From positions 1-64,000 of the forward strand of contig NZ_JSXI01000027.1 of NCBI RefSeq assembly GCF_000803065.1: DNA of 64,000 bases, given 5' to 3'. Source of the stretch: Sphingomonas sp. ERG5 (GTDB lineage: Bacteria; Pseudomonadota; Alphaproteobacteria; Sphingomonadales; Sphingomonadaceae). The position numbers were made by a program, and so were the translations under genes. Every line of letters begins with the position of its first letter. Position 1 is the first letter of the stretch. Below are positions 1 to 64,000 of the stretch, piece by piece. Under the pieces are notes generated by a model. That model had not been told where the DNA came from. It worked only from the letters and a program-made list of their open reading frames with translations, and did no database searches.

Positions 1-25
1 GCATCATATAAACGGAGACGACAAG

Positions 26-619
26 ATGCGCTACGACAGCGATCACAAGAGCGAGACGCGCAAGCGCGTGTTGACGGAGGCGGCGCGGGATATCCGTGCC
101 AAGGGGCCGAGCGGCATTGCCGTCGCTGGAATCATGGCGCGCGCCGGGCTGACCCATGGTGGTTTCTATGCTCATTTCAAATCGAAGGACGATCTGATTG
201 CCGAGGCGATCGGCACCATGTTCGACGATGCGCGCGGTCGTTTCGACAAGGTAATGGCGGAGAGCGATCCGGCCGCTGCGCTGCGCCTCTATCTCGATTT
301 CTATCTCTCGCCGCGCCACCGCGATTCCCGCGAGCGCGGTTGTCCGCTGCCCGCCTTGTCGTCCGATCTCGCCCGGCTCGATCCGATCCCGCGTGCCCGC
401 TTCGGGGAGGGTGTTACTGCATTGACCAATCGGCTGGCGGACGCGCTTGATCGGCACGGCATTGCCGATGCGACGGTCGCGGCATCCTCCATGCTGTCGG
501 AAATGGTTGGCGCGGTGTCGCTGGCACGCGCGGTGGATGACCCGGCGCAGTCCGACGCGATCCTCACCAATGCCTCGGCCATGTTGCGCCAGCGCTTGAG
601 GCTGGAGGTTGCGGCATGA
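26..619 (+). CDS. TetR/AcrR family transcriptional regulator
   Basis: One-component repressor of 197 aa. The N-terminal helix-turn-helix spans roughly residues 12-58, with the recognition helix in 'LTHGGFYAHFKSKDDL', a typical TetR signature. The rest is the helical ligand-binding and dimerisation domain. GGAG at 14-17 serves as ribosome binding site. Its stop overlaps the thioesterase start by 4 bp (ATGA), and that gene overlaps a HlyD-type adaptor the same way, so the three form one operon. By family precedent it probably autoregulates this operon. The ligand cannot be told, and the promoter lies outside the window. Confidence 0.93.
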   Translation: MRYDSDHKSETRKRVLTEAARDIRAKGPSGIAVAGIMARAGLTHGGFYAHFKSKDDLIAEAIGTMFDDARGRFDKVMAESDPAAALRLYLDFYLSPRHRDSRERGCPLPALSSDLARLDPIPRARFGEGVTALTNRLADALDRHGIADATVAASSMLSEMVGAVSLARAVDDPAQSDAILTNASAMLRQRLRLEVAA

Positions 620-1044
620 GCGGGCTGAGCGGACTGGAACAGCTACGCGGAATGATTGCCAGCGATGCGCAGCCGCCGATCGGCCGGACGCTCGATTTTT
701 CGCTGATCGAGGTGAGTGAAGGCCGCGCGGTGTTCGAGGGCAATCCCGATATCCGGACCTATAACCCGCTCGGCACAGTGCATGGCGGCTATGCCGCGAC
801 CCTGCTCGATTCCGCCTGCGGCATTGCCACTCATTCGAAGCTCGCGCCGGGGCAGAGCTATACCACGCTGGAACTCAAAGTGTCCTACCACCGCGCGATG
901 AACGCCGACACCGGGCCGGTCCGCGCCGAAGGGACGATCACTGCATTCGGCCGCCGCGTCGCCTTTGCCGAAGCGAAGCTGACCGACGCCAATGGCCGCC
1001 TGCTTGCCTCCGCCACCTCGACACTGCTGGTGATCACGCCATGA
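616..1044 (+). CDS. PaaI-family hotdog thioesterase
   Basis: 142 aa with a single hotdog fold of the PaaI/YbgC type. The segment 'GTVHGGYAATLLDSACG' (about residues 53-69) is the family's hotdog helix and active-site region; such proteins hydrolyse acyl- or aryl-CoA thioesters. It is translationally coupled to the TetR gene upstream and the HlyD gene downstream by 4-bp ATGA overlaps. A thioesterase between an efflux regulator and an adaptor suggests handling of an aromatic or fatty acyl compound, but this is inference; the substrate is unknown. Confidence 0.9.
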   Translation: MSGLSGLEQLRGMIASDAQPPIGRTLDFSLIEVSEGRAVFEGNPDIRTYNPLGTVHGGYAATLLDSACGIATHSKLAPGQSYTTLELKVSYHRAMNADTGPVRAEGTITAFGRRVAFAEAKLTDANGRLLASATSTLLVITP

Positions 1045-2147
1045 ACGCCATCACCATGCCGCTCGATGTGCCGATCAAGGCTAGGCGTAAATTGCCGCGC
1101 GCCCTGGTGGTCGGCGCGGGCGCTGTCCTGCTTGCCGGCGCCGGCGCCACCTGGATCGCCATGCCAGGTGCGAGCGAAAGCACTGACAATGCCTATCTGC
1201 GCGCCGATACGACCATCGTATCGGCGCGGGTCGGCGGCACCGTCACTGAAATGCTGGTGCGCGACAATCAGCAGGTCCGCGCCGGCGATCCGCTGATCCG
1301 GATCGATCCGCAGGAATATGACGCGAAGCTGTCGGTGGCTGAGGCCTCGGTCGGCGACGCCGATGCCGGGGTCGCCAGCGCAAAGGCCGCGCTCGTCACG
1401 TTTGTCGCGGACCGGCAGGTCGCCGAGGCGGACGTCGATGTGGCGCAAAGCACGATCGTCTCGGCCGACGCCGAACGTCGCCGGGCGGAAGCGGATACCG
1501 CACGGTATCAGGCATTGTCGGAGCAGGGCTTCGTGACCCGGCGCGACGCCGAGCGCATTGCGGCGGCGGCGATCGATGCCCGTGCCCAGCTGCGCCGCAG
1601 CGTCGCCAGCCTCGCGGTCAGCCGCGACAGGGCAACGGCGACAAGCGTCCGGCGCGCCGCGCTGGAAGCCGACCTGGCCAAGGCGGAAGCAGTGGCGGCT
1701 CGCGCTCGCGCCAGCCTGAGGCTGGCGCAGCAGGATCGCGGTTATGCCTTTGTGCGCGCGGCGGTGTCGGGCACGATCGGCAATCGCCAGGCGCAGACCG
1801 GCGACCTGGTCCAGCCCGGCACGCGCCTGCTGAGCATCGTGCCCCAGGCCGGGCTTTATGTCGTGGCAAACTTCAAGGAGACTCAGACTGGCCGGATGCT
1901 GATCGGCCAGCGCGCGCGGGTGAAGGTCGATGCGCTGGGCGGTAAACCGCTGACCGGCCGGATCGACAGCTTCGCGCCGGCGTCGGGCTCGGAATTCGCG
2001 CTGTTGCCGTTCGAGCCCGGCTCGGGCAATTTCACCAAGATCGTGCAGCGCGTGCCGGTGCGCATCGCGCTCGATCCCGGACAGCCAATGCTTGCGCGGC
2101 TGCGCCCTGGCCTGTCGGTGACCGCGACGGTGCGCGTCAAGCCTTAG
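1041..2147 (+). CDS. HlyD/EmrA-family membrane fusion protein (efflux adaptor)
   Basis: 368 aa periplasmic adaptor. One N-terminal membrane segment lies near residues 20-42, followed by the biotinyl-lipoyl-like domain ('TDNAYLRADTTIVSARVGGTV'), a long coiled-coil hairpin (about 95-210), the returning lipoyl half and a beta-barrel. The TDNAY motif is characteristic of the EmrA branch. It is the last gene of the TetR-thioesterase-HlyD operon. No transporter is encoded beside it on the same strand, so it is either an orphan or shares the MFS pump encoded from 3195. Its 3' end overlaps the convergent DMT gene by 11 bp. Confidence 0.92.
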   Translation: MNAITMPLDVPIKARRKLPRALVVGAGAVLLAGAGATWIAMPGASESTDNAYLRADTTIVSARVGGTVTEMLVRDNQQVRAGDPLIRIDPQEYDAKLSVAEASVGDADAGVASAKAALVTFVADRQVAEADVDVAQSTIVSADAERRRAEADTARYQALSEQGFVTRRDAERIAAAAIDARAQLRRSVASLAVSRDRATATSVRRAALEADLAKAEAVAARARASLRLAQQDRGYAFVRAAVSGTIGNRQAQTGDLVQPGTRLLSIVPQAGLYVVANFKETQTGRMLIGQRARVKVDALGGKPLTGRIDSFAPASGSEFALLPFEPGSGNFTKIVQRVPVRIALDPGQPMLARLRPGLSVTATVRVKP

Positions 2148-3048
2148 CCGTCTCGCGGTGGAGCAATGCCGCCATCGCGATGCCGCTCAAGATCAACGCC
2201 ATGCCGACGAGGTGGTATGGGTGGAGCGCTTCGCCAAGCACCGCCGCCGCGAGCCCGGCACCGAACAGGGGCATCAGGCTGATCGTTTGTCCGGCACGCG
2301 CCGCGCCGATCGCATCGACTGCTGAGTTGAACAGGAAATAGGCCACCACCGACGGCAGTATCGCGACATAGGCGAACGCGCCGATCACCGCCGGCCGCCA
2401 GACGATGCCGGTGATGGTGTGCCATTCCGAAAGGGCGAGCGGCAGCATGGTCAGCGCCGCGATGGTGAAGGTGACGAACAGGAAGCTCAACTGGTGAAGG
2501 GCGGGCCGGATGCGCAACAGGCTGGTATAGATCGCCCAACCGAGCACCCCGCACAGGATCAGCAGGTCGCCAAAGCCGAGTTGTAGCCCCATCAGCACTT
2601 GCAGGTCTGCGCGGACCACCACCACCGCCACGCCGAGCGTCGACAGGATGACCCCGCCGATCTGCCATCCACCGGCGCGTTCGCGGAAAAAGATCGCGTT
2701 GCACATCAGCACCAGCGCGGGGATCGCCGCCTGCAGCAATAGCCCGTTGGTCGCAGTGGTGTGATGCAAGCCCCAATAGAGGAAGCCGTTGAACCCCGCG
2801 ACGCCGACCAGGCCGAGCAGCAGCACCGGCCGCCATCCCGCGAGCAGCGCCGCGCGGTCGCGTCGCAGCGAGGTCCATGCGAGCGGCAAGAGGATGATCA
2901 GCGCACCGGTCCAGCGGACAAAGGCGAGGGTGAAAGGCGGGATATCGTCCTTCACCGCCCGCGCGACGATCGAATTGCCTGCCCAGAACAGCATCACGAT
3001 CGCAAGCATGAGATAGGCGCGGGTGACGTTGGGGGCAGGGCGGGTCAT
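2137..3048 (-). CDS. DMT superfamily transporter, EamA domain
   Basis: 303 aa inner-membrane protein with about ten hydrophobic segments in two tandem EamA repeats (roughly 8-140 and 155-290), the usual length and layout of RhaT/EamA exporters of metabolites or amino acids. It starts 'MTRPAPNVTRAYLMLAIVMLFWAGNSIVARAV', with the family's early 'FWxGN' motif. The gene is convergent with the HlyD gene and divergent from the MFS gene at 3195, so the 147 bp between 3048 and 3195 should hold both promoters. The substrate cannot be inferred. Confidence 0.92.
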   Translation of the reverse strand: MTRPAPNVTRAYLMLAIVMLFWAGNSIVARAVKDDIPPFTLAFVRWTGALIILLPLAWTSLRRDRAALLAGWRPVLLLGLVGVAGFNGFLYWGLHHTTATNGLLLQAAIPALVLMCNAIFFRERAGGWQIGGVILSTLGVAVVVVRADLQVLMGLQLGFGDLLILCGVLGWAIYTSLLRIRPALHQLSFLFVTFTIAALTMLPLALSEWHTITGIVWRPAVIGAFAYVAILPSVVAYFLFNSAVDAIGAARAGQTISLMPLFGAGLAAAVLGEALHPYHLVGMALILSGIAMAALLHRETAKA

Positions 3049-3194
3049 TGCGCTTCCCTAGCGGCGGGACGACGTGTGGGCCAGTGCATGGGCGCGAGCG
3101 TGATGCGCCAACCCTTCCGAACGGGAAGGGTGGAGCATGGGAGGAAAAGGGAATTCCATGACCCTTTTCGGTCGATCGTGCGTATAACGTAACG

Positions 3195-4856
3195 ATGTTC
3201 GCGCGCCGCCTCCGCAATTTCTTCACTGAGGAGCAATGGACTTTCGCGCCGCACGAACGTGCGATGATGCCGGGGTCGCCGGCGTCGCCCGCTCATCCGA
3301 CCGGGCGGCGCTACGCTTATGCTGCGATCGCGATCCTGGTCGGGCTGACCGGCGGGCTCGGCAATGCACTGATTTCAGTCAACACCACGACGTTGCAAGG
3401 CTCGCTCGGGCTCGACCCTGCCGAGATCGCCTGGCTGCCGACGGTCTATGGGATGACCAACACGTCGATCAACCTGCTGCTGATCAAGTTCCGCCAGCAA
3501 TATGGCTTGCGCCCCTTCACGATGATCTTCCTCGGCCTCTATGTCCTGCTGACCTTCGCGCATCTGTTCGTGCATGATTTCTGGTCGGCGATCGCGGTGC
3601 GCGCGGCGAGCGGCATGGCGGCGGCCGCGCTGTCCACCCTGTCGCTTTATTACATCATGCAGGCGCTGCCGGCGAAATGGCGGCTGAAGGGCGTGGTGCT
3701 CGGCATCGGCATTCCGCAATGCGCGCTGCCACTGGCGCGGCTCTTCTCGCCGGACCTGCTGGCGATGTCGCAGTGGCGTGCGCTATACCTGTTCGAGCTT
3801 GGCCTGGCGCTTGCCTCATTCGCGGCGGTCGCCTGGCTCAGGCTGCCGCCGACCGAGCGTAAACAGGCGTTCGAGCCGCTCGACTTCGTTACCTTCGTCC
3901 TGTTCGGCGGCAGCGTCGCGCTGTTTGCCGCGGTGCTGGGCGAAGGGCGGATCGTTTGGTGGACCGAGGCACGCTGGATCGGCTGGGCGCTGATCGCCGC
4001 AATTCCGATGTTCGCCGCCGCGCTGGCGATTGAGCATGGCCGCGCCAATCCATTGCTCAACACGCGCTGGCTGGGCAGCGCCGACATCCTGCGCTTCACC
4101 ATCGTCACGATCATGGCGCGCATCGTCCTGTCGGAACAGACGTTCGCGGCGGTCGGGCTGCTCAATACGCTTGGCCAGAACAACGACCAGCTCGGGCCAC
4201 TGTTCGCGATCATCTTCCTCGCCTCGGTCGCGGGCGTGGTGGCGAGCGCGGTGACGCTGAACGTCGAACGGCTGACGCATCCGATCATGCTCGCGATCGG
4301 GCTGGTCGCGGTCGCGGCGTTCGTCGATTCCTTCTCGACCAGCCTGACCCGCGCGCCGCAATTCTATTTGACCCAGGCGGTGATCGCCTTTGCCGCGACC
4401 TTCTTCCTCGGCCCGGCCTTGCTGTTCGGCATGACGCGCGCGCTGCAGCAGGGAGCGGGGCATATCATCAGCTTCATTGCGCTGTTCGGTATCGTCAATT
4501 CGATCGGCGGCCTTGGCGGCGCGGCCTTGCTCGGCACCTATCAGACGATCGCGGAGAAAGCGCATAGCGCGGCGATCGTCCAGTCGATCGACCCGACCGA
4601 TCCGCAAGTCGCCGCACGGCTGGCGGCGGGCGGGGCAGGGGTTGCCCGCGTGGTCGGCGATCCCACGCTGCGCGCCGCGGAAGGCGGTGCGCTGCTGTCG
4701 CAAACCGCGACGCGCGAGGCCAATGTTCTGGCCTATAACGACACGTTCCGGTTGATCGCGGTGCTTGCCGCGCTCACCACTCTGTACCTCGCCTTCCTGC
4801 TTGCGCGCCGCAGTTGGCGCGCCCGTCGGGCGGCAATGATCGAGGCTGCGACATGA
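3195..4856 (+). CDS. MFS drug/aromatic compound exporter (EmrB-like partner of the HlyD and NodT genes)
   Basis: 553 aa with 12-14 predicted membrane segments beginning near residue 35, and a long loop at about 450-500 before the last segment. This resembles DHA2-type exporters that work with an EmrA adaptor. It is followed by HlyD (ATGA overlap at 4853) and NodT genes (overlap at 6025), so the three encode a complete envelope-spanning pump. The start at 3195 has no clear Shine-Dalgarno; a TATAAC hexamer at 3183-3188 is placed so that the transcript could be almost leaderless. An ATG at 3264 is an alternative that would still keep all membrane segments. Confidence 0.9.
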   Translation: MFARRLRNFFTEEQWTFAPHERAMMPGSPASPAHPTGRRYAYAAIAILVGLTGGLGNALISVNTTTLQGSLGLDPAEIAWLPTVYGMTNTSINLLLIKFRQQYGLRPFTMIFLGLYVLLTFAHLFVHDFWSAIAVRAASGMAAAALSTLSLYYIMQALPAKWRLKGVVLGIGIPQCALPLARLFSPDLLAMSQWRALYLFELGLALASFAAVAWLRLPPTERKQAFEPLDFVTFVLFGGSVALFAAVLGEGRIVWWTEARWIGWALIAAIPMFAAALAIEHGRANPLLNTRWLGSADILRFTIVTIMARIVLSEQTFAAVGLLNTLGQNNDQLGPLFAIIFLASVAGVVASAVTLNVERLTHPIMLAIGLVAVAAFVDSFSTSLTRAPQFYLTQAVIAFAATFFLGPALLFGMTRALQQGAGHIISFIALFGIVNSIGGLGGAALLGTYQTIAEKAHSAAIVQSIDPTDPQVAARLAAGGAGVARVVGDPTLRAAEGGALLSQTATREANVLAYNDTFRLIAVLAALTTLYLAFLLARRSWRARRAAMIEAAT

Positions 4857-6028
4857 CCGATATTCGAACCCCGCCGCCAGCCGCGCCAGAAATCGCGACC
4901 ACGCCGGTCGCCGCCGCGCCGGTGACGGAGGAACGCGCCGCCGAAGCGCCGGCCGCTCCCGTCGGCTCGGGCTGGAAGCCGCCGCGAGACTCGCGCACTG
5001 TCCTGATCATCATCGCGGTAATCGCGGTCGCGGGGGTCCTTGCGGTGCTCGCCGCCTGGCGGCTGCCGCCCTTTGCGAGCGATTTCCAGTCGACCGACAA
5101 TGCCTATGTCCGAGGCCGCACCACAGTGATCAGCCCGCAGGTCAGCGGCTATGTGACGCAAGTGTATGTGCGCGATTTCGATGTCGTGAAGGCCGGGCAG
5201 CCGTTGGTCCAGATCGACGACCGCATCTATCGCCAGCGCGTCGAACAGGCCGGCGCGCAGGTTGCCGGGCAGGAAGCGACCCTGGCCAATAGTGAGCAGG
5301 CGGCGCGGTCGCGCGCGGCAAGCTTGCAGGCGCAGGATGCCGCGGTCGCCAATGCACAGGCGCAATTGCTGCGCGCCCAGGCCGATATGAACCGCGTCAA
5401 CGACCTGGTTACAGACGGATCGGTGTCGCTGCGCGAGCGCGACCAGACGCTGGCGGCGCTGCGCCAGGCGCAGGCGGGCGTGCTGCAGGCGCGCGCCGCG
5501 CGCGAGATCGCGCGGCAGGATATTCGCACCGTGGAAGTGGGGAAGGGCGGGCAACAGGCCGGGGTCAGCGGCGCGGAAGCGGCGCGGCGACTGGCGCAGA
5601 TCGACCTCGACAACACCATCATCCGCGCGCCCGAAACCGGGCGGCTGAGCGAAGTCGGCGTGCGGCTCGGCCAATATGTCACCAGCGGGTCGCAACTGAT
5701 GTTCCTGGTCCCGCCCGAAACCTGGGTGATCGCCAATTTCAAGGAAGCGCAGACCGCACGCATCCGCGTCGGGCAGCCGGCGAGCTTCACGGTCGACGGC
5801 CTTGCCAATGCGCGGCTGACCGGCCGGGTCGAACAGTTGTCGCCCGCGGCTGGGTCGGAATTCGCCGTGCTCAAATCGGACAATGCGACGGGCAATTTCA
5901 CCAAGGTGCCGCAACGCATCGCAGTGCGTATCCGCGTCGATCCGGGCCAGCAGCTCGCGGCGCAGCTCAGGCCCGGCATGTCGGTGCAGGCACGCGTCGA
6001 CACCGCCGGCACGCCGAAAATCCGATGA
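4853..6028 (+). CDS. HlyD/EmrA-family membrane fusion protein
   Basis: 391 aa periplasmic adaptor of the pump. A proline/alanine-rich cytoplasmic N-terminus (about 1-40) precedes one membrane anchor ('TVLIIIAVIAVAGVLAVLAAW'), then 'STDNAYVRGRTTVISPQVSGYV' of the lipoyl domain, a coiled-coil hairpin rich in Ala/Gln, and the beta-barrel. I chose the ATG at 4853, which overlaps the MFS stop (ATGA); upstream in-frame codons lie inside the MFS gene. It links the MFS transporter to the outer-membrane channel that follows. Confidence 0.93.
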   Translation: MTDIRTPPPAAPEIATTPVAAAPVTEERAAEAPAAPVGSGWKPPRDSRTVLIIIAVIAVAGVLAVLAAWRLPPFASDFQSTDNAYVRGRTTVISPQVSGYVTQVYVRDFDVVKAGQPLVQIDDRIYRQRVEQAGAQVAGQEATLANSEQAARSRAASLQAQDAAVANAQAQLLRAQADMNRVNDLVTDGSVSLRERDQTLAALRQAQAGVLQARAAREIARQDIRTVEVGKGGQQAGVSGAEAARRLAQIDLDNTIIRAPETGRLSEVGVRLGQYVTSGSQLMFLVPPETWVIANFKEAQTARIRVGQPASFTVDGLANARLTGRVEQLSPAAGSEFAVLKSDNATGNFTKVPQRIAVRIRVDPGQQLAAQLRPGMSVQARVDTAGTPKIR

Positions 6029-7416
6029 ACGCCCGGCTGCTTTCTCCGTTGCTGATCGCGGCGATGGCTGGCGCCTGCGTCGGTCCGCGACCCGAAGCGC
6101 CAGCCGCGGCCACCGTGGTGGCGCCGCCCGCCTGGCGCACCGCGCTTGGCCCGGGCGAGCCGGTGCGCGCGGATTGGTGGGCGGCGTTCGGCGATCCATT
6201 GCTGACCGGGTTGGTCGAGCGCGCTTTGGCCAATAATCCCGATCTCGCCGCCGCCGCCGCGCGGGTCGAGGAGGCGCGCGCGCAGGAACGCCTGTCGCGC
6301 GCGCAACTCTTGCCTCAGGTCAACGCCGCGGCCCCGGCATCGGAGGCACGCGCGCTCAACCCGTTCGGCATCGCGACGACAAACACCGGGGCGCAGCCGA
6401 CCATCTCGGCCAGCTATGATCTCGACCTGTTCGGCCGGCTGCGTCAGGCCAACGCCGCGACCCGCGCGCAATTGCTGGCAAGCGAAGGCGCACGCGACAC
6501 GGTCCGCCTCGGCATCGCAAGCAGCGTGGCGACCGGATATATCACGCTGCGCGCGCTCGATGCCCGGCTCGCCGTGGCGCGGGATACGCTGGCGTCGCGC
6601 GGCGAAGCGCTGCGCATCGCGCGCCGGCGTGCCGAAACCGGCTATACCTCCAACCTCGAACTGCATCAGGCCGAGGGCGAGTATCGCGCGACCGAACAGC
6701 TCGTGCCGCAGGCCGAACTCGCGATCAGCCGCCAGGAGAATGCCCTTCGCCTGCTGCTTGGCGAAACGCCCGGGGCCGTCGAGCGCGGAACCGCACTTGC
6801 GTCGTTCACCGCGCCGTCGATCCCCAACGGCCTGCCCGCTGACTTGCTGCGCCGCCGGCCCGACTTGTTCCAGGCCGAGCAGAGCCTCGTCGCGGCGGAC
6901 CGTTCGCTCGACAGCGCACGGGCGGCGATGTTGCCCAATCTCAGCCTGACCGGATCGGCTGGCCTGGTCCTGTCCACGGCACTGTCGGATCCGGTCGGCG
7001 TCTTCTCGCTCGGCGGCAGCATCCTGTCGCCGATTTTCGACGGTGGCCGGTTGCGCGCCCAGGCCGATGCCGGCGCCGCGCGCCGCGACCAGGCCGCCTT
7101 CGCCTATCGCAAGGCGGCGCTGACCGCGTTCCGCGAAGTGGACGACAGCCTGGCCGGGGTGCAGCGATCGGGTGAACAGGCCATCGCCATCGCCGGGCAG
7201 CGCGATGCGCTGGCGGCGGCGCTGCGCAATGCCAGCAACCGCTACCGCGCGGGCTATTCCTCTTATCTCGATCAGCTCGACACGCAGCGCGGCCTGCTCA
7301 CCGCCGAGCTGGCGCTGGTCCAGGCGCGCGCCGACCGGCTGACGGCTTATGTCGCGTTGTATCAGGCCTTTGGCGGAGGATGGTCGCAACGGGATGTGGA
7401 TGGCGTGTCGCGCTAA
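6025..7416 (+). CDS. Efflux RND/MFS outer-membrane lipoprotein, NodT family
   Basis: 463 aa TolC-type trimeric channel. The lipoprotein signal peptide ends in 'AMAGAC' with the acylated Cys at residue 18. Two outer-membrane efflux repeats follow, each with the usual 'NPDLAAAAARVEEARAQ' and 'RPDLFQAEQSLVAADRSLDSARAAMLPNLSL' motifs. It overlaps the HlyD gene by 4 bp and completes the pump. No gene follows on this strand for about 140 bp, so the operon probably ends here. Confidence 0.94.
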   Translation: MNARLLSPLLIAAMAGACVGPRPEAPAAATVVAPPAWRTALGPGEPVRADWWAAFGDPLLTGLVERALANNPDLAAAAARVEEARAQERLSRAQLLPQVNAAAPASEARALNPFGIATTNTGAQPTISASYDLDLFGRLRQANAATRAQLLASEGARDTVRLGIASSVATGYITLRALDARLAVARDTLASRGEALRIARRRAETGYTSNLELHQAEGEYRATEQLVPQAELAISRQENALRLLLGETPGAVERGTALASFTAPSIPNGLPADLLRRRPDLFQAEQSLVAADRSLDSARAAMLPNLSLTGSAGLVLSTALSDPVGVFSLGGSILSPIFDGGRLRAQADAGAARRDQAAFAYRKAALTAFREVDDSLAGVQRSGEQAIAIAGQRDALAAALRNASNRYRAGYSSYLDQLDTQRGLLTAELALVQARADRLTAYVALYQAFGGGWSQRDVDGVSR

Positions 7417-7553
7417 CCTGAGCTCGAGGGCTGGGAGGCGGGCGGCAAACCACACTGCCGCTCCACGGCACTAAACTGTCATTGTCACTCGTTATAGCGA
7501 CAGACAATACGCCGATTGCGATCTATGTTCGACCACGAGCCTTGAGGAGGCAC

Positions 7554-7727
7554 ATGATGTGGAGCTTGTCGATTGTTGCCGCCATCGTCGCAATTACAGC
7601 AGCAGCTGCGATCAAGGTGATTGGCGATTTACGCCAGCGCAGGCGCGAGCAGCGGCGCGACCGGTTCTTCGTGCATACTTTTGAACTGCCGAATGATGAC
7701 AGGAAATTGCCGGAAGGTTGGCGTTAG
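7554..7727 (+). CDS. Small single-pass membrane protein, unknown function
   Basis: 57 aa starting at ATG 7554 (or 7557). The start is set by the strong GAGGAGG at 7544-7550; an upstream in-frame codon at 7482 has no such site. One hydrophobic helix covers residues 3-23 (WSLSIVAAIVAITAAAAIKV), followed by a strongly basic stretch 'RQRRREQRRDR' and a polar tail ending 'LPEGWR'. The basic side should face the cytoplasm. I do not recognise a family. It stands alone, convergent with the catalase gene. Confidence 0.6.
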   Translation: MMWSLSIVAAIVAITAAAAIKVIGDLRQRRREQRRDRFFVHTFELPNDDRKLPEGWR

Positions 7728-7947
7728 TACAATTTGAATCGCTGCTGTTCGCGCATTTCCATTGAGAGGGTCGGTCGGAACTCGCGCTCGGCGAGCATCC
7801 CGGCACCCTTGTTCGCGCCTCTGCAGAGCCCATGCGGAGCGAATCGCGATTGGGCAGGATAATCACCAGCTTTTCCAATCGCCAGGCAACGCGGTGCACT
7901 GGCGGCGGCTCCCACGCGCCGCCGCGCCTCTTCGATCTCCTCTGTCG

Positions 7948-10047
<2,100 letters not shown>

Positions 10048-10129
10048 GGTGCATTCCCTCCTGGATGTGCCCGTTCAACCGCCGGGCGCGCCCTTAAGGT
10101 CCACCTTTTCGGAGGTGACTTGCTTTCGA

Positions 10130-10597
10130 TCAGGGTGATTTTTTCCGCTTGAGCCGGCGCGCGTTGGCGGTCGCCTGTTTGTGGATTGGCGCGAGGCCAA
10201 CTGCACCGAGGTTCGCGCCGCGTTCGGCGGTGCTGAGCGCATAGCTGGTCGCGCGCGATCCGGCGGCGTTCATTTCCCCCAGGGTCGGTGTGCGGCCGCG
10301 CAACGCGATGCCCCAAAAGGCCTGCATTTCCGTCAGCAACGCCGCCTGCATCGACCACCATTCGTTCGCCATCGCCATGCCGGACTTCGAAAAAGCATCG
10401 ACCTTTTCCGGGATCATGCGGGATAGTTCGGCATAATCGCCGGCCAACGGATTGCGGATGGCCGCGTCGATCATGCCGGCGCGGCGCTCGACCACGCTGT
10501 TGGAGGCCGCGAGCGTCTCCATCGTGCGCAACCCGGTGCGTGACAGGTCGGCCCAGATCGAGGTGAGGCGCAGCCAGGATGAAAAGGGATCGGCCAT
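10130..10597 (-). CDS. Phasin-like protein, probable
   Basis: 155 aa, almost entirely helical by composition, without signal peptide. It has repeated short amphipathic segments ('SSWLRLTSIWADLSRTGLRTMETLAASNSVVERRAGMIDAAIRNPL') and a very basic C-terminus ('ANARRLKRKKSP'). This pattern fits small phasins that coat polyhydroxyalkanoate granules, but no motif proves it; a basic tail could also indicate nucleic-acid binding. It sits directly upstream of katE on the same strand. An AT-rich box resembling a Fur operator lies about 90 bp upstream. Confidence 0.55.
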   Translation of the reverse strand: MADPFSSWLRLTSIWADLSRTGLRTMETLAASNSVVERRAGMIDAAIRNPLAGDYAELSRMIPEKVDAFSKSGMAMANEWWSMQAALLTEMQAFWGIALRGRTPTLGEMNAAGSRATSYALSTAERGANLGAVGLAPIHKQATANARRLKRKKSP

Positions 10598-10684
10598 GTC
10601 GAAATCTCCGCCGCCCGGAATCGGGCACGGGGTGAACGCGGCGGAGCGAAGGATGGGTACGGGCGAGGCGCTATATTTATGCGG

Positions 10685-10698
10685 AATGATAATGATTT
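10685..10698 (-). promoter_or_regulatory. Possible Fur-type operator upstream of the phasin-like/katE genes
   Basis: The plus strand reads AATGATAATGATTT, two overlapping ATGATAAT-like units similar to part of the classical Fur box (GATAATGATAATCATTATC). On the minus strand it lies next to an AT-rich stretch (about 10673-10682) that could be the -10 region for the phasin-like gene. Only one half of the consensus is well matched. Iron control of a haem catalase would make sense, but this is a motif-level suggestion. Confidence 0.35.
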
Positions 10699-10795
10699 CG
10701 CCCCTTTTGTGAGGGGCTGGCTTTGGGCCATCACGGTCTCGTGACAGGAACGGCGTTGGAGCTGACGCCGCTGAACTACTTCAATGAATTAGGCT

Positions 10796-10871
10796 TGGTG
10801 GAGCTGAGGGGAATCGAACCCCTGACCTCTGCAGTGCGATTGCAGCGCTCTCCCATCTGAGCTACAGCCCC
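10796..10871 (-). tRNA. tRNA-Ala (anticodon CGC)
   Basis: 76 nt, with the 3' CCA encoded at 10796-10798. All four arms fold. The acceptor stem carries the G3-U70 wobble that identifies alanine tRNAs. The anticodon arm is CTGCA/TGCAG with loop ATCGCAC, giving anticodon CGC with U33 in place. The T arm contains GGTTCGATTCC. It reads GCG, a frequent alanine codon in this high-GC sequence. Confidence 0.96.
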
Positions 10872-10898
10872 GCTCCACCCCGGCATAGCCGGAGTGTC

Positions 10899-10917
10899 GC
10901 CTCTAGCGAGGCTTTTT
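10899..10917 (+). terminator. Short hairpin followed by five T
   Basis: GCCTC-TAGC-GAGGC followed by TTTTT reads as a small intrinsic terminator on the plus strand. No plus-strand gene lies directly upstream, so it may stop read-through towards the gene-dense region beyond, or be chance. It lies just upstream of the tRNA on the opposite strand. Confidence 0.4.
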
Positions 10918-11137
10918 CCGGGATGCAACCGGGTCTCCGATGGCTTTGGATACGATATGGCGTCGAGCCGCATATGGCCGGCGGTGACGTGCGCGGCGGA
11001 GTAGGCAAGTGTCGGAGAAAAGGGATTTTTTATCCCTTTACGAGTTGAGAGCGATCTCCCTTTCTTGCTCTCGTTTCGCGTTCCTCCCCCCTTTCCCGGA
11101 GGCGGGGAGCGGGGTGTCGAAGAGACAAGAAACAGGC

Positions 11138-11575
11138 TCAGTCTCGACGCATGACCAGTAAGGGATAGGGGCGACCCTCGCCATCGATCGGCTTGCGATC
11201 GATTGTGCGGAAGCCCCAATGTTCGTAGACCGCCCGCGCGGCGTGGTTCTGCTCATTGACCTCGACGGTCAGCGGGACGCCCTTCGGCATGGCGGCATCG
11301 ACCAGCGCGCGCCCGACGCCCTGGCCGTGGCAAGCCGGATCGACGAACAGGGCGTTAATCGCCGTGCCATCCTCCACATCGATAAACCCAAGCGCAACGT
11401 CATTATGGTCCACCGCCACGGTAAAGAACGCCGCCGGGAAATACGCGGTGCGGACCATGTCGGTGATGCCGGCGAGATCGTCGGGCGACAGGAAATCATG
11501 CGTGGCGTGAACCGCCGCTTGCCACACTTCGAACAGCCTGGGTCGGTCGGCATCGATAACGGATCTGATCTTCAT
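11138..11575 (-). CDS. GNAT-family N-acetyltransferase, YjaB-like
   Basis: 145 aa. The sequence follows E. coli YjaB closely in layout: 'HATHDFLSPDD' near residue 25, 'ALFVDPACHGQGVGRALVD' (acetyl-CoA P-loop of the QGVGR type), 'VEVNEQNHAARAVYEHWGF' and the C-terminal 'GRPYPLLVM'. I placed the start at ATG 11575 (MKIRSV...) because the upstream in-frame extension overlaps the metallopeptidase gene and has no homologous character. It follows that gene by 13 bp on the same strand. The physiological acceptor is unknown. Confidence 0.88.
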   Translation of the reverse strand: MKIRSVIDADRPRLFEVWQAAVHATHDFLSPDDLAGITDMVRTAYFPAAFFTVAVDHNDVALGFIDVEDGTAINALFVDPACHGQGVGRALVDAAMPKGVPLTVEVNEQNHAARAVYEHWGFRTIDRKPIDGEGRPYPLLVMRRD

Positions 11576-11588
11576 ACGCTTTGGTTCT

Positions 11589-12500
11589 TCATACGCCCGC
11601 GTTGAACGTATCGCACTGACGCGGGTCACCGCTGTCGATCCCGCGCTTGAGCCAGGCCTGGCGCTGCGCCGAACTGCCATGCGTGAAGCTGTCGGGCACG
11701 ACGCGGCCCTGCGACTCGCGTTGCAGCGTATCATCGCCGATCGCTTGGGCGGCGGTCAGCCCTTCCTCCAGGTCGCCCGGCTCCATGCGGTCGCGATTTT
11801 GTGCAGCCCATACCCCGGCATAGCAATCCGCTTGCAGCTCGAGCTTGACCGACAACGCATTGCCCTCGGTACGGCTGCTGCGCTGCATCGCCGATTGCAC
11901 CTTGTCGGAGGTGCCAAGCAGATTCTGGATATGATGGCCGAATTCATGCGCGATGACATAATCCTGCGCGAAATCCCCCTTCGCCCCAAAGCGGTCGGCC
12001 AGCTCGGCAAAGAAGCTGGTGTCGAGATAGATGCCCTGGTCGCTGGGGCAGTAGAAGGGCCCCATGGCCGATTGTGCCGCGCCGCAGCCCGACTGGCCCT
12101 GGCCGCCATAGAACACCAGCTTGGGTTGGCGGAAATTGCTCCCGAGCAGCTTTGCCCATGTCTTGTCGGCCGAACTAAAGGCGTTGCACGCGGCGCGCGC
12201 CGAAGCGTCGGTGGTGCAGGCGGACGCTGCGGTGCCATCGCTGACGCGTGGCTGCTGGCCGATCTGCGCCGTCGGGGCGGAACTCTGGGTCAGGCTGCCG
12301 AGATTGGAGATGCCGCCGCCGAAGAAGAACATCACCGCCAGCAGTACCGCGACGCCGGCACAGCCGAAACGGCTGAACACGAGCGGTAACAGGCCAAGCA
12401 GCAAACCGCCGCCGCCACCGCCGCCCAGGTTGAAGCCGCCGCCACCCTGGCCGCGCTGATCCTCGACATTGATGTTGGGATCGAAATCATCGAGCCGCAT
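11589..12500 (-). CDS. Neutral zinc metallopeptidase (YpfJ family), membrane anchored
   Basis: 303 aa. The N-terminus (1-35) is a glycine-rich cytoplasmic stretch, followed by one membrane helix (about 35-62) and an extracytoplasmic domain with the zinc motif HEFGH at residues 185-189 and 'QADCYAGVWA' downstream supplying the third ligand. This is the layout of the 'putative neutral zinc metallopeptidase' family. The start MRLDDFDPN at 12500 is typical; the longer frame overlaps the divergent patatin gene. It is probably cotranscribed with the acetyltransferase gene. Substrate unknown. Confidence 0.92.
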   Translation of the reverse strand: MRLDDFDPNINVEDQRGQGGGGFNLGGGGGGGLLLGLLPLVFSRFGCAGVAVLLAVMFFFGGGISNLGSLTQSSAPTAQIGQQPRVSDGTAASACTTDASARAACNAFSSADKTWAKLLGSNFRQPKLVFYGGQGQSGCGAAQSAMGPFYCPSDQGIYLDTSFFAELADRFGAKGDFAQDYVIAHEFGHHIQNLLGTSDKVQSAMQRSSRTEGNALSVKLELQADCYAGVWAAQNRDRMEPGDLEEGLTAAQAIGDDTLQRESQGRVVPDSFTHGSSAQRQAWLKRGIDSGDPRQCDTFNAGV

Positions 12501-12576
12501 GGCGAATGTCCCGTTCGTTGCCGTTGCGCCATGAATGCGCAGGGAATGGGCTGGTTGCAAGACATGACCCGATTCC

Positions 12577-13788
12577 TTGCATGACGTCGAATTCATCAAA
12601 CTGTCGTTGAACCGGGCGCGTCGGCGGCCCATGTGCCACGCCATGGCCGATACAGAACCCGCTTCGAAGCCGCGCCGCAGGGCAAAGGCATTGCCGCTGC
12701 CCGAGTGCGTGGCGCTGGTGTTGCAAGGTGGTGGCGCTCTGGGCAGCTACCAGGCCGGCGTGATCGAGGGGCTGGCGAGCAGCGGGATCGAGATCGACTG
12801 GGTCGCCGGCATCTCGATCGGTGCGGTCAATGCGGCGATCGTCGCGGGCAATCCGCCCGAGCGGCGCGTCGAGCGGCTGACCGCATTCTGGGACACCGTC
12901 ACCGGATCGCTGCCCAGTTTTCCGATCTTTCCCAATGATCATGTGCGCGAATTCGTTCATGAATGGTCGGCGGGCTTTGTCGCGATGACGGGCGTGCCGG
13001 GCTTTTTCAGCCCGCGCATGATCCCGCCCGCCTTTGCCACGCCGGGCACACCCGAGGCGCTGAGCTTCTACGATTCCGCGCCACTGAAGGACACGCTCAA
13101 CGAACTGATCGACTGGGACTTGCTCAATCACGGTCCGGTGCGGCTTTCGGTTGGGGCGGTGGATGTCGAGAGCGGCAATTTCCAATATTTCGACACGACG
13201 GAACGCACCATCGATGCGCGCCACATCATGGCGTCGGGCGCGCTGCCGCCTGGCCTGCCGGCGGTCGAGATTGACGGGCGGCTGTGGTGGGACGGTGGCT
13301 TGGTGTCGAACACGCCGCTGTCGCACGTGCTCGACAATCAGTTCGACGAGACATTGGTGTTTCAGATCGACCTGTTCTCTGCCACCACCGAGAAGATGAA
13401 GACGATCATGGACGTCATGGCGCGCGAAAAGGAAATCCGCTTTTCGAGCCGCACGCGTGAGGTTTCGAGTCAGCTGATGCGCTTGCGGCAGGATCGCGAG
13501 GCAATCCGCAAGGTGCTGGCGAAGCTGCCCGAAGGGATGCACAATGATCCCGACGTCGTCGCGCTGACCGCGCGTGCGGCGGAGGACCCCGTCAACCTCG
13601 TCCATCTGATCTACCGCGCCAATGCGTGGGAAGGCGGCAGCCGCGATTTCGAATTTTCGGCGCGAACCATGCGCGAGCATTGGGAGGCCGGGCAGTTGGC
13701 GGTCGCGGAGACCATGGCCAATTCTCAGCTGGTCGCGGCCAATATCCTGACCGGCAAGAGCGCCGCGTTCGACCTCACCACACGTTAG
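12577..13788 (+). CDS. Patatin-like phospholipase with DUF3734 C-terminus
   Basis: About 380-403 aa. The patatin domain has the oxyanion loop 'LQGGGALGSYQAGV', the nucleophile elbow 'GISIGAV' (G-x-S-x-G) and the catalytic Asp in 'WWDGGLVSNTPL'. The last ~110 residues match the DUF3734 region found with this patatin class. The start is uncertain: ATGs at 12577, 12631 and 12643 all lack a clear ribosome site, and the last (MADTEP) gives the most usual N-terminus. It is followed 50 bp later by 3-hydroxybutyrate dehydrogenase, which hints at a link to PHB or lipid turnover. Confidence 0.9.
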   Translation: MHDVEFIKLSLNRARRRPMCHAMADTEPASKPRRRAKALPLPECVALVLQGGGALGSYQAGVIEGLASSGIEIDWVAGISIGAVNAAIVAGNPPERRVERLTAFWDTVTGSLPSFPIFPNDHVREFVHEWSAGFVAMTGVPGFFSPRMIPPAFATPGTPEALSFYDSAPLKDTLNELIDWDLLNHGPVRLSVGAVDVESGNFQYFDTTERTIDARHIMASGALPPGLPAVEIDGRLWWDGGLVSNTPLSHVLDNQFDETLVFQIDLFSATTEKMKTIMDVMAREKEIRFSSRTREVSSQLMRLRQDREAIRKVLAKLPEGMHNDPDVVALTARAAEDPVNLVHLIYRANAWEGGSRDFEFSARTMREHWEAGQLAVAETMANSQLVAANILTGKSAAFDLTTR

Positions 13789-13839
13789 AGTCCAACCCCC
13801 GCATTTTAATCCAGCACTTCCAACCAAAGGAGTTTGTCG

Positions 13840-14625
13840 ATGTTCCTCAAGGGTAAGAGCGCGATCATCACCGGATCCACATCGGGCATCGGCCTGGCCT
13901 ATGCCAAGGCGTTCGCTGCCGAGGGGGCAAGCGTCGTGATCAATGGTTTTGGCGATGCCGCTCAAATCGAAACGGAACGCGCCGCACTTGAGGCGACGAG
14001 TGGCGCCAAGGCGCTCTACGACGCCGCCGACATGACCAAGCCCGATCAGATCGCGGCGATGGTTGCGCGCTGCCATGCCGAGCTTGGCGGGCCGGACATC
14101 ATCGTCAATAATGCTGGCATTCAGCATGTCGCGCCGATCGAGGATTTTCCGGCCGACAAGTTCGAGGCGATCATTAAGATCAACCTGACCTCGGCCTGGT
14201 ACCTCATCCAGGCGGCGGTGCCGTTGATGAAGGCGGCGAAGTGGGGCCGGATCATCTCGACCGCATCGGCGCATTCGCTCGTCGCGAGTCCCAACAAGAG
14301 CGCTTACGTCATGGCCAAGCATGGCATTGCCGGCCTGACCAAGACGATCGCGCTGGAAACCGCGACGCATGGCATCACGGTCAATTGCATTTCGCCCGGC
14401 TATGTCTGGACGCCGCTGGTCGAAGGTCAGATTCCTGACACGATGAAGTCGCGCGGACTGACGCGCGAGCAAGTGATCAACGATGTCCTGCTTGATGCGC
14501 AGCCGACCAAGGAATTCGTCACACCGGAACAGGTCGCGTCGCTGGCGCTCTATCTGTGCGGTGACGCGGCCAAGTCGATCACTGGTGCGAACCTGTCGAT
14601 CGATGGCGGCTGGACCGCCGCCTGA
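13840..14625 (+). CDS. bdhA: 3-hydroxybutyrate dehydrogenase (SDR family)
   Basis: 261 aa short-chain dehydrogenase converting D-3-hydroxybutyrate and NAD+ to acetoacetate. Visible elements are the nucleotide motif 'TGSTSGIG', 'NNAGIQHV', the catalytic Ser in 'ISTASAHSLVAS', YxxxK as 'YVMAK', and 'CISPGYVWTPLVEGQIPD', which is characteristic of 3-hydroxybutyrate dehydrogenases. ATG 13840 is preferred over the TTG at 13834 because AAAGGAG at 13826-13832 has good spacing to it. With the patatin and the phasin-like gene it suggests a PHB-metabolising organism. Confidence 0.94.
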   Translation: MFLKGKSAIITGSTSGIGLAYAKAFAAEGASVVINGFGDAAQIETERAALEATSGAKALYDAADMTKPDQIAAMVARCHAELGGPDIIVNNAGIQHVAPIEDFPADKFEAIIKINLTSAWYLIQAAVPLMKAAKWGRIISTASAHSLVASPNKSAYVMAKHGIAGLTKTIALETATHGITVNCISPGYVWTPLVEGQIPDTMKSRGLTREQVINDVLLDAQPTKEFVTPEQVASLALYLCGDAAKSITGANLSIDGGWTAA

Positions 14626-14723
14626 TCGGCCATCCTGCCCGTCCGGTGGCTGAAACGGCTTGGCAACCATGGCGAGACGTGGTTCGTTGACTGATACTTG
14701 GTCAATAAACTGGTCGCGCATTG

Positions 14724-15353
14724 ATGATGAAATCCTGGTTTGCCCTGGCCGCTTGTGCGGCGCTGACGGCGTGCGGCGGCAAGGGCGATCGTCCTGCCGT
14801 CGGTGCCGTGCCTGCCGCGATGGACTGGCGGCAGGTGGCGACCAAGGGCGACCGTCAACGCCTGCGGAATTGGCGCGGCGCCTGGATAACGGCGCTGGCC
14901 AAGGCGCAGGCGTCGGGCAATGGTCCGGCGATCGCGGCGCAGGGCGTATTGTTCGAACCGGACCGGGCGCTCGTCAATGCTGTGCCGCCGCCGGGAGATT
15001 ATCGCTGCCGGATATTCAAACTTGGCGCGAATGGTACGGCGATGCACGATTTCACCGCTTATCCCTGGTTCGGATGCCGCGTTGGTATCGAGGGTGGCGT
15101 GTCGAGCTTTTACAAGGCCGATGGATCGCAACGGCCGGTTGGGCTGGCCTTTCCCGATGGCGACATGCGCGGCGTGTTCCTCGGCACCATGATGCTGGGC
15201 GATGAAACCACGGCGCTCGAATATGGGCGCGACGCCGAACGCGACATGGCAGGGGTCATCGATCGTGTCGACGATAAGCGATGGCGCGTCGCGCTGCCTT
15301 ACCCGAAGTTTGAATCCATTCTCGATGTGGTCGAGATCGTGCCGGCTACCTAA
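14724..15353 (+). CDS. DUF4893-type lipoprotein, function unknown
   Basis: About 209 aa. The signal peptide ends in a lipobox 'LTAC' at about residue 17. The mature part has the DUF4893 look: 'DWRQVATKGDRQRLRNWRGAW', 'YRCRIFKLG', 'YPWFGCRV', and a C-terminal 'PYPKFESILDVVEIVP'. Family members are sphingomonad envelope proteins without known function. Tandem ATGs at 14724 and 14727 leave the start open by one codon. It is monocistronic, ending before a palindromic repeat. Confidence 0.8.
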   Translation: MMKSWFALAACAALTACGGKGDRPAVGAVPAAMDWRQVATKGDRQRLRNWRGAWITALAKAQASGNGPAIAAQGVLFEPDRALVNAVPPPGDYRCRIFKLGANGTAMHDFTAYPWFGCRVGIEGGVSSFYKADGSQRPVGLAFPDGDMRGVFLGTMMLGDETTALEYGRDAERDMAGVIDRVDDKRWRVALPYPKFESILDVVEIVPAT

Positions 15354-15355
15354 AG

Positions 15356-15438
15356 CGGTTTCGAGCGAAGTCGATAAACAGCCATAGACAGCCATAGGAT
15401 GTCGCGCGCAGTTTATCGACTTCGCTGGCAACGAACCG
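15356..15438. repeat. Intergenic palindromic repeat, class A (copy 1)
   Basis: Arms AGCGAAGTCGATAAAC (15364-15379) and GTTTATCGACTTCGCT (15411-15426) pair perfectly over 16 bp, with GGTTTCG and CAACGAACC outside. The 31-nt loop contains a 10-bp tandem duplication (CAGCCATAGA, CAGCCATAGG). It lies between two convergent genes. Related copies occur at 29484-29560 and 40774-40850. Confidence 0.85.
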
Positions 15439-15471
15439 AAGGAGGGTGTTCAGCCCAGCGCCGCCCCGGGT

Positions 15472-16425
15472 TCAGGGCGTTTTTGCTTCGACGCTGATCG
15501 GTGGTGCGTCTTCGGCCTTTTCCGGACGGATATAGATTGACGACAGCATTGGTTCGGCCGCCTTCAGTTCGGCTTCGATGCGCTCGATCAGTGTCTCGGC
15601 GTCGCCCATCGATAATGTGTCGCGGAAGTCCGCGCTGATCGCGACGAAGATTCTGTCTGGCGCGGTGTGGATGGTGCGGACATGGTTGACCGTGGTGATG
15701 TCTGGATAGCGATCGACGATCGCGCGGACCTTTGCGACGACCGCGGCATCGGCGCCTTCGCCGATCAACAACCCCTTGGCTTCGCGCGCGAGGAAGATCG
15801 CCACCAGCGCAAGCACCACGCCGATCGCGATCGAGGCGATCCCGTCAAGGCGCGCGTCATCGAAGAAATGGCTCGCCCAGATGCCGATCGCGGCGATGAT
15901 CAGCCCGGCGAGTGCCGCGCTGTCTTCGAACAAAATGATGAAGCCCGCCGGGTCTTTCGAATCCCGGATCGATTGCCACCAGCCGACCGCGCCGCGCGTC
16001 GCGTTGAATTCGCGCATCGCGATGAACCATGATGTCCCCTCCATGGCGAAGGCGACGCCAAGCACGATATAGTTGAGCAGCGGGCTGCTCAGCTCTTCCG
16101 GATGGATGAAATGCTCATAGCCTTCATAGACCGAAATGCCCGCACCGGCCGCGAAGATCAGGATCGCGACGACGAATGACCAGAAATAGAGCTCGCGGCC
16201 ATGCCCGAACGGATACGCCTCATCGGGTGGCTGCTTGCCGCGTTTCTGACCATAGAGAAGCAATATCTGGTTGAGGCTGTCGATGACCGAATGGAACCCC
16301 TCGGTCAGCATCGATGACGATCCGGAAATCCCCGCGGCGATGAACTTGGCCACCGCGATGCCCAGGTTCGCGGCAAGCGCGGCCAGGATGACCAGATTGG
16401 ATCCGCCCTGTTTGGATGCCGACAT
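15472..16425 (-). CDS. Cation diffusion facilitator (CDF) family metal exporter
   Basis: 317 aa. Six predicted membrane helices lie within residues 8-215, then a cytoplasmic ferredoxin-like dimerisation domain (about 220-305, 'VRTIHTAPDRIFVAISADF'). Candidate metal residues are in 'EGFHSVIDSLNQ' (helix II) and 'FFDDARLDGIASI' (helix V). Here the helix-II motif is HSVID rather than the HxxxD of the ZitB branch, so it fits the less characterised CDF branch with a variable substrate. Expected role: efflux of Zn, Fe or Mn. Confidence 0.92.
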   Translation of the reverse strand: MSASKQGGSNLVILAALAANLGIAVAKFIAAGISGSSSMLTEGFHSVIDSLNQILLLYGQKRGKQPPDEAYPFGHGRELYFWSFVVAILIFAAGAGISVYEGYEHFIHPEELSSPLLNYIVLGVAFAMEGTSWFIAMREFNATRGAVGWWQSIRDSKDPAGFIILFEDSAALAGLIIAAIGIWASHFFDDARLDGIASIAIGVVLALVAIFLAREAKGLLIGEGADAAVVAKVRAIVDRYPDITTVNHVRTIHTAPDRIFVAISADFRDTLSMGDAETLIERIEAELKAAEPMLSSIYIRPEKAEDAPPISVEAKTP

Positions 16426-16484
16426 CGCTGTTCGCCCTGCTTTTGCGCAGCCTTATGCGCGCGGGGCAGCGAGGGCCAACGGAA

Positions 16485-16514
16485 ATGCCCGCCGCGATTG
16501 CGCGCGGCGGGCAT
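16485..16514. terminator. Strong GC-rich hairpin, possible terminator or leader structure
   Basis: ATGCCCGCCGCG (16485-16496) pairs perfectly with CGCGGCGGGCAT (16503-16514) around a 6-nt loop and is followed by CCTTTCC. No plus-strand gene precedes it. On the minus strand it lies 60 bp before the CDF start codon, so it would be part of that gene's leader if transcription begins upstream. Confidence 0.45.
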
Positions 16515-16561
16515 CCTTTCCTCCCCAGGAAACTCTCAAGGCCTTGGCAGGGCAGTGACGG

Positions 16562-16701
16562 TCTTTACAATCCCGCCTGTCCGCCATTGCGAAGTCGAGG
16601 CCGAATTCGCCTAATTCCGGGGGCTGTGCCAGCCCTATGAGGGGTGCTGGTTGGTCATGTTGTCATGATGGATCGACATCATTGTTGTCCGATTGTAAAG
16701 A
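16562..16701. promoter_or_regulatory. Inverted pair of TCTTTACAATC motifs (candidate regulator sites)
   Basis: TCTTTACAATC at 16562-16572 and its exact reverse complement at 16691-16701. The second is 52 bp before the regulator's ATG. The same core TCTTTACAA recurs at 19733-19741 before aceA. This suggests the RamB-like protein binds here and controls itself and aceA. The functional reading is inference. Confidence 0.5.
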
Positions 16702-16752
16702 TATGACATCCCAGCGTCGTAGTGCTGCGATTGCGCGGGGTGAAGGGGTGTC

Positions 16753-18144
16753 ATGGCCGATCGCAAACTCTTTGCCGGGCACGCCGTGCGCCGGTTACGG
16801 CGTCAGGCGGGGCTGACTCAGGCGGCGATGTCGGAAGCGCTGGTGATTTCGCCCAGCTATCTCAATCTGGTCGAGAAGAACCAGCGACCCTTGTCGGCGT
16901 CGCTGCTGGTCAAGCTGGCGGAAGCGTTCGACTTCGATCCGCGCGCGCTTGCCGCCGGTGAGCCGGGCGGTGGGGAAGCGGCGATCCGCCGCAGGCTGGC
17001 GGATCCGATCTTCGCCGATCTGGAAATCGACCGTAACGAAATCGAGGAATGGCTCGCCGGAGCGCCGGGCGGTGCGGAAGCATTTGCGCGTGCTTATGAT
17101 CGGATCGGCGCGGGCGGCGGGGATGCGCCGGGGGCGCTGACCACGGACCCGATCGGTGAAGTGCGGCGCGAAATCGAGCGCTGGCGCGGGCATTTTGCCG
17201 ACCTCGATACGATGGCTGAAACGCTGGCCGACGAATTACGGCTCGGTGCGGGCGATCTCTATGGTGCGATCTCGGACCGGCTGCGCGTCAAGCATCAGTT
17301 GACCATTCGCGTGCTGCCGATCGACGTGATGCCCGATCTGCTGCGCCGTACCGACCTGCATGCCCGCCAGCTGCAATTGAGCGAGACGCTCGATCCCGCA
17401 TCGCGCACTTTCGCTGCCGCCTATCAACTGGCGCAGATCGAGGCGCGCGCCGAGATCGAGGCGCTGGCCAAGGGGGCGGGCTTTGCCGAACGCCAGGCGG
17501 AGCGGCTCTATCGGCGTCATCTCGCCAGTTATTTCGCAGCCGCCGTGATGATGCCCTATGCGCGCTTTCTCCGTGCGTGCGAGGCGACCGGCTATGACCT
17601 CGAATTGCTCCAGCGCCGTTTCGGGGCCGGATTCGAACAGGTCGCGCATCGGCTAACCACCTTGCAGCGTGTCGGTGCGCGTGGGTTGCCTTTCTTCATG
17701 GTGCGCATCGACCGGGCCGGGCAGGCGTCGAAGCGTTTTTCCGGCGCCAGCGGCGCGGCGCTGGCCGAGGCCGAGGGGCGGTGCCCCTTGTGGAGGCTGC
17801 ATCACGCCTTTGATCGCCCCGGCAGTCTCGCTGTCCAGCTGGTCGAGCTGGAGGACGGCTCGCGCTGGCTGACCATGGCGCGATCGGTGTCGCCGCAGGG
17901 ACGGCAATATGGCGCGGTGCCGGCCGAGTTCGCCGTCGGGCTTGGCGTTGCGGCGGAACAGGCCGGCTCGCTCGCCGTGGCGCGTGGCATCGACCTGAAG
18001 CGGGAAGGGACGCCGATCGGTCTGGGATGCCGGGCGTGCATGCGTGGCGGTTGCCCGCAACGCTCGGCGCCACCGGCCGGCCGGGCGCTGGTGATGAATG
18101 ACCGCGAGCGCGGCGTCAGCGCATTGACCTTTGGGGGCGACTGA
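16753..18144 (+). CDS. XRE-family short-chain fatty acyl regulator (RamB/ScfR-like, DUF2083)
   Basis: 463 aa. An N-terminal Cro/C1 helix-turn-helix (about residues 8-62, 'LRRQAGLTQAAMSEALVISPSYLNLVEKNQRPLS') is followed by an IrrE-like/DUF955 region and a C-terminal DUF2083 domain. The end carries conserved cysteines 'LGCRACMRGGCPQR'. RamB of Corynebacterium, of this family, controls isocitrate lyase and acetate genes. Here aceA lies two genes downstream, which supports a role in glyoxylate or propionate metabolism. The ligand, probably an acyl-CoA, is not known. Confidence 0.88.
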   Translation: MADRKLFAGHAVRRLRRQAGLTQAAMSEALVISPSYLNLVEKNQRPLSASLLVKLAEAFDFDPRALAAGEPGGGEAAIRRRLADPIFADLEIDRNEIEEWLAGAPGGAEAFARAYDRIGAGGGDAPGALTTDPIGEVRREIERWRGHFADLDTMAETLADELRLGAGDLYGAISDRLRVKHQLTIRVLPIDVMPDLLRRTDLHARQLQLSETLDPASRTFAAAYQLAQIEARAEIEALAKGAGFAERQAERLYRRHLASYFAAAVMMPYARFLRACEATGYDLELLQRRFGAGFEQVAHRLTTLQRVGARGLPFFMVRIDRAGQASKRFSGASGAALAEAEGRCPLWRLHHAFDRPGSLAVQLVELEDGSRWLTMARSVSPQGRQYGAVPAEFAVGLGVAAEQAGSLAVARGIDLKREGTPIGLGCRACMRGGCPQRSAPPAGRALVMNDRERGVSALTFGGD

Positions 18145-18254
18145 TCGGGCCGTGACTTCGGGGCGCTCGGCGGCACATGCGATGCGGATGTAATTGCCTG
18201 CTGACACGGCGATGGTTTCTGCGACAATCAGGCGAAGTCAGGGGGACAGACTCG

Positions 18255-19721
18255 ATGCACCATCGTCCGATCGCTACGCTATTGGCGCTCTCCGCAATGC
18301 TGTCCGCTTGCGGCGGCGGCGGGTCGTCTGGATCGGTCGGTGGCTCGACGCCGACCCCAACGCCGTCTTCAACCCCGACGCCAACCGCGGCGGGCTGTTC
18401 GTTGCGCGAACGGCAGGATTGGGCCGCGGCGCAGTTGCGCGAATGGTATCTCTTCCCGGAGACATTGCCGACCAGCTTGAATCCGGCGTCCTATGCTTCG
18501 GTCGATACCTATATCGATGCGCTGACGGCCACCGCGCGCAGCCAGCGGCGCGATCGTTACTTCACTTATCTGACCTCGATCGCCGAGGAGGATGCCTATT
18601 ATCAGTCGGGCTCGAGCGCGGGGTATGGCTTCCGCCTGGGGCTCGATGCGTCGCGGCGCCTGTTCATCACCGAGGCGTTCGAGAACTCGCCGGCACAGGC
18701 CGCCAATGTCGGGCGCGGCGCGGAGATCGTCGCGATCGGCACCACCACCAGCAATTTGCGGACGGTGAGCGCCATTGTTGCCGCTGAAGGGACGGCGGGC
18801 CTGATCGACGCGCTCGGCCCCGATACCGTGGGTACGTCGCGCGTGCTGCAATTGGGCGGGGCGGGTGGCAATCGCATCGTGACCATCGCCAAGGCCGATT
18901 TCGACTTGCAGCCGGTGTCATCGATCTATGGCGCGAAGGTCATCAATGATGGCGGGCGCAAGGTCGGCTATGTCAATCTGCGTACTTTCATCTCGACCGC
19001 CGACCCGCAGCTGCGTGCGGCATTCGCTCAATTCCGCGCCCAGGGCGTCACCGACATCATCGTCGATGTGCGCTACAATGGCGGCGGCCTGGTTTCGATC
19101 GCCGAACTGTTCGGTGACCTGCTGGGGCGCAATCGTTCGACCTCGGATGTGCTCAGCTACACCAGTTTCCGATCCGAGAAATCCTCGAACAACCGAACCC
19201 GCAACTATACCTCGCAAGCGGAATCGGTGGGAGTGACCCGGATCGCGTTCATCGGCACGGGCGGCACCGCCTCGGCCAGCGAACTGGTGATCAATTCCAC
19301 CATCCCGTATCTGCATGCCAATGCCGGGCTGATCGGCACCAACACCTATGGCAAGCCGGTCGGGCAAATCGCCATCGATCGCGTGACATGCGATGACCGG
19401 CTGCGCGTGATCGCCTTCGCGACACAGAATGCCGCGCGCCAGGGCGATTATTTCAACGGTCTCGCGGGTACGGTGGAGGCAAGCTGCCAGGCGCCGGACG
19501 ATATCGGCCACCAGCTTGGCGACCCGCTGGAAGCATCGACCCGGCAAGCGCTGGATTTCCTCGCCGGACGTTCCTGCACCCCGATCTCCCCGGCGGCCGT
19601 GTCGGCATCAGGGCAGCGGACACAGGCGCAGGCACAGCGGCAGGCGTGGGAAAGCGAGCGGGAATTGTTGAGCCCGACGCGCCCCTCGACCGCGCAACGC
19701 GAAGTGCCAGGGCTGTTCTAG
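18255..19721 (+). CDS. S41-family peptidase, lipoprotein
   Basis: 488 aa. The signal peptide ends in the lipobox 'MLSAC' and is followed by a Gly/Ser and Thr/Pro-rich linker. The rest is a PDZ-like region ('YGFRLGLDASRRLFITEAFENSPAQAANV') and the S41 tail-specific protease domain with 'VRYNGGGLV', the nucleophile Ser in 'GGTASASELVIN' and the Lys in 'YGKPVGQ'. ATG 18255 was chosen over the longer frame since it starts a proper lipoprotein signal and follows a GGGGGA stretch. It probably degrades periplasmic proteins. It lies between the RamB-like regulator and aceA. Confidence 0.92.
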   Translation: MHHRPIATLLALSAMLSACGGGGSSGSVGGSTPTPTPSSTPTPTAAGCSLRERQDWAAAQLREWYLFPETLPTSLNPASYASVDTYIDALTATARSQRRDRYFTYLTSIAEEDAYYQSGSSAGYGFRLGLDASRRLFITEAFENSPAQAANVGRGAEIVAIGTTTSNLRTVSAIVAAEGTAGLIDALGPDTVGTSRVLQLGGAGGNRIVTIAKADFDLQPVSSIYGAKVINDGGRKVGYVNLRTFISTADPQLRAAFAQFRAQGVTDIIVDVRYNGGGLVSIAELFGDLLGRNRSTSDVLSYTSFRSEKSSNNRTRNYTSQAESVGVTRIAFIGTGGTASASELVINSTIPYLHANAGLIGTNTYGKPVGQIAIDRVTCDDRLRVIAFATQNAARQGDYFNGLAGTVEASCQAPDDIGHQLGDPLEASTRQALDFLAGRSCTPISPAAVSASGQRTQAQAQRQAWESERELLSPTRPSTAQREVPGLF

Positions 19722-19723
19722 CG

Positions 19724-19749
19724 CTGTAATTTTCTTTACAAAATTACAG
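19724..19749. promoter_or_regulatory. AT-rich inverted repeat before aceA
   Basis: CTGTAATTTT (19724-19733) and AAAATTACAG (19740-19749) are perfect 10-bp arms around CTTTAC. The site contains TCTTTACAA (19733-19741), the core also present twice before the RamB-like gene. A related TGTAAATTTG lies at 19811-19820. It is 110 bp upstream of aceA. It could instead act as a weak terminator of the peptidase gene, although no T-run follows. Confidence 0.5.
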
Positions 19750-19858
19750 AAATGTTCGGTCGGATTTGACAGGTAAACTTTTTCCGATGGCGAATTACCG
19801 TTCGATCGGCTGTAAATTTGTCTATCTCCATGTCATTCAATGACACGGGATATGATCG

Positions 19859-21454
19859 ATGACCTACCAGAACCACATCACGCAAACGGCGCAGTTGATC
19901 AGCAGCCAGAACGGCACCTGGGATGGGATCGATGCCGAGGCCGTCGCGCGGATGCGGGTGCAGAATCGCTTCCAGACCGGGCTTGATATCGCGCGCTACA
20001 CCGCTGCGATCATGCGCAAGGACATGGCGGCCTATGATGCCGATCCGGCGAACTACACTCAGTCGCTGGGCTGCTGGCACGGGTTCATCGGTCAGCAGAA
20101 GATGATCAGCATCAAGAAGCATTTCGGTTCGACCGAGCGCCGCTATCTCTACCTCTCGGGCTGGATGGTCGCTGCCCTGCGGTCCGAATTCGGTCCGCTG
20201 CCCGACCAGTCGATGCATGAGAAGACCAGCGTGCCCGCGCTGATCGAGGAACTCTACACCTTCTTGCGCCAGGCCGATGCGCGCGAGCTGGGCGGCATGT
20301 TCCGCGAACTCGACGCCGCACGCGAAGCCGGTGACGAACTGACCGAGCAGCGGCTGCTACAGGCGATCGACAATTACCAGACGCATGTCGTGCCGATCGT
20401 CGCCGATATCGACGCCGGTTTCGGCAATGCCGAGGCGACCTATCTGCTCGCCAAGAAGATGATCGAGGCGGGCGCTTGCGCGCTGCAGATCGAGAACCAG
20501 GTCTCGGATGAAAAGCAGTGCGGCCATCAGGACGGCAAGGTCACCGTGCCGCACGAGGACTTCCTCGCCAAGGTCCGGGCCTGCCGCTACGCCTTTCTCG
20601 AACTCGGCGTCGAGGATGGCATCATCGTCACGCGCACTGACTCGCTCGGTGCCGGCCTGACCAAGCAGATCGCGGTCAGCAAGGAGCCGGGCGATATTGG
20701 CGACCAGTATAATTCATTCCTCGACTGCGAGGAGATCGATCCCGCCACCGCACGCAATGGCGACGTGATCCTCAACCGCGACGGCAAGCTGTTGCGCCCG
20801 AAGCGTCTGCCGTCGAACCTGTTCCAGTTCCGCGCCGGATCGGGTGAGGATCGCTGCGTGCTCGACTGCATCACTTCGTTGCAGAACGGTGCCGACTTGT
20901 TGTGGATCGAGACCGAGAAGCCGCATATCGAACAGATTGCCGGCATGGTCGACCGCATCCGTGAGGTCATCCCGAACGCGAAGCTGGTCTATAACAACTC
21001 GCCGTCGTTCAACTGGACGCTGAACTTCCGTCAGCAGGTGTTCGATGCCTGGACGGCGGCGGGCAAGGATGTGTCGGCCTATGATCGCGCGAAACTGATG
21101 AGCGTCGATTATGACGGCACCGCTTTGGCCGACGAAGCCGATGAGCGGATCCGGACGTTCCAGCGCGATGCGGCGGCACGGGCGGGCATCTTCCACCATC
21201 TGATCACGCTGCCGACCTATCACACCGCGGCGCTGTCGACCGACAATCTCGCCAAGGAATATTTCGGCGACCAGGGCATGCTCGGTTACGTCAAGGGCGT
21301 GCAGCGCAAGGAAATCCGCGAAGGGATCGCCTGTGTGAAGCATCAGAACATGTCGGGCTCCGACATTGGCGACGATCACAAGGAGTATTTCGCGGGCGAA
21401 GCGGCGCTGAAGGCCGGTGGTGCACACAACACGATGAATCAGTTCGCCGCCTGA
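19859..21454 (+). CDS. aceA: Isocitrate lyase (531-aa class)
   Basis: 531 aa enzyme of the glyoxylate shunt, splitting isocitrate into succinate and glyoxylate. The catalytic cysteine signature reads 'KQCGHQDGKVTVPHEDFLAK' (about residues 218-237), the form seen in the long isocitrate lyases such as the 531-aa Pseudomonas enzyme, rather than KKCGH of the E. coli type. 'VADIDAGFGN' binds metal and substrate. The gene has its own upstream interval with the AT-rich dyad. Malate synthase is not in the window. It ends 'NQFAA', and these codons with a stop recur twice downstream. Confidence 0.97.
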   Translation: MTYQNHITQTAQLISSQNGTWDGIDAEAVARMRVQNRFQTGLDIARYTAAIMRKDMAAYDADPANYTQSLGCWHGFIGQQKMISIKKHFGSTERRYLYLSGWMVAALRSEFGPLPDQSMHEKTSVPALIEELYTFLRQADARELGGMFRELDAAREAGDELTEQRLLQAIDNYQTHVVPIVADIDAGFGNAEATYLLAKKMIEAGACALQIENQVSDEKQCGHQDGKVTVPHEDFLAKVRACRYAFLELGVEDGIIVTRTDSLGAGLTKQIAVSKEPGDIGDQYNSFLDCEEIDPATARNGDVILNRDGKLLRPKRLPSNLFQFRAGSGEDRCVLDCITSLQNGADLLWIETEKPHIEQIAGMVDRIREVIPNAKLVYNNSPSFNWTLNFRQQVFDAWTAAGKDVSAYDRAKLMSVDYDGTALADEADERIRTFQRDAAARAGIFHHLITLPTYHTAALSTDNLAKEYFGDQGMLGYVKGVQRKEIREGIACVKHQNMSGSDIGDDHKEYFAGEAALKAGGAHNTMNQFAA

Positions 21455-21521
21455 TCGCGGCGAGGAGAGAACCAGTTCGCCGCATAAAGGCGACAGAAAA
21501 CCAGTTCGCGGCATAAGCGAA
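21437..21521 (+). repeat. Three imperfect copies of the aceA stop-codon segment, each a stem-loop
   Basis: AATCAGTTCGCCGCCTGA (21437-21454, the end of aceA), AACCAGTTCGCCGCATAA (21470-21487) and AACCAGTTCGCGGCATAA (21499-21516) are clear repeats, 33 and 29 bp apart. Each could fold with the bases that follow: TCGCCGC/GCGGCGA, TCGCC/GGCGA and GTTCGC/GCGAAC. A terminator follows at 21549. Confidence 0.75.
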
Positions 21522-21548
21522 CGGTACATCACCTCGGGAGAGGATGGG

Positions 21549-21580
21549 GAGGCCCGGTACGAAAGTGCCGGGCCTCTTTC
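21549..21580 (+). terminator. Intrinsic terminator of aceA
   Basis: GAGGCCCGGTAC (21549-21560) pairs with GTGCCGGGCCTC (21565-21576) with one G-T pair, closed by a GAAA tetraloop and followed by TTTC. It lies about 95 bp after the aceA stop codon. Confidence 0.85.
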
Positions 21581-21828
21581 GCATCGCGGGCCTTGAGCAG
21601 GGCGTGCGTGTGGCTTGATTGTCACGCTCCAGCAATCTTTTGTTACACAATCGGCGCGTCATGAATGGGTCACAATCGCGGCCTAGCGGCCCGATCAGGC
21701 GAGGGGTTCACGACGGCACGATACGACGAACCGCCCGGCTGAATGTCAGGCAATGGCATTCACGCAACGGGCGGACGTTTGCGCGCGCGGTCGCAACGCG
21801 AACAATTTTCGGTTTTTAGAGGGTCACA

Positions 21829-24198
21829 ATGTCCAAGGTCATTTTCGCACGTAAATCACTGCTGCTCGGCGTCGCATTCGGCGCCCTGTTCTGCGCCGGG
21901 GCCGCCGCTGCGCAGGATGCGCCTGCCGCCGCCGCGCCGGAAGCAGCATCGAGCGATGGTCTCGAGGACATTGTCGTGACGGCCGAGCGCCGCTCGGAAA
22001 ACCTCCAGAAAGTGCCGCTCTCGGTCGGCGTGGTCGGCGGCGAGGATCTGCGTGCGTTCCAGGGCGGCGGCGAAGATATTCTCGCGCTCGCCGGCCGCGT
22101 TCCCGGCCTTTATGCCGAAACCACCACGGGCCGCATCTTCCCGCGCTTCTATATCCGCGGTCTCGGCAATATCGATTTCTATCTCGGCGCATCGCAGCCG
22201 GTGTCGATCATCCAGGACGATGTCGTGCTCGAGCATGTCGTGCTGAAGTCGAACCCGGTCTATGACGTGTCGCAAGTCGAAGTGCTGCGCGGTCCGCAGG
22301 GCTCGCTGTTCGGCCGCAACACCACGGCCGGCATCATCAAGTTCGACACGATCCGCCCGTCGAACGAATTCTCCGCCCGCGCCTCGGCATCCTATGGCAG
22401 CTACAACACCGTGACCTTCGACGGCGGCATTGGCGGCCCGATCGCCGGCGACGTGCTCTCGCTGCGCATCTCGGCGTTGTACCAGCATCGCGACGACTGG
22501 GTCGACAACACCTATAAGGGCCCGAGCGCCGACGGCACCGTCTCGCCGAAGAAGAACGCGATGGGCGGCTTCAACGAAAAGGATATCCGCGCGCAATTGC
22601 TGTACACGCCGGACAGCGCCTTCTCGCTGCTGCTCTCGGGGCATAAGCGCGACTATGACGGCACCTCGACCATCTTCCATCGTGCCGCGCTGACGAAGGG
22701 CTCGAACGACATCTCGGCCGAACCGCGCGACCGCATCGCGCTCGATGAAGCGCAGAACAATCCGCAGGCCTATAAGACGTCGGGCGGACAGTTGAAGATG
22801 AACTATGATTTCGGTCCGGTTGCGCTCACGTCGATCACTGCGGTCGAAGGTGCGCATGGCTATAGCCGCGGTGATACCGATGGTGGCGCTGCCACCAATT
22901 TTCCGGTCAATGGCGTTGCCAACGGCTATGGCGAAAGCCAGGGCAATCTGCGCACGCTCACTCAGTTCACGCAGGAATTGCGTCTCGCCAGCGATGGCGA
23001 CGGCAAATTCAAATGGCAGATCGGCGGGATGTATTTCGATCAGCGCGATACGACGGAATTCTACCAGCGCGGCTACTTTTTGCTGCCGAACCAACCCGCC
23101 TATAATCCGAATAATTTCGTCCGGCTGCACAACATCAATACTTCGTGGGCGGTATTCGGTCAGGCAAGCTATGAGATATTACCCAGCCTGACGATCACTG
23201 CCGGCGTGCGCCAGACCAACGACACCAAGTCGACCCGGCTGCTCAAGGCATCGCTGACGGCTGCGGGGGCGGATAACTATGGTGGGCGTCGCTATGTCCG
23301 CCTGTCGGACGACAAGCTCAGCTGGGACCTGAGCGCTCTCTATGAGGTTAGCCCGGAACTGAGCCTGTATGCACGTGCGGCGCGCGGTTTCCGCGGGCCG
23401 ACGATTCAAGGCCGTTCGGCTGTGTTCGGTTCGGACTTCTCCACCGCGAATTCGGAAACGATCCTGTCGTTTGAGGGTGGTTTCAAGAGCAGCCTGTTCA
23501 ACAACACGTTGCGCCTGAATGCGACAGCCTTCACCTACACCGTCAACGACATCCAGTTGAACGGCAATGATTCGGATGGCAACGGCGTGCTGTTCAATGC
23601 CGACAAGGCCAAGGCTTATGGTCTCGAAGCCGATCTCGACTGGCGCCCGATCCGCAACCTGACGCTGACGGCGGGCCTCAGCCTGCTGCACAGTGAAATC
23701 AAGGACAAGCGCGTCTTTGCCCAGGCATGCAGCCTGAACGGCGTTCTCGTCTGCACGGTCCAGGATCCGATTGTCTCGCGTGACCCCGTCACGAAAAAGA
23801 CCACGCCGGGCATCACTTATTACGGTCCGCAAACCACCTATTTCGCGCAGATCGACGGCAACCCGCTGCCCAACGCGCCGAAATATACGGTCGACATGAC
23901 TGCCCGCTACGACCTGCCGATCAGCGACAGCGGCAAGGTGTTCATCGCAACTGACTGGAACTTGCAGGGCTACACCAATCTGGTGCTGTACAAGACCAAG
24001 GAGTTCTATGCGAAGGGCAACTTCGAAGGCGGCCTGAAGGTCGGCTACTCCGGCGGCCATGGCGATTGGGAAATCGCCGCGTTCGCCCGCAACATCACCA
24101 ACCAGAAAAATCTGAAGGGCGTGATCGAGAACTACATGGCCGCGGTGTTCAACGAACCGCGCATCATCGGCGTCTCGTTCAGCGGCAAGCTGCACTAA
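21829..24198 (+). CDS. TonB-dependent outer-membrane receptor
   Basis: 789 aa. A signal peptide (about 1-28, ending AAAAQA) precedes a TonB box 'EDIVVTAERR', the plug domain (about 50-160, 'VEVLRGPQGSLFGRNTTAGIIKF') and a 22-strand barrel ending with '...GVSFSGKLH'. This is the CirA/FecA-like group abundant in sphingomonads. The 250 bp upstream (21581-21828) contain no gene and presumably its promoter. No neighbouring gene indicates the substrate. A terminator follows at 24220. Confidence 0.95.
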   Translation: MSKVIFARKSLLLGVAFGALFCAGAAAAQDAPAAAAPEAASSDGLEDIVVTAERRSENLQKVPLSVGVVGGEDLRAFQGGGEDILALAGRVPGLYAETTTGRIFPRFYIRGLGNIDFYLGASQPVSIIQDDVVLEHVVLKSNPVYDVSQVEVLRGPQGSLFGRNTTAGIIKFDTIRPSNEFSARASASYGSYNTVTFDGGIGGPIAGDVLSLRISALYQHRDDWVDNTYKGPSADGTVSPKKNAMGGFNEKDIRAQLLYTPDSAFSLLLSGHKRDYDGTSTIFHRAALTKGSNDISAEPRDRIALDEAQNNPQAYKTSGGQLKMNYDFGPVALTSITAVEGAHGYSRGDTDGGAATNFPVNGVANGYGESQGNLRTLTQFTQELRLASDGDGKFKWQIGGMYFDQRDTTEFYQRGYFLLPNQPAYNPNNFVRLHNINTSWAVFGQASYEILPSLTITAGVRQTNDTKSTRLLKASLTAAGADNYGGRRYVRLSDDKLSWDLSALYEVSPELSLYARAARGFRGPTIQGRSAVFGSDFSTANSETILSFEGGFKSSLFNNTLRLNATAFTYTVNDIQLNGNDSDGNGVLFNADKAKAYGLEADLDWRPIRNLTLTAGLSLLHSEIKDKRVFAQACSLNGVLVCTVQDPIVSRDPVTKKTTPGITYYGPQTTYFAQIDGNPLPNAPKYTVDMTARYDLPISDSGKVFIATDWNLQGYTNLVLYKTKEFYAKGNFEGGLKVGYSGGHGDWEIAAFARNITNQKNLKGVIENYMAAVFNEPRIIGVSFSGKLH

Positions 24199-24219
24199 GT
24201 TTTTCGACCGGAAATCCGA

Positions 24220-24255
24220 AAGGCCCGCGATGCCACCCGGCGTCGCGGGCCTTTT
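24220..24255 (+). terminator. Intrinsic terminator of the TonB receptor gene
   Basis: AAGGCCCGCGA (24220-24230) pairs exactly with TCGCGGGCCTT (24243-24253) and is followed by TTC. It begins 22 bp after the stop codon. Confidence 0.8.
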
Positions 24256-24340
24256 CATGCCAGGGTCGGATTCCCGAAAAGTTTCGTGACCGTTACGATA
24301 TTTCAGTGATAGCGATGTGGTTTGAGTATGGGAGCGTAGG

Positions 24341-24688
24341 ATGGATATCGCCCTTCATTTCATCAACCGGTCCAACGATGCCGGTAATGCCCATGTCGTC
24401 ATCTTTCAGCATGTCGCCAGTCTGGACGAGCCGGCTGCGGCGCTGAAAGTCATCCGCAATCCCGCCGCGGACGAACGCCATGATTTCACCGCCAGCACTG
24501 ATGCGGGCGATACGCTCTGGGTCGGCACGGCGCGCAATGTCTGTGGCGATGATCTGGTGCCGCCCGAACTCGCGGCGGGTGGCGCGATCGCGCTGTCGCT
24601 CGCCGGTGTTATCGGCGCGGGCATCGTAATGACTGGCGGCAGCGGCGAACCCTTGGCCTTTGCGCTTACCGATATCGTGACGGGCTGA
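24341..24688 (+). CDS. Hypothetical protein, 115 aa
   Basis: No family recognised. A GGGAGCGTAGG stretch just before ATG 24341 is a plausible ribosome site, and codon use matches the neighbours. The protein has no signal peptide, one cysteine, and alternates short beta-like segments ('AHVVIFQHVA', 'DTLWVGTARNV', 'GIVMTGGSGEPLAFALTDIVTG') with a glycine/alanine-rich stretch at 78-95 that is too short for a reliable membrane helix. The composition suggests a small beta-rich soluble protein. It lies alone between a terminator and a convergent aldo/keto reductase gene. Confidence 0.6.
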   Translation: MDIALHFINRSNDAGNAHVVIFQHVASLDEPAAALKVIRNPAADERHDFTASTDAGDTLWVGTARNVCGDDLVPPELAAGGAIALSLAGVIGAGIVMTGGSGEPLAFALTDIVTG

Positions 24689-24704
24689 GCGCTTTTACGG
24701 TCGA

Positions 24705-25685
24705 TCAGGCGCCCGCTGCGTCCAGCCGGTCGAGCTGAGCCTTGCTCAGGTTCAGCGTCATCGATCCGAGCAGTTCCTGAACCTGCGCCACGCTGGTCGC
24801 ACTGGCGATCGGCGCGGTTACGCCGGGCTGGGCGGCAAGCCAGGCCAGCGCGATCTGTGCCAGTGACGCACCGCTATCGGCGGCGATGTCATCCATCGCG
24901 GCAAGCACGGCGAGACCCTTGCCCTTGATCAGCTCGCCCATCCGGCCACCGCGAACGCTTTTGCCGAGATCGGCTTCGCTGCGATATTTGCCGGTCAGAA
25001 AGCCCGAGGCGATGCCGTAATAAGGCACCACGCCGACATTATGCGTGACGCAATAATCCTGCAGCTCGCCCTCGAACGCGTGGCGGCTGACCAGATTATA
25101 TTCTGGCTGCAGCACATGATAATGCGGCAGGCCGGCAGCGGCGGCGGCCTCATTGGCCGATTTCAGCCGCGCGGCATGGAAGTTCGAAGCGCCGAGCGCG
25201 TTGATCTTGCCCGCCTCGGCCAGTGTGGCAAAGGCGGCAAGGGCGTCGGCCTGCGCGACCGCATCATCATCTTGGTGCGCGAAATACAGGTCGATGCGCT
25301 CGACGCCAAGCCGCCGCAGCGACGCGTCGCACGCCGCGGCGATGCGCGCCGGCGCCAGCTTCACGCCGCCTTCGCCGGGCAACATCCCGACCTTGGTCGC
25401 GATCTGCACCTTGTCGCGCTTGCCCGATTGCCTGAGCCATTCGCCGATCACGGTTTCGGACTCACCGCCCTGATGGCCGGGCACCCAGGCCGAATAGACG
25501 TCGGCGGTGTCGATCATCGTCCCGCCGCCATCGACGAAGGCATCGAGTATGGCAAAGCTCGTCGCCTTGTCGGCGGTCCAGCCAAAGACATTGCCGCCCA
25601 GGACCAGCGGGGCGATGTGCAGGTCGGTTGCGCCCAGTCTGCGGAGATCGGGTCTGCGGAGATCGGGTCTGCGAAGATCGGTCAT
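24705..25685 (-). CDS. Aldo/keto reductase
   Basis: 326 aa TIM-barrel NADPH-dependent reductase. Visible are 'LRRLGATDLHIAPLVLGGNVFGW', catalytic Asp/Tyr region 'MIDTADVYSAWVPG', the Lys in 'QIATKVGM', and 'YFAHQDDD' with the active-site His. The first residues are odd: 'DLRRPDLRRPDLRRLG' is encoded by three 15-bp tandem repeats (25637-25681). The upstream lipoprotein gene overlaps its start by 4 bp (ATGA at 25682-25685), so the two are translationally coupled. Confidence 0.92.
   Translation of the reverse strand: MTDLRRPDLRRPDLRRLGATDLHIAPLVLGGNVFGWTADKATSFAILDAFVDGGGTMIDTADVYSAWVPGHQGGESETVIGEWLRQSGKRDKVQIATKVGMLPGEGGVKLAPARIAAACDASLRRLGVERIDLYFAHQDDDAVAQADALAAFATLAEAGKINALGASNFHAARLKSANEAAAAAGLPHYHVLQPEYNLVSRHAFEGELQDYCVTHNVGVVPYYGIASGFLTGKYRSEADLGKSVRGGRMGELIKGKGLAVLAAMDDIAADSGASLAQIALAWLAAQPGVTAPIASATSVAQVQELLGSMTLNLSKAQLDRLDAAGA
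25637..25681. repeat. Three 15-bp tandem repeats at the 5' end of the aldo/keto reductase gene
   Basis: Three units of GTCTGCGGAGATCGG (the third with one change) run at 25637-25651, 25652-25666 and 25667-25681. Being a multiple of three they stay in frame and encode L-R-R-P-D repeats on the minus strand. Confidence 0.85.
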
Positions 25686-25876
25686 TGTGGTTGCGCCTCA
25701 TTCTCGCCCTCGACCTCGATGGTGGCGGCATTGGCATCGACACTGTTCGCATCGAGCATCGCGGCGGCATCGTTCAACGCCTGCGCTTCGCCGGGGGTTA
25801 CCGCACCGGGCGTATCGGAGCCGCCCGAGCCGCAGCCGGCCAGCAGGAGAGGAAGCAGGATCATCACCGCACGCAT
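25682..25876 (-). CDS. Small lipoprotein, unknown
   Basis: 64 aa. The signal peptide 'MRAVMILLPLLLAGC' has a good lipobox (LAGC) with Cys15, followed by a Gly/Ser/Asp spacer and an acidic, Ala/Asn-rich tail ('LNDAAAMLDANSVDANAATIEVEGENEAQPQ'). It overlaps the aldo/keto reductase start by 4 bp. No family recognised. A palindromic repeat lies just upstream, so the promoter must be inside or close to it. Confidence 0.7.
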   Translation of the reverse strand: MRAVMILLPLLLAGCGSGGSDTPGAVTPGEAQALNDAAAMLDANSVDANAATIEVEGENEAQPQ

Positions 25877-25899
25877 TGTCTATTCCCGCCAATTACCCG

Positions 25900-25977
25900 C
25901 CGTTCGTACCGGGCCTGTCAAAGAGCATGAGCGGCGCTATGTCCTCTCTTCTGCTTCGACAGGCCTGGCCCGGACGG
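25900..25977. repeat. Intergenic palindromic repeat, class B (copy 1)
   Basis: Left part CCGTTCGTACCGGGCCTGTC begins at 25900; right part (25953-25977) reads GCTTCGACAGGCCTGGCCCGG then ACGG. The arms pair with a few mismatches. It resembles the copy at 44964-45049 and shares the outer CCGTTCG/CGG ends with class A copies. Confidence 0.7.
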
Positions 25978-26044
25978 TGAAACGCATGCCGCCGCCCGAT
26001 CAATGACGATCGGGGAGCGGAACAATCCTGGTCCTCGATCGCGC

Positions 26045-26332
26045 CTAGTCCTCGATCGCGTTGCCGGCATCCTTCAGCGCGGCGCCGGTCTTGTCCGCTG
26101 CCTTGTCGGCGGCATTGCTGAGCGCCGCACCAGCATTGTCCATCGTCGCTTCGGCTGAACCAAAGGCGCGGTCGGCGGCGGCGTTGGTATCGTTGATCGC
26201 CTGACCCATCGTCGCATTGGCGTCGGCGGCGATCTGGTCGGCGGCCTGGGCGGTCTCGTTCTGCGCGGCGGGCGTGCAGGCGGCGAGCGCAGCGGCGGAC
26301 AGGGCGGTTGCGATGGCAACGATTTTCTTCAT
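26045..26332 (-). CDS. Small alanine-rich lipoprotein
   Basis: 95 aa. Signal peptide 'MKKIVAIATALSAAALAAC' with lipobox LAAC, then a long Ala/Asp/Asn-rich helix with a repeating pattern 'AADQIAADANATMGQAINDTNAAADRAFGSAEATMDNAGAALSNAADKAADKTGAALKDAGNAIED', reminiscent of LEA-like or Lpp-like helices. ATG 26332 is chosen because it starts the signal peptide. Likely an envelope helix protein; function unknown. The gene is divergent from the methionine operon. Confidence 0.75.
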   Translation of the reverse strand: MKKIVAIATALSAAALAACTPAAQNETAQAADQIAADANATMGQAINDTNAAADRAFGSAEATMDNAGAALSNAADKAADKTGAALKDAGNAIED

Positions 26333-26442
26333 GACAGCGATTCCCGACTTGTTGATTAGGGTCACGACGCTAGCGGAGCCGTCGATCCGCTTCAATACGC
26401 ACAGGCGGGGCGCTTGTTTCCCTGCTGATTGGCCATGCTCCG

Positions 26443-26471
26443 TTGACCTGATATAAAGATATCTTTATATC
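26443..26471 (+). promoter_or_regulatory. Promoter of the methionine operon overlapped by a 22-bp perfect palindrome
   Basis: TTGACC at 26443-26448 and TATATC at 26466-26471 are separated by 17 bp and make a good sigma-70 promoter. The palindrome 26450-26471 has the half-site GATATAAAGAT followed by its exact complement and covers the spacer and the -10. Repressor binding would block polymerase. The ATG of the regulator gene is at 26482, so the transcript would be nearly leaderless. Confidence 0.75.
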
Positions 26472-26481
26472 TTATGTCGAC

Positions 26482-27441
26482 ATGACGATCGCACTCGACA
26501 TCTTCCGTGCCCTTGCCGACACCACGCGGCTGCGCATTCTCGCGCTGTTGCGCTCGATGGAGCTGTCGGTCGGCGAACTGGCGCAAGTGCTCGGACAAAG
26601 CCAGCCGCGCGTCAGCCGTCATGTGAAAATCCTGTGCGATGCCGGTCTTGCCGAACGCCGCAAGGAAGGCAGCTGGGTGTTCGTCGGCGTCGGGGCGGAG
26701 ACGCGTGTCGCGCCGGTGCTTGCCGCGCTCGACGGCTGGGCCGTGATCGAGCCCGATCATTGGGCCGTGGCCGATGTCGCCCGGCTGGCGGCGGTCCGCG
26801 CCGATCGCGCCGCCTCCGCCGCCGCCTGGTTCGAAGGCAATGCCGGGCAATGGGATGCGATCCGCTCGCTCCACATCGCCGAGAGCGAGGTCGAGGCGGC
26901 AATGTCCGCGGTGCTTGGTGACGCGCCGATCGGCCAGCTGATCGATATCGGCACTGGTACCGGTCGGATGCTCGAATTGTTCGCCGGGCGCGCCAAGGCG
27001 GCGCTGGGCATCGACCGCAGCTCGGAAATGCTGCGGCTGGCGCGGGCGAAGCTGTCCGAGCGCGGGCTGGTCAATGCCGAACTGCGTCAGGCCGATCTCT
27101 ATGCCTTGCCGCTTGGCGATGGCGCCGCCGACGCGGCGATCATCCATCATGTGCTTCATTTCGCGCAGCAACCCGGCGCGGCGATTGCCGAGGCAGCGCG
27201 CGTGCTGTCGCCGGGCGGCCGGCTGCTCATCGCCGATTTCGCGGCGCATGACCGGGAAGAGCTGCGCACCAAGGATGCGCACACGCGGCTCGGCTTTTCC
27301 GATGAGCAGATCACGGGCTGGTTCGAGGCATGCGGCCTTGCTCCGGCACGGACCGAGACGCTTGAGGGCGGTGAATTGACAGTGAAATTATGGCTTGGCC
27401 GAAAGATCGGCAGCCCGGTGAAAGAGGTGAAGGCGGCATGA
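26482..27441 (+). CDS. ArsR-family regulator fused to a SAM-dependent methyltransferase domain (SahR-like)
   Basis: 319 aa. Residues 1-90 form an ArsR winged helix ('LADTTRLRILALLRSMELSVGELAQVLGQSQPRVSRHVKIL') without the metal-binding cysteines of ArsR/SmtB sensors. Residues about 140-310 form a class I methyltransferase fold ('LIDIGTGTGRMLELFAG', 'GDGAADAAIIHHVLHF'). This architecture, followed directly by metF and metH, is that of SahR, a regulator known to sense S-adenosylhomocysteine in Proteobacteria. It overlaps metF by 4 bp. The palindrome over its promoter is the likely operator. Whether the methyltransferase domain is catalytic is unknown. Confidence 0.88.
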   Translation: MTIALDIFRALADTTRLRILALLRSMELSVGELAQVLGQSQPRVSRHVKILCDAGLAERRKEGSWVFVGVGAETRVAPVLAALDGWAVIEPDHWAVADVARLAAVRADRAASAAAWFEGNAGQWDAIRSLHIAESEVEAAMSAVLGDAPIGQLIDIGTGTGRMLELFAGRAKAALGIDRSSEMLRLARAKLSERGLVNAELRQADLYALPLGDGAADAAIIHHVLHFAQQPGAAIAEAARVLSPGGRLLIADFAAHDREELRTKDAHTRLGFSDEQITGWFEACGLAPARTETLEGGELTVKLWLGRKIGSPVKEVKAA

Positions 27442-28394
27442 CGATTTCCATCAACCAGTTGGAAGAAGCCCGCCGCGCGTTGGAAGCGCCGTTGTTCGCC
27501 GATGTCGCGGGCGACGTGGAGGTCTCGTTCGAATTCTTCCCCCCCAAGACCGACAAGATGGAAGAGACGCTGTGGGAAGCGGTCAAGACACTGGAGCCGC
27601 TCGGTCCGCGCTTCGTTTCGGTCACTTACGGCGCCGGCGGCTCGACCCGCGAACGCACCCATGCGACCGTGGCGCGGATCCAGCGCGAAACGTCGCTGGC
27701 GGCGGCCGCGCATCTGACCTGCGTCGAGGCGACGAAGGAAGAGATTGACGAAGTCGCCGAGGCATATTGGGCGGCGGGCATCCGGCACATCGTCGCACTG
27801 CGGGGCGATCCGCCGGTGGCGGGCGCGAAATTCGTGTCGCATCCCGGCGGCTATGAGAATGCGGCGGCGCTGGTCGCCGGCTTGAAGCGGCTTCACCCGT
27901 TCGAAGTGTCGGTCGCGGCCTATCCCGAATGCCACCCGGATTCGCGCAGCGTCGATGTCGACCTCGACAATCTCAAGCGCAAGCTCGACGCCGGCGCCAA
28001 TCGCGGCATCACGCAATTCTTCTTCTCGCCCGAGGCCTATTTCCGCTTCCGCGACCGCGTCGCGGCGGCCGGGATCACCGCGGAGATCGTGCCGGGCATC
28101 CTGCCGGTGTCGAATGTCGCGCAGACGCGCAAATTCGCCGCGATGTGCAATGCGGAAATCCCCGACTGGATGGGCCGGCTGTTCGAAGGCCTTGATGACC
28201 ATCCGGCCGCGCGCCAGCTCGTCGCGGCGACGGTCGCGGCCGAGATGTGCCGCAAGCTTTATGCCGGCGGCGTCCGCAGCTTCCATTTCTACACGCTCAA
28301 CCGTGCGGAACTGAGCTTCGCGATCTGCCATTTACTGGGGATCAGGGCGAAAACCGCCCCGACCTCGGTCATCGCCGCCTCCGCGGCGGCCTGA
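27438..28394 (+). CDS. metF: 5,10-methylenetetrahydrofolate reductase
   Basis: 318 aa flavoprotein (TIM barrel) that reduces methylene-THF to methyl-THF, the methyl donor for methionine synthase. Family motifs are 'VSFEFFPPKTDKMEETLW', 'SVTYGAGGSTRERTH', 'HLTCVEATKEEI', 'IVALRGDPP' and 'FFFSPEAYFRFRDR'. ATG 27438 overlaps the stop of the regulator gene; an upstream in-frame codon at 27390 lies inside that gene and is not needed. It is followed after 10 bp by the first half of methionine synthase. Confidence 0.97.
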   Translation: MTISINQLEEARRALEAPLFADVAGDVEVSFEFFPPKTDKMEETLWEAVKTLEPLGPRFVSVTYGAGGSTRERTHATVARIQRETSLAAAAHLTCVEATKEEIDEVAEAYWAAGIRHIVALRGDPPVAGAKFVSHPGGYENAAALVAGLKRLHPFEVSVAAYPECHPDSRSVDVDLDNLKRKLDAGANRGITQFFFSPEAYFRFRDRVAAAGITAEIVPGILPVSNVAQTRKFAAMCNAEIPDWMGRLFEGLDDHPAARQLVAATVAAEMCRKLYAGGVRSFHFYTLNRAELSFAICHLLGIRAKTAPTSVIAASAAA

Positions 28395-28404
28395 GGAATT
28401 TGCC

Positions 28405-29451
28405 ATGACCGCACGCGAACAACTGCTCGCCGAAGCCGCCAAGCGCATCCTGATCACGGATGGTGCGTTCGGCACCGAGATTCAGAACTGGAAGCTGAGC
28501 GAAGCCGATTATGCCGGCGACCTCGGCCTGACCAAGGATCAGAAGGGCAATAACGACATCCTCGCGCTGACCAAGCCCGAGGTGCCGGAAACGATCACCC
28601 GCGAATATCTCGAGGCTGGGTCGGACATCGTCTCGACCAATACGTTCAGCGCCAACCTGATCAGCCAGGCGGATTATGCCGCCGAGCATCTGGTGCGTGA
28701 GATCAACGTCGCTTCGGCGCGGATCGCGCGCCGGCTGGCCGATGAATATGCCGCGAAGGACGGCCGTCCGCGCTTCGTCGCCGGTGCGATCGGGCCGACC
28801 AACAAGACGCTGTCGCTGTCGCCCGACGTCAATGATCCGGGTTTCCGCGAAATCGACTTCGATTACCTCAAGGGCGTGTACCGCGAACAGACCGACGCAC
28901 TGATCGAGGGCGGGGTGGATTTCATCCTGATCGAGACGGTGTTCGACACGCTCAATGCCAAGGCTGGCGTCATGGCGGTGCTGGAGGCGGCGGAGGATCT
29001 CGGCCGCGACGTGCCGATCATGATGTCGATGACTCTGACCGACCTGTCGGGGCGCAATTTGTCGGGCCATACCGTCGAAGCGTTCTGGCACGCGGTTCGC
29101 CATGCCAAGCCAGTGACGATCGGGTTGAATTGCTCATTCGGAGCTGAGCAGTTGCGGCCGCATGTTAAGACTTTGTCTCAAATCGCCGACACGCTGATCA
29201 TGGTCTATCCCAATGCCGGCCTGCCCAATGAACTGGGTGAATATGATGAACAGCCCGCGACCACCGCTGGCCTGGTCCGCGAATGGGCGGCGCAGGCGCA
29301 GGTCAACATTCTCGGCGGCTGCTGCGGCTCGACCCCGGCGCATATCGCGGCGATCGCCAAGGCGGTCGGTGAACTCCCACCACGCGAACTGCCGGTGCCG
29401 CCGGTGGTGACGCGGCTGGCGGGGCTGGAACCGATGACCATGGCGGCTTGA
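28405..29451 (+). CDS. metH: Methionine synthase, homocysteine-binding part (split MetH, subunit 1)
   Basis: 348 aa, equal to the N-terminal homocysteine S-methyltransferase barrel of a full MetH. '[17 protein letters not shown]' begins the domain; the zinc ligands are the Cys in '[11 protein letters not shown]' and the pair in '[10 protein letters not shown]'. The pterin, cobalamin and reactivation domains are in the next gene. This split is a known arrangement in sphingomonads. The ribosome site is weak but the 10-bp spacing from metF indicates cotranscription. Confidence 0.95.
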
Positions 29452-29483
29452 CGTCAAAGCCTCCATTGGAGGCGGATCCAAAC

Positions 29484-29560
29484 CCGTTCGTTTCGAGCGA
29501 AGTCGAGAAACGGGAGCTGGCACGATTTAAGGGTTTCTCGACTTCGCTCGCAACGAACGG
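29484..29560. repeat. Intergenic palindromic repeat, class A (copy 2), between the metH halves
   Basis: The left arm (29484-29511) and right arm (29533-29560) pair over 17 perfect bases (core GAGCGAAGTCGAGAAAC) with CCGTTCG and CGAACGG at the ends. It lies inside the operon and ends one base before the preferred start codon of the second metH gene. Confidence 0.88.
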
Positions 29561-29561
29561 A

Positions 29562-32165
<2,604 letters not shown>

Positions 32166-32171
<6 letters not shown>

Positions 32172-32359
32172 GCCGTAGACTCGTAAGCTCGCAACCATAG
32201 GCGCGCGGATGCGAGCTGAATCGCGGCGAGGATATTGGCGGCGAGCTTGTCGTCGCGGGCGGCAACGCGGCGGAAGTTCTTTGGCTTGGAGAAGAGCTGC
32301 TCGATCAGGTCGGGCTTGCCATAGAGCCGCTGGCTGAAGCAGGGCTCCCACTTGCATTG
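32166..32359 (-). pseudogene. IS5-family (IS427-like) transposase remnant, C-terminal 63 codons
   Basis: Reading the minus strand from 32359 to the TAG at 32168-32170 gives a frame ending '...FSKPKNFRRVAARDDKLAANILAAIQLASARLWLRAYESTA', which matches the end of IS427-type transposases (RRVATRYDKLAAN...LASIRLWLR.YEST). A stop at 32360-32362 cuts it off upstream, and no DDE motif remains. The terminal 21 bp (32166-32186) resemble a second copy at 32517-32537. The remnant overlaps the last codons of metH. Confidence 0.8.
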
Positions 32360-32694
32360 CTATTGGGCAGGACCTCTGTCGCCTTGGCTCAGGCCAGCCT
32401 TGCGTTCGTCAGCCGCATTGACTCGCTCCCGGTCGCGAACAGCAGCTCGTCCTGAAAACCCTTGGTGTGGCCGATTTCATACGCCTCCGATCCATCCGCA
32501 CCTATGCCGCTCGCGTGACTAGGTCGTGGACTCATAATCCTGCCTTTGGCGGCTTGCAGAAGAACCAGCCAGACAATTGCCAGATTCCGTCGTTCATCCG
32601 CAAAAAAACGGGATCGCTATCGCTGTGGCCCGAAAAGTGTTTGTCGTTCGACTCGTCGATGTAGAATACATCTATACCATGGGAGCAAGGAAGC
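32172..32694. other. IS scar region without intact genes
   Basis: After the transposase remnant the interval 32360-32516 shows no coding sequence I can support. A second IS-end-like sequence occupies 32517-32537. From 32538 to 32694 there is again no gene; a GATGTA-GAA-TACATC dyad at 32658-32672 and a TAGAAT hexamer at 32662-32667 may be the promoter of the small ORF at 32695. Confidence 0.6.
32517..32537 (-). mobile_element. Second IS end-like sequence
   Basis: These 21 bp match 32166-32186 at 18 positions in the same orientation (GACTAGG, CGT, GACTC and TAA are shared). On the minus strand it would encode the final 'YESTT' and stop of an IS427-type transposase, but the sequence beyond diverges at once. 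It is therefore a solo end. Confidence 0.6.
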
Positions 32695-32868
32695 ATGCCT
32701 GATACATTGACGGGCTCGGGCCAGAGTCAACTCGACAAGTCCAAGGAAGCCTCGCCCAACCTCGGAATCGACCTCAACGAAGCCAGCTCTGACGAGCGGG
32801 TGGAAAAGCCGGTAAAGGTAGCGCGTGAAAAGGAGGAAGGCGGGTACAAGCTCAATAAGGTCAGGTAA
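32695..32868 (+). CDS. Small hydrophilic protein, 57 aa, unknown
   Basis: ATG 32695 is preceded by GGAGCAAGGAAG, a good ribosome binding site, and by a possible -10 (TAGAAT, 32662-32667). The product 'MPDTLTGSGQSQLDKSKE...' is highly charged, with no hydrophobic segment, and ends 'REKEEGGYKLNKVR'. It looks intrinsically disordered. I do not recognise a family. The base composition is less GC-rich than the neighbours, and it sits in the IS scar, so it may be acquired or a remnant. Confidence 0.5.
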   Translation: MPDTLTGSGQSQLDKSKEASPNLGIDLNEASSDERVEKPVKVAREKEEGGYKLNKVR

Positions 32869-33455
32869 CCGAGACGCTTGTCTGCCGACCATCGGGATCG
32901 AGCAAATGACCGCCGGGCTGATTCAAGTCGCATTCCGGTCCCGTTATCCCGGCCTCACGCTACGCATCCACGCGTCACGGCTGGGGGCTTGGCCGATGAA
33001 CGATTTGAATCGACAGGACCGGACCCGAGCAGGCCATGATGCCCCTGCAATCATTTCCCGATTTTTCCCATAATGTACGCGCGAATTTCCCATAGTGTCG
33101 GACGAGAATTCCCGTAGAAATTCCCGCAGATTCCCGCAGAACGCTCGAAAAGCACTTTCCCGCAGCAATACCCGTCGCCACGGGAAATCGGCGCGACGCG
33201 CGGCACGAACCAGCCAATGCCGTCGATTCAACCGCGACGGTCCAGCCCTTAGCATCACCCCACTGCCTCGCTCTTTCACATGACGAACATCAACACTCAC
33301 ATCCCCGTCCCGGTGGGACAGGGTGCGTCGGAGCCCTGTCGTCTTCCACCCCTCCCCCCCGGCGACGCGGGTGAATGCCGACCCGCCCTGGTTAACCCTC
33401 AATTTGCCTTCTCATTCTAAGCCTGACGCGGCATCCCCCTGCCAAAGGAGCCGCC
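32869..33455. other. Gene-free interval with a TTCCC repeat cluster
   Basis: I see no supported gene in these 587 bp. The main structure is the repeat cluster at 33054-33164. The segment 33240-33455 is the leader region of the beta-helix protein gene, with AAAGGAG shortly before its ATG. Confidence 0.6.
33054..33164. repeat. Cluster of seven TTCCC-core repeats
   Basis: Copies of WTTCCCRNN start at 33054, 33064, 33086, 33108, 33120, 33130 and 33156, as tttcccgat, tttcccata (twice), attcccgta, attcccgca (twice) and tttcccgca. The spacings (10, 22, 22, 12, 10, 26) are near multiples of one helical turn, as expected for protein sites on one face of DNA. Confidence 0.6.
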
Positions 33456-34388
33456 ATGCGCCGCATCGTTTCGCTGATCGCCCTCGCTCTGACCGTACCC
33501 GCCGCCGCCCAACAGGGACGCGCGCCGTTCACCATTGCGGAGACCGGGCAGGGCTTCGCCACGATCGACGATGCGGTGCAGTCGGTGCGTATGGGCACGG
33601 CGACGATCCTGATCGCGCCCGGCACCTATCGCCAATGCACCGTGCAGGCGGGCGGGCGCATCACCTTCAAGGCCGTCCAGCCGGGTACCGTGATCTTCGA
33701 AGGCGAAGCGTGCGAGGGCAAGGCGGCGTTCGTGCTGCGCGGCCAGGAATCGATCGTCGACGGCCTGATTTTCCGTGGCATCCGCGTCGATGACGGCAAT
33801 GGTTCGGGCATCCGCACCGAAATAGGCAATCTGACGGTGCGCAACTCGATGTTTCTCGACAGCCAGGAAGGCATCCTTGGCGGCGAACCGAGCGGACAGA
33901 AGATCGTCATCGATCACTCGACCTTTTCCGGGCTCGGCCAGTGCGACGAGACGGCCGATTGCAGCCATGGCATTTATCTCGCCAATCAGGGATCGATAAC
34001 GGTCACCAATTCGCGCTTCGAACGCGGCACCGGCGGGCACTACCTCAAGCTGCGGACGCCCAATGTGTCGATCACCGACAACAGTTTCGACGACACGGCG
34101 GGCAAGAAGACCAATTACATGATCGACCTGCCCGAAGGCGGCACCGGCCTGATCGCGCGCAACACGTTCGTTCAGGGGCGCAACAAGGAAAACTGGACCG
34201 GCTTCATCGTCATCGCGGCGGAGGCGCGCAAATACCGCTCCGCCGGCTTGCGCATCGATGGCAACACCGCGTCGCTCGCGCCGGGCGAGACGCGCTCGCC
34301 GGCGTTCGTCGCGGACTATAGCCATGAACGCCTTGCGATCGGCGCCAACCGTCTCGGCGCGGGGATCAGGGCGTTCGAGACGCGTTGA
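33456..34388 (+). CDS. Secreted right-handed parallel beta-helix protein
   Basis: 310 aa. Signal peptide about 1-18 (MRRIVSLIALALTVPAAAQ). The mature part opens with 'FATIDDAVQSVRMGTATILIAPGTYRQC' and continues with repeated short rungs such as 'GNLTVRNSMFLDSQEGILGG', 'KIVIDHSTFSGLG' and 'GSITVTNSRFERG', typical of pectate-lyase-like beta-helices. No catalytic motif of a specific polysaccharide lyase is evident. It is probably periplasmic or secreted; substrate unknown. AAAGGAG precedes the ATG. Confidence 0.88.
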   Translation: MRRIVSLIALALTVPAAAQQGRAPFTIAETGQGFATIDDAVQSVRMGTATILIAPGTYRQCTVQAGGRITFKAVQPGTVIFEGEACEGKAAFVLRGQESIVDGLIFRGIRVDDGNGSGIRTEIGNLTVRNSMFLDSQEGILGGEPSGQKIVIDHSTFSGLGQCDETADCSHGIYLANQGSITVTNSRFERGTGGHYLKLRTPNVSITDNSFDDTAGKKTNYMIDLPEGGTGLIARNTFVQGRNKENWTGFIVIAAEARKYRSAGLRIDGNTASLAPGETRSPAFVADYSHERLAIGANRLGAGIRAFETR

Positions 34389-34391
34389 CGG

Positions 34392-35435
34392 TTACAGCCA
34401 GGGCCGCTTCGACCAGCCATAGGGCGAATACATCATCATATATTGCGCGAGGCGTGGGCGGCTCGAGCGGTTGGGGCTCGCGCCGTGCGGCAAGTCATGC
34501 CGCCAGATGATCAGGTCACCGCCCTTTGCCGGCACCGTCACGGCCTCGGCCGACAAGTCGACCTGGCGTGGATCTGCGCCGTCGAGTGCGTCGAGCCAGG
34601 CGTCGAGCCGGCGGTGGAAGCCCGGCACGACCTGCAGCGCACCCTGATCCGCGGCGGTATCAGTCAAATAGAGAATGCCCTGCGTGCCGAACGGGATCGG
34701 GCGCGACAAGCTCTCATCCCAGTGCAGATGGGGCCCGGGGAAGCGATAATTTGCGCGTTCCGGCGGATTGAAGCTCATCCGGTCGGTGTTCATCCATAGA
34801 TCAGCGGTGCCCCAGAGTTGCGCGAACGCCTTGTGGATACGCGGCGAGCGACGCATCGCGGTTTGCGCAGGATGCTGGAAATGCTGGATCATGATCCCGT
34901 TGCTGCGCGGGCCGCCATACCAACTGTCCGGGTCGCTGGCGTCCCCGCCGACCTGGCTCCACAACAGGTCGGCGGCGGCCTGTGCCTCGGCCGGAGTGAT
35001 CGCGCCGCGTACCACGACCACGCCAATCTCGTCCCAGCTACGCAGATCGTCCGCGTCCAGCACCGGCGGGGCGGCGTCGATCGCAGCGATGCCGCGCAAT
35101 ATGTCGTCAGGCTGTGCCGTGCCGTCGATACAGGCGTGATAGCGCGCGACGATCAGCGGATCGGGCAAGCCCGCCGTCGTCACGATCCACTCGACGAAGG
35201 TTGCGAAATCGGGCCGCTCGCGCCCGGCATGGGACATGGTCTGCTCGATTCCCAGCCCAAGCGTATCGAGCAGCATGCGCCATTGCGGTTCGGGCAGGTC
35301 TTCCCCCGACCGTCCGGTCAGCTTCGCCCAATAGGTCGCCAGCCCGCGCACATGATCGAGCGGGCCGGCGGCGGCGGATATCGGTGCGCTGCTCAACGGC
35401 AGGGTGCGCCTTTGCCCGCGCCCAGATCGAGGCAT
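34392..35435 (-). CDS. Phytanoyl-CoA dioxygenase (PhyH) family protein
   Basis: 347 aa Fe(II)/2-oxoglutarate oxygenase-like protein. The double-stranded beta-helix contains 'HLHWDES' (the HxD iron ligands), the distal His in 'RHDLPHGASPNRSSRPR' and an Arg for 2-oxoglutarate just after it. The N-terminal ~130 residues are helical and not shared by all members. The annotated start overlaps the end of the phosphatase gene by 43 bp; a GTG near 35360 could be the real start. Substrate unknown. Confidence 0.85.
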   Translation of the reverse strand: MPRSGRGQRRTLPLSSAPISAAAGPLDHVRGLATYWAKLTGRSGEDLPEPQWRMLLDTLGLGIEQTMSHAGRERPDFATFVEWIVTTAGLPDPLIVARYHACIDGTAQPDDILRGIAAIDAAPPVLDADDLRSWDEIGVVVVRGAITPAEAQAAADLLWSQVGGDASDPDSWYGGPRSNGIMIQHFQHPAQTAMRRSPRIHKAFAQLWGTADLWMNTDRMSFNPPERANYRFPGPHLHWDESLSRPIPFGTQGILYLTDTAADQGALQVVPGFHRRLDAWLDALDGADPRQVDLSAEAVTVPAKGGDLIIWRHDLPHGASPNRSSRPRLAQYMMMYSPYGWSKRPWL

Positions 35436-37075
35436 TTCCCGTCCACGCCCGGCACTGGCAAGCCGATCGTTGCGGCCAGGGTGGGGGCGATATCGACCGT
35501 TTCGACGCCCCTTGGCTGTTCGAACCCGGTCATCCCCTTGCGCCAGAACAGGATCGGGACGCGCCGGTCGTAATTATATGGGCTGCCATGCGTCGCGACA
35601 TAGCCGCCGGCGGCGTTCGGGATCGGCGTCACGCGCGGCTTCAGGAACACCAGCAGGTCGCCCGAGCGCGTCGGATCATAGGAAGCGCGGGCTTTCTCCG
35701 CATAGCTCCACTTCTCGACCGGGGTCCTGGCGATCCGCGTCGCGGCGATCTGGTCGCGGGTCAGCACTTCGGCCACTTGCGGCATCGCCTTGTAGCGCGC
35801 GATCGTCTCCGCCATCACCGCCTTGCGCTGCTCGGGCGTCAGGGCGGTGGAAAGCCACACATCGCCATTGGGAATATCGCCGAACAGCAGCGGAATGGTG
35901 ATGCCGAGCTTCTCGCCGATCGACTTGCCCATCACCGCCGGGGCCAGCGCGACATCGGCGCGCTGCGCTTCCGGCATGCCTTGCAGGACTTCGCGCTCGG
36001 GCAAGTCGTTGCCGCCATGGTCGGCGGTCAGCACGACCTCATAATCGACCCCGGTCCGGTCGAGCACGTCGAAGAATGCGCCGAGCGTCGCATCGAGATT
36101 GGCCAGCTGGATGCACATCTCCGCGCCGTCGGTGCCATAGGTATGCCCGACATAATCGGTCGCGGATGCGCCAACCGAAATAATGTCGGTCACAGGTCCC
36201 GTGCCGAGCTTCATGTCCTGGATGAGCCCGGCGGCCAGCGCAACGATCGAGGCATCGAATGCGGGCGATGCGCGGAAGCTGCGCATGTCGCCGGCGGCGC
36301 GCTCGAAATGGCCGGTGCCGACGGTCTTGTCGCCGCCGATCGGGATGGCCTTGTCACGCACGGTGCACCAGGCCGGGACCTCCAGCGCGGGCGTGGCCCG
36401 GGCGATCAGCGCGGTGGTCGCGGCGTTGGCGCGGGTGACCACGGCCGGCTCGGCCCGCCCGGCATAGGAGACAAAGGCCTTGCCGTCCCACCACCACAGC
36501 TCATCGACCTTGTGTCCGCCCATCATCACCGCGGCGCGGTCCTTGCCCGCGACCGAGACGACGCGGGTGCGCGGTTCCGCCGCCTTCATCCGCTCGCCCA
36601 GGGTCGGGACTTTAAGATGCTTGTCGGACACGGTGTATTTGCTTGAGCTGCTGCCGGGTACGCTCTCATCCTCGGCGCAATAGACCGACTTGTCGGTACG
36701 CGGCGCGGCCTGGTCGACCCAGTTATTGGCGATGATGCCGGTTCTGGTCGGGCGGTTGCCGGTCAGGATGGTCGAATGGCCGGGGCAGGTCTCGGTCGCG
36801 GCATGGCTCTGAAAGCCCGAGGGAAACACCGCACCCTTCAGCAGCCGGGCGAAGCCGTCGGTGAAATAGGCCCGATTCTTGTCGAGCAGGTCGGCGGAGA
36901 ATTGATCGACCGAAATCACCACGATCAGCTTGGGCGCGTTCTTCGGCGGCACCATCTTGACCCGGGCGATTGCCGGCGCGCTGCTCGACCGGGACGATTC
37001 TGGTGCCGGTTGCGCGCAAGCTGGTGCGGTAATGAGTGCTGCGGCGAGGGCGAGGGTCGACGCCAGGGTCTTCAT
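35393..37075 (-). CDS. phoK: PhoK-type alkaline phosphatase (SPAP family), secreted
   Basis: 560 aa with signal peptide (1-21, ending ACAQP). It carries the set of residues known from Sphingomonas PhoK: Thr nucleophile 96 in 'HAATETCPGHSTILTG', Asn117 in 'IIANNWVD', and Lys178 and Arg180 in 'SVAGKDRAAV'. The spacing (21, 82 and 84 residues after the Thr) equals that of Thr89, Asn110, Lys171 and Arg173 in PhoK. Metal ligands include 'VISVDQFSAD' and 'VLTADHGG'. The start at 37075 is set by AAAGGAA and the signal peptide. Expected role: phosphate release from organic phosphates. Confidence 0.93.
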   Translation of the reverse strand: MKTLASTLALAAALITAPACAQPAPESSRSSSAPAIARVKMVPPKNAPKLIVVISVDQFSADLLDKNRAYFTDGFARLLKGAVFPSGFQSHAATETCPGHSTILTGNRPTRTGIIANNWVDQAAPRTDKSVYCAEDESVPGSSSSKYTVSDKHLKVPTLGERMKAAEPRTRVVSVAGKDRAAVMMGGHKVDELWWWDGKAFVSYAGRAEPAVVTRANAATTALIARATPALEVPAWCTVRDKAIPIGGDKTVGTGHFERAAGDMRSFRASPAFDASIVALAAGLIQDMKLGTGPVTDIISVGASATDYVGHTYGTDGAEMCIQLANLDATLGAFFDVLDRTGVDYEVVLTADHGGNDLPEREVLQGMPEAQRADVALAPAVMGKSIGEKLGITIPLLFGDIPNGDVWLSTALTPEQRKAVMAETIARYKAMPQVAEVLTRDQIAATRIARTPVEKWSYAEKARASYDPTRSGDLLVFLKPRVTPIPNAAGGYVATHGSPYNYDRRVPILFWRKGMTGFEQPRGVETVDIAPTLAATIGLPVPGVDGKCLDLGAGKGAPCR

Positions 37076-37155
37076 GCTATTTCCTTTGCGGGGCCGGTGC
37101 ATTGCGGTTCGCGGCAATGTATGGGCGAGGTCGGTTGATGCGGCAAGGATGCCCA

Positions 37156-39177
37156 ATGCGCGGTTTGTATTGCCTGATTGTGACGCTGCTGGTGGGGCTG
37201 TTCGCTGCGCCGGCCTGGGCACAGGCGCCCGATCCCTATGGTGCCGGGCCGCATCTGACCATCGCGCTGGTCGCGGAAAGCGACAAGCCGGTCGCGGGCA
37301 GTGAGGTGACGCTGGCGCTCGATACCCGCCCTCAGGCCGGCTGGCATGGCTATTGGCTCAATCCCGGCGATGCGGGCTTTCCGGCGAAACTCGACTGGAG
37401 CTTGCCGTCGGGCGTGACGGCAAGCGACCCGCGCTATCCGGTCCCGGGCACGCTGCTCATCGCTGGCCTGATGAACTATGTGTTCGAGAAACCTTATGCG
37501 CCGCTGGTGACGCTGAAGATCCCGGCCGGGCTGGCGGCGGGCAGCAAGCTGCCGATCCGGCTGAAGACCGCCTATCTGGTCTGTTCGGCGGAAGTCTGTG
37601 TCCCGGAAACGGCCGTGCTGGCGGTCGATCTGGTCGTCGGCGACGGGGCGGTCACGCCTGAGGTGCGCGCGCGTTTCGACGCCTGGCGGCGTGCGATCCC
37701 AAAGCCGCTCGACGCGAAGGCGACCTGGCAAGTGGCCAACGGCATCGCGACGATCGCGGTACCCTATCCGGCCAGCGCGCCGTTGAAGGACGCTTACTTC
37801 TTTCCTCTGACCCTGAACGCGATCGATTATGCCGCACCGCAAAAGGTGACGCGCGACGGCGATCGGGTGATCCTGTCGACCAAGGGCAAGGCGGCGATTC
37901 CGCTTACCGGCGTGCTGCGGATCGGCGAGGGGCAGGGGCTCATCGTGACCGCTGATCCGGGCGTGGTCGCCGTCGCCGCTGGCGAGAGTGGCGGCGTGCT
38001 GATCGCGGCACTGCTTGCCTTTGGCGGTGCGGTGCTTGGCGGCCTGCTGCTCAACATCATGCCGTGCGTGTTCCCGATCCTCAGCCTCAAGGCGCTGAGT
38101 CTGGCGCGCGGGCATCTCGACGAGCGTGCCGCACGGCGCGAAGCGCTTGGCTATACCGCCGGTGTCGTCGCGGTGTGCGTCGCGCTGGGCGGGGCGATCC
38201 TGGCGCTCAGGGCAGGGGGCAGCGCGGTCGGCTGGGCGTTCCAGCTACAGGACCCGCGCATGATCCTGTTGCTGCTGTTGCTTACCGTGGCGATCGCACT
38301 CAACCTTGGCGGCCTGTTCGAGCTTCCGACCCCGGCCTTTGTCGGCAATGCCGGCGGTATCGGCGGCGCTTTTGCGACCGGTGCGCTGGCCGCGTTCATC
38401 GCTACGCCCTGCACTGGGCCGTTCATGGGCGTAGCGCTGGGCGCGGCGCTGATCCTGCCCTGGCCCGCTGCGCTGGCTGTGTTCGCGGGGCTTGGGCTGG
38501 GGCTGGCCTTGCCGTTTCTCGCGCTCGGCTTCGTCCCCGCCTTGCGCAAGCGGCTGCCCCGGCCCGGCGCGTGGATGGAGATTTTCCGCCACGTCCTCAG
38601 CGTGCCGATGTGGCTCACCGCGATCGCGCTGGCCTGGGTGCTCGGGCGTCAGGCGGGGATCAACGGCATGACGCTCGGCCTGATCGCCGCGCTCGCCATT
38701 GCGCTGGTGCTGTGGGTGGCGGGCCGGCGGCAAGCGCGCGGGCTAGGCTTCGGCATTGTCGCGACGCTGGCCTTGCTGGCGGTCGCCGGCGGCTCGATAG
38801 CTTTTGTCGAACGCTCGGGCGCCGCGCCGGTGCAGGCCGCCGGCACCGAAGCGTTCAGTGAGAAGCGCCTGGCAGCTCTTCGCGCCGAAGGGCGGCCGGT
38901 GTTCGCCTATTTCACCGCCGACTGGTGCCTGACCTGCAAGGTCAATGAGGCAGCGGCGATCGATGTCGCATCGACCCGCGACGCCTTTGCGTCGGGCAAG
39001 GTCGCGGTGCTGGTCGGCGACTGGACCGATGGCGACCCGGTGCTTGGCCGCTTCATCGAACAACATAATCGCGCCGGCGTGCCGCTCTACCTCTACTACG
39101 CCCCCGGCGCGGTCGAGCCACAGGTCCTCCCGCAAGTGCTCACCCCCGGGCTGCTGAGCGCTCTGGTCAAGAAGTAG
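37156..39177 (+). CDS. DsbD/ScsB-like thiol:disulfide interchange protein
   Basis: 673 aa. Signal peptide about 1-20, then a periplasmic N-terminal domain with the cysteine pair 'YLVCSAEVCVPET'. The membrane domain of about eight helices has paired Pro-Cys motifs 'NIMPCVFPILSLKAL' and 'ATPCTGPFMG'. A C-terminal thioredoxin domain carries 'WCLTCK'. It moves electrons from cytoplasmic thioredoxin to periplasmic partners. ATG 37156 has AAGGA at good spacing; an in-frame ATG at 37138 is possible. The gene is divergent from phoK, with only 80 bp between the starts. Confidence 0.92.
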   Translation: MRGLYCLIVTLLVGLFAAPAWAQAPDPYGAGPHLTIALVAESDKPVAGSEVTLALDTRPQAGWHGYWLNPGDAGFPAKLDWSLPSGVTASDPRYPVPGTLLIAGLMNYVFEKPYAPLVTLKIPAGLAAGSKLPIRLKTAYLVCSAEVCVPETAVLAVDLVVGDGAVTPEVRARFDAWRRAIPKPLDAKATWQVANGIATIAVPYPASAPLKDAYFFPLTLNAIDYAAPQKVTRDGDRVILSTKGKAAIPLTGVLRIGEGQGLIVTADPGVVAVAAGESGGVLIAALLAFGGAVLGGLLLNIMPCVFPILSLKALSLARGHLDERAARREALGYTAGVVAVCVALGGAILALRAGGSAVGWAFQLQDPRMILLLLLLTVAIALNLGGLFELPTPAFVGNAGGIGGAFATGALAAFIATPCTGPFMGVALGAALILPWPAALAVFAGLGLGLALPFLALGFVPALRKRLPRPGAWMEIFRHVLSVPMWLTAIALAWVLGRQAGINGMTLGLIAALAIALVLWVAGRRQARGLGFGIVATLALLAVAGGSIAFVERSGAAPVQAAGTEAFSEKRLAALRAEGRPVFAYFTADWCLTCKVNEAAAIDVASTRDAFASGKVAVLVGDWTDGDPVLGRFIEQHNRAGVPLYLYYAPGAVEPQVLPQVLTPGLLSALVKK

Positions 39178-39273
39178 ACGGCCCCTTTCCGGCACCAGGT
39201 TGAAACCCCTTGTGCGCCGCAGCAATTCGTCGCAGCATGGAACTTGTCGGTACTGGGGGGCTTTAAGGTTTCG

Positions 39274-40758
39274 ATGGGGAAACGAGCAGCGTTCGACGAG
39301 ATCATGGGCCAGGCCGGTAGCCTCACGCCCCGTGCCGAACTTGCGGCGCTCGGACGCTGGATCGACGAGACCCCGGATGGCGAATTGCGCCGCCGCCAGC
39401 AAAGCGCCGAAGCGACGTTCCGCCAGCTTGGCATCACGTTCGCGGTCTATGGCGACAGTGACGCGAGCGAGCGGATCATTCCGTTCGATATCGTGCCGCG
39501 GATCTTCCTCGCCGACGAATGGGCGCGGTTGTCGGAAGGGCTGGTTCAGCGCGTCGAAGCGATCAACGCGTTCCTCGACGATATCTATGGCGCGCGGAAG
39601 ATCCTCGACGCCGGCGTGCTGCCGCCCGACCTGATCTTCGGCAATCCGCAATTCCGCCCCGAAATCGCCGGCATCCGCCCGCCGCACGGCATCTGGGCGC
39701 ATATCTGCGGCATCGATCTGGTGCGCACCGGTCCGGATGAGTTCTTCGTGCTCGAGGACAATGCCCGCACACCATCGGGCGTCAGCTACATGCTCGAGAA
39801 TCGTGAAGCGATGCTTCGGTTGTGCCCCGAACTGTTCCGCGAGTTCCGCGTGGCGGCGGTGGATTCCTATCCCGATCGCTTGCTCGAAACCATGAAGTCG
39901 GTCGCGCCCAATGGGGTGGCCGCGCCGGTGTGCGTGGTGCTGACGCCGGGGCATTATAACTCGGCCTATTACGAACACAGCTTCCTGGCGGATTCGATGG
40001 GCGTTGAACTGGTCGAGGCGGCTGATCTGCTGGTCGATGACGATGTGGTGTGGATGCGGACCATCGCGGGCCGGGTGAAGGTCGATGTGATCTATCGCCG
40101 CATCGACGATGATTATCTCGATCCGCTGGTGTTCAATCCCAGTTCGATGCTCGGCGTACCGGGGCTGATCTCCGCTTATGCGGCGGGCAATGTCGCGCTG
40201 ATCAATGCGCCAGGCAACGGCATCGCCGATGACAAGGCGATCTACAGCTATATGCCTGAGATCGTGAAATTCTATTCCGGGGCGGAGCCCAAGCTGCCCA
40301 ATGTCGAAACCTGGCGTTGCCGCGAACCACAGGCGCTGAAATACGTCCTCGACAATCTCAAGGACGTGGTGGTCAAATTGGTCGATGGGTCGGGCGGTTA
40401 TGGCATGCTGGTCGGCCCGACCGCGACCAAACAGGAAATCGAGGATTTCCGCGCCGCACTGATCGCCGAGCCGCATCGGTACATCGCCCAGCCGACCCTG
40501 GCGCTGTCGACCGTCCCGACCCTGAGCGACACCGGCCTATCGCCGCGTCATGTCGATTTCCGGCCTTTTGTACTGACGGGGTCGAAAGGGGTGCAGGTCG
40601 TGCCCGGTGGCCTGACGCGTGTGGCGCTGAAGGAAGGGTCGCTGGTGGTGAATTCGTCGCAGGGCGGCGGGACCAAGGACAGCTTCGTGCTGATGGATGG
40701 CGGCAATGCGCCGGGTCAGGCCCAGAGGCAGGGCCTGATTCAGGGACAGGGCCAATGA
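39274..40758 (+). CDS. Circularly permuted type 2 ATP-grasp protein
   Basis: 494 aa from ATG 39274 (MGKRAAFDEIMGQ); a TTG at 39244 could extend it by ten residues. It belongs to the CP-ATPgrasp_2 family: 'VQRVEAINAFLDDIYGARKILDAGVLPPDLIFGNPQFRPE', 'LEDNARTPSGVSYMLENR' and 'VVKLVDGSGGYGMLVGP' are family hallmarks. The C-terminal tail is Gly/Gln-rich. In many bacteria it is encoded with an alpha-E protein and a transglutaminase, as here, and is predicted to ligate amino acids or peptides; no reaction has been proven for this subgroup to my knowledge. Confidence 0.92.
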   Translation: MGKRAAFDEIMGQAGSLTPRAELAALGRWIDETPDGELRRRQQSAEATFRQLGITFAVYGDSDASERIIPFDIVPRIFLADEWARLSEGLVQRVEAINAFLDDIYGARKILDAGVLPPDLIFGNPQFRPEIAGIRPPHGIWAHICGIDLVRTGPDEFFVLEDNARTPSGVSYMLENREAMLRLCPELFREFRVAAVDSYPDRLLETMKSVAPNGVAAPVCVVLTPGHYNSAYYEHSFLADSMGVELVEAADLLVDDDVVWMRTIAGRVKVDVIYRRIDDDYLDPLVFNPSSMLGVPGLISAYAAGNVALINAPGNGIADDKAIYSYMPEIVKFYSGAEPKLPNVETWRCREPQALKYVLDNLKDVVVKLVDGSGGYGMLVGPTATKQEIEDFRAALIAEPHRYIAQPTLALSTVPTLSDTGLSPRHVDFRPFVLTGSKGVQVVPGGLTRVALKEGSLVVNSSQGGGTKDSFVLMDGGNAPGQAQRQGLIQGQGQ

Positions 40759-40773
40759 GTGCGTTCCCAACTC

Positions 40774-40850
40774 CCGTTCGTTTCGAGCGAAGTCGAGAAA
40801 CCTCGCGCAGCGTTGATGGCCTGTTTCTCGACTTCGCGCGAAATGAACGG
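40774..40850. repeat. Intergenic palindromic repeat, class A (copy 3)
   Basis: Left arm 40774-40801 and right arm 40823-40850, with the same core GAGCGAAGTCGAGAAAC and CCGTTCG/GAACGG ends as the copy between the metH genes. It fills most of the 112-bp gap between the ATP-grasp gene and the alpha-E gene, inside an otherwise tight operon. Confidence 0.85.
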
Positions 40851-40870
40851 ATGTGGGAGGGGCTGGTCTG

Positions 40871-41806
40871 ATGCTGTCGCGCACCGCGTCCTCGCTCTAC
40901 TGGCTCGGCCGCTATATCGAACGCGCCGACTTTATCGCTCGCCTGGTCGAGGCCACGGTTCGGCTCGATGTCCTGTCACCGCGCCCCGCCGGAGAAGCGG
41001 CTTGGGCCAGTGCATTGGCGGTGACCGAGACCGACGAGGCATTCAAGGCGAGCGGAGAGACGATCAGCCAGCAGCATGTCGCGCGTTTCCTGACACTCGA
41101 CACGACCCATCCCGGGTCGATCGTCCATTGCCTCGACCGGGCGCGCAACAATGCCAAGGCGGTGCGAACCGCTCTGACTCGTGAGGCCTGGACTGCGATC
41201 AACCGCGCCTGGCTGATGTTCAACGGCCGGTCGAGCCCGGGCGGTGCGATGGCGACGCTCAACCTGGTCGAAGCGGTGAAGACCGAAGCACGCGGGTTCG
41301 AGGGCGCGATCCATCGCATGCTGCGCAACCAGACGACCTGGTTCATCCGGCTGGGACAAGCGGTCGAGCGCGCGGACAACACCGCGCGGCTGCTCGATGT
41401 GAAGTACCATCTGCTGCTGCCCGAGGGCGAACGGGTCGGTGGCGTGGTCGATCGCGATCAATGGACCACGATCCTGCAGACCGTGTCGGCGGTCACCGCG
41501 TATCGCTGGCTCTATTCGGAAGGGTTGCGGCCGGCGAATGTGATCGACTTGCTGATCGCCCGGCCCGAATTGCCGCGCTCGCTCGCCGCATCGGCGGAGG
41601 AAACGCTGGAAATCCTCAATCTGCTCGCCAAGCGAACCGGGCTGCACGGCGAGGCGGACCGGATGGCACGCATGCGCCAATCGCGGTTGCTCAAGACTCG
41701 CTCGGGTGAAGTGATCGCGAGCGGGCTGCACCAGTATCTCCGGGCGTTCAATGCGGAGAATAATTTGCTTCACGATGCCATTGGCCGGCAGTTCAAATTC
41801 GGATGA
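40871..41806 (+). CDS. Alpha-E domain protein
   Basis: 311 aa, almost all helical. It begins 'MLSRTASSLYWLGRYIERADFIARLVEAT', the standard opening of alpha-E proteins, and contains 'HCLDRARNNAKAVRTALTREAWTAINRAW' and 'FIRLGQAVERADNTARLLDVKYH', an internal repeat of the opening motif. Function unknown; it is always found near CP-ATP-grasp and transglutaminase genes and may be a scaffold or partner. Its stop overlaps the next gene (ATGA at 41803). Confidence 0.92.
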   Translation: MLSRTASSLYWLGRYIERADFIARLVEATVRLDVLSPRPAGEAAWASALAVTETDEAFKASGETISQQHVARFLTLDTTHPGSIVHCLDRARNNAKAVRTALTREAWTAINRAWLMFNGRSSPGGAMATLNLVEAVKTEARGFEGAIHRMLRNQTTWFIRLGQAVERADNTARLLDVKYHLLLPEGERVGGVVDRDQWTTILQTVSAVTAYRWLYSEGLRPANVIDLLIARPELPRSLAASAEETLEILNLLAKRTGLHGEADRMARMRQSRLLKTRSGEVIASGLHQYLRAFNAENNLLHDAIGRQFKFG

Positions 41807-42612
41807 GGCTGGTCGTCGATCATCGTACGACCTATCGTTTCTCGGTCCCGCAGGCGCGTCTCATACAGATGCTCCGTCTCACGCCGAGTGGAACCGATGG
41901 GCAGGCGGTGGCCAATTGGGGCATCCATGTTGATTGCGACGCGCGCATGCGTCACGGGCGCGACGGCTTCGGCAACCGCACTACGATGCTGTATGTCGAA
42001 GGATCGATCGAGAGCATCGAGATCGAAGTATCGGGCGAAGTGCTAACCAACAGCAGCGATGGTGTGCTGCACGGGTCGGTCGAACCGCTTCCGCCCGCTT
42101 TGTTTTGCCGTACGACGGCGTTGACCGAGGGCGATGCGGCGCTTGCGGCATTTGCCGCTGATGTGGTGAGCGGGCGGGGCGATGATATTGCCCGGCTGCA
42201 CGCACTCAACCTGGCGCTGCACCGCAGGTTTGAGCTGGATCGCGGACGCCCGGTAGCGGGACGCAGCGCTGCTCAGGCGTTCGTGCTGGACAGCGCGACG
42301 CCGCGCGATCTGGCGCACATGTTCGCTGCCGCCGCGCGCTTGCTTGGTCTGCCGGCGCGCTATGTGTCGGGGTACAGCACCGCCGGTTTCGCCGGTGATG
42401 CCAGCCCCGCGCCGCATGGCTGGGTCGAGGCGCATGTCGCGGGGCTGGGTTGGGTCGCGTTCGACCCGAGCACCGGCCTGTGCGCCGACGAGGCCTATGT
42501 GCGGGTGGCGGTCGCGCTTGATTCAGCCGGCGCCGCACCTGTCGCAGGGTCGCGGCTGGGCGAGGGGGATGAAGAGCTGGACGTCGATGTGATGGTCGAA
42601 AAGGGCCAATAG
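41803..42612 (+). CDS. Transglutaminase-fold protein lacking the catalytic cysteine
   Basis: 269 aa. An N-terminal bacterial-transglutaminase beta domain (1-100, 'MRLVVDHRTTYRFSVPQARLIQMLRLTP') is followed by the core. Family members read GVC(R/Q)DFAH at the active site; here it is 'SATPRDLAHMFAAAARLLGLPARYVSGY', so the Cys position is Pro167 (CCG). His205 ('PHGWVEAHV') and Asp221 ('VAFDPSTG') of the triad remain. It may be a binding protein or use another nucleophile. It is translationally coupled to the alpha-E gene. Confidence 0.88.
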   Translation: MRLVVDHRTTYRFSVPQARLIQMLRLTPSGTDGQAVANWGIHVDCDARMRHGRDGFGNRTTMLYVEGSIESIEIEVSGEVLTNSSDGVLHGSVEPLPPALFCRTTALTEGDAALAAFAADVVSGRGDDIARLHALNLALHRRFELDRGRPVAGRSAAQAFVLDSATPRDLAHMFAAAARLLGLPARYVSGYSTAGFAGDASPAPHGWVEAHVAGLGWVAFDPSTGLCADEAYVRVAVALDSAGAAPVAGSRLGEGDEELDVDVMVEKGQ

Positions 42613-42622
42613 CGCCCAGTCG

Positions 42623-43411
42623 TCAGGCGAGCTCGCTCTCGATCGCCGCCTGAGTGGTGGCCGATACGGCAACCGGTTCATCGACCAGCAGATGCCAGCC
42701 CGACGGCCCAAGTACCTCGAGCGGGCGATAGCGTGTCTTGTACTCCATTCGCGCCGATCCCTTCACCCAATAGCCGAGATAGACATAGGGCAGGCCGGCG
42801 GTTCGGGCGCGCAGGATGTGATCCATGATGATGAAATTGCCCAGCCCCGGACGATCGACCGCATCGGCGTCGAAGAAGCTGTAGATCATCGACAATCCAT
42901 CGGCCTGCTGGTCGGTCAGGCAGGCGCCGATCAGCTTGCCCTGGCGGCCATTCCGCGCGGGTTCGCGATATTCGATGATGAAGCTGTTGACCGGCGAATG
43001 CTCGACCATGTCGGCATAATCGCCCTCATCCATGCCCGCCATGCCACCGCCGGGATGGCGCGAGGCGAGATAGCGGCGCAGCAGCTGGAATTGCTCATCG
43101 GTCGCCCAGGGGCGGCAGGCCGCGACGTCGAGATCGGTGTGGCGCCTGATCAGCTTGCGTTGCGTGGCATTGGGTTCGAATTCATGCGCCACCACGCGGA
43201 CCGAGACGCAGGCGGTGCAACTGGCACAACTGGGGCGATAAGCGACCGACTGGCTGCGGCGGAAACCGATCCGGCCCAGCGCATCGTTCAACTCACCGGC
43301 ATGTGGGCCGTTCAGTTCGGTAAAAACCTTCCGTTCCTGGCGACCGGGCAAATAGGGGCATGGCGACGGGCTGGTCACGAAGAAGCGTGGAAAACGAAAT
43401 GGTGCAGTCAC
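42623..43411 (-). CDS. bpt: Aspartate/glutamate leucyltransferase (bacterial N-end rule transferase, Bpt)
   Basis: 262 aa. It adds leucine to proteins with N-terminal Asp or Glu, marking them for ClpS/ClpAP. The N-terminal domain has the cysteine set '[16 protein letters not shown]', and the C-terminal GNAT-like domain contains '[27 protein letters not shown]' and '[25 protein letters not shown]', all standard for Bpt/Ate. Length is normal. The gene is convergent with the transglutaminase gene, 10 bp apart. The 293 bp upstream hold no gene. Confidence 0.95.
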
Positions 43412-43704
43412 CGCCCGAAAGCCCTTTTTCCGCCGGTGCGAAGGCCCGGCTCAGGGGCGTTATGAATCGTGCTGATCGTGATGAAAAGCGGCTTTACCAT
43501 GAATGAAGGTTAACGCGGCGCATTTGACTTAGAAAGGGGCGTTTGCGCAATCCCGTACGCTGGCGAAACAATTTAGCGCATCCCGCCGCTACGTGACAGT
43601 TGGCTGACGTGCGGTTGGGCGCACGCCAGATTCGATTCACCGATTATCTTCACCAAATACGGTAAGGTGACGCGCCGGCGGCTCGTCCGACGATAGCGGT
43701 CCGA

Positions 43705-44958
43705 TCAGGCGAGTTCGACTGGGCTCGCCTCATATCCTGCGTCGGTCAGCGCGGTCATCAGCCGGTCGAGATGCGCCCGGTCGCGCGTTTCGCATTCGAT
43801 ATCGGTGATCAGCCCCTTGGCGGGTAGGGTGGTAAAGACGCGCTGGTGATAGATTTCGATGATGTTGACGCGCTGCTGATCGAAAATCCGTGCGACGTTG
43901 AACAGTGCGCCGGGCTGATCCTGCAAGCGGATGCGCAGGCGGGCGAGGCGGCCAGATCGCGCCAGATCGCGCAGCAAGACATTGGCGAGCAGCCGCGTAT
44001 CGATATTGCCGCCGCACAGGATCACGCCGACGGTCTTGCCCCGGAAGCGATCGGGATGCTGCAGCAGCGCGGCAAGGCCCGCGGCGCCCGCACCCTCGAC
44101 CACCGTCTTCTCGATCTGCAGTAACAGGCTGACCGCTTCCTCCAGGCTGCGTTCGCTGACCAGCACGATGTCGTCGACCAGCTGTCTGACCATGCCGCTG
44201 GTGATGACGCCCGGTTCCTTCACGGCGATGCCTTCGGCCAGCGTGTCGCCCGCGCACGGCATGTCGGTGCCGTTGATGCGATTGTACATCGACGGAAACA
44301 ATTCGGCCTCAACCCCGATCACTTCGATCGGCTTGCCGCCCTTCTCCTCACTGAAAGCACGCGCCACGACCGCCATGCCGGAAATCAGGCCGCCACCGCC
44401 AATCGGGGTGATGAAGGTGTCGATATCGGGCACGTCCTCGAGCATCTCGATCGCGACTGTCCCTTGCCCTGCGATGACCCGGACATCGTCGAACGGATGG
44501 ACGAAGGTATAGCCGCGTTCGCCCTCCAGTTCGCGCGCATGGGCGTAAGCTGCATCGAACGTCTCGCCATGGAGCACGACATTGGCGTGATGCCCTTCGG
44601 TCTGCGTGACCTTAACCGTCGGGGTGTTGGTGGGCATCACGATCGTCGCCGGAATGCCGAGACGGTGCGCATGATAGGCGAGGCCCTGGGCATGGTTGCC
44701 GGCCGACGCGGCGATCACGCCCTTGGTCTGCGGGTTGAGCTGCATCAGCGTGTTGAGCGCGCCGCGTTCCTTATAGGCGGCGGTGAACTGGAGATTCTCG
44801 AACTTCAGATAAACGGCCGCGCCGGTCAGTTGTGACAGCGTCTTGCTGATGAATGTCGGGGTTCGCACGATCGAGCTGGCAATGCGAAGATGCGCCGCGC
44901 GCACATCGTCGATGGTGACGGGGAGCTGTTCAGCGGCAGTTGGGTTGGTCGCCATCAT
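43705..44958 (-). CDS. ilvA: Threonine ammonia-lyase with C-terminal ACT domain
   Basis: 417 aa PLP enzyme converting threonine to 2-oxobutyrate. The PLP lysine lies in 'FTAAYKERGALNTL'; the glycine-rich phosphate loop is 'PIGGGGLISG'. A C-terminal ACT domain ('SGRLARLRIRLQDQPGALFNVARIFDQQRVNIIEIYHQ') suggests amino-acid feedback. This is the shorter TdcB/catabolic-like layout found in alphaproteobacteria. Start MMATNP at 44958 follows GGAAG; the longer frame runs into a palindromic repeat. Confidence 0.93.
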   Translation of the reverse strand: MMATNPTAAEQLPVTIDDVRAAHLRIASSIVRTPTFISKTLSQLTGAAVYLKFENLQFTAAYKERGALNTLMQLNPQTKGVIAASAGNHAQGLAYHAHRLGIPATIVMPTNTPTVKVTQTEGHHANVVLHGETFDAAYAHARELEGERGYTFVHPFDDVRVIAGQGTVAIEMLEDVPDIDTFITPIGGGGLISGMAVVARAFSEEKGGKPIEVIGVEAELFPSMYNRINGTDMPCAGDTLAEGIAVKEPGVITSGMVRQLVDDIVLVSERSLEEAVSLLLQIEKTVVEGAGAAGLAALLQHPDRFRGKTVGVILCGGNIDTRLLANVLLRDLARSGRLARLRIRLQDQPGALFNVARIFDQQRVNIIEIYHQRVFTTLPAKGLITDIECETRDRAHLDRLMTALTDAGYEASPVELA

Positions 44959-44963
44959 ATCTT

Positions 44964-45049
44964 CCGTTCGCCCTGAGCCTGTCGAAGGACCGTTTTTCCT
45001 TCTCCGCGTTGCAAGAAAGGCGGTGCGTCGACAAGCTCGGCACGAACGG
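44964..45049. repeat. Intergenic palindromic repeat, class B (copy 2)
   Basis: Left arm 44964-44991 (CCGTTCGCCCTGAGCCTGTC, then GAAGGACC) and right arm 45022-45049 (GGTGCGTCGACAAGCTCGGC, then ACGAACGG) pair with few mismatches. It sits in the divergent interval between ilvA and the dehydrogenase gene, directly before the ilvA ribosome site. Confidence 0.8.
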
Positions 45050-45109
45050 AGATTGCGTTGCCGCGTAGACCATCTGGCGCAGCGGGGGAACACGGCTTAT
45101 GCGCACCCC

Positions 45110-45976
45110 ATGGCTGAAATCGCATTCATCGGAACCGGCGTCATGGGCGCGCCAATGGCGGGGCATCTTGTCACTGCCGGGCACAATGTCACCGTTTATA
45201 ATCGCTCGCCCGACAAGGCCGCGGCGTGGGTGGCGCGTTATGGCGGACGATCCGCCGCGACCGCGCTCGACGCCATCGCCGACGTCGAGGTGCTGATCAC
45301 CTGCGTCGGCAACGATGCGGATCTCGACGCGCTGTTGCTGCAGAGCCCGGCGGCGATGGAGAAATTGCGCGGCGGGCTGATCATCGATCACACCACCGTA
45401 TCGGCGCGTATCTCGCGCGACATTTGCGCCGCCGCAGCGGCATTCGATATCGAATTCGTCGACGCGCCTGTGTCGGGCGGACAGGCCGGCGCCGAGAAGG
45501 GGGCATTGTCGGTGATGTGCGGGGCAGCGTCCCCGCAGGCCTTTGCCCGTGCCGAGGCCATTGTTGCGGCCTATGCCGCGCGCACGATCCATGTTGGCGG
45601 ACCCGGTGCGGGGCAACAGACCAAGATGGTCAACCAGATTGCCATTGCCGGCGTGTTGCAAGGCCTGGCCGAGGCATTGCGTTTCGCCCAGGCGAGCGAT
45701 CTCGACACGGCCAAGGTGTTCGATGCGATCTCGGGCGGCGCCGCGCAAAGCTGGCAGATGGTCAATCGCTGGCAATCGATGAGCGAGGACCGCTTCGATT
45801 TCGGCTTCGCGGTCGACTGGATGCGCAAGGATCTCGGTCTCGCGCTTGATGAAGCGAAGCAGAATGGCGCGGTGCTGCCGGTCGCGGCGCTGGTCGACCA
45901 ATTCTATGCCGAAGTGCAGAAGCTGGGCGGCGCGCGCCAGGACACGAGTTCGCTGGTGCGGAGGTTGCCGAAATGA
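45110..45976 (+). CDS. NAD(P)-dependent beta-hydroxyacid dehydrogenase
   Basis: 288 aa of the 3-hydroxyisobutyrate/tartronate semialdehyde dehydrogenase family. 'IAFIGTGVMGAPMAGHLVTAGHNVTVYNRSPDKA' is the Rossmann opening; 'FVDAPVSGGQAGAEKGALSVMCG' binds substrate; catalytic Lys is in 'GAGQQTKMVNQIAIAG'. The start MAEIAF at 45110 is chosen; the longer frame reads through the palindromic repeat. It overlaps the amidohydrolase gene by 4 bp, so both are cotranscribed. Confidence 0.92.
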   Translation: MAEIAFIGTGVMGAPMAGHLVTAGHNVTVYNRSPDKAAAWVARYGGRSAATALDAIADVEVLITCVGNDADLDALLLQSPAAMEKLRGGLIIDHTTVSARISRDICAAAAAFDIEFVDAPVSGGQAGAEKGALSVMCGAASPQAFARAEAIVAAYAARTIHVGGPGAGQQTKMVNQIAIAGVLQGLAEALRFAQASDLDTAKVFDAISGGAAQSWQMVNRWQSMSEDRFDFGFAVDWMRKDLGLALDEAKQNGAVLPVAALVDQFYAEVQKLGGARQDTSSLVRRLPK

Positions 45977-47622
45977 GGCGCTTTCTGGCCGCGACGGCCA
46001 TGTCGCTGGCGCTCTCCGCCACGCCTGTTCTGGCTGACGCGCTGGTCGATAATGTCAACGGCATCACGATGGACAAGGATGGCAAGGTCATCCAGTTCAC
46101 CGGCCTGTTGATGACCCCCGACGGCAAGGTTGTGAAGCTGCTCAAGCAGGGTGAAAAGCGCCCGGAAAAGCTCGACTGGCGCGCCGACATGAAGGGCAAG
46201 GTGATGCTGCCCGGTTTCATCGACGCCCATGGCCATGTGATGGATCTGGGTTTTCGCGCGCTTGAGCTCGACCTTTCCGGCACCAAATCGCTCGACGAGG
46301 CGAAAGCGAAGATCGCCGCCTATGCCGCGGCCAATCCCGAGCGGAAGTGGATTCTCGGCGGCGGCTGGAACCAGGAAGCCTGGGGGCTCGGCCGCTTTCC
46401 CACTGCCGCGGATCTCGACGCGGTGGTCGGCGACCGTCCGGTCTGGCTATCGCGCGCCGACGGTCATGCCAGCTGGGGCAACAGCATGGCGATGAAGGTC
46501 GCGGGCGTGACGGCGAAGAGCGTTTCGCCCGCAGGGGGACGGATCGAGAAGACCGGGCCGTTGCCCAATGGCGTGTTCGTCGATGCCGCACAGGCGCTGA
46601 TCGCCAAGGTCGTGCCGCCGCCGCTGCCGCGCGACCGTAATAGTGCGCTGCTCAAGGCGCAGGAGATATTGCTCGGCTTCGGCATCACCGCCACCGCCGA
46701 TATGGGTACCACGCTCGATGATTGGCTCGCCTATCGCCGCATGGGCGACCGGGACGTGCTGCGCATCCGCATCATCAGCTATTCATCCGGTGTCGAGCCC
46801 GCAACCCAGATCGCCGGCAATGGTCCGACGCCCTGGCTCTACAACGACAAGCTGCGCATGGTCGGCGTGAAACTCTATGCCGACGGCGCGCTCGGTTCGC
46901 GCGGTGCCTGGCTCAAGGCGCCCTATGCCGATGCGCCGAAGGAACTGGGCCTGGGCTTCATGTCCGACGATGTAATGCGCAACCTGATGAGCCGTGCGGC
47001 GATGGATGGGTTCCAGGTGGCGGTCCATGCGATCGGCGACCGGGCCAATGCCGAAGTGCTCAACGCGATCGACGCGATGGCCGACACCTATAAGGGTGAC
47101 CGGCGCTGGCGCATCGAGCATGCGCAGATCGTCGATCCCGCCGATCTGCCGCGCTTCGGCAAGAATGGCATCATCGCTTCGATGCAGCCGGTCCACCAGA
47201 CCAGCGACCGCGGCATGGTCGAGGCACGGCTCGGCGAAACGCGCCTCGCCGGCGCCTATGCCTGGGCCTCGATGCTCCGCAATGGCGCCGGACTGGCGTT
47301 CGGCTCCGACTTCCCGGTCGAAAGCCCCGATCCCTTTGCCGGCTGGGCCGCTGCCTTCACGCGGACGGACGCGAATGGTCAGCCCTTCGGTGGCTGGCGC
47401 CCCGAGGAGCGCGTCAGCCGCGAACAGGCCTGGTGGGCGTTCACCGGGGGTGCAGCCTATGCCGGGTTCGCCGAGGACAAGTTCGGGCGGCTTGGCGTGG
47501 GGCAACGCGCGGACTTCATCATTGTCGACCGCGATCCGCTGCTTGCGTCACCGACCGACCTACGCGCGACCAAGGTGCAGGAAACCTGGGTGGGGGGCGA
47601 GAAGGTGTGGGAGCGGAAATAA
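45973..47622 (+). CDS. Exported metal-dependent amidohydrolase (YtcJ-like)
   Basis: 549 aa. Signal peptide about 1-22 (ending PVLADA). Amidohydrolase 3 family: 'LPGFIDAHGHVMDLG' gives the first metal ligands, 'VHAIGDRANAEVLNAID' and 'WRIEHAQIVDP' later His residues, and 'LAFGSDFPVESPDP' the Asp. YtcJ-like proteins of this length are usually annotated as periplasmic amidohydrolases with unknown substrate. It is translationally coupled to the dehydrogenase gene. Confidence 0.92.
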   Translation: MRRFLAATAMSLALSATPVLADALVDNVNGITMDKDGKVIQFTGLLMTPDGKVVKLLKQGEKRPEKLDWRADMKGKVMLPGFIDAHGHVMDLGFRALELDLSGTKSLDEAKAKIAAYAAANPERKWILGGGWNQEAWGLGRFPTAADLDAVVGDRPVWLSRADGHASWGNSMAMKVAGVTAKSVSPAGGRIEKTGPLPNGVFVDAAQALIAKVVPPPLPRDRNSALLKAQEILLGFGITATADMGTTLDDWLAYRRMGDRDVLRIRIISYSSGVEPATQIAGNGPTPWLYNDKLRMVGVKLYADGALGSRGAWLKAPYADAPKELGLGFMSDDVMRNLMSRAAMDGFQVAVHAIGDRANAEVLNAIDAMADTYKGDRRWRIEHAQIVDPADLPRFGKNGIIASMQPVHQTSDRGMVEARLGETRLAGAYAWASMLRNGAGLAFGSDFPVESPDPFAGWAAAFTRTDANGQPFGGWRPEERVSREQAWWAFTGGAAYAGFAEDKFGRLGVGQRADFIIVDRDPLLASPTDLRATKVQETWVGGEKVWERK

Positions 47623-47693
47623 GGCGCTCCGCAACCGTCGCCCCGGGCTTGTTCGCGTAAAACGGCGATCGGACGCCAGCCCATCGGATACAA

Positions 47694-47730
47694 AAAAGAC
47701 CGCAGCTCCCCCCGGAGGCCGCGGTCTTTT
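47694..47730. terminator. Bidirectional intrinsic terminator between amidohydrolase and ctrA genes
   Basis: AAAAGACCGC (47694-47703) pairs with GCGGTCTTTT (47721-47730); the A-run and T-run on the two sides allow termination in both directions, as needed between convergent genes. Confidence 0.85.
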
Positions 47731-47754
47731 ACTCCCTGATACGCGGGAGAGTGT

Positions 47755-48462
47755 TCAGGCGACTTCGGAAACCGGTTCGCCGAGTTCGTCCGGCTCGCGC
47801 AGCACATAACCACGGCCCCAGACGGTCTCGATATAATTCTCGCCGTCACAGGCCAAGCTGAGCTTCTTGCGCAGCTTGCAGATGAACACGTCGATGATCT
47901 TGAGCTCGGGCTCGTCCATCCCGCCATAAAGATGGTTGAGGAACATTTCCTTGGTGAGGGTCGTGCCCTTGCGGAGCGAGAGCAGCTCCAGCATCGCATA
48001 TTCCTTGCCGGTCAGGTGGACGCGGCTGCCATCGACTTCGACCGTCTTGGCGTCGAGATTGACGGCGAGCTTACCGGTGCGGATGACCGACTGGCTATGG
48101 CCCTTGGAGCGGCGCACCACGGCATGGATGCGGGCGGTGAGTTCTTCGCGATGGAAGGGTTTGGTAACGTAATCGTCGGCGCCGAAGCCGAAGCTGCGCA
48201 CCTTGGAATCCATTTCGTTGATGCCCGACAGGATCAGCACCGGGGTTTGCACCCGGGCGACGCGGAGCTTCTTCAGCACGTCGTAACCGTGCATATCAGG
48301 CAAATTCAGGTCGAGCAGGATGATGTCGTAATCATACAGCTTGCCCAGATCGAGGCCTTCCTCGCCCAGATCCGTCGTATAGACATTGAACCCTTCGGTC
48401 GTCAGCATGAGCTCGATCGCCTTGGCGGTCGTCGGCTCGTCTTCGATCAGCAACACGCGCAT
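47755..48462 (-). CDS. ctrA: Cell-cycle response regulator CtrA
   Basis: 235 aa OmpR-type response regulator. The receiver domain (1-120) has the acidic pocket 'LLIEDEP', phospho-acceptor Asp51 in '[14 protein letters not shown]' and Lys in '[12 protein letters not shown]'. The DNA-binding winged helix (about 125-230) includes '[53 protein letters not shown]', nearly invariant among CtrA proteins. ATG 48462 gives the standard N-terminus [10 protein letters not shown]. It is a master regulator of cell cycle, motility and stress traits in Alphaproteobacteria. A CtrA box lies upstream. Confidence 0.98.
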
Positions 48463-48558
48463 CGGCCGTTCCCCTGTCAGTCGCAGTGTTCGCGCCCCCT
48501 TCGGCTCGACCCAACCTACGAACAAACCATTAACCTGATCAGTGATGAAGGTAAAAGG

Positions 48559-48573
48559 TTAATTTCAAATTAA
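48559..48573 (-). promoter_or_regulatory. CtrA box upstream of ctrA
   Basis: TTAATTTCAAATTAA is an exact TTAA-N7-TTAA site, 97 bp before the ctrA start codon. A further TTAA half-site lies at 48530-48533. The full site matches the known CtrA recognition sequence and implies autoregulation. Confidence 0.85.
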
Positions 48574-48603
48574 TCGGCCTGACTCCACGAGTCGCGGGGA
48601 ATC

Positions 48604-49512
48604 TCAATGGCGCGATTCATCGCAGAGGTTACGAAACCGGTCGCTCAGGAAGGCGATCAGCGCTTCCACCCGGGCGGGGCGCAGATTGCTCGGCGGGGTC
48701 ATCAGGTGCAGCGCGATCGGTGGTCCACGCCAGTCGGTCAGGATCGCCACCAGCGTGCCGTCGGCCAGATCGGCGCCGACGATGAAGTCGGGCAACGTAC
48801 CGATGCCGAGCCCCGCGCGGAGCGCCGGCAACAGGGCGTCGCCATTATTGGCGCGCAACGGGCCGGTCGGTCGCACCGCCGCTTCGCCGCCATCGGGACC
48901 GGAGAAACGCCATGGCCCGGTGACATTGGTATAAGCGAAACAGGGATGCTCGCCGAGCTGGGCCGGATGCGTCGGCTGGCCATGCTTGGCGAGATAGGCG
49001 GGCGAGGCGACGATATGCGTCTTGATCGCGCCAAGACGGCGCGCGCGCAGCGAAGAATCGGGCAGATCAGCGATGCGCAGCGCGATGTCGAAGCCTTCGG
49101 CGACGATATCGACCTTGGCGTCGGACAAATGCAGGTCGATCTCGATTCCGGGATGTGCGGTCAGGAATTCCGCGATGGCCGGCGCGACCTTGGCCAACCC
49201 GAGCGTCATGGGGGCGGTCATCCGCACCAGCCCGGTTGGCGCGGTCGCGGCATCGCGCGCCGCTTCTTCCGCCGCATTGGCTTCGGCGAGGATGCGCGCG
49301 GCATGTTCGGCAAGGCCTTTGCCGCTTTCGGTCAGGGTCAGGCGCCGCGAATTGCGATGGAACAGCGACTGGCCGAGATGCGCCTCCAATCGGGTGATCG
49401 CCTTCGACACCGTTGCCTTGGACACGCCGATCGCATCGGCCGCACCGCTGAACGATCGGTGATCGACCACGCTGGCGAAGATCGCCCAGGCTTCGAGATC
49501 GGGCAGGCGCAT
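48604..49512 (-). CDS. LysR-family transcriptional regulator
   Basis: 302 aa. HTH at residues 1-60 ('LEAWAIFASVVDHRSFSGAADAIGVSKATVSKAITRLEAHLGQSLFHRNSRRLTLTESG') and a substrate-binding domain of the CrgA-like type (about 90-295). It is divergent from the pirin gene at 49641; pairs of LysR regulators with pirin and WrbA are common in Proteobacteria and respond to quinones or other electrophiles. A 9-bp inverted repeat in the intergenic space is the likely operator. Confidence 0.94.
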   Translation of the reverse strand: MRLPDLEAWAIFASVVDHRSFSGAADAIGVSKATVSKAITRLEAHLGQSLFHRNSRRLTLTESGKGLAEHAARILAEANAAEEAARDAATAPTGLVRMTAPMTLGLAKVAPAIAEFLTAHPGIEIDLHLSDAKVDIVAEGFDIALRIADLPDSSLRARRLGAIKTHIVASPAYLAKHGQPTHPAQLGEHPCFAYTNVTGPWRFSGPDGGEAAVRPTGPLRANNGDALLPALRAGLGIGTLPDFIVGADLADGTLVAILTDWRGPPIALHLMTPPSNLRPARVEALIAFLSDRFRNLCDESRH

Positions 49513-49546
49513 CTTTTAACTCCCTCACGCGGGTAGTACGCTTAGC

Positions 49547-49578
49547 AATGGAAACGATCAGTTTCTAGTGTTTCCATT
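49547..49578. promoter_or_regulatory. Inverted repeat between the LysR and pirin genes (probable operator)
   Basis: AATGGAAAC (49547-49555) and GTTTCCATT (49570-49578) are perfect arms separated by 14 bp; an inner GAAAC/GTTTC pair (49551-49555 and 49561-49565) adds a third half-site. The placement between divergent genes fits LysR binding. Confidence 0.65.
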
Positions 49579-49640
49579 TACCGCATGATCAAAAACTCTA
49601 TCTTGGCGGCAACAGATGAACACCCAGGAGGAGCTTCGAC

Positions 49641-50375
49641 ATGATCGGCACTCAGGAAAAAACCAGGGAGCAGGGAAAGATTGACCGACGCAGCTTTGCA
49701 AGCCTCGGCCATGCCGATCATGGCTGGCTCAACGCGCGGCATCATTTTTCCTTTGCCGACTATCACGATCCCGGCCGCATGGGCTGGGGCGCGATCCGCG
49801 TGTGGAACGACGACGAGATCGCCGCCAACAGCGGCTTCCCGCCACACCCGCACCGCGACATGGAAATCATCACCTATGTGCGCAGCGGTGCGATCACCCA
49901 TCAGGATTCGATGGGCAACAAGGGTCGCACCGGCGCGGGCGATGTGCAGGTGATGAGCGCAGGCACAGGCGTGCGCCATGCCGAATATAATCTCGAACCC
50001 GAAACCACTACATTGTTCCAGATCTGGATCGAACCGAGCCGCACCGGTGGTGCGCCAAGCTGGGGGGCCAAGCCATTCCCGAAGGATGGTCGTGATGGCA
50101 GGTTCGCAGTGCTCGCCAGTGGTTTTGCCGAGGACAAGGACGCGCTCCCGATCCGTGCCGATGCCCGGGTGCTCGGGGCAACGGTTAAGGCCGGCGACAG
50201 CCTGACGCACACGGTGGGCCAGGGGCGCCATGCCTATCTCGTCCCCGCCACTGGCGCGATCGAGATTGACGGCGTGCGCTTCGGCGCGCGCGATGGGGCT
50301 GCCCTGGGCGGTGGCCAGACGGTCAAGATCAAGGCGATCGAGGATGCCGAGATTGTCCTGGTGGATTCTCAATAA
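49641..50375 (+). CDS. Pirin family protein
   Basis: 244 aa cupin-type protein like E. coli YhhW. Metal-binding histidines appear in 'GFPPHPHRDMEIITYVRSGAITHQDSMG' and 'GTGVRHAEYN'. YhhW-type pirins have quercetinase activity in vitro. GGAGG precedes the ATG. The gene lies 137 bp upstream of wrbA in the same direction and divergent from the LysR gene, pointing to a redox or aromatic-compound stress module. Confidence 0.95.
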   Translation: MIGTQEKTREQGKIDRRSFASLGHADHGWLNARHHFSFADYHDPGRMGWGAIRVWNDDEIAANSGFPPHPHRDMEIITYVRSGAITHQDSMGNKGRTGAGDVQVMSAGTGVRHAEYNLEPETTTLFQIWIEPSRTGGAPSWGAKPFPKDGRDGRFAVLASGFAEDKDALPIRADARVLGATVKAGDSLTHTVGQGRHAYLVPATGAIEIDGVRFGARDGAALGGGQTVKIKAIEDAEIVLVDSQ

Positions 50376-50511
50376 TCCATACTTCCCCGCCCCCCACGGG
50401 GAAGTCGAAGGGCCTGATCGCTCCCCCTCTTGATCGGCCCTTCCCAACCCCCTCCCGCTTTGACCCCTGATGGCGGGAGGGGGGCACTCATCAACCGAAA
50501 GGAAATGTCCC
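50376..50511. other. Pirin-wrbA intergenic region with GC-rich hairpins
   Basis: Two inverted repeats occur: TCCCCG...CGGGGA near 50383-50402, and CCCTCCCGC at 50452-50460 facing GCGGGAGGG at 50473-50481. No T-run follows, so these are not clear terminators. An AAAGGAAA ribosome site for wrbA lies at the end. Confidence 0.5.
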
Positions 50512-51114
50512 ATGACCAAGGTTCTCGTGCTCTATTACTCGTCCTACGGCCATCTCGAGCAGATGGCGGACGCCGTCGCTGAAGGTGCGCGCGCTGGCGG
50601 TGCCGAGGTGGATATCCGTCGCGTTCCCGAAACCGCACCGCCCGAAGTTGCCGCCGCCGCGGGCTTCAAGGCGGATATCTCGCACCCGGTGATCGAGGGA
50701 ATCAGCGCGCTGGCCAATTACGACGCGATCGTGATCGGCGCACCGACCCGGTTTGGGCGCATGCCCAGCCAGATGGCGTCGTTCCTCGATCAGGCCGGCG
50801 GGCTGTGGATGAGCGGTGCGCTGCACGGCAAGGTCGGCGGTGCCTTCACCTCGACCGCGACTCAGCATGGCGGTCAGGAGACCACCCTGTTCTCGATCAT
50901 CACCAATATGCTGCACTTCGGCCTGACCATCGTCGGGCTCGATTATGGTTTCCAGGGCCAGATGGGCGTGGATGAGGTCAAGGGCGGATCGCCTTATGGT
51001 GCGACGACGATCGCCGATGGCAATGGCAGCCGCCAGCCCAGTGCGACCGAACTCGATGGTGCGCGCTATCAAGGCAAGCGCATCGCCGAAACCGCGGCCA
51101 AGCTCGCCGCCTGA
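50512..51114 (+). CDS. wrbA: NAD(P)H:quinone oxidoreductase WrbA
   Basis: 200 aa flavodoxin-like enzyme that reduces quinones by two electrons. '[25 protein letters not shown]' binds the FMN phosphate, '[22 protein letters not shown]' and '[15 protein letters not shown]' complete the FMN site as in WrbA. ATG 50512 follows AAAGGAAA; the longer frame from 50470 is rejected. With pirin and LysR it forms a likely electrophile-response unit. Confidence 0.96.
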
Positions 51115-51174
51115 ACCACTGATCCGCATCTCGACGGCCGGTCGATCCCAATGGGTCGGTCGGCCGTTCGCGTA

Positions 51175-51981
51175 TCAGGGCTTGATTGGCGTCGGTATCG
51201 GCGCGGCTGTTGGTGTCGATATCGGCGCAAAGGGATTGGGCGGCTGGCGCATGATGTGCAGCCAGGAATCTGCGGTGTCGACCACTGCGGGCTTGGCCGG
51301 GAAGCTCGTACGGGCCTTGGCGAAGACCGCGCGGGCGGTCGCGGCACCGGACGCTTTCGGTGACGTTCCCACCCAGCGCCAGTGCCACGGCTCCCAGGTG
51401 ACGGCTTGCGGATTGCCGATCGGGAACGACAGTTCGAAACCATATTCTCGCGCATGCGCCAGCAGCCAGCGGCCCGCCGGAGTCAGCGAGATGCAGGCAT
51501 CGACATCGGGGCAGCCGGGCGCGGGGCGCAGGCCGAAATCCACTGCATAGCCGGTCGAATGCTCGCTATATCCCGGCGGCGCCACGACCCGCGCGCGTTC
51601 GAGCGCATTGGCGTACAGCTTGCCGGGGCCGACGGGGCCGCAGAACACCGCGCGTTGCCGCTCGATCGACCGGTAGCACGACACTGCGCGCAACGTGCCG
51701 GCAATTTCGGGTACTTCACGCGTCGCGCGGATCAGCCGGGTCAGGTCGACCGCGGCGGCGCGCTGGATCAGGCATTGGCCAAGCGCAAAGCCTGGTGGCG
51801 CGGCGACCATGTCCGACGTCAAGGCATCGCCATAAGGCAAATGGCCAAGGACGCGGCCGTCGGCGCTGGGAAAGGCGATCTGGTCGACGCAGAGCTGCAC
51901 GGGTGCGGCAAGCGCGAGTGTGGGGATCAGCCCGGCCGCGCAAGCGGCAAGGGCGATGAGATGTTTCAATAGGGTTCGCAC
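51175..51981 (-). CDS. D-alanyl-D-alanine carboxypeptidase family protein (VanY-like, M15)
   Basis: 268 aa from GTG 51981, which is preceded by AGAGGA at proper distance and starts a signal peptide ('RTLLKHLIALAACAAGLIPTLALA'). The M15B zinc motifs are present: 'GYSEHSTGYAVDFG' (SxHxxGxAxD) and 'EPWHWRWVG'. It would trim peptidoglycan stem peptides in the periplasm. The ATG at 52029 is a poorer alternative since it overlaps the divergent synthase gene. The proline/threonine-rich C-terminus is of unknown use. Confidence 0.9.
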   Translation of the reverse strand: MRTLLKHLIALAACAAGLIPTLALAAPVQLCVDQIAFPSADGRVLGHLPYGDALTSDMVAAPPGFALGQCLIQRAAAVDLTRLIRATREVPEIAGTLRAVSCYRSIERQRAVFCGPVGPGKLYANALERARVVAPPGYSEHSTGYAVDFGLRPAPGCPDVDACISLTPAGRWLLAHAREYGFELSFPIGNPQAVTWEPWHWRWVGTSPKASGAATARAVFAKARTSFPAKPAVVDTADSWLHIMRQPPNPFAPISTPTAAPIPTPIKP

Positions 51982-52027
51982 GCCTGTTCCTCTGGCATGA
52001 GCGCGCGCGGAGTGGCAAGGGCGTGTC

Positions 52028-52675
52028 ATGCTTGCAAATCATGTTCTGTTTCTCGACGGCGAAGCGCTGGTCATCGACAAACCCGCCGGGCTTCCGGTCG
52101 ATCGCCCGCGCGATGGCTCGATCAGCCTTGAAAACCATCTCGACGGCCTGAAGTTCGGCTTCAAGCGCTGGCCGGTCGCGGTCCATCGGCTCGACCGTGA
52201 CACCTCGGGTTGCCTGCTCCTGTCGCGCAATCCCAAGGCGCATGCCCGCTTCCAGCAGGCGTTCGAGCAAGGCTTGGTCAAGAAACGCTATCTCGCGGTG
52301 CTCGAAGGCGTGCCCGAAGGTGAAAGCGGCATGATCGACCTGGCGCTGGGCAAGACCAGCACGGCGGAGGATGGCTGGCGCATGCGTGGCGATCCCGCCG
52401 GCAAGGCGGCACGCACCGGCTGGCGCTTGCTTGCGGTCAAGGATGGTCGCTCCTTCGTCGAGTTCACGCCCGAAACCGGCCGTACCCATCAGATCCGCGT
52501 CCATGCGGCCGAAGTGCTCGGCGCACCGGTGGTCGGCGATCCGATCTATGGTAGCGGCGGCAAGCATAGCCTGCTGCATGCCGCATCGCTTACCGTGCCG
52601 CGCGAGGGCAAGGATCCGATCATCGCCGAGGCGCCCTTGCCGGCGCGGTTTGCAGAGGCCGGGTTTACGCTCTGA
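52028..52675 (+). CDS. RluA-family RNA pseudouridine synthase
   Basis: 215 aa, without an S4 domain. The catalytic motif is 'AVHRLDRDTSGCLLLSRN' with the active Asp, and the second motif 'FTPETGRTHQIRVHAAEVLGAPVVGDPIYG' is standard. The short size points to an RluA/TruC-like enzyme acting on rRNA or tRNA, but the target nucleotide cannot be told. The start is close to that of the divergent VanY-like gene. Confidence 0.92.
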   Translation: MLANHVLFLDGEALVIDKPAGLPVDRPRDGSISLENHLDGLKFGFKRWPVAVHRLDRDTSGCLLLSRNPKAHARFQQAFEQGLVKKRYLAVLEGVPEGESGMIDLALGKTSTAEDGWRMRGDPAGKAARTGWRLLAVKDGRSFVEFTPETGRTHQIRVHAAEVLGAPVVGDPIYGSGGKHSLLHAASLTVPREGKDPIIAEAPLPARFAEAGFTL

Positions 52676-53081
52676 CGTTCGCGTTCATTTCGGGCGTGGT
52701 TTCGTTCGGCATTTCCCAGGATGTCGGCAGGTCGCGGAAATGGCCCCAACGCGCCCAGTCGACGCCCTCACCGCCAGGGCGCGACGCCAAACCCCATTCC
52801 GGGGGATCCGGCCATCCGAACCAGCAATTTTGGATGAGAAGCAGGTCCTCGCCCCCGAACGAGGCGAAAAACTCCACATCAGCTGCGCGGAACCAATCCT
52901 CCTGCTCGCCAAAAATACCTTCGGGCGGAAAGGTTTTCCAGGGCAACCGCTGCCACACGATGGGCGTGGTCGCGCGCCGGTGAAAACCGCGCTCCTGCGC
53001 ATCGGCTGCATCCGCAGCCATGGGCCAGGGAGCGGGTTCCCATTCGGGGGCGATTGCATCGCGTCGATAGATGGCCATCAC
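52665..53081 (-). CDS. Hypothetical tryptophan-rich protein, 138 aa
   Basis: Not recognised. The protein has nine or more tryptophans ('PEWEPAPWPMAADAAD', 'IVWQRLPWKTF', 'QNCWFGWPDPPEWG', 'VDWARWGHF') and no signal peptide or membrane helix. Its end overlaps the synthase gene by 11 bp on the other strand. Coding potential is supported by length, by third-position GC and by the uneven composition, but a homologue search is needed to confirm it. Confidence 0.6.
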   Translation of the reverse strand: MMAIYRRDAIAPEWEPAPWPMAADAADAQERGFHRRATTPIVWQRLPWKTFPPEGIFGEQEDWFRAADVEFFASFGGEDLLLIQNCWFGWPDPPEWGLASRPGGEGVDWARWGHFRDLPTSWEMPNETTPEMNANVRA

Positions 53082-53137
53082 CTAAGGTGAAGCGAGATCG
53101 GGGATTCTGCAACGTGCGGTTTGCCCGGGGGCGACCT

Positions 53138-53872
53138 TTATTCCGCGGGAGCGAGTGGAAAAATTTCCGACGGCAGGACAATCGTCGCATACATCAGTGA
53201 AGAGAGCTGGGCCGGCGTAAGCGCCGATGGCTCACGGTCGGGCCGATCGACTGTCGCCGCAATCGCATGTGCCAGCCATAGCGCAAGCGCGATTTCGGCG
53301 AGCAGCTGCCGATTATAGCCGGGCAGCGCGACCAGGGCGAAATAGCTCAGCCACAGCCGATCGATATCGGCGAGATAGGCCGGATCGCTGAAATAGCTGA
53401 CGGCCATACCATACTCGGCCAGGAGGACCCGTATTGCTTCCCGTAACCCGTCACGCCAGGCGACGGCATCGCCGACTGGCTGGCAATATAGCGCCGCGAT
53501 TTTCGGGAAGTCGTGGATCGGTGCCGGCAGTTGTTTGAAGCTGGCGACAAAGCTGTCGCCATAGGGAGCTTCGCCGGCGATGAACGCGCCGGCGGCATTC
53601 TGGGCGGCGCCCTGTTCCGATCGTGCGGTGACCAGCGCGGTGTAGAAGGGGGCGGGTGACCCCGGAGCGTTATAGTCGATGAAGCCAGGAGCCAGCGTCT
53701 TCTCGCTTCCGGAGAACGCCAGATCGTGGTCCATCCCGAATTCAATGACGTGACGATCCATCGTGTTCCCCATCCCGTTCGATGGACGCTGATACCCGGC
53801 GGTCCCTTGCGAGGAAAGCGCAATGAGCGATGCGCGCGAGGCGTTCGGCCCCTGGAGCGGGAAGTCGTCCAT
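53138..53872 (-). CDS. Hypothetical protein, 244 aa
   Basis: No family recognised. It is probably soluble, with a helical C-terminal half ('IDRLWLSYFALVALPGYNRQLLAEIALALWLAHAIAATVD') that could include one membrane-associated helix. The start is uncertain: an ATG at 53761 (MDRHVIEFGMDHD) would remove a low-complexity N-terminus. It is divergent from the TonB receptor gene; the 90 bp between them hold the ModE-like dyad, so it could be co-regulated. Confidence 0.6.
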   Translation of the reverse strand: MDDFPLQGPNASRASLIALSSQGTAGYQRPSNGMGNTMDRHVIEFGMDHDLAFSGSEKTLAPGFIDYNAPGSPAPFYTALVTARSEQGAAQNAAGAFIAGEAPYGDSFVASFKQLPAPIHDFPKIAALYCQPVGDAVAWRDGLREAIRVLLAEYGMAVSYFSDPAYLADIDRLWLSYFALVALPGYNRQLLAEIALALWLAHAIAATVDRPDREPSALTPAQLSSLMYATIVLPSEIFPLAPAE

Positions 53873-53927
53873 CGCACCATTCAGACAGAATCCGATCCAA
53901 TTAGTCTCTCGCGGATTATCGTAAAAT

Positions 53928-53952
53928 CGTTATGTGGCTCAGCACCATAACG
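53928..53952. promoter_or_regulatory. ModE-like dyad upstream of the TonB receptor
   Basis: CGTTATG (53928-53934) and CATAACG (53946-53952) are perfect 7-bp arms, 11 bp apart, ending 10 bp before the start codon at 53963. ModE operators of enterobacteria have similar CGTTAT/ATAACG halves at nearly this spacing. The downstream operon encodes a ModE-like protein, so autoregulation is likely. A TAAAAT hexamer at 53922-53927 may be the -10. Confidence 0.6.
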
Positions 53953-53962
53953 GGGAAACATC

Positions 53963-56410
53963 ATGGCCGCGTCATTCGGGAAGTTGTTGTTGCTCGCCAG
54001 CGTCTGCCTGCCGACCGCCGCACTGGCGAAAACGCCGGTCACGCCGTCGAGCGCTGCCCCGACCGTCACCGATGAAGCCCAGCCGGCCGATGCGGCGGAC
54101 AGCGATATGGACATATTGGTCACGGCGCGCCGTCGTGCCGAGGACGCGCAGAAAATTCCCGGCAGCCTGTCGGTCATCAGCGGCGCGCTGCTCGACCGGT
54201 CCTACACCGTCAATACGCAGCAATTGTCGCAGCTGGTCCCCGCGCTGAACTACAGCTCGGCCAATCCACGCAACACCGCCTTCACCATTCGCGGCCTCGG
54301 CAGCAGTGTGGTGGCGGTCAGCCAGGCCAATGACGGGCTTGAACCGGGCGTCGGCTATTATGTCGATCAGGTCTATCATGCCCGGCCCGCGACCGCGGCG
54401 TTCGACTTCAGCGATATCGAGCGGGTCGAGGTCCTACGTGGGCCGCAGGGCACGTTGTTCGGCAAGAACAGCACTGCCGGCGCGATCAACATCACCACGC
54501 GCGCGCCGACTTTCGATACCGAAGGGACAGCGGAGCTCAGCTATGGCAGCTTCAACTTCGTCCAGGCCAAGGCGGCGGTGTCCGGTGCGCTGGTCGGCGA
54601 TACGGTTGCCGGCCGCCTGTCGGTGGTCAGCACGCGGCGCGATGGCGTGATCGACAATGTGCGTACCGGCGGCCACAACAATGCGATCGGCAATCAGGCG
54701 ATCCGCGGACAATTGCTGTTCCGGCCGTCCGAAGACCTGTCGATCCGCCTCAGCGCCGACTTCACCAATTTCGAAAGCAATTGCTGCACTCAGGTCTATT
54801 ACCGTGTCGCCGAACGGCCCGGAACGCTGCGCACGCCCGCACGGCAATATCCCGCGCTTGCAGCGCATTTCGGCTATACGCCGCCGAGCCTCAATCCCTA
54901 TGACCGCAAGACCGACATCGACGCGAAACTCGGCGTGAAGACCAATGAAGGCGGCGTTGCGGCGATCGCCGACTGGAATGTCGGGCCGGTCACGCTCACG
55001 TCGGTCAGCGCGTGGCGCTTCTGGAACTGGGATGCGGCGAATGACCGCGATTATACCGGCATCCAGATCCAGACCGAGCAACACATCCCGTCGCGCCAGG
55101 ATCAGTTCAGCCAGGAACTGCGTTTCGCATCGAATGGCGACGGCGCGCTGAGCTATGTCGGCGGGCTCTATTTCTTCCGCCAGCGCGTCATCGGGCGGCC
55201 GATCTCGATCTATGGCGCCGACGCCGCCTATTGGCTGATCGGCCCGACCACGGCCACGCCGATTCCACCGGGTAGCCCGGCGGGCACGCCAACCCCGCCG
55301 CCGACACCAGTGCCCGGTACTTTGCTTGACGGTTATGGCACTGACGGCCGCACCGATTTCCAGTCGAACAGCTATGCAGCGTTCGGCGAGGTCAATTGGC
55401 GCCCGATCGATCGGCTGACGCTGACCGGCGGCCTGCGCTACACCTATGAGGATAAGAAGGGCAGCTACGACACTTTCGTGTTCGGTGGATTGCCGACCGG
55501 CAACACTGCGCTGATCAACGCCAAGCTCTCGATCCTGCGCGGCCAGAGCTATAAGGCGAAGGTCAATGACGGCAGCCTGACCGGCCGGGCCAACATCACC
55601 TACGCCTTCACCGATGACGTGCTTGGCTATGCGAGCTTCGCGCGCGGCGCAAAGTCGGGCGGGATCAATATGTCGGGCCTGCCGCTCAATGGCGCGAACC
55701 TGCCCGCGCTCAACACCGCCGTCGTCCGCCCCGAACAAAATACCAATTATGAGATCGGCCTGAAGACGCGGCTGTTCGACCGGCGGCTGATCTTCAACAT
55801 CGATGGCTTCTACACGCGGGTGACCGACTTCCAGGCCAATGTCACCGATCAGCGCGCGGCAGCGGCGCTGCGCACCTATCTCGCCAACATCCCGCGCGTG
55901 ACGGTCAAGGGGTTCGAGACCGATGCGACCGCCGCCGTCACGTCCAATCTGACATTGCGGGCGAGCGTTGCCTATGCCGATGGCAAATACGCCTCTTATC
56001 CGGCGGGGCCGTGCCCGATCGAGCGGATCGGCAACAGCACCACGGTCTGCGATCTGACCGGCCAGCAACTGCCCAGCCTGCCGAAATGGGCCTATACGCT
56101 GGGCGCCGACTACACCCAGCCGCTTGGCGCTATCGGCAGTGCCTTTCTGCACGCGGATTCCAACACCCGCACCCGCCAGCTCGGCGATCCGACGGGATCG
56201 GCCTATACCGTCATCGACGGCTATACCGTGGTCAATGGCAGCATCGGCTTCCACTCCGCGCATGGCTGGGAACTGGCGGTGTTCGCGCGCAACCTGTTCG
56301 ACAAGGATTATATCCAGAACGTCACTATCCAGGCGGGTAATTCCGGCCTGATCCTGGCAACGCCCAGCGACCCGCGCACCATCGGGATTACGTTTCGCGC
56401 GCAGCGATGA
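53963..56410 (+). CDS. TonB-dependent receptor, candidate molybdate/tungstate receptor
   Basis: 815 aa. Signal peptide about 1-22 (ending AALAKT), TonB box 'DMDILVTARRRAEDAQKIPGSLSV', plug (about 60-175) with 'ERVEVLRGPQGTLFGKNSTAGAINI', then the barrel with the final strand '...TIGITFRAQR'. An external loop near 430-455 is Pro/Thr-rich ('TATPIPPGSPAGTPTPPPTPVPG'). The ModE-like gene follows 12 bp later, and a ModE-like dyad lies upstream, which suggests oxyanion uptake. No receptor for molybdate is established to my knowledge, so the substrate is inference. Confidence 0.9.
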   Translation: MAASFGKLLLLASVCLPTAALAKTPVTPSSAAPTVTDEAQPADAADSDMDILVTARRRAEDAQKIPGSLSVISGALLDRSYTVNTQQLSQLVPALNYSSANPRNTAFTIRGLGSSVVAVSQANDGLEPGVGYYVDQVYHARPATAAFDFSDIERVEVLRGPQGTLFGKNSTAGAINITTRAPTFDTEGTAELSYGSFNFVQAKAAVSGALVGDTVAGRLSVVSTRRDGVIDNVRTGGHNNAIGNQAIRGQLLFRPSEDLSIRLSADFTNFESNCCTQVYYRVAERPGTLRTPARQYPALAAHFGYTPPSLNPYDRKTDIDAKLGVKTNEGGVAAIADWNVGPVTLTSVSAWRFWNWDAANDRDYTGIQIQTEQHIPSRQDQFSQELRFASNGDGALSYVGGLYFFRQRVIGRPISIYGADAAYWLIGPTTATPIPPGSPAGTPTPPPTPVPGTLLDGYGTDGRTDFQSNSYAAFGEVNWRPIDRLTLTGGLRYTYEDKKGSYDTFVFGGLPTGNTALINAKLSILRGQSYKAKVNDGSLTGRANITYAFTDDVLGYASFARGAKSGGINMSGLPLNGANLPALNTAVVRPEQNTNYEIGLKTRLFDRRLIFNIDGFYTRVTDFQANVTDQRAAAALRTYLANIPRVTVKGFETDATAAVTSNLTLRASVAYADGKYASYPAGPCPIERIGNSTTVCDLTGQQLPSLPKWAYTLGADYTQPLGAIGSAFLHADSNTRTRQLGDPTGSAYTVIDGYTVVNGSIGFHSAHGWELAVFARNLFDKDYIQNVTIQAGNSGLILATPSDPRTIGITFRAQR

Positions 56411-56422
56411 GTATAGGGAGGC

Positions 56423-57250
56423 ATGACCGTGCCTCCTGATCAAGACTCGTCCGGTTCGATTGACGGCGTGCATGCTACCATCACGCTGCAAAAGCCGCAG
56501 GCAGGGCGAGTGGGTGCCGATCGCATCGCGCTGCTCCGCGCCATTCGTCGTGGCGGTTCGATCAGCCAGGCCGCGCGCGACATTGGCCTCAGCTATAAGT
56601 CGGCCTGGGACGCGGTGCAGATCCTCAACAATCTGTTCGATCGCCCATTGGTGCTGCCTTCGGCCGGCGGCAAGGATGGCGGTACGAGCCTGATCACCCC
56701 GGCTGGCGAGATCGTGCTCGACGCCTATGATGCGGCCGAGGCAGAACTCGCCGGCACCATGGCGCGGCTCGAAACCGAGCTGGCGCATGGGCTGTCGCTC
56801 AAGCCATTATTATGGGGAATCGCCATGAAGACGAGTGCACGCAACACATTGCGCGGTACGGTCACCCGCGTCACGCCCGGTGCGGTCAATGCCGAGATCG
56901 TGCTCGAGATCGCGCCCGGCGTCGAGATCGTCGCGATCATCACGCGGGAAAGCGCGATCGACCTCGATCTCGCCCCCAGCAAGATCGCGCTCGCGCTGAT
57001 CAAGTCGAGCTTCGTCATCCTGGCGCAGGGCGATGCGTCGCTGCGCACCTCGGCGCGCAACACGCTCGCGGGCACTGTGGTCCGGCGCGAGGACGGCCCG
57101 GTGAGCAGCGAGATCGTGCTCGAAATGAGTGAAGGCAAAACGTTGACCGCGACCGTGACGCGCGAGAGCGCCGAAGCGCTGGACCTCCGGATCGGCAGTC
57201 ACGCACTCGCGCTGATCAAGGCGAGCCATGTGATTCTGGCGATCGAGTGA
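56423..57250 (+). CDS. modE: ModE-like molybdate-dependent regulator with two TOBE domains
   Basis: 275 aa. The N-terminal winged helix ('RIALLRAIRRGGSISQAARDIGLSYKSAWDAVQILNNLFDRPLV') is that of ModE. It is followed by two tandem TOBE/Mop domains (about 135-202 and 208-274), each starting 'K/RTSARNTLxGTVxR', the molybdate-binding fold. This is the full-length E. coli-like layout. GGGAGG precedes the ATG. It is in an operon with the TonB receptor; no modABC transporter genes are in the window. Confidence 0.9.
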   Translation: MTVPPDQDSSGSIDGVHATITLQKPQAGRVGADRIALLRAIRRGGSISQAARDIGLSYKSAWDAVQILNNLFDRPLVLPSAGGKDGGTSLITPAGEIVLDAYDAAEAELAGTMARLETELAHGLSLKPLLWGIAMKTSARNTLRGTVTRVTPGAVNAEIVLEIAPGVEIVAIITRESAIDLDLAPSKIALALIKSSFVILAQGDASLRTSARNTLAGTVVRREDGPVSSEIVLEMSEGKTLTATVTRESAEALDLRIGSHALALIKASHVILAIE

Positions 57251-57284
57251 CGGGCGGCCTGCGTCGACGAAACCCCGTTGTCGT

Positions 57285-57707
57285 TCAATCGATCGGCTTG
57301 CCGCGCAAGCTCTTCACCGTCGACCGCTTGGCCTTGCCTTCCATGCGCCGTGCCTTGGCCGCCTTGGACGGTCGGGTCGGGCGGCGCTTCTTTGGCACGA
57401 TCGTCGCTTCGCGGATCAGCTCGAACAACCGTTCGCGCACTTCCTGGCGGTTGAGCAATTGCGACCGCGCGCCTTCGCTTTTCAACACCAGCACGCCGTC
57501 GCGAGTCAGCCGGCTTCCCGCGAGCAATTCCAGCCGCGCCTTCACCATTTCGGGCAGATTGGGTGAATTGCGCACGTCGAAGCGCAGCATCACCGCTGAA
57601 TCGGTGGTGTTGACCGATTGGCCGCCGGGGCCCGAGGACCGGGCGAAGCTTTCTTCCAGTTCGTCGCTGTCGATGGCGATCGATCGGGTCACGGGGAGCA
57701 GGGGCAT
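57285..57707 (-). CDS. arfB: Alternative ribosome-rescue factor ArfB (peptidyl-tRNA hydrolase)
   Basis: 140 aa. The catalytic motif GGQ is at residues 28-30 in 'RSSGPGGQSVN'. The C-terminal tail is very basic ('KKRRPTRPSKAAKARRMEGKAKRSTVKSLRGKP'), which in ArfB (YaeJ) enters the empty mRNA channel of stalled ribosomes. ATG 57707 is preferred; the 24-residue upstream extension has no ArfB-like sequence. It is convergent with the modE-like gene. Confidence 0.95.
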   Translation of the reverse strand: MPLLPVTRSIAIDSDELEESFARSSGPGGQSVNTTDSAVMLRFDVRNSPNLPEMVKARLELLAGSRLTRDGVLVLKSEGARSQLLNRQEVRERLFELIREATIVPKKRRPTRPSKAAKARRMEGKAKRSTVKSLRGKPID

Positions 57708-57771
57708 CGAACCATCTTCCGGGGCAGGGTGGGGCGTTCCATAGCCGAACTCGGCAGTGTATGTCGCCTCC

Positions 57772-58518
57772 ATGGCCAAAGCTGTATCATCGCCACCCGT
57801 TGCGCCACGCGCTGCTCCATCGCCCGCTGGCCCGTCACCGAAACCGCTGCGGCGCTACACCAGCCTGCCGGTGCTGCTCGACACCTTGCTCAATCGGCGC
57901 CTGACCCTGGTCAGCTATTCGACTTGGAAGGACGCCAATGACCGCCGTTCGATGGAGGTGTACCAGGAGACGATGCACTACGGCTTTGTCGGCGCGATCT
58001 GCCTGACCGAGGCGCCCGAGACATTCCATCACTGGCAGGTATTTGCCGGCGATACTTCCGGCGTCTGCGTCCAGTTCGACCGCGCGCATTTCGAACAGGT
58101 GATCGCCGCTACCCCGCACTGCCTGTTCGCGCCGATGCGCTATGTGAAGATCGACGAGATCGCCAAGATCGACGCATCGGATATTCACAGCCTGCCGTTC
58201 CTGAAACGCCGCGGTTTCATCGACGAGGCCGAATTGCGCGTCGTCGGGCATGCGGTCGAACCGGTCACGGCGCTGCATATCGATATCGGCCCGGCCGTGC
58301 TGCGCCAGGTCACCTTCAGCCCGTTCATGCATCCCGAACTGGTCGCCTCCGCCCGCGCGGTGATCCATGGCATCCCGGGCTGGGAGAAATTGAAGATCAT
58401 CCAGTCGCGGCTGACCGACAGCGAACGCTGGCAACGCGCGCTGTCTTCATTCCCGCGACGGCATGGGGTGGTTTATGGCGATGCGCCGGCGGCGGATACG
58501 GACTCCGAACCCGGCTGA
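57772..58518 (+). CDS. DUF2971-like protein
   Basis: About 248 aa. Features in common with DUF2971: 'LRRYTSLPVLLDTLLNRRLTLVSYSTWKDANDR' near the start, 'GAICLTEAPETFHHWQVFAGDTSGVCVQFDRAHFE' in the centre and 'LPFLKRRGFIDEAELRVVG' later. The function of the family is unknown; some members occur in defence or toxin contexts, but no such neighbours are here. The start is either GTG 57757 or ATG 57772. An Ala/Pro-rich N-terminal 25 residues may be disordered. Confidence 0.75.
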   Translation: MAKAVSSPPVAPRAAPSPAGPSPKPLRRYTSLPVLLDTLLNRRLTLVSYSTWKDANDRRSMEVYQETMHYGFVGAICLTEAPETFHHWQVFAGDTSGVCVQFDRAHFEQVIAATPHCLFAPMRYVKIDEIAKIDASDIHSLPFLKRRGFIDEAELRVVGHAVEPVTALHIDIGPAVLRQVTFSPFMHPELVASARAVIHGIPGWEKLKIIQSRLTDSERWQRALSSFPRRHGVVYGDAPAADTDSEPG

Positions 58519-58574
58519 GTTGTCAAATGGCCAAGGCAATCGGGCCTTGCGGGACGATCGTCGGTAGCGCTGCT

Positions 58575-59207
58575 TCACACTGGCCGGGCAACGACCCGCA
58601 CTTTGCCGCTGGCGCCACCACCGCAGAAAAATCGGTCGATGCCGTCAAACTCCAGCCCCGATATCATGGCATCTCCAGGCATCTCGATCGTTTCGAGTAT
58701 CTCTCCCGTTTTGGGGTCGATGCGCCGCAGATCGCTGTTGTCACCTTCCCAGGTGCCATGCCACAGATCGCCATCCGCCCAGGTCACGCCAGTGACGAAG
58801 CGATTGGAGTCGATGCTGCGCAGAACCTTCCCCGTTTTCGGGTCGACCTGATGAATCTTGCGGGCTTGATACTCGCCCACCCAAAGCATCCCTTCGGCAA
58901 AGGCGAGGCCGGAGTCGCCGCCGCCGCCCGGGGCCGGGATCGTCGCGACCAATTCGCCGGTCCTGAAGTCGATCTTCTGGATGCGGTCCTCGGCGATCTG
59001 GAACAAATGCTCGCCGTCAAAGGCGGTGCCGGCATGCGCGGCGAGATCGATCGATCGCACGACATCGCCGTTTTCCGGATCGAACGCGTTCAGCGTGTCG
59101 CCAGCGGCGAACCAGACACGCTGGCCGTCATAGGAAACGCCGTGCACCGCCGCCACGCCGGGGAAGGGGCCGTATTCGCGGATAATCTCAGCTGCCGATT
59201 GCTTCAT
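58575..59207 (-). CDS. Beta-propeller protein, glutamine-cyclotransferase/YncE-like
   Basis: 210 aa without signal peptide. Repeated blades of about 40 residues are visible: 'VWFAAGDTLNAFDPENGDVVRSIDL', 'LFQIAEDRIQKIDFRTGELVATIPAP', 'LWVGEYQARKIHQVDPKTGKVLRSIDS' and 'LWHGTWEGDNSDLRRIDPKTGEILETIEMP'. The pattern fits small five- or six-bladed propellers such as glutamine cyclotransferase, but the catalytic Glu environment is not clear. It lies 21 bp downstream of the HTH/TPR gene on the same strand, so the two are probably cotranscribed. Confidence 0.75.
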   Translation of the reverse strand: MKQSAAEIIREYGPFPGVAAVHGVSYDGQRVWFAAGDTLNAFDPENGDVVRSIDLAAHAGTAFDGEHLFQIAEDRIQKIDFRTGELVATIPAPGGGGDSGLAFAEGMLWVGEYQARKIHQVDPKTGKVLRSIDSNRFVTGVTWADGDLWHGTWEGDNSDLRRIDPKTGEILETIEMPGDAMISGLEFDGIDRFFCGGGASGKVRVVARPV

Positions 59208-59228
59208 GTCTCTCTCCTTGCCGACACC

Positions 59229-60449
59229 TTAGCCGCCCGGCAGCGGACCGGGGAGTAACAAGCTTGTCGTGAATCCGGTGGGCGGCGGGGCGATCCAGCG
59301 CCGGGCGCGCCCATTGCCATAGGGCTGGGCCTTGCCGGCTGCGGCCAGCGTCTCAAGCGCGCGCTGAACGGTCCGCTGACTCGCATCGAGCGCGAGCGCC
59401 AGCGCTGAGCTCGACCATGCCTCGCCATCCGCAAGGAATGCGAGCACCGCTGCATGTTCATCATCGACGGGTGGGGCCAGCACCACGATGTCACTCGCAC
59501 CGTGCGGCGTGAGGGCAAATCCGCGCTTGGTCGCGGTCACCTCGGCAAAGGCTTTGAGCTCCCTGCGCAGCCGGCCGATCTCGACGCGCAGGCGCATGCG
59601 GTGCGATTCATCGGCCTCTTTCGCCCGGAACGCGTGCCGGACGAGCGCATCCCGCGTAACGTCGCCCGGCCATGCCCGGCCAAGCGCGAGCGCAAGTGCG
59701 AACAACACCGGACGCGTCGCCAGCGACACTCTGATGTCTTTCCGCCGCACCACGTACCGGCAGGCATCGATCACCAGCGCGTCGGTCGCCAGCAGCGCTT
59801 CGACGTCCTCAAGCAGCAAGAGCCGCTCCTCACCTCGCGCGATGAGGCGCGCCGCCGGCTTGGCCAGGAGATCGACGGCTGTCTCGACTTCAGCCCTGAG
59901 CCCGGGAATGAGCGCATAGCGTGCGGCCTGCCTGGCCCTGACCAGCGCGATGCGTGCCTGTTCCGTGCGGAGGCGCCGCATCGCGATTCCGGCGATGACC
60001 AGTTCATGAGCTGCGCGTGACGCGGGCGGGAAGGGTCTGGGATCGAGGTCGGCGAGCAGGCGCTCAGCCTCGTCCAGCCGACCGATCAGGACGAAGCGCC
60101 GGATTTCGAGGTGCCGGGCATGCGCGGCGTTCAGCACATCGCCGCGCGCTTCGAGCAATGCCTGCGCCGCGCCCAGCGACTTTGCCGGCCAGCCAAGGTC
60201 GCGCGATACCAGCGCGATCTCGGCTTGGGCGACGACGCACCGTGCCCGCGCCACTGGCTCGTTCGGGCCAAAGGCGCGCTCCGCCCTGATCAGCAATGCC
60301 TTGGCGCGATCAAGGTCGCCGAGTTGCGCCATGGCGATGCCGCGCAGCGCGAGTGCCGGCGCATCCTCGCGCAATGCGATGCGATTGAGCGCGCCGAGAA
60401 TGTCGCCGCTGGCCAGCGCCCGCGCCGCGGCGGTGATCAGCGAGTCCAT
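59229..60449 (-). CDS. Helix-turn-helix protein with TPR-like N-terminal half
   Basis: 406 aa. Residues 1-200 are helical repeats ('GDILGALNRIALREDAPALALRGIAMAQLGDLDRAKALLIRAERAFGPNEPVARA'). Residues about 230-320 resemble a winged-helix unit ('EADESHRMRLRVEIGRLRRELKAFAEVTATKRGFALTP'), and 340-395 a second HTH ('AWSSSALALALDASQRTVQRALETLAAAGKAQPYGNGRARRWI'). It is probably a transcriptional regulator. It is divergent from two SRPBCC genes, 97 bp apart, which are its likely targets. No named family recognised. Confidence 0.75.
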   Translation of the reverse strand: MDSLITAAARALASGDILGALNRIALREDAPALALRGIAMAQLGDLDRAKALLIRAERAFGPNEPVARARCVVAQAEIALVSRDLGWPAKSLGAAQALLEARGDVLNAAHARHLEIRRFVLIGRLDEAERLLADLDPRPFPPASRAAHELVIAGIAMRRLRTEQARIALVRARQAARYALIPGLRAEVETAVDLLAKPAARLIARGEERLLLLEDVEALLATDALVIDACRYVVRRKDIRVSLATRPVLFALALALGRAWPGDVTRDALVRHAFRAKEADESHRMRLRVEIGRLRRELKAFAEVTATKRGFALTPHGASDIVVLAPPVDDEHAAVLAFLADGEAWSSSALALALDASQRTVQRALETLAAAGKAQPYGNGRARRWIAPPPTGFTTSLLLPGPLPGG

Positions 60450-60545
60450 TCAAATCCCGACACGATTGTCACTCTCACTGCCCGGCGCTCCGGCCTTACC
60501 TCGATCTCACCGCCGCAGTGCGGCTGCACCCAGAGGATACTTTAA

Positions 60546-60992
60546 ATGCCTGATATTCTGCACAAGGTCGCGATCAAAGCGTCGCCGGCCGAAACCTACA
60601 AGGCCCTGACCACGATGGATGGCCTTGCCGGATGGTGGACCACCGATACGAAAGGTGAAGGCAAGGTCGGAAGCCTCATCCATTTCCGTTTCGCCGATCG
60701 CGGCGCCATCGACATGAAGATCGCCGAGCTCGACGCCGACAAGCATGTCCTGTGGGAGGTCGCCTCCGGTCCTGACGCCTGGGGTGGCAGCAAGCTGAGC
60801 TTCGACCTCGCCCAGGACGATGATTTCACCATCCTCCTCTTCAAGCACAAGGACTGGAAGGAAGCGTCCGAGTTCATGCACCATTGCAGCACCAAATGGG
60901 CGATGTTCCTGATGAGCCTGAAGGCATTCGTGGAAACCGGGCGCGGCGCGCCGTTCCCGAACGACGTCCATATCTCGAACAAGGGCGATTGA
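60546..60992 (+). CDS. SRPBCC (AHSA1-like) domain protein, first of a pair
   Basis: 148 aa, one START/Bet v 1-type domain: 'ILHKVAIKASPAETYKALTTMDGLAGWWTTDTKGEGKVGSLIHFRF' is the usual AHSA1 opening, and 'HCSTKWAMFLMSLKAFVETGRG' the C-terminal helix. Such proteins bind hydrophobic ligands. It is 57 bp upstream of a second SRPBCC gene, on the same strand, and divergent from the HTH/TPR gene. Confidence 0.85.
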   Translation: MPDILHKVAIKASPAETYKALTTMDGLAGWWTTDTKGEGKVGSLIHFRFADRGAIDMKIAELDADKHVLWEVASGPDAWGGSKLSFDLAQDDDFTILLFKHKDWKEASEFMHHCSTKWAMFLMSLKAFVETGRGAPFPNDVHISNKGD

Positions 60993-61049
60993 CGCCGGGG
61001 CCGGCGCTGCCGGCCCGCCCCCATCATGTTCAAAAGACAGGACACAATC

Positions 61050-61553
61050 ATGACCGATCGCAACTTCACCATCCGCTTCACCGTGGACCAAAGCCCGGAA
61101 ACCGTCGTCGCGGCGATCAACAATGTCCGCGGTTGGTGGTCCCACGGCATTGTCGGCAATGCCGACCGGGTCGGCGCCCGATTCACTTATGCCGCACTTG
61201 ATCTGCATCGGTGCGACCTTGCGGTGACCGAGATGGTCCCCGGCAAAAAAATCGCCTGGCTCGTGCTCGACAATTATTTCAGCTTCACTCGGGATACGAC
61301 CGAGTGGACAGGCACCAGCATGGTCTTCGAGATCGCCCGCATCGGCGACCAGACGGAGGTCCGGTTCACGCATGTCGGTCTGGTCCCAGACTATGAATGC
61401 TACGACATCTGCCACGACGGCTGGACCACCTATATCCAAAGCCTGGGCCAGCTGATCACGACCGGAAAAGGCAACCCCAATATCGGTGAGCCCATGACCG
61501 ACACCGAGGTGGCGCTCGTTCAAGCGCGCGCGGGCGCTCTTACCGCCGGCTAG
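61050..61553 (+). CDS. SRPBCC (AHSA1-like) domain protein, second of a pair
   Basis: 167 aa from ATG 61050 (MTDRNFTIRFTVDQ); an in-frame ATG at 61026 would add eight residues. 'FTVDQSPETVVAAINNVRGWWSHGIVGNADRVGARFTY' and 'HDGWTTYIQSLGQLITTGKGNPN' fit the same fold as the protein before it. The two are not close copies. Probable cotranscription with the first gene. Ligand unknown. Confidence 0.85.
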   Translation: MTDRNFTIRFTVDQSPETVVAAINNVRGWWSHGIVGNADRVGARFTYAALDLHRCDLAVTEMVPGKKIAWLVLDNYFSFTRDTTEWTGTSMVFEIARIGDQTEVRFTHVGLVPDYECYDICHDGWTTYIQSLGQLITTGKGNPNIGEPMTDTEVALVQARAGALTAG

Positions 61554-61573
61554 AACCGCGATCGGTTCGGCAG

Positions 61574-63097
61574 TCAGGCCATGGTCCGCGGCGGCGGCGG
61601 TGCAGCGCGACAATATTGTTCCACATAAGCCTGATGCGCGGGCAGCGTGGCGACGGTTCTGGCGACAGTGTCGCGCAAGGTCGTGAGCAGCCGATTCAGT
61701 TCCTCCGCGCCCAGCTTCTCCGCGATCGGGTGATAGGCGCGCGGCATGATCCCTTGCCCCATCATCACCTGCACCCAGCTGTTTTCCGCGAACAGCTCCT
61801 CATTCTTGCGGAAAACACGGCCGGTCTCGCGGAACAGTTCGATCTTTTGGGCGAGCGAGTCCGGAATCTCCATGTCGATGCAATGCCGCCAGAACGGGCT
61901 GTCGCGGCGCTCGGTCGCCTTATAGTGCAGGATGATGAAGTCACGGATTTGCGTGATGTCCTGCAATTGCTGTTCGTTGAATTCCGCGGCGTCGCGTTCG
62001 CTGACCCGACCGTTCGGCATCAGCCGGATGATGCGCAGCACGGCGCGCTGGATGAGATGAACGGTGGTTGCCTCGAGCGGCTCGACAAAACCGCCAGCCA
62101 GCCCGACCGCGACACAGTTGCGATACCATTGCCGCCGCCGCACGCCGCCCTTGAAGCTGAGATGGATGGGCTCGATCAGCGGTTCGCCCACGCTGGAGAC
62201 CAGTCGATCGAGCGCCGCATCGCGTGAGAGATAACGGCTGCAATAAACGATGCCGCTGCCCATGCGATGCTGCAACGGGATGCGCCACTGCCACCCGGCA
62301 TCATGCGCGATCGCCTGGGTATAGGGTTGCGGCGGCCCGAGATGCCTGGTCTGCAGTGCGATGGCGGAATCGTTCGGCAGCCAATGGGTCCAGTCCTCGA
62401 AACCGGCATGCAATGCGCCCTCGATCAGCAATCCGCGGAAACCGGTGCAGTCGATGAAGAAGTCGCCTTCGATCCGGCGATCGCCTTCCAGCACCAGCGC
62501 GGCGATGTCGCCGCTTTCCCCATCCAGCTCCACACGGGCGATCTTGCCCTCGATGCGTTTCGCACCGTCCGCTTCGGCCAGCTTGCGCAAATACCGGCCA
62601 TAGAGCGTGGCATCGACATGATAGGCATAGTTCATCCGGTCGTCGGGCAGGTGCGCGAATTTGCCCTGCAACCCGGCCACCAGTTCCAGGCAATAATCGT
62701 CATAGGATTGTTCGTGCCCGCGCGTCCGGCCGTGAAGCCAGAAATGCTGGAAGCCCGCTGACCAATGATCCTTTCCCGACAGTCCGAAGCTGTGGAAATA
62801 CCGGTCTCCGTCCTGCTTCCAATTGTCGAACAGGATGCCCAGCTTGAATGTCGCCTGGGTCTCCCGCATGAATTCGGGCTCGGGGATTCCCAGGATACGG
62901 TTGAAATTCACCAGCGGTGGAATGGTCGATTCTCCGACTCCGATCGTCCCGATCGCTTCGGATTCGACGATGGTCAGGTCGACAGCGGCGCCCAGCGTTC
63001 GCGCGATCGCTGCCGCCATCATCCAACCCGCAGTTCCACCGCCCGCGATCACGATCCGGCGCGTTTGCTTGTCCCTGCCGATCATTGCTTGAGGCAT
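61574..63097 (-). CDS. Flavin-dependent tryptophan halogenase family protein
   Basis: 507 aa. FAD site 'IVIAGGGTAGWMMAAAIA' (about 15-32) and 'GVGESTIPPL'. The halogenase signature WxWxIP is present as W269-Q-W-R-I-P274, and Lys85 in 'ATFKLGILF' corresponds to the chloramine-forming Lys79 of PrnA. 'GGFVEPLEATTVHLIQRAV' carries the conserved Glu region. All known catalytic residues of the family are therefore kept. Such genes often neighbour TonB receptors in sphingomonads, but none is beside this one. The substrate need not be tryptophan. An in-frame ATG at 63085 is an alternative start. Confidence 0.92.
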   Translation of the reverse strand: MPQAMIGRDKQTRRIVIAGGGTAGWMMAAAIARTLGAAVDLTIVESEAIGTIGVGESTIPPLVNFNRILGIPEPEFMRETQATFKLGILFDNWKQDGDRYFHSFGLSGKDHWSAGFQHFWLHGRTRGHEQSYDDYCLELVAGLQGKFAHLPDDRMNYAYHVDATLYGRYLRKLAEADGAKRIEGKIARVELDGESGDIAALVLEGDRRIEGDFFIDCTGFRGLLIEGALHAGFEDWTHWLPNDSAIALQTRHLGPPQPYTQAIAHDAGWQWRIPLQHRMGSGIVYCSRYLSRDAALDRLVSSVGEPLIEPIHLSFKGGVRRRQWYRNCVAVGLAGGFVEPLEATTVHLIQRAVLRIIRLMPNGRVSERDAAEFNEQQLQDITQIRDFIILHYKATERRDSPFWRHCIDMEIPDSLAQKIELFRETGRVFRKNEELFAENSWVQVMMGQGIMPRAYHPIAEKLGAEELNRLLTTLRDTVARTVATLPAHQAYVEQYCRAAPPPPRTMA

Positions 63098-63228
63098 GGC
63101 TGAGTCAGGGCGGCGTCATCGCTGCCGAGGATGTGATTGCAGAGCATCGCGTTGAACTCCCTCATCTTGGCTTCAATTCGGCGATCCCCGACGATCGCGC
63201 CTTGTGACTCTCTCTTCGAACCTGCAGG

Positions 63229-64000
63229 TCAGACGATCGGCGCGACGGTCGGCGGCGCGACCGCCTCCTCGTCTTCGTTCAGTGCGCCCAGCACGCCGCT
63301 CGCCCGTGCCTTTCGGCCATAAACCAGCTCGAACAACGGTGACGCCATCAATGTCGTGACCAGCGCCATGATCACCAGCATGGAGAATAGCGCAGGGCCG
63401 ATGATTCCCTTCTGCAGTCCGATGTTGATGATGATGAGCTCCATCAGCCCGCGCGCGTTCATCAGCGCTCCCACCGCCATCGCGGTCGGATTATCCTGTC
63501 CGGTAAGGCGGGCGGCGGCCCAGCAGGCACCGCCCTTGGCAAGGATCGATCCAGCGAGGATCACGCCGGCCACGGCGGCCAGTTCGATGCTGCTCACCAT
63601 CGAAAGCTGCGTGTTCAGGCCGGAAAAAGTAAAGAACATCGGCACCAGCAAGGCGATGGTGAATGGCTCGAGCTGTTTCTTGAGCTCGTTGCTCAACAGG
63701 CCGCGTGGCATCGCCACGCCCAGCAGAAAACCGCCGAATACCGAATGAAGCCCGGCCGCATCCATCGCCCAGGCGCTCAGCATGAACAATCCGATGACCG
63801 TTGCGAGTAACGGCGGTGTGACCCGCCCGTCGCGCTCGGCCCAGCGTGCGAGCGGCGCCAGCAACCGCGAGCCCAGGGTCAGCATGAAAAAGGCGAACAG
63901 GCCACCGCCGATCACCGCCTTCATCGCCAGGGCGGGGCCACCGCCAAAGCTGGCCAGCACGATCGCCAGCACGGTCCAGGCACCGGCATCGTCGATCGCC
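63229..64000 (-). CDS. Cation:proton antiporter (Kef/CPA2 family), partial
   Basis: The C-terminal ~257 residues of a CPA2 antiporter; the frame stays open to the window edge, where it reads 'AIDDAGAWTVLAIVLASFGGG', containing the conserved DDAGAW motif. At least six membrane helices follow, including 'HSVFGGFLLGVAMPRG', 'FFTFSGLNTQLSMVSS', and 'GALMNARGLMELIIINIGLQKGIIGPALFSMLVIMALVTTLMASPLFE'. Only a short cytoplasmic tail is present, with no TrkA-N domain. The N-terminal half lies beyond position 64000. Confidence 0.92.
   Translation of the reverse strand, partial: AIDDAGAWTVLAIVLASFGGGPALAMKAVIGGGLFAFFMLTLGSRLLAPLARWAERDGRVTPPLLATVIGLFMLSAWAMDAAGLHSVFGGFLLGVAMPRGLLSNELKKQLEPFTIALLVPMFFTFSGLNTQLSMVSSIELAAVAGVILAGSILAKGGACWAAARLTGQDNPTAMAVGALMNARGLMELIIINIGLQKGIIGPALFSMLVIMALVTTLMASPLFELVYGRKARASGVLGALNEDEEAVAPPTVAPIV

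Follow-up and report, generated by a model that had tools for sequence, protein, structure and literature searches.

The receptor–modE locus

Our window – the whole stretch of 64,000 nucleotides from Sphingomonas sp. ERG5 – carries a gene for a TonB-dependent outer-membrane receptor, immediately followed by a gene for a ModE regulator, the two standing behind an inverted repeat (Table 1). The layout given in a preliminary description of this DNA – a receptor of 815 residues, a gap of 12 bp, a full ModE with two Mop domains, and the dyad – is borne out on the sequence, with 10 bp from the end of the dyad to the receptor ATG. The narrow gap and its GGGAGG suggest that receptor and modE share one transcript. 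A promoter scan of positions 53780-54000 found nothing.

Table 1. Parts of the receptor–modE locus, in positions of the window
Feature	Positions	Strand	Basis
Dyad CGTTATG-N11-CATAACG, predicted ModE operator, 25 bp	53928..53952	.	Same element before modA/modE in relatives
TonB-dependent outer-membrane receptor, 815 aa (ATG 53963, stop 56410)	53963..56410	+	Pfam Plug and TonB_dep_Rec_b-barrel above cut-off; 26-row orthologue clade, support 100/100
Receptor plug	~54146-54484	+	Pfam
Receptor barrel	~54875-56296	+	Pfam
Intergenic gap, 12 bp	56411..56422	+	Ribosome-binding-like GGGAGG, 56416-56421 (by eye)
Full-length ModE, 275 aa (ATG 56423, stop 57250)	56423..57250	+	HTH, Mop 1, Mop 2
ModE HTH	~56522-56710	+	Profile match
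ModE Mop 1	56825-57010	+	Profile match
ModE Mop 2	57038-57229	+	Profile match

The receptor possesses both domains of a TonB-dependent receptor, Plug (PF07715, 66.7 bits for a cut-off of 23.9) and beta-barrel (PF00593, 144.1 for 27). Among the best 25 of the 29 named siderophore, haem, B12 or copper families of NCBIfam that it matched, none reached its cut-off, the copper-receptor family giving 30.9 bits where 472 is the threshold. Of solved structures, siderophore receptors come closest to it (4epa, the pesticin receptor), with a weak match in the plug region. An AlphaFold2 model of this receptor and of its counterpart in Sphingomonas sp. PP-CE-3G-477 (locus L045) was discarded (mean pLDDT 25.8).

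The ModE protein has the full-length architecture of the E. coli type, an HTH followed by two Mop/TOBE domains, and the solved sequences nearest to it are those of E. coli ModE (1b9m and 1o7l). Pfam gives 28.6 bits for HTH_1 (cut-off 26.6) and 117.8 for the two TOBE stretches (cut-off 22.3); with NCBIfam, Mop reaches 141.2 (cut-off 55) and ModE_repress 93.0, slightly below its cut-off of 98.5. When the protein is aligned to 1b9m, a TSARN motif and a lysine stand opposite Ser126, Arg128 and Lys183, which we take to be molybdate ligands of the E. coli protein; Arg169 is not conserved. Used as a query, it found no second match in its own genome at E <= 0.001.

The dyad itself reads CGTTATGTGGCTCAGCACCATAACG, with perfect outer arms of 7 bp, and arms of 12 bp that are 83% complementary. 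Allowing two mismatches, its pattern has a single match in the window, the dyad, with no mismatch (0.11 expected), and a match appeared in 11 of 100 shuffled windows. Across the whole genome (5.74 Mb), the looser CGTTAT-N10..15-ATAACG has two sites, this locus and one inside hflC (a gene named by eye), and the pattern read backwards also has two; as this count is no higher than chance, it is position, not genome-wide number, that carries the argument from the dyad.

Dyads, boxes and ModE in related genomes

The same 25-bp element occurs in genome G110, 3 bp upstream of modA (L024:64-88; modA assigned by TIGR01256, 224.7 bits), and in G636, 22 bp upstream of modE (L034:6190-6214). Among 298 family genomes drawn, G110 has the ModE nearest to that of the window (59%). 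At L045, a dyad scoring 13/14 (7483-7507) precedes by 14 bp an orthologous receptor–modE pair (receptor 75%, modE 74% identical). A scan of 80 ModE loci, 1.4 Mb in all, yields 14 dyads scoring 13/14 or better (N10 or N11), against one with reversed halves; for 13 of them modE is no more than 0.85 kb away, and the last is that preceding the L045 pair. With its CGTTAT and ATAACG halves, and with such placement before molybdenum genes of relatives, the dyad is by its letters an inverted repeat of the ModE-operator type. A TonB receptor, recognized by profile, is present at nine of the 80 loci, the pairing being rare outside the orthologue clade, and L045 and L064 alone among them have a box directly before it.

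It had been proposed to look for the dyad before modABC. It is found there in the relative G110, but not in the genome of the window, where the 12 kb surrounding modABC contain no dyad of 12/14 or better. ModC of this genome is short and without TOBE, and, together with a modABC devoid of the dyad, this may mean that the window ModE serves only the receptor.

Orthologues of the receptor occur in 23 of 397 family genomes, after which there is a gap in identity, and their 26 rows fall together on one side of a branch of the tree. Residues such as H139, Q121, E329, Q370, Q373 and R542 are invariant in 25 or 26 of these 26 rows and rare among the paralogues. The ModE HTH is matched in 21 of these 23 genomes as against 104 of the 374 others (p = 1.1e-9), the matches lying below the curated cut-off of the model in all but one of the 125 genomes. 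The adjacency sought in sphingomonad genomes was met with as the same pair at L045 and, more widely, as a gene for ModE or Mop that overlaps the receptor or lies at most 180 bp from it, in 14 of 26 orthologues and in none of 18 paralogues (p = 1.4e-4); no such adjoining gene was found for the other 12. There are at least three arrangements: receptor-modE, Mop-modE-receptor, and a convergent modE (L172, L175). MoaA is present in all 23 orthologue genomes, including the six in which no ModA was found at E <= 1e-20.

Around the paralogues, the order pyrG-receptor-lolCD was seen by eye at L177, L179 and L191, and appears in the annotation of S. parapaucimobilis. A ModC beside some of them was rejected: it looks like LolD next to LolC.

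Absence of the dyad from homologous loci was to count against the proposal, and here the outcome is mixed: the dyad type is present in one of 25 other orthologues (L045), but another box of ModE type precedes 22 of the 24 that lack it. This box, TATAT-N8-ATATA, agrees in core and spacing with the ModE consensus of E. coli; it is absent from the 14 paralogues scored, a comparison to be read knowing that the consensus was derived from the orthologues prior to scoring, which partly builds in their high scores. Some scores are weakly backed (shuffles reached 5/200 for L174; L160, at 11, and L172, at 14, come from a wider rescan without shuffles). For 16 orthologues the called start lies downstream of the box, 8-61 bp from its end, and the ModE of the TATAT-box relatives is of the HTH-only kind. 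G217 has neither ModE nor box; G730 has a box (score 11) yet no ModE match.

In other orthologue genomes a TATAT-type box is found at 7 of 17 modA loci, three times between modE and modA (G288, G206, G156) and four times around called starts, while 10 of the 17 have no box scoring 11 or more; on the NY01 plasmid, it stands before modA. In G171 and G287 it also precedes, by some 160-200 bp from the start, paoA, which encodes the iron-sulphur subunit of a molybdenum aldehyde oxidoreductase. Genome-wide, with one mismatch, the pattern gave 25 rows against 30 for its reversed control; matches away from the receptors are thus not enriched, and paoA, as well as a 172-aa exported protein, remain leads only. 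Taken together, the TATAT boxes and HTH-only ModE of relatives and the ModE/Mop neighbours of 14 of 26 orthologues argue that a molybdenum-type control was kept while its parts were swapped: as read from these genomes, it is a control that outlived, within the receptor clade, the exchange of both sensor and operator.

A putative molybdenum-scavenging operon and its rivals

The preliminary description had suggested that the receptor could import molybdate, tungstate or a molybdate-binding siderophore, under molybdate control. ModE control we regard as very probable, in view of the dyad at modA and modE elsewhere, the linkage, the co-occurrence and the operator swap. What regulation and neighbourhood best suggest is a receptor that takes up molybdate, tungstate or a chelate of molybdenum; its probable role is the import of molybdenum, whether free or in a chelate, at times of scarcity. 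To the whole – dyad, receptor and modE as a self-regulated molybdenum-scavenging operon – we assign a probability of roughly 0.65.

In such an operon, ModE with molybdate in its Mop domains would occupy the dyad when molybdate is sufficient, and stop transcription of both receptor and modE. Shortage would release this block and the receptor would be made. Powered by TonB, it would move molybdenum to the periplasm, a chelate or metallophore complex being a likelier cargo than bare molybdate, and ModABC, encoded elsewhere in the genome, or another oxyanion transporter, would bring it to the cytoplasm. Binding of ModE at the dyad, repression there, and molybdenum as the ligand are what we infer from this arrangement; an operator near the start codon, like that at modA of G110, would fit repression. 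Passage of molybdenum over the outer membrane is usually ascribed to porins, and molybdate, a small ion, may not need a TonB receptor.

Models based on activation, on tungstate only or on chance adjacency rank lower. E. coli ModE activates molybdoenzyme operons, and the box ahead of paoA in G171 and G287 would agree with a receptor that takes up an organic compound degraded by a molybdoenzyme, ModE acting as an activator when molybdenum is plentiful. The boxes of the receptors are nevertheless closer to the start (8-61 bp, or 10 bp for the dyad of the window and 14 for that of L045) than the paoA box, and no catabolic gene seemed, by eye, conserved among the neighbours listed beside orthologues, all of which leaves activation an unlikely scheme. 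Slightly less credible still is a receptor whose ligand is tungstate, or an iron siderophore able to bind molybdate as well, where molybdenum control would prevent or exploit side uptake. Mop domains and ModE often fail to distinguish tungstate from molybdate, and the weak plug-region likeness to siderophore receptors (4epa) points the same way; on a plasmid of S. taxi the orthologue has a gene annotated as siderophore receptor some 2 kb away, whereas the NY01 plasmid has no annotated siderophore gene within 8 kb. Azotobacter mutants deprived of catechol siderophores are tungsten-sensitive, according to an extract of PMC6448029.

That dyad and adjacency be accidental or just inherited, with a receptor unrelated to molybdenum, is very improbable. 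Sphingomonad TonB receptors are indeed numerous (142 first-look candidates in the genome of the window), AT-rich elements resembling the box could belong to promoters, and no ModE or Mop gene was found alongside 12 of 26 orthologues; against this stand the three or more gene arrangements, a box swapped along with its sensor, and clean paralogue controls.

Returning to molybdenum scavenging, we find it fairly likely that the clade as a whole consists of dedicated molybdenum-uptake TonB receptors under molybdenum control, in which an HTH-only ModE, in some cases with a separate Mop, was swapped for a full ModE, and the operator with it. Ectothiorhodospira, where modEABC is accompanied by two ModE-boxed TonB receptors, would be an independent case, suggesting repeated recruitment of such receptors in Gram-negatives. 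If true, this would add an oxyanion metal to the substrates of TonB-dependent uptake, provide a handle on molybdenum-chelating metallophores, and make a test case for a regulon that keeps its input while sensor and DNA site change. Direct testing is possible, as the loci belong to named strains (Sphingomonas taxi, Sphingomonas sp. NY01, Sphingomonas sp. PP-CE-3G-477).

Comparison with known systems

The open-access literature searched, part of it in extract, yielded no account of a sphingomonad TonB receptor under ModE control, and within these bounds the clade-wide evidence seems new. A TonB receptor for molybdate had itself been guessed already: in Azotobacter chroococcum a TonB receptor gene is clustered with modG, modE and modABC, and molybdate uptake was suggested from annotation. 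The functional guess, and a TonB receptor gene in the company of modE, are shared with our locus; there the guess comes from annotation only.

The E. coli ModE system shares with the window a regulator made of an HTH and two Mop domains, CGTTAT/ATAACG half-sites, and a site close upstream of the target. The operator consensus of that system, given in an extract of PMC545781 as ATCGNTATATA-N6-TATATANCGAT, has a matching part of 24 bp, one base less than the 25-bp dyad, and the targets differ: here ModE would act on a TonB receptor gene and on its own gene, the modABC of the same genome having no site. MnoT (manganese) and OprC (copper), which the portion of PMC8602904 consulted presents as metal-specific TonB receptors induced by shortage of a non-iron metal, are what the window receptor would resemble in its mode of induction. 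Unlike them, it is linked to the oxyanion sensor ModE, with a putative ligand, and falls far short of the copper-receptor threshold (30.9 bits, where 472 are required). Finally, the H2-T6SS ModA-IcmP molybdate route of Pseudomonas aeruginosa (Wang 2021, as outlined in the same portion of PMC8602904) has in common with the role proposed here a dedicated step for molybdate at the outer membrane.

The receptor-modE pair and its dyad

The arrangement described in the preliminary description, a TonB receptor gene followed 12 bp later by a ModE gene with two Mop domains (the domains bearing molybdate), behind a dyad whose 7-bp arms are perfect, is indeed present (see table); no promoter before the receptor was found by consensus scan. 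In the 64 kb the dyad is the sole match allowing up to two mismatches, where 0.11 would be expected. The looser CGTTAT-N10..15-ATAACG is found twice in the whole genome (5.74 Mb), once at the window dyad and once inside hflC. Its reversed control is equally frequent, so that it is the position of the dyad, not the genome-wide count, which carries weight. The ModE protein has one match only within its genome. A few kb from the operon lies a tryptophan halogenase family gene, to which no link was seen.

Coordinates of features in the window and in fetched loci (L numbers)
Locus	Feature	Position	Strand	Basis
Window	Dyad CGTTATG-N11-CATAACG	53928-53952	plus-strand unit	sequence
Window	TonB receptor, 815 aa	53963-56410	+	sequence, domain search
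Window	ModE, 275 aa, HTH + two Mop domains	56423-57250	+	sequence, domain search
Window	Tryptophan halogenase family gene	61577-63097	-	Pfam, 611.5 bits
L027 (C1)	Window genome's own modABC	~5500-7660
L064	modE-modA-modB-modC, two TonB receptors	2788-10870		modABC each over NCBIfam cut-off
L064	CGTTATGTTTCATTGTATACAACG, before first receptor	6363-6386
L064	CGTTATATACAAGAAAACATAGCG, before second receptor	8821-8844
L092	Second subfamily, Dechloromonas	3538-6052
L112	Second subfamily, Dechloromonas	2790-4811
L213	Second subfamily, sphingomonad G244	1583 onward
L070	Ectothiorhodospira marina locus	7063-8976
L070	ModE-type box	7997-8020
L204 and L205	TATAT-type box before paoA	1501-1518
L195	Box before 172-aa protein, G686	1501-1537
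L213	Box before 172-aa protein, G244		-

Relatives argue that the dyad is of the ModE-operator type. Among 298 family genomes drawn, four have a ModE match at E <= 1e-15 (own included, two partial); the nearest to the window's, at 59% identity, is that of genome G110, where CGTTATGTAGCCCACCTACATAACG sits 3 bp before modA (identified by TIGR01256). The dyad expected before modABC in relatives is found there, but the window genome's own modA has neither it nor the TATAT box discussed below. The class-level search matched 6 of 385 genomes, own included, one of which (G636) has the dyad without mismatch 22 bp ahead of modE. In the best 80 of at least 568 ModE relatives from named genomes (1.4 Mb of loci), 14 dyads keep at least 13 of the 14 half-site bases (N10 or N11), against one match for reversed halves. 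Thirteen lie within 0.85 kb of modE, a distance that covers about 14% of the 1.4 Mb; the remaining one precedes a receptor. In the window genome's own modABC, ModC stops short of a TOBE domain.

The receptor clade and its molybdenum neighbours

That receptor, in Sphingomonas sp. PP-CE-3G-477 (locus L045), is 75% identical to the window's and is followed by a modE (74%); its 13/14 dyad lies 14 bp before the ATG. It is the only receptor of the window kind among the best 80 ModE loci, nine of which have some TonB receptor by profile (L045, L064, L066, L087, L091, L092, L101, L103, L112). A box directly precedes one in L045 and L064, while in L092 it lies about 470 bp upstream, a small gene between.

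At least 158 of 397 family genomes have a receptor match at E <= 1e-120, few candidates being scored per genome; among the matches listed, identity is at least 56% in 23 genomes, the window's included, and the next match is at most 51%. A 44-row tree was built from the window's receptor, those of the remaining 22 orthologue loci and of 14 loci with lower scores, the named orthologues L039, L040 and L045, and the plasmid paralogues L041-L044; it places the 26 orthologues on one side of a branch (support 100/100). Inside, the window and L045 receptors pair (100/99); those of NY01 and genome G736 are near-copies. The paralogue loci read for gene order follow pyrG-receptor-lolC-lolD, by eye in L177, L179 and L191 (the last from the window's own genome) and by annotation in L042.

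A ModE-HTH or Mop gene lies within 180 bp of the receptor, or in an overlapping ORF call, in 14 of 26 orthologues and in none of 18 paralogues (p = 1.4e-4); for four of the paralogues this rests on the annotation of the plasmid alone. The adjoining gene is a full ModE in the window and L045; Mop plus HTH-only ModE, the kind without Mop domains, on the NY01 plasmid (modABC about 6 kb from the receptor), on the S. taxi plasmid and in G736; Mop in L158; and HTH-only ModE in L161, L162, L163, L164, L168, L172, L173 and L175. HTH-only ModE adjoins modA instead of the receptor in G288, G094, G206 and G156. At E <= 1e-6 the ModE HTH model matches 125 of the 397 genomes (one over model cut-off), and 21 of the 23 orthologue genomes (p = 1.1e-9), G217 and G730 being without a match. 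MoaA exceeds its cut-off in all 23; ModA was detected in 17 and not found in G244, G714, G740, G228, G730 and G246, though MoaA is present there.

Exchange of sensor and operator

Orthologues without the CGTTATG dyad carry CTATATAC-N5-GATATA, that is, TATAT-N8-ATATA, with core and spacing as in the E. coli ModE consensus, ATCGNTATATA-N6-TATATANCGAT, as given in PMC545781. A score of at least 11/14 is reached by 22 of 24 dyad-less orthologues (misses: L168, 10; L157, 8) against 0 of 14 paralogues scored (best, 9; p = 1.2e-8), scores that are partly circular, the orthologues themselves having supplied the consensus; the independent part of the test is the paralogues and the modA sites. L157 belongs to G217, one of the two genomes lacking a ModE match; L174, from the other (G730), scores 11, matched by 5 of 200 shuffles. 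Sixteen other orthologue genomes have modA, at 17 loci in all; boxes of at least 11 stand at 7 of these (G031, G057, the second copy of G686 and G171; between modE and modA in G288, G206 and G156), and before modA in NY01 as well. The derived pair has thus swapped HTH-only ModE and its box for full ModE and the dyad, the receptor remaining the target.

In the 23 orthologue genomes a search for one-mismatch TATAT sites gives 25 rows, and its reversed control 30; 12 places precede the receptor, in 11 genomes, and the other 11 may be chance. Two of these 11, in two genomes of one genus (G171, G287), lie some 160-200 bp ahead of paoA, the gene of a molybdenum aldehyde oxidoreductase subunit; each is a possible ModE activation site, and by the reversed control may be chance. 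Two more, in two genera (G686, G244), each precede a 172-aa exported protein, alike by eye in both, that matched no Pfam family; in G244 this box is divergent to a TonB receptor.

Other receptors behind ModE-type boxes, probable ligand and known systems

Ectothiorhodospira lacustris (L064) offers an independent case, with two TonB receptors downstream of modE-modA-modB-modC, each behind ModE-type boxes. Besides its tabulated box, the first receptor is preceded by CGCTATAT-N8-ATATAACG (by eye); it shares 27% identity over 171 residues with the window's, which the second does not match at E <= 1e-5. Receptors 36-51% identical to the second form another subfamily, found in Dechloromonas near a ModE box or modE and in G244 beside a TATAT box. 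In Ectothiorhodospira marina the ModE-type box separates a tungstate-binding-like gene from one for a TauE/SafE-like transporter, both named by eye only.

The window operator, 10 bp before the receptor start, is nearly as close as that before modA in G110, which suggests that ModE represses the receptor at high molybdate and would allow expression at low. Released at molybdenum shortage, the receptor would bring in molybdenum, the simplest reading of such a release. A molybdenum chelate is a more likely ligand than molybdate by itself, since what TonB receptors take up is usually bulky or scarce.

Neither this clade nor ModE control of a TonB receptor is described in the open-access literature searched, as far as its accessible portions go. 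A molybdate TonB receptor had already been guessed in Azotobacter chroococcum (PMC4465626), and a T6SS ModA-IcmP route is described for P. aeruginosa (PMC8602904).
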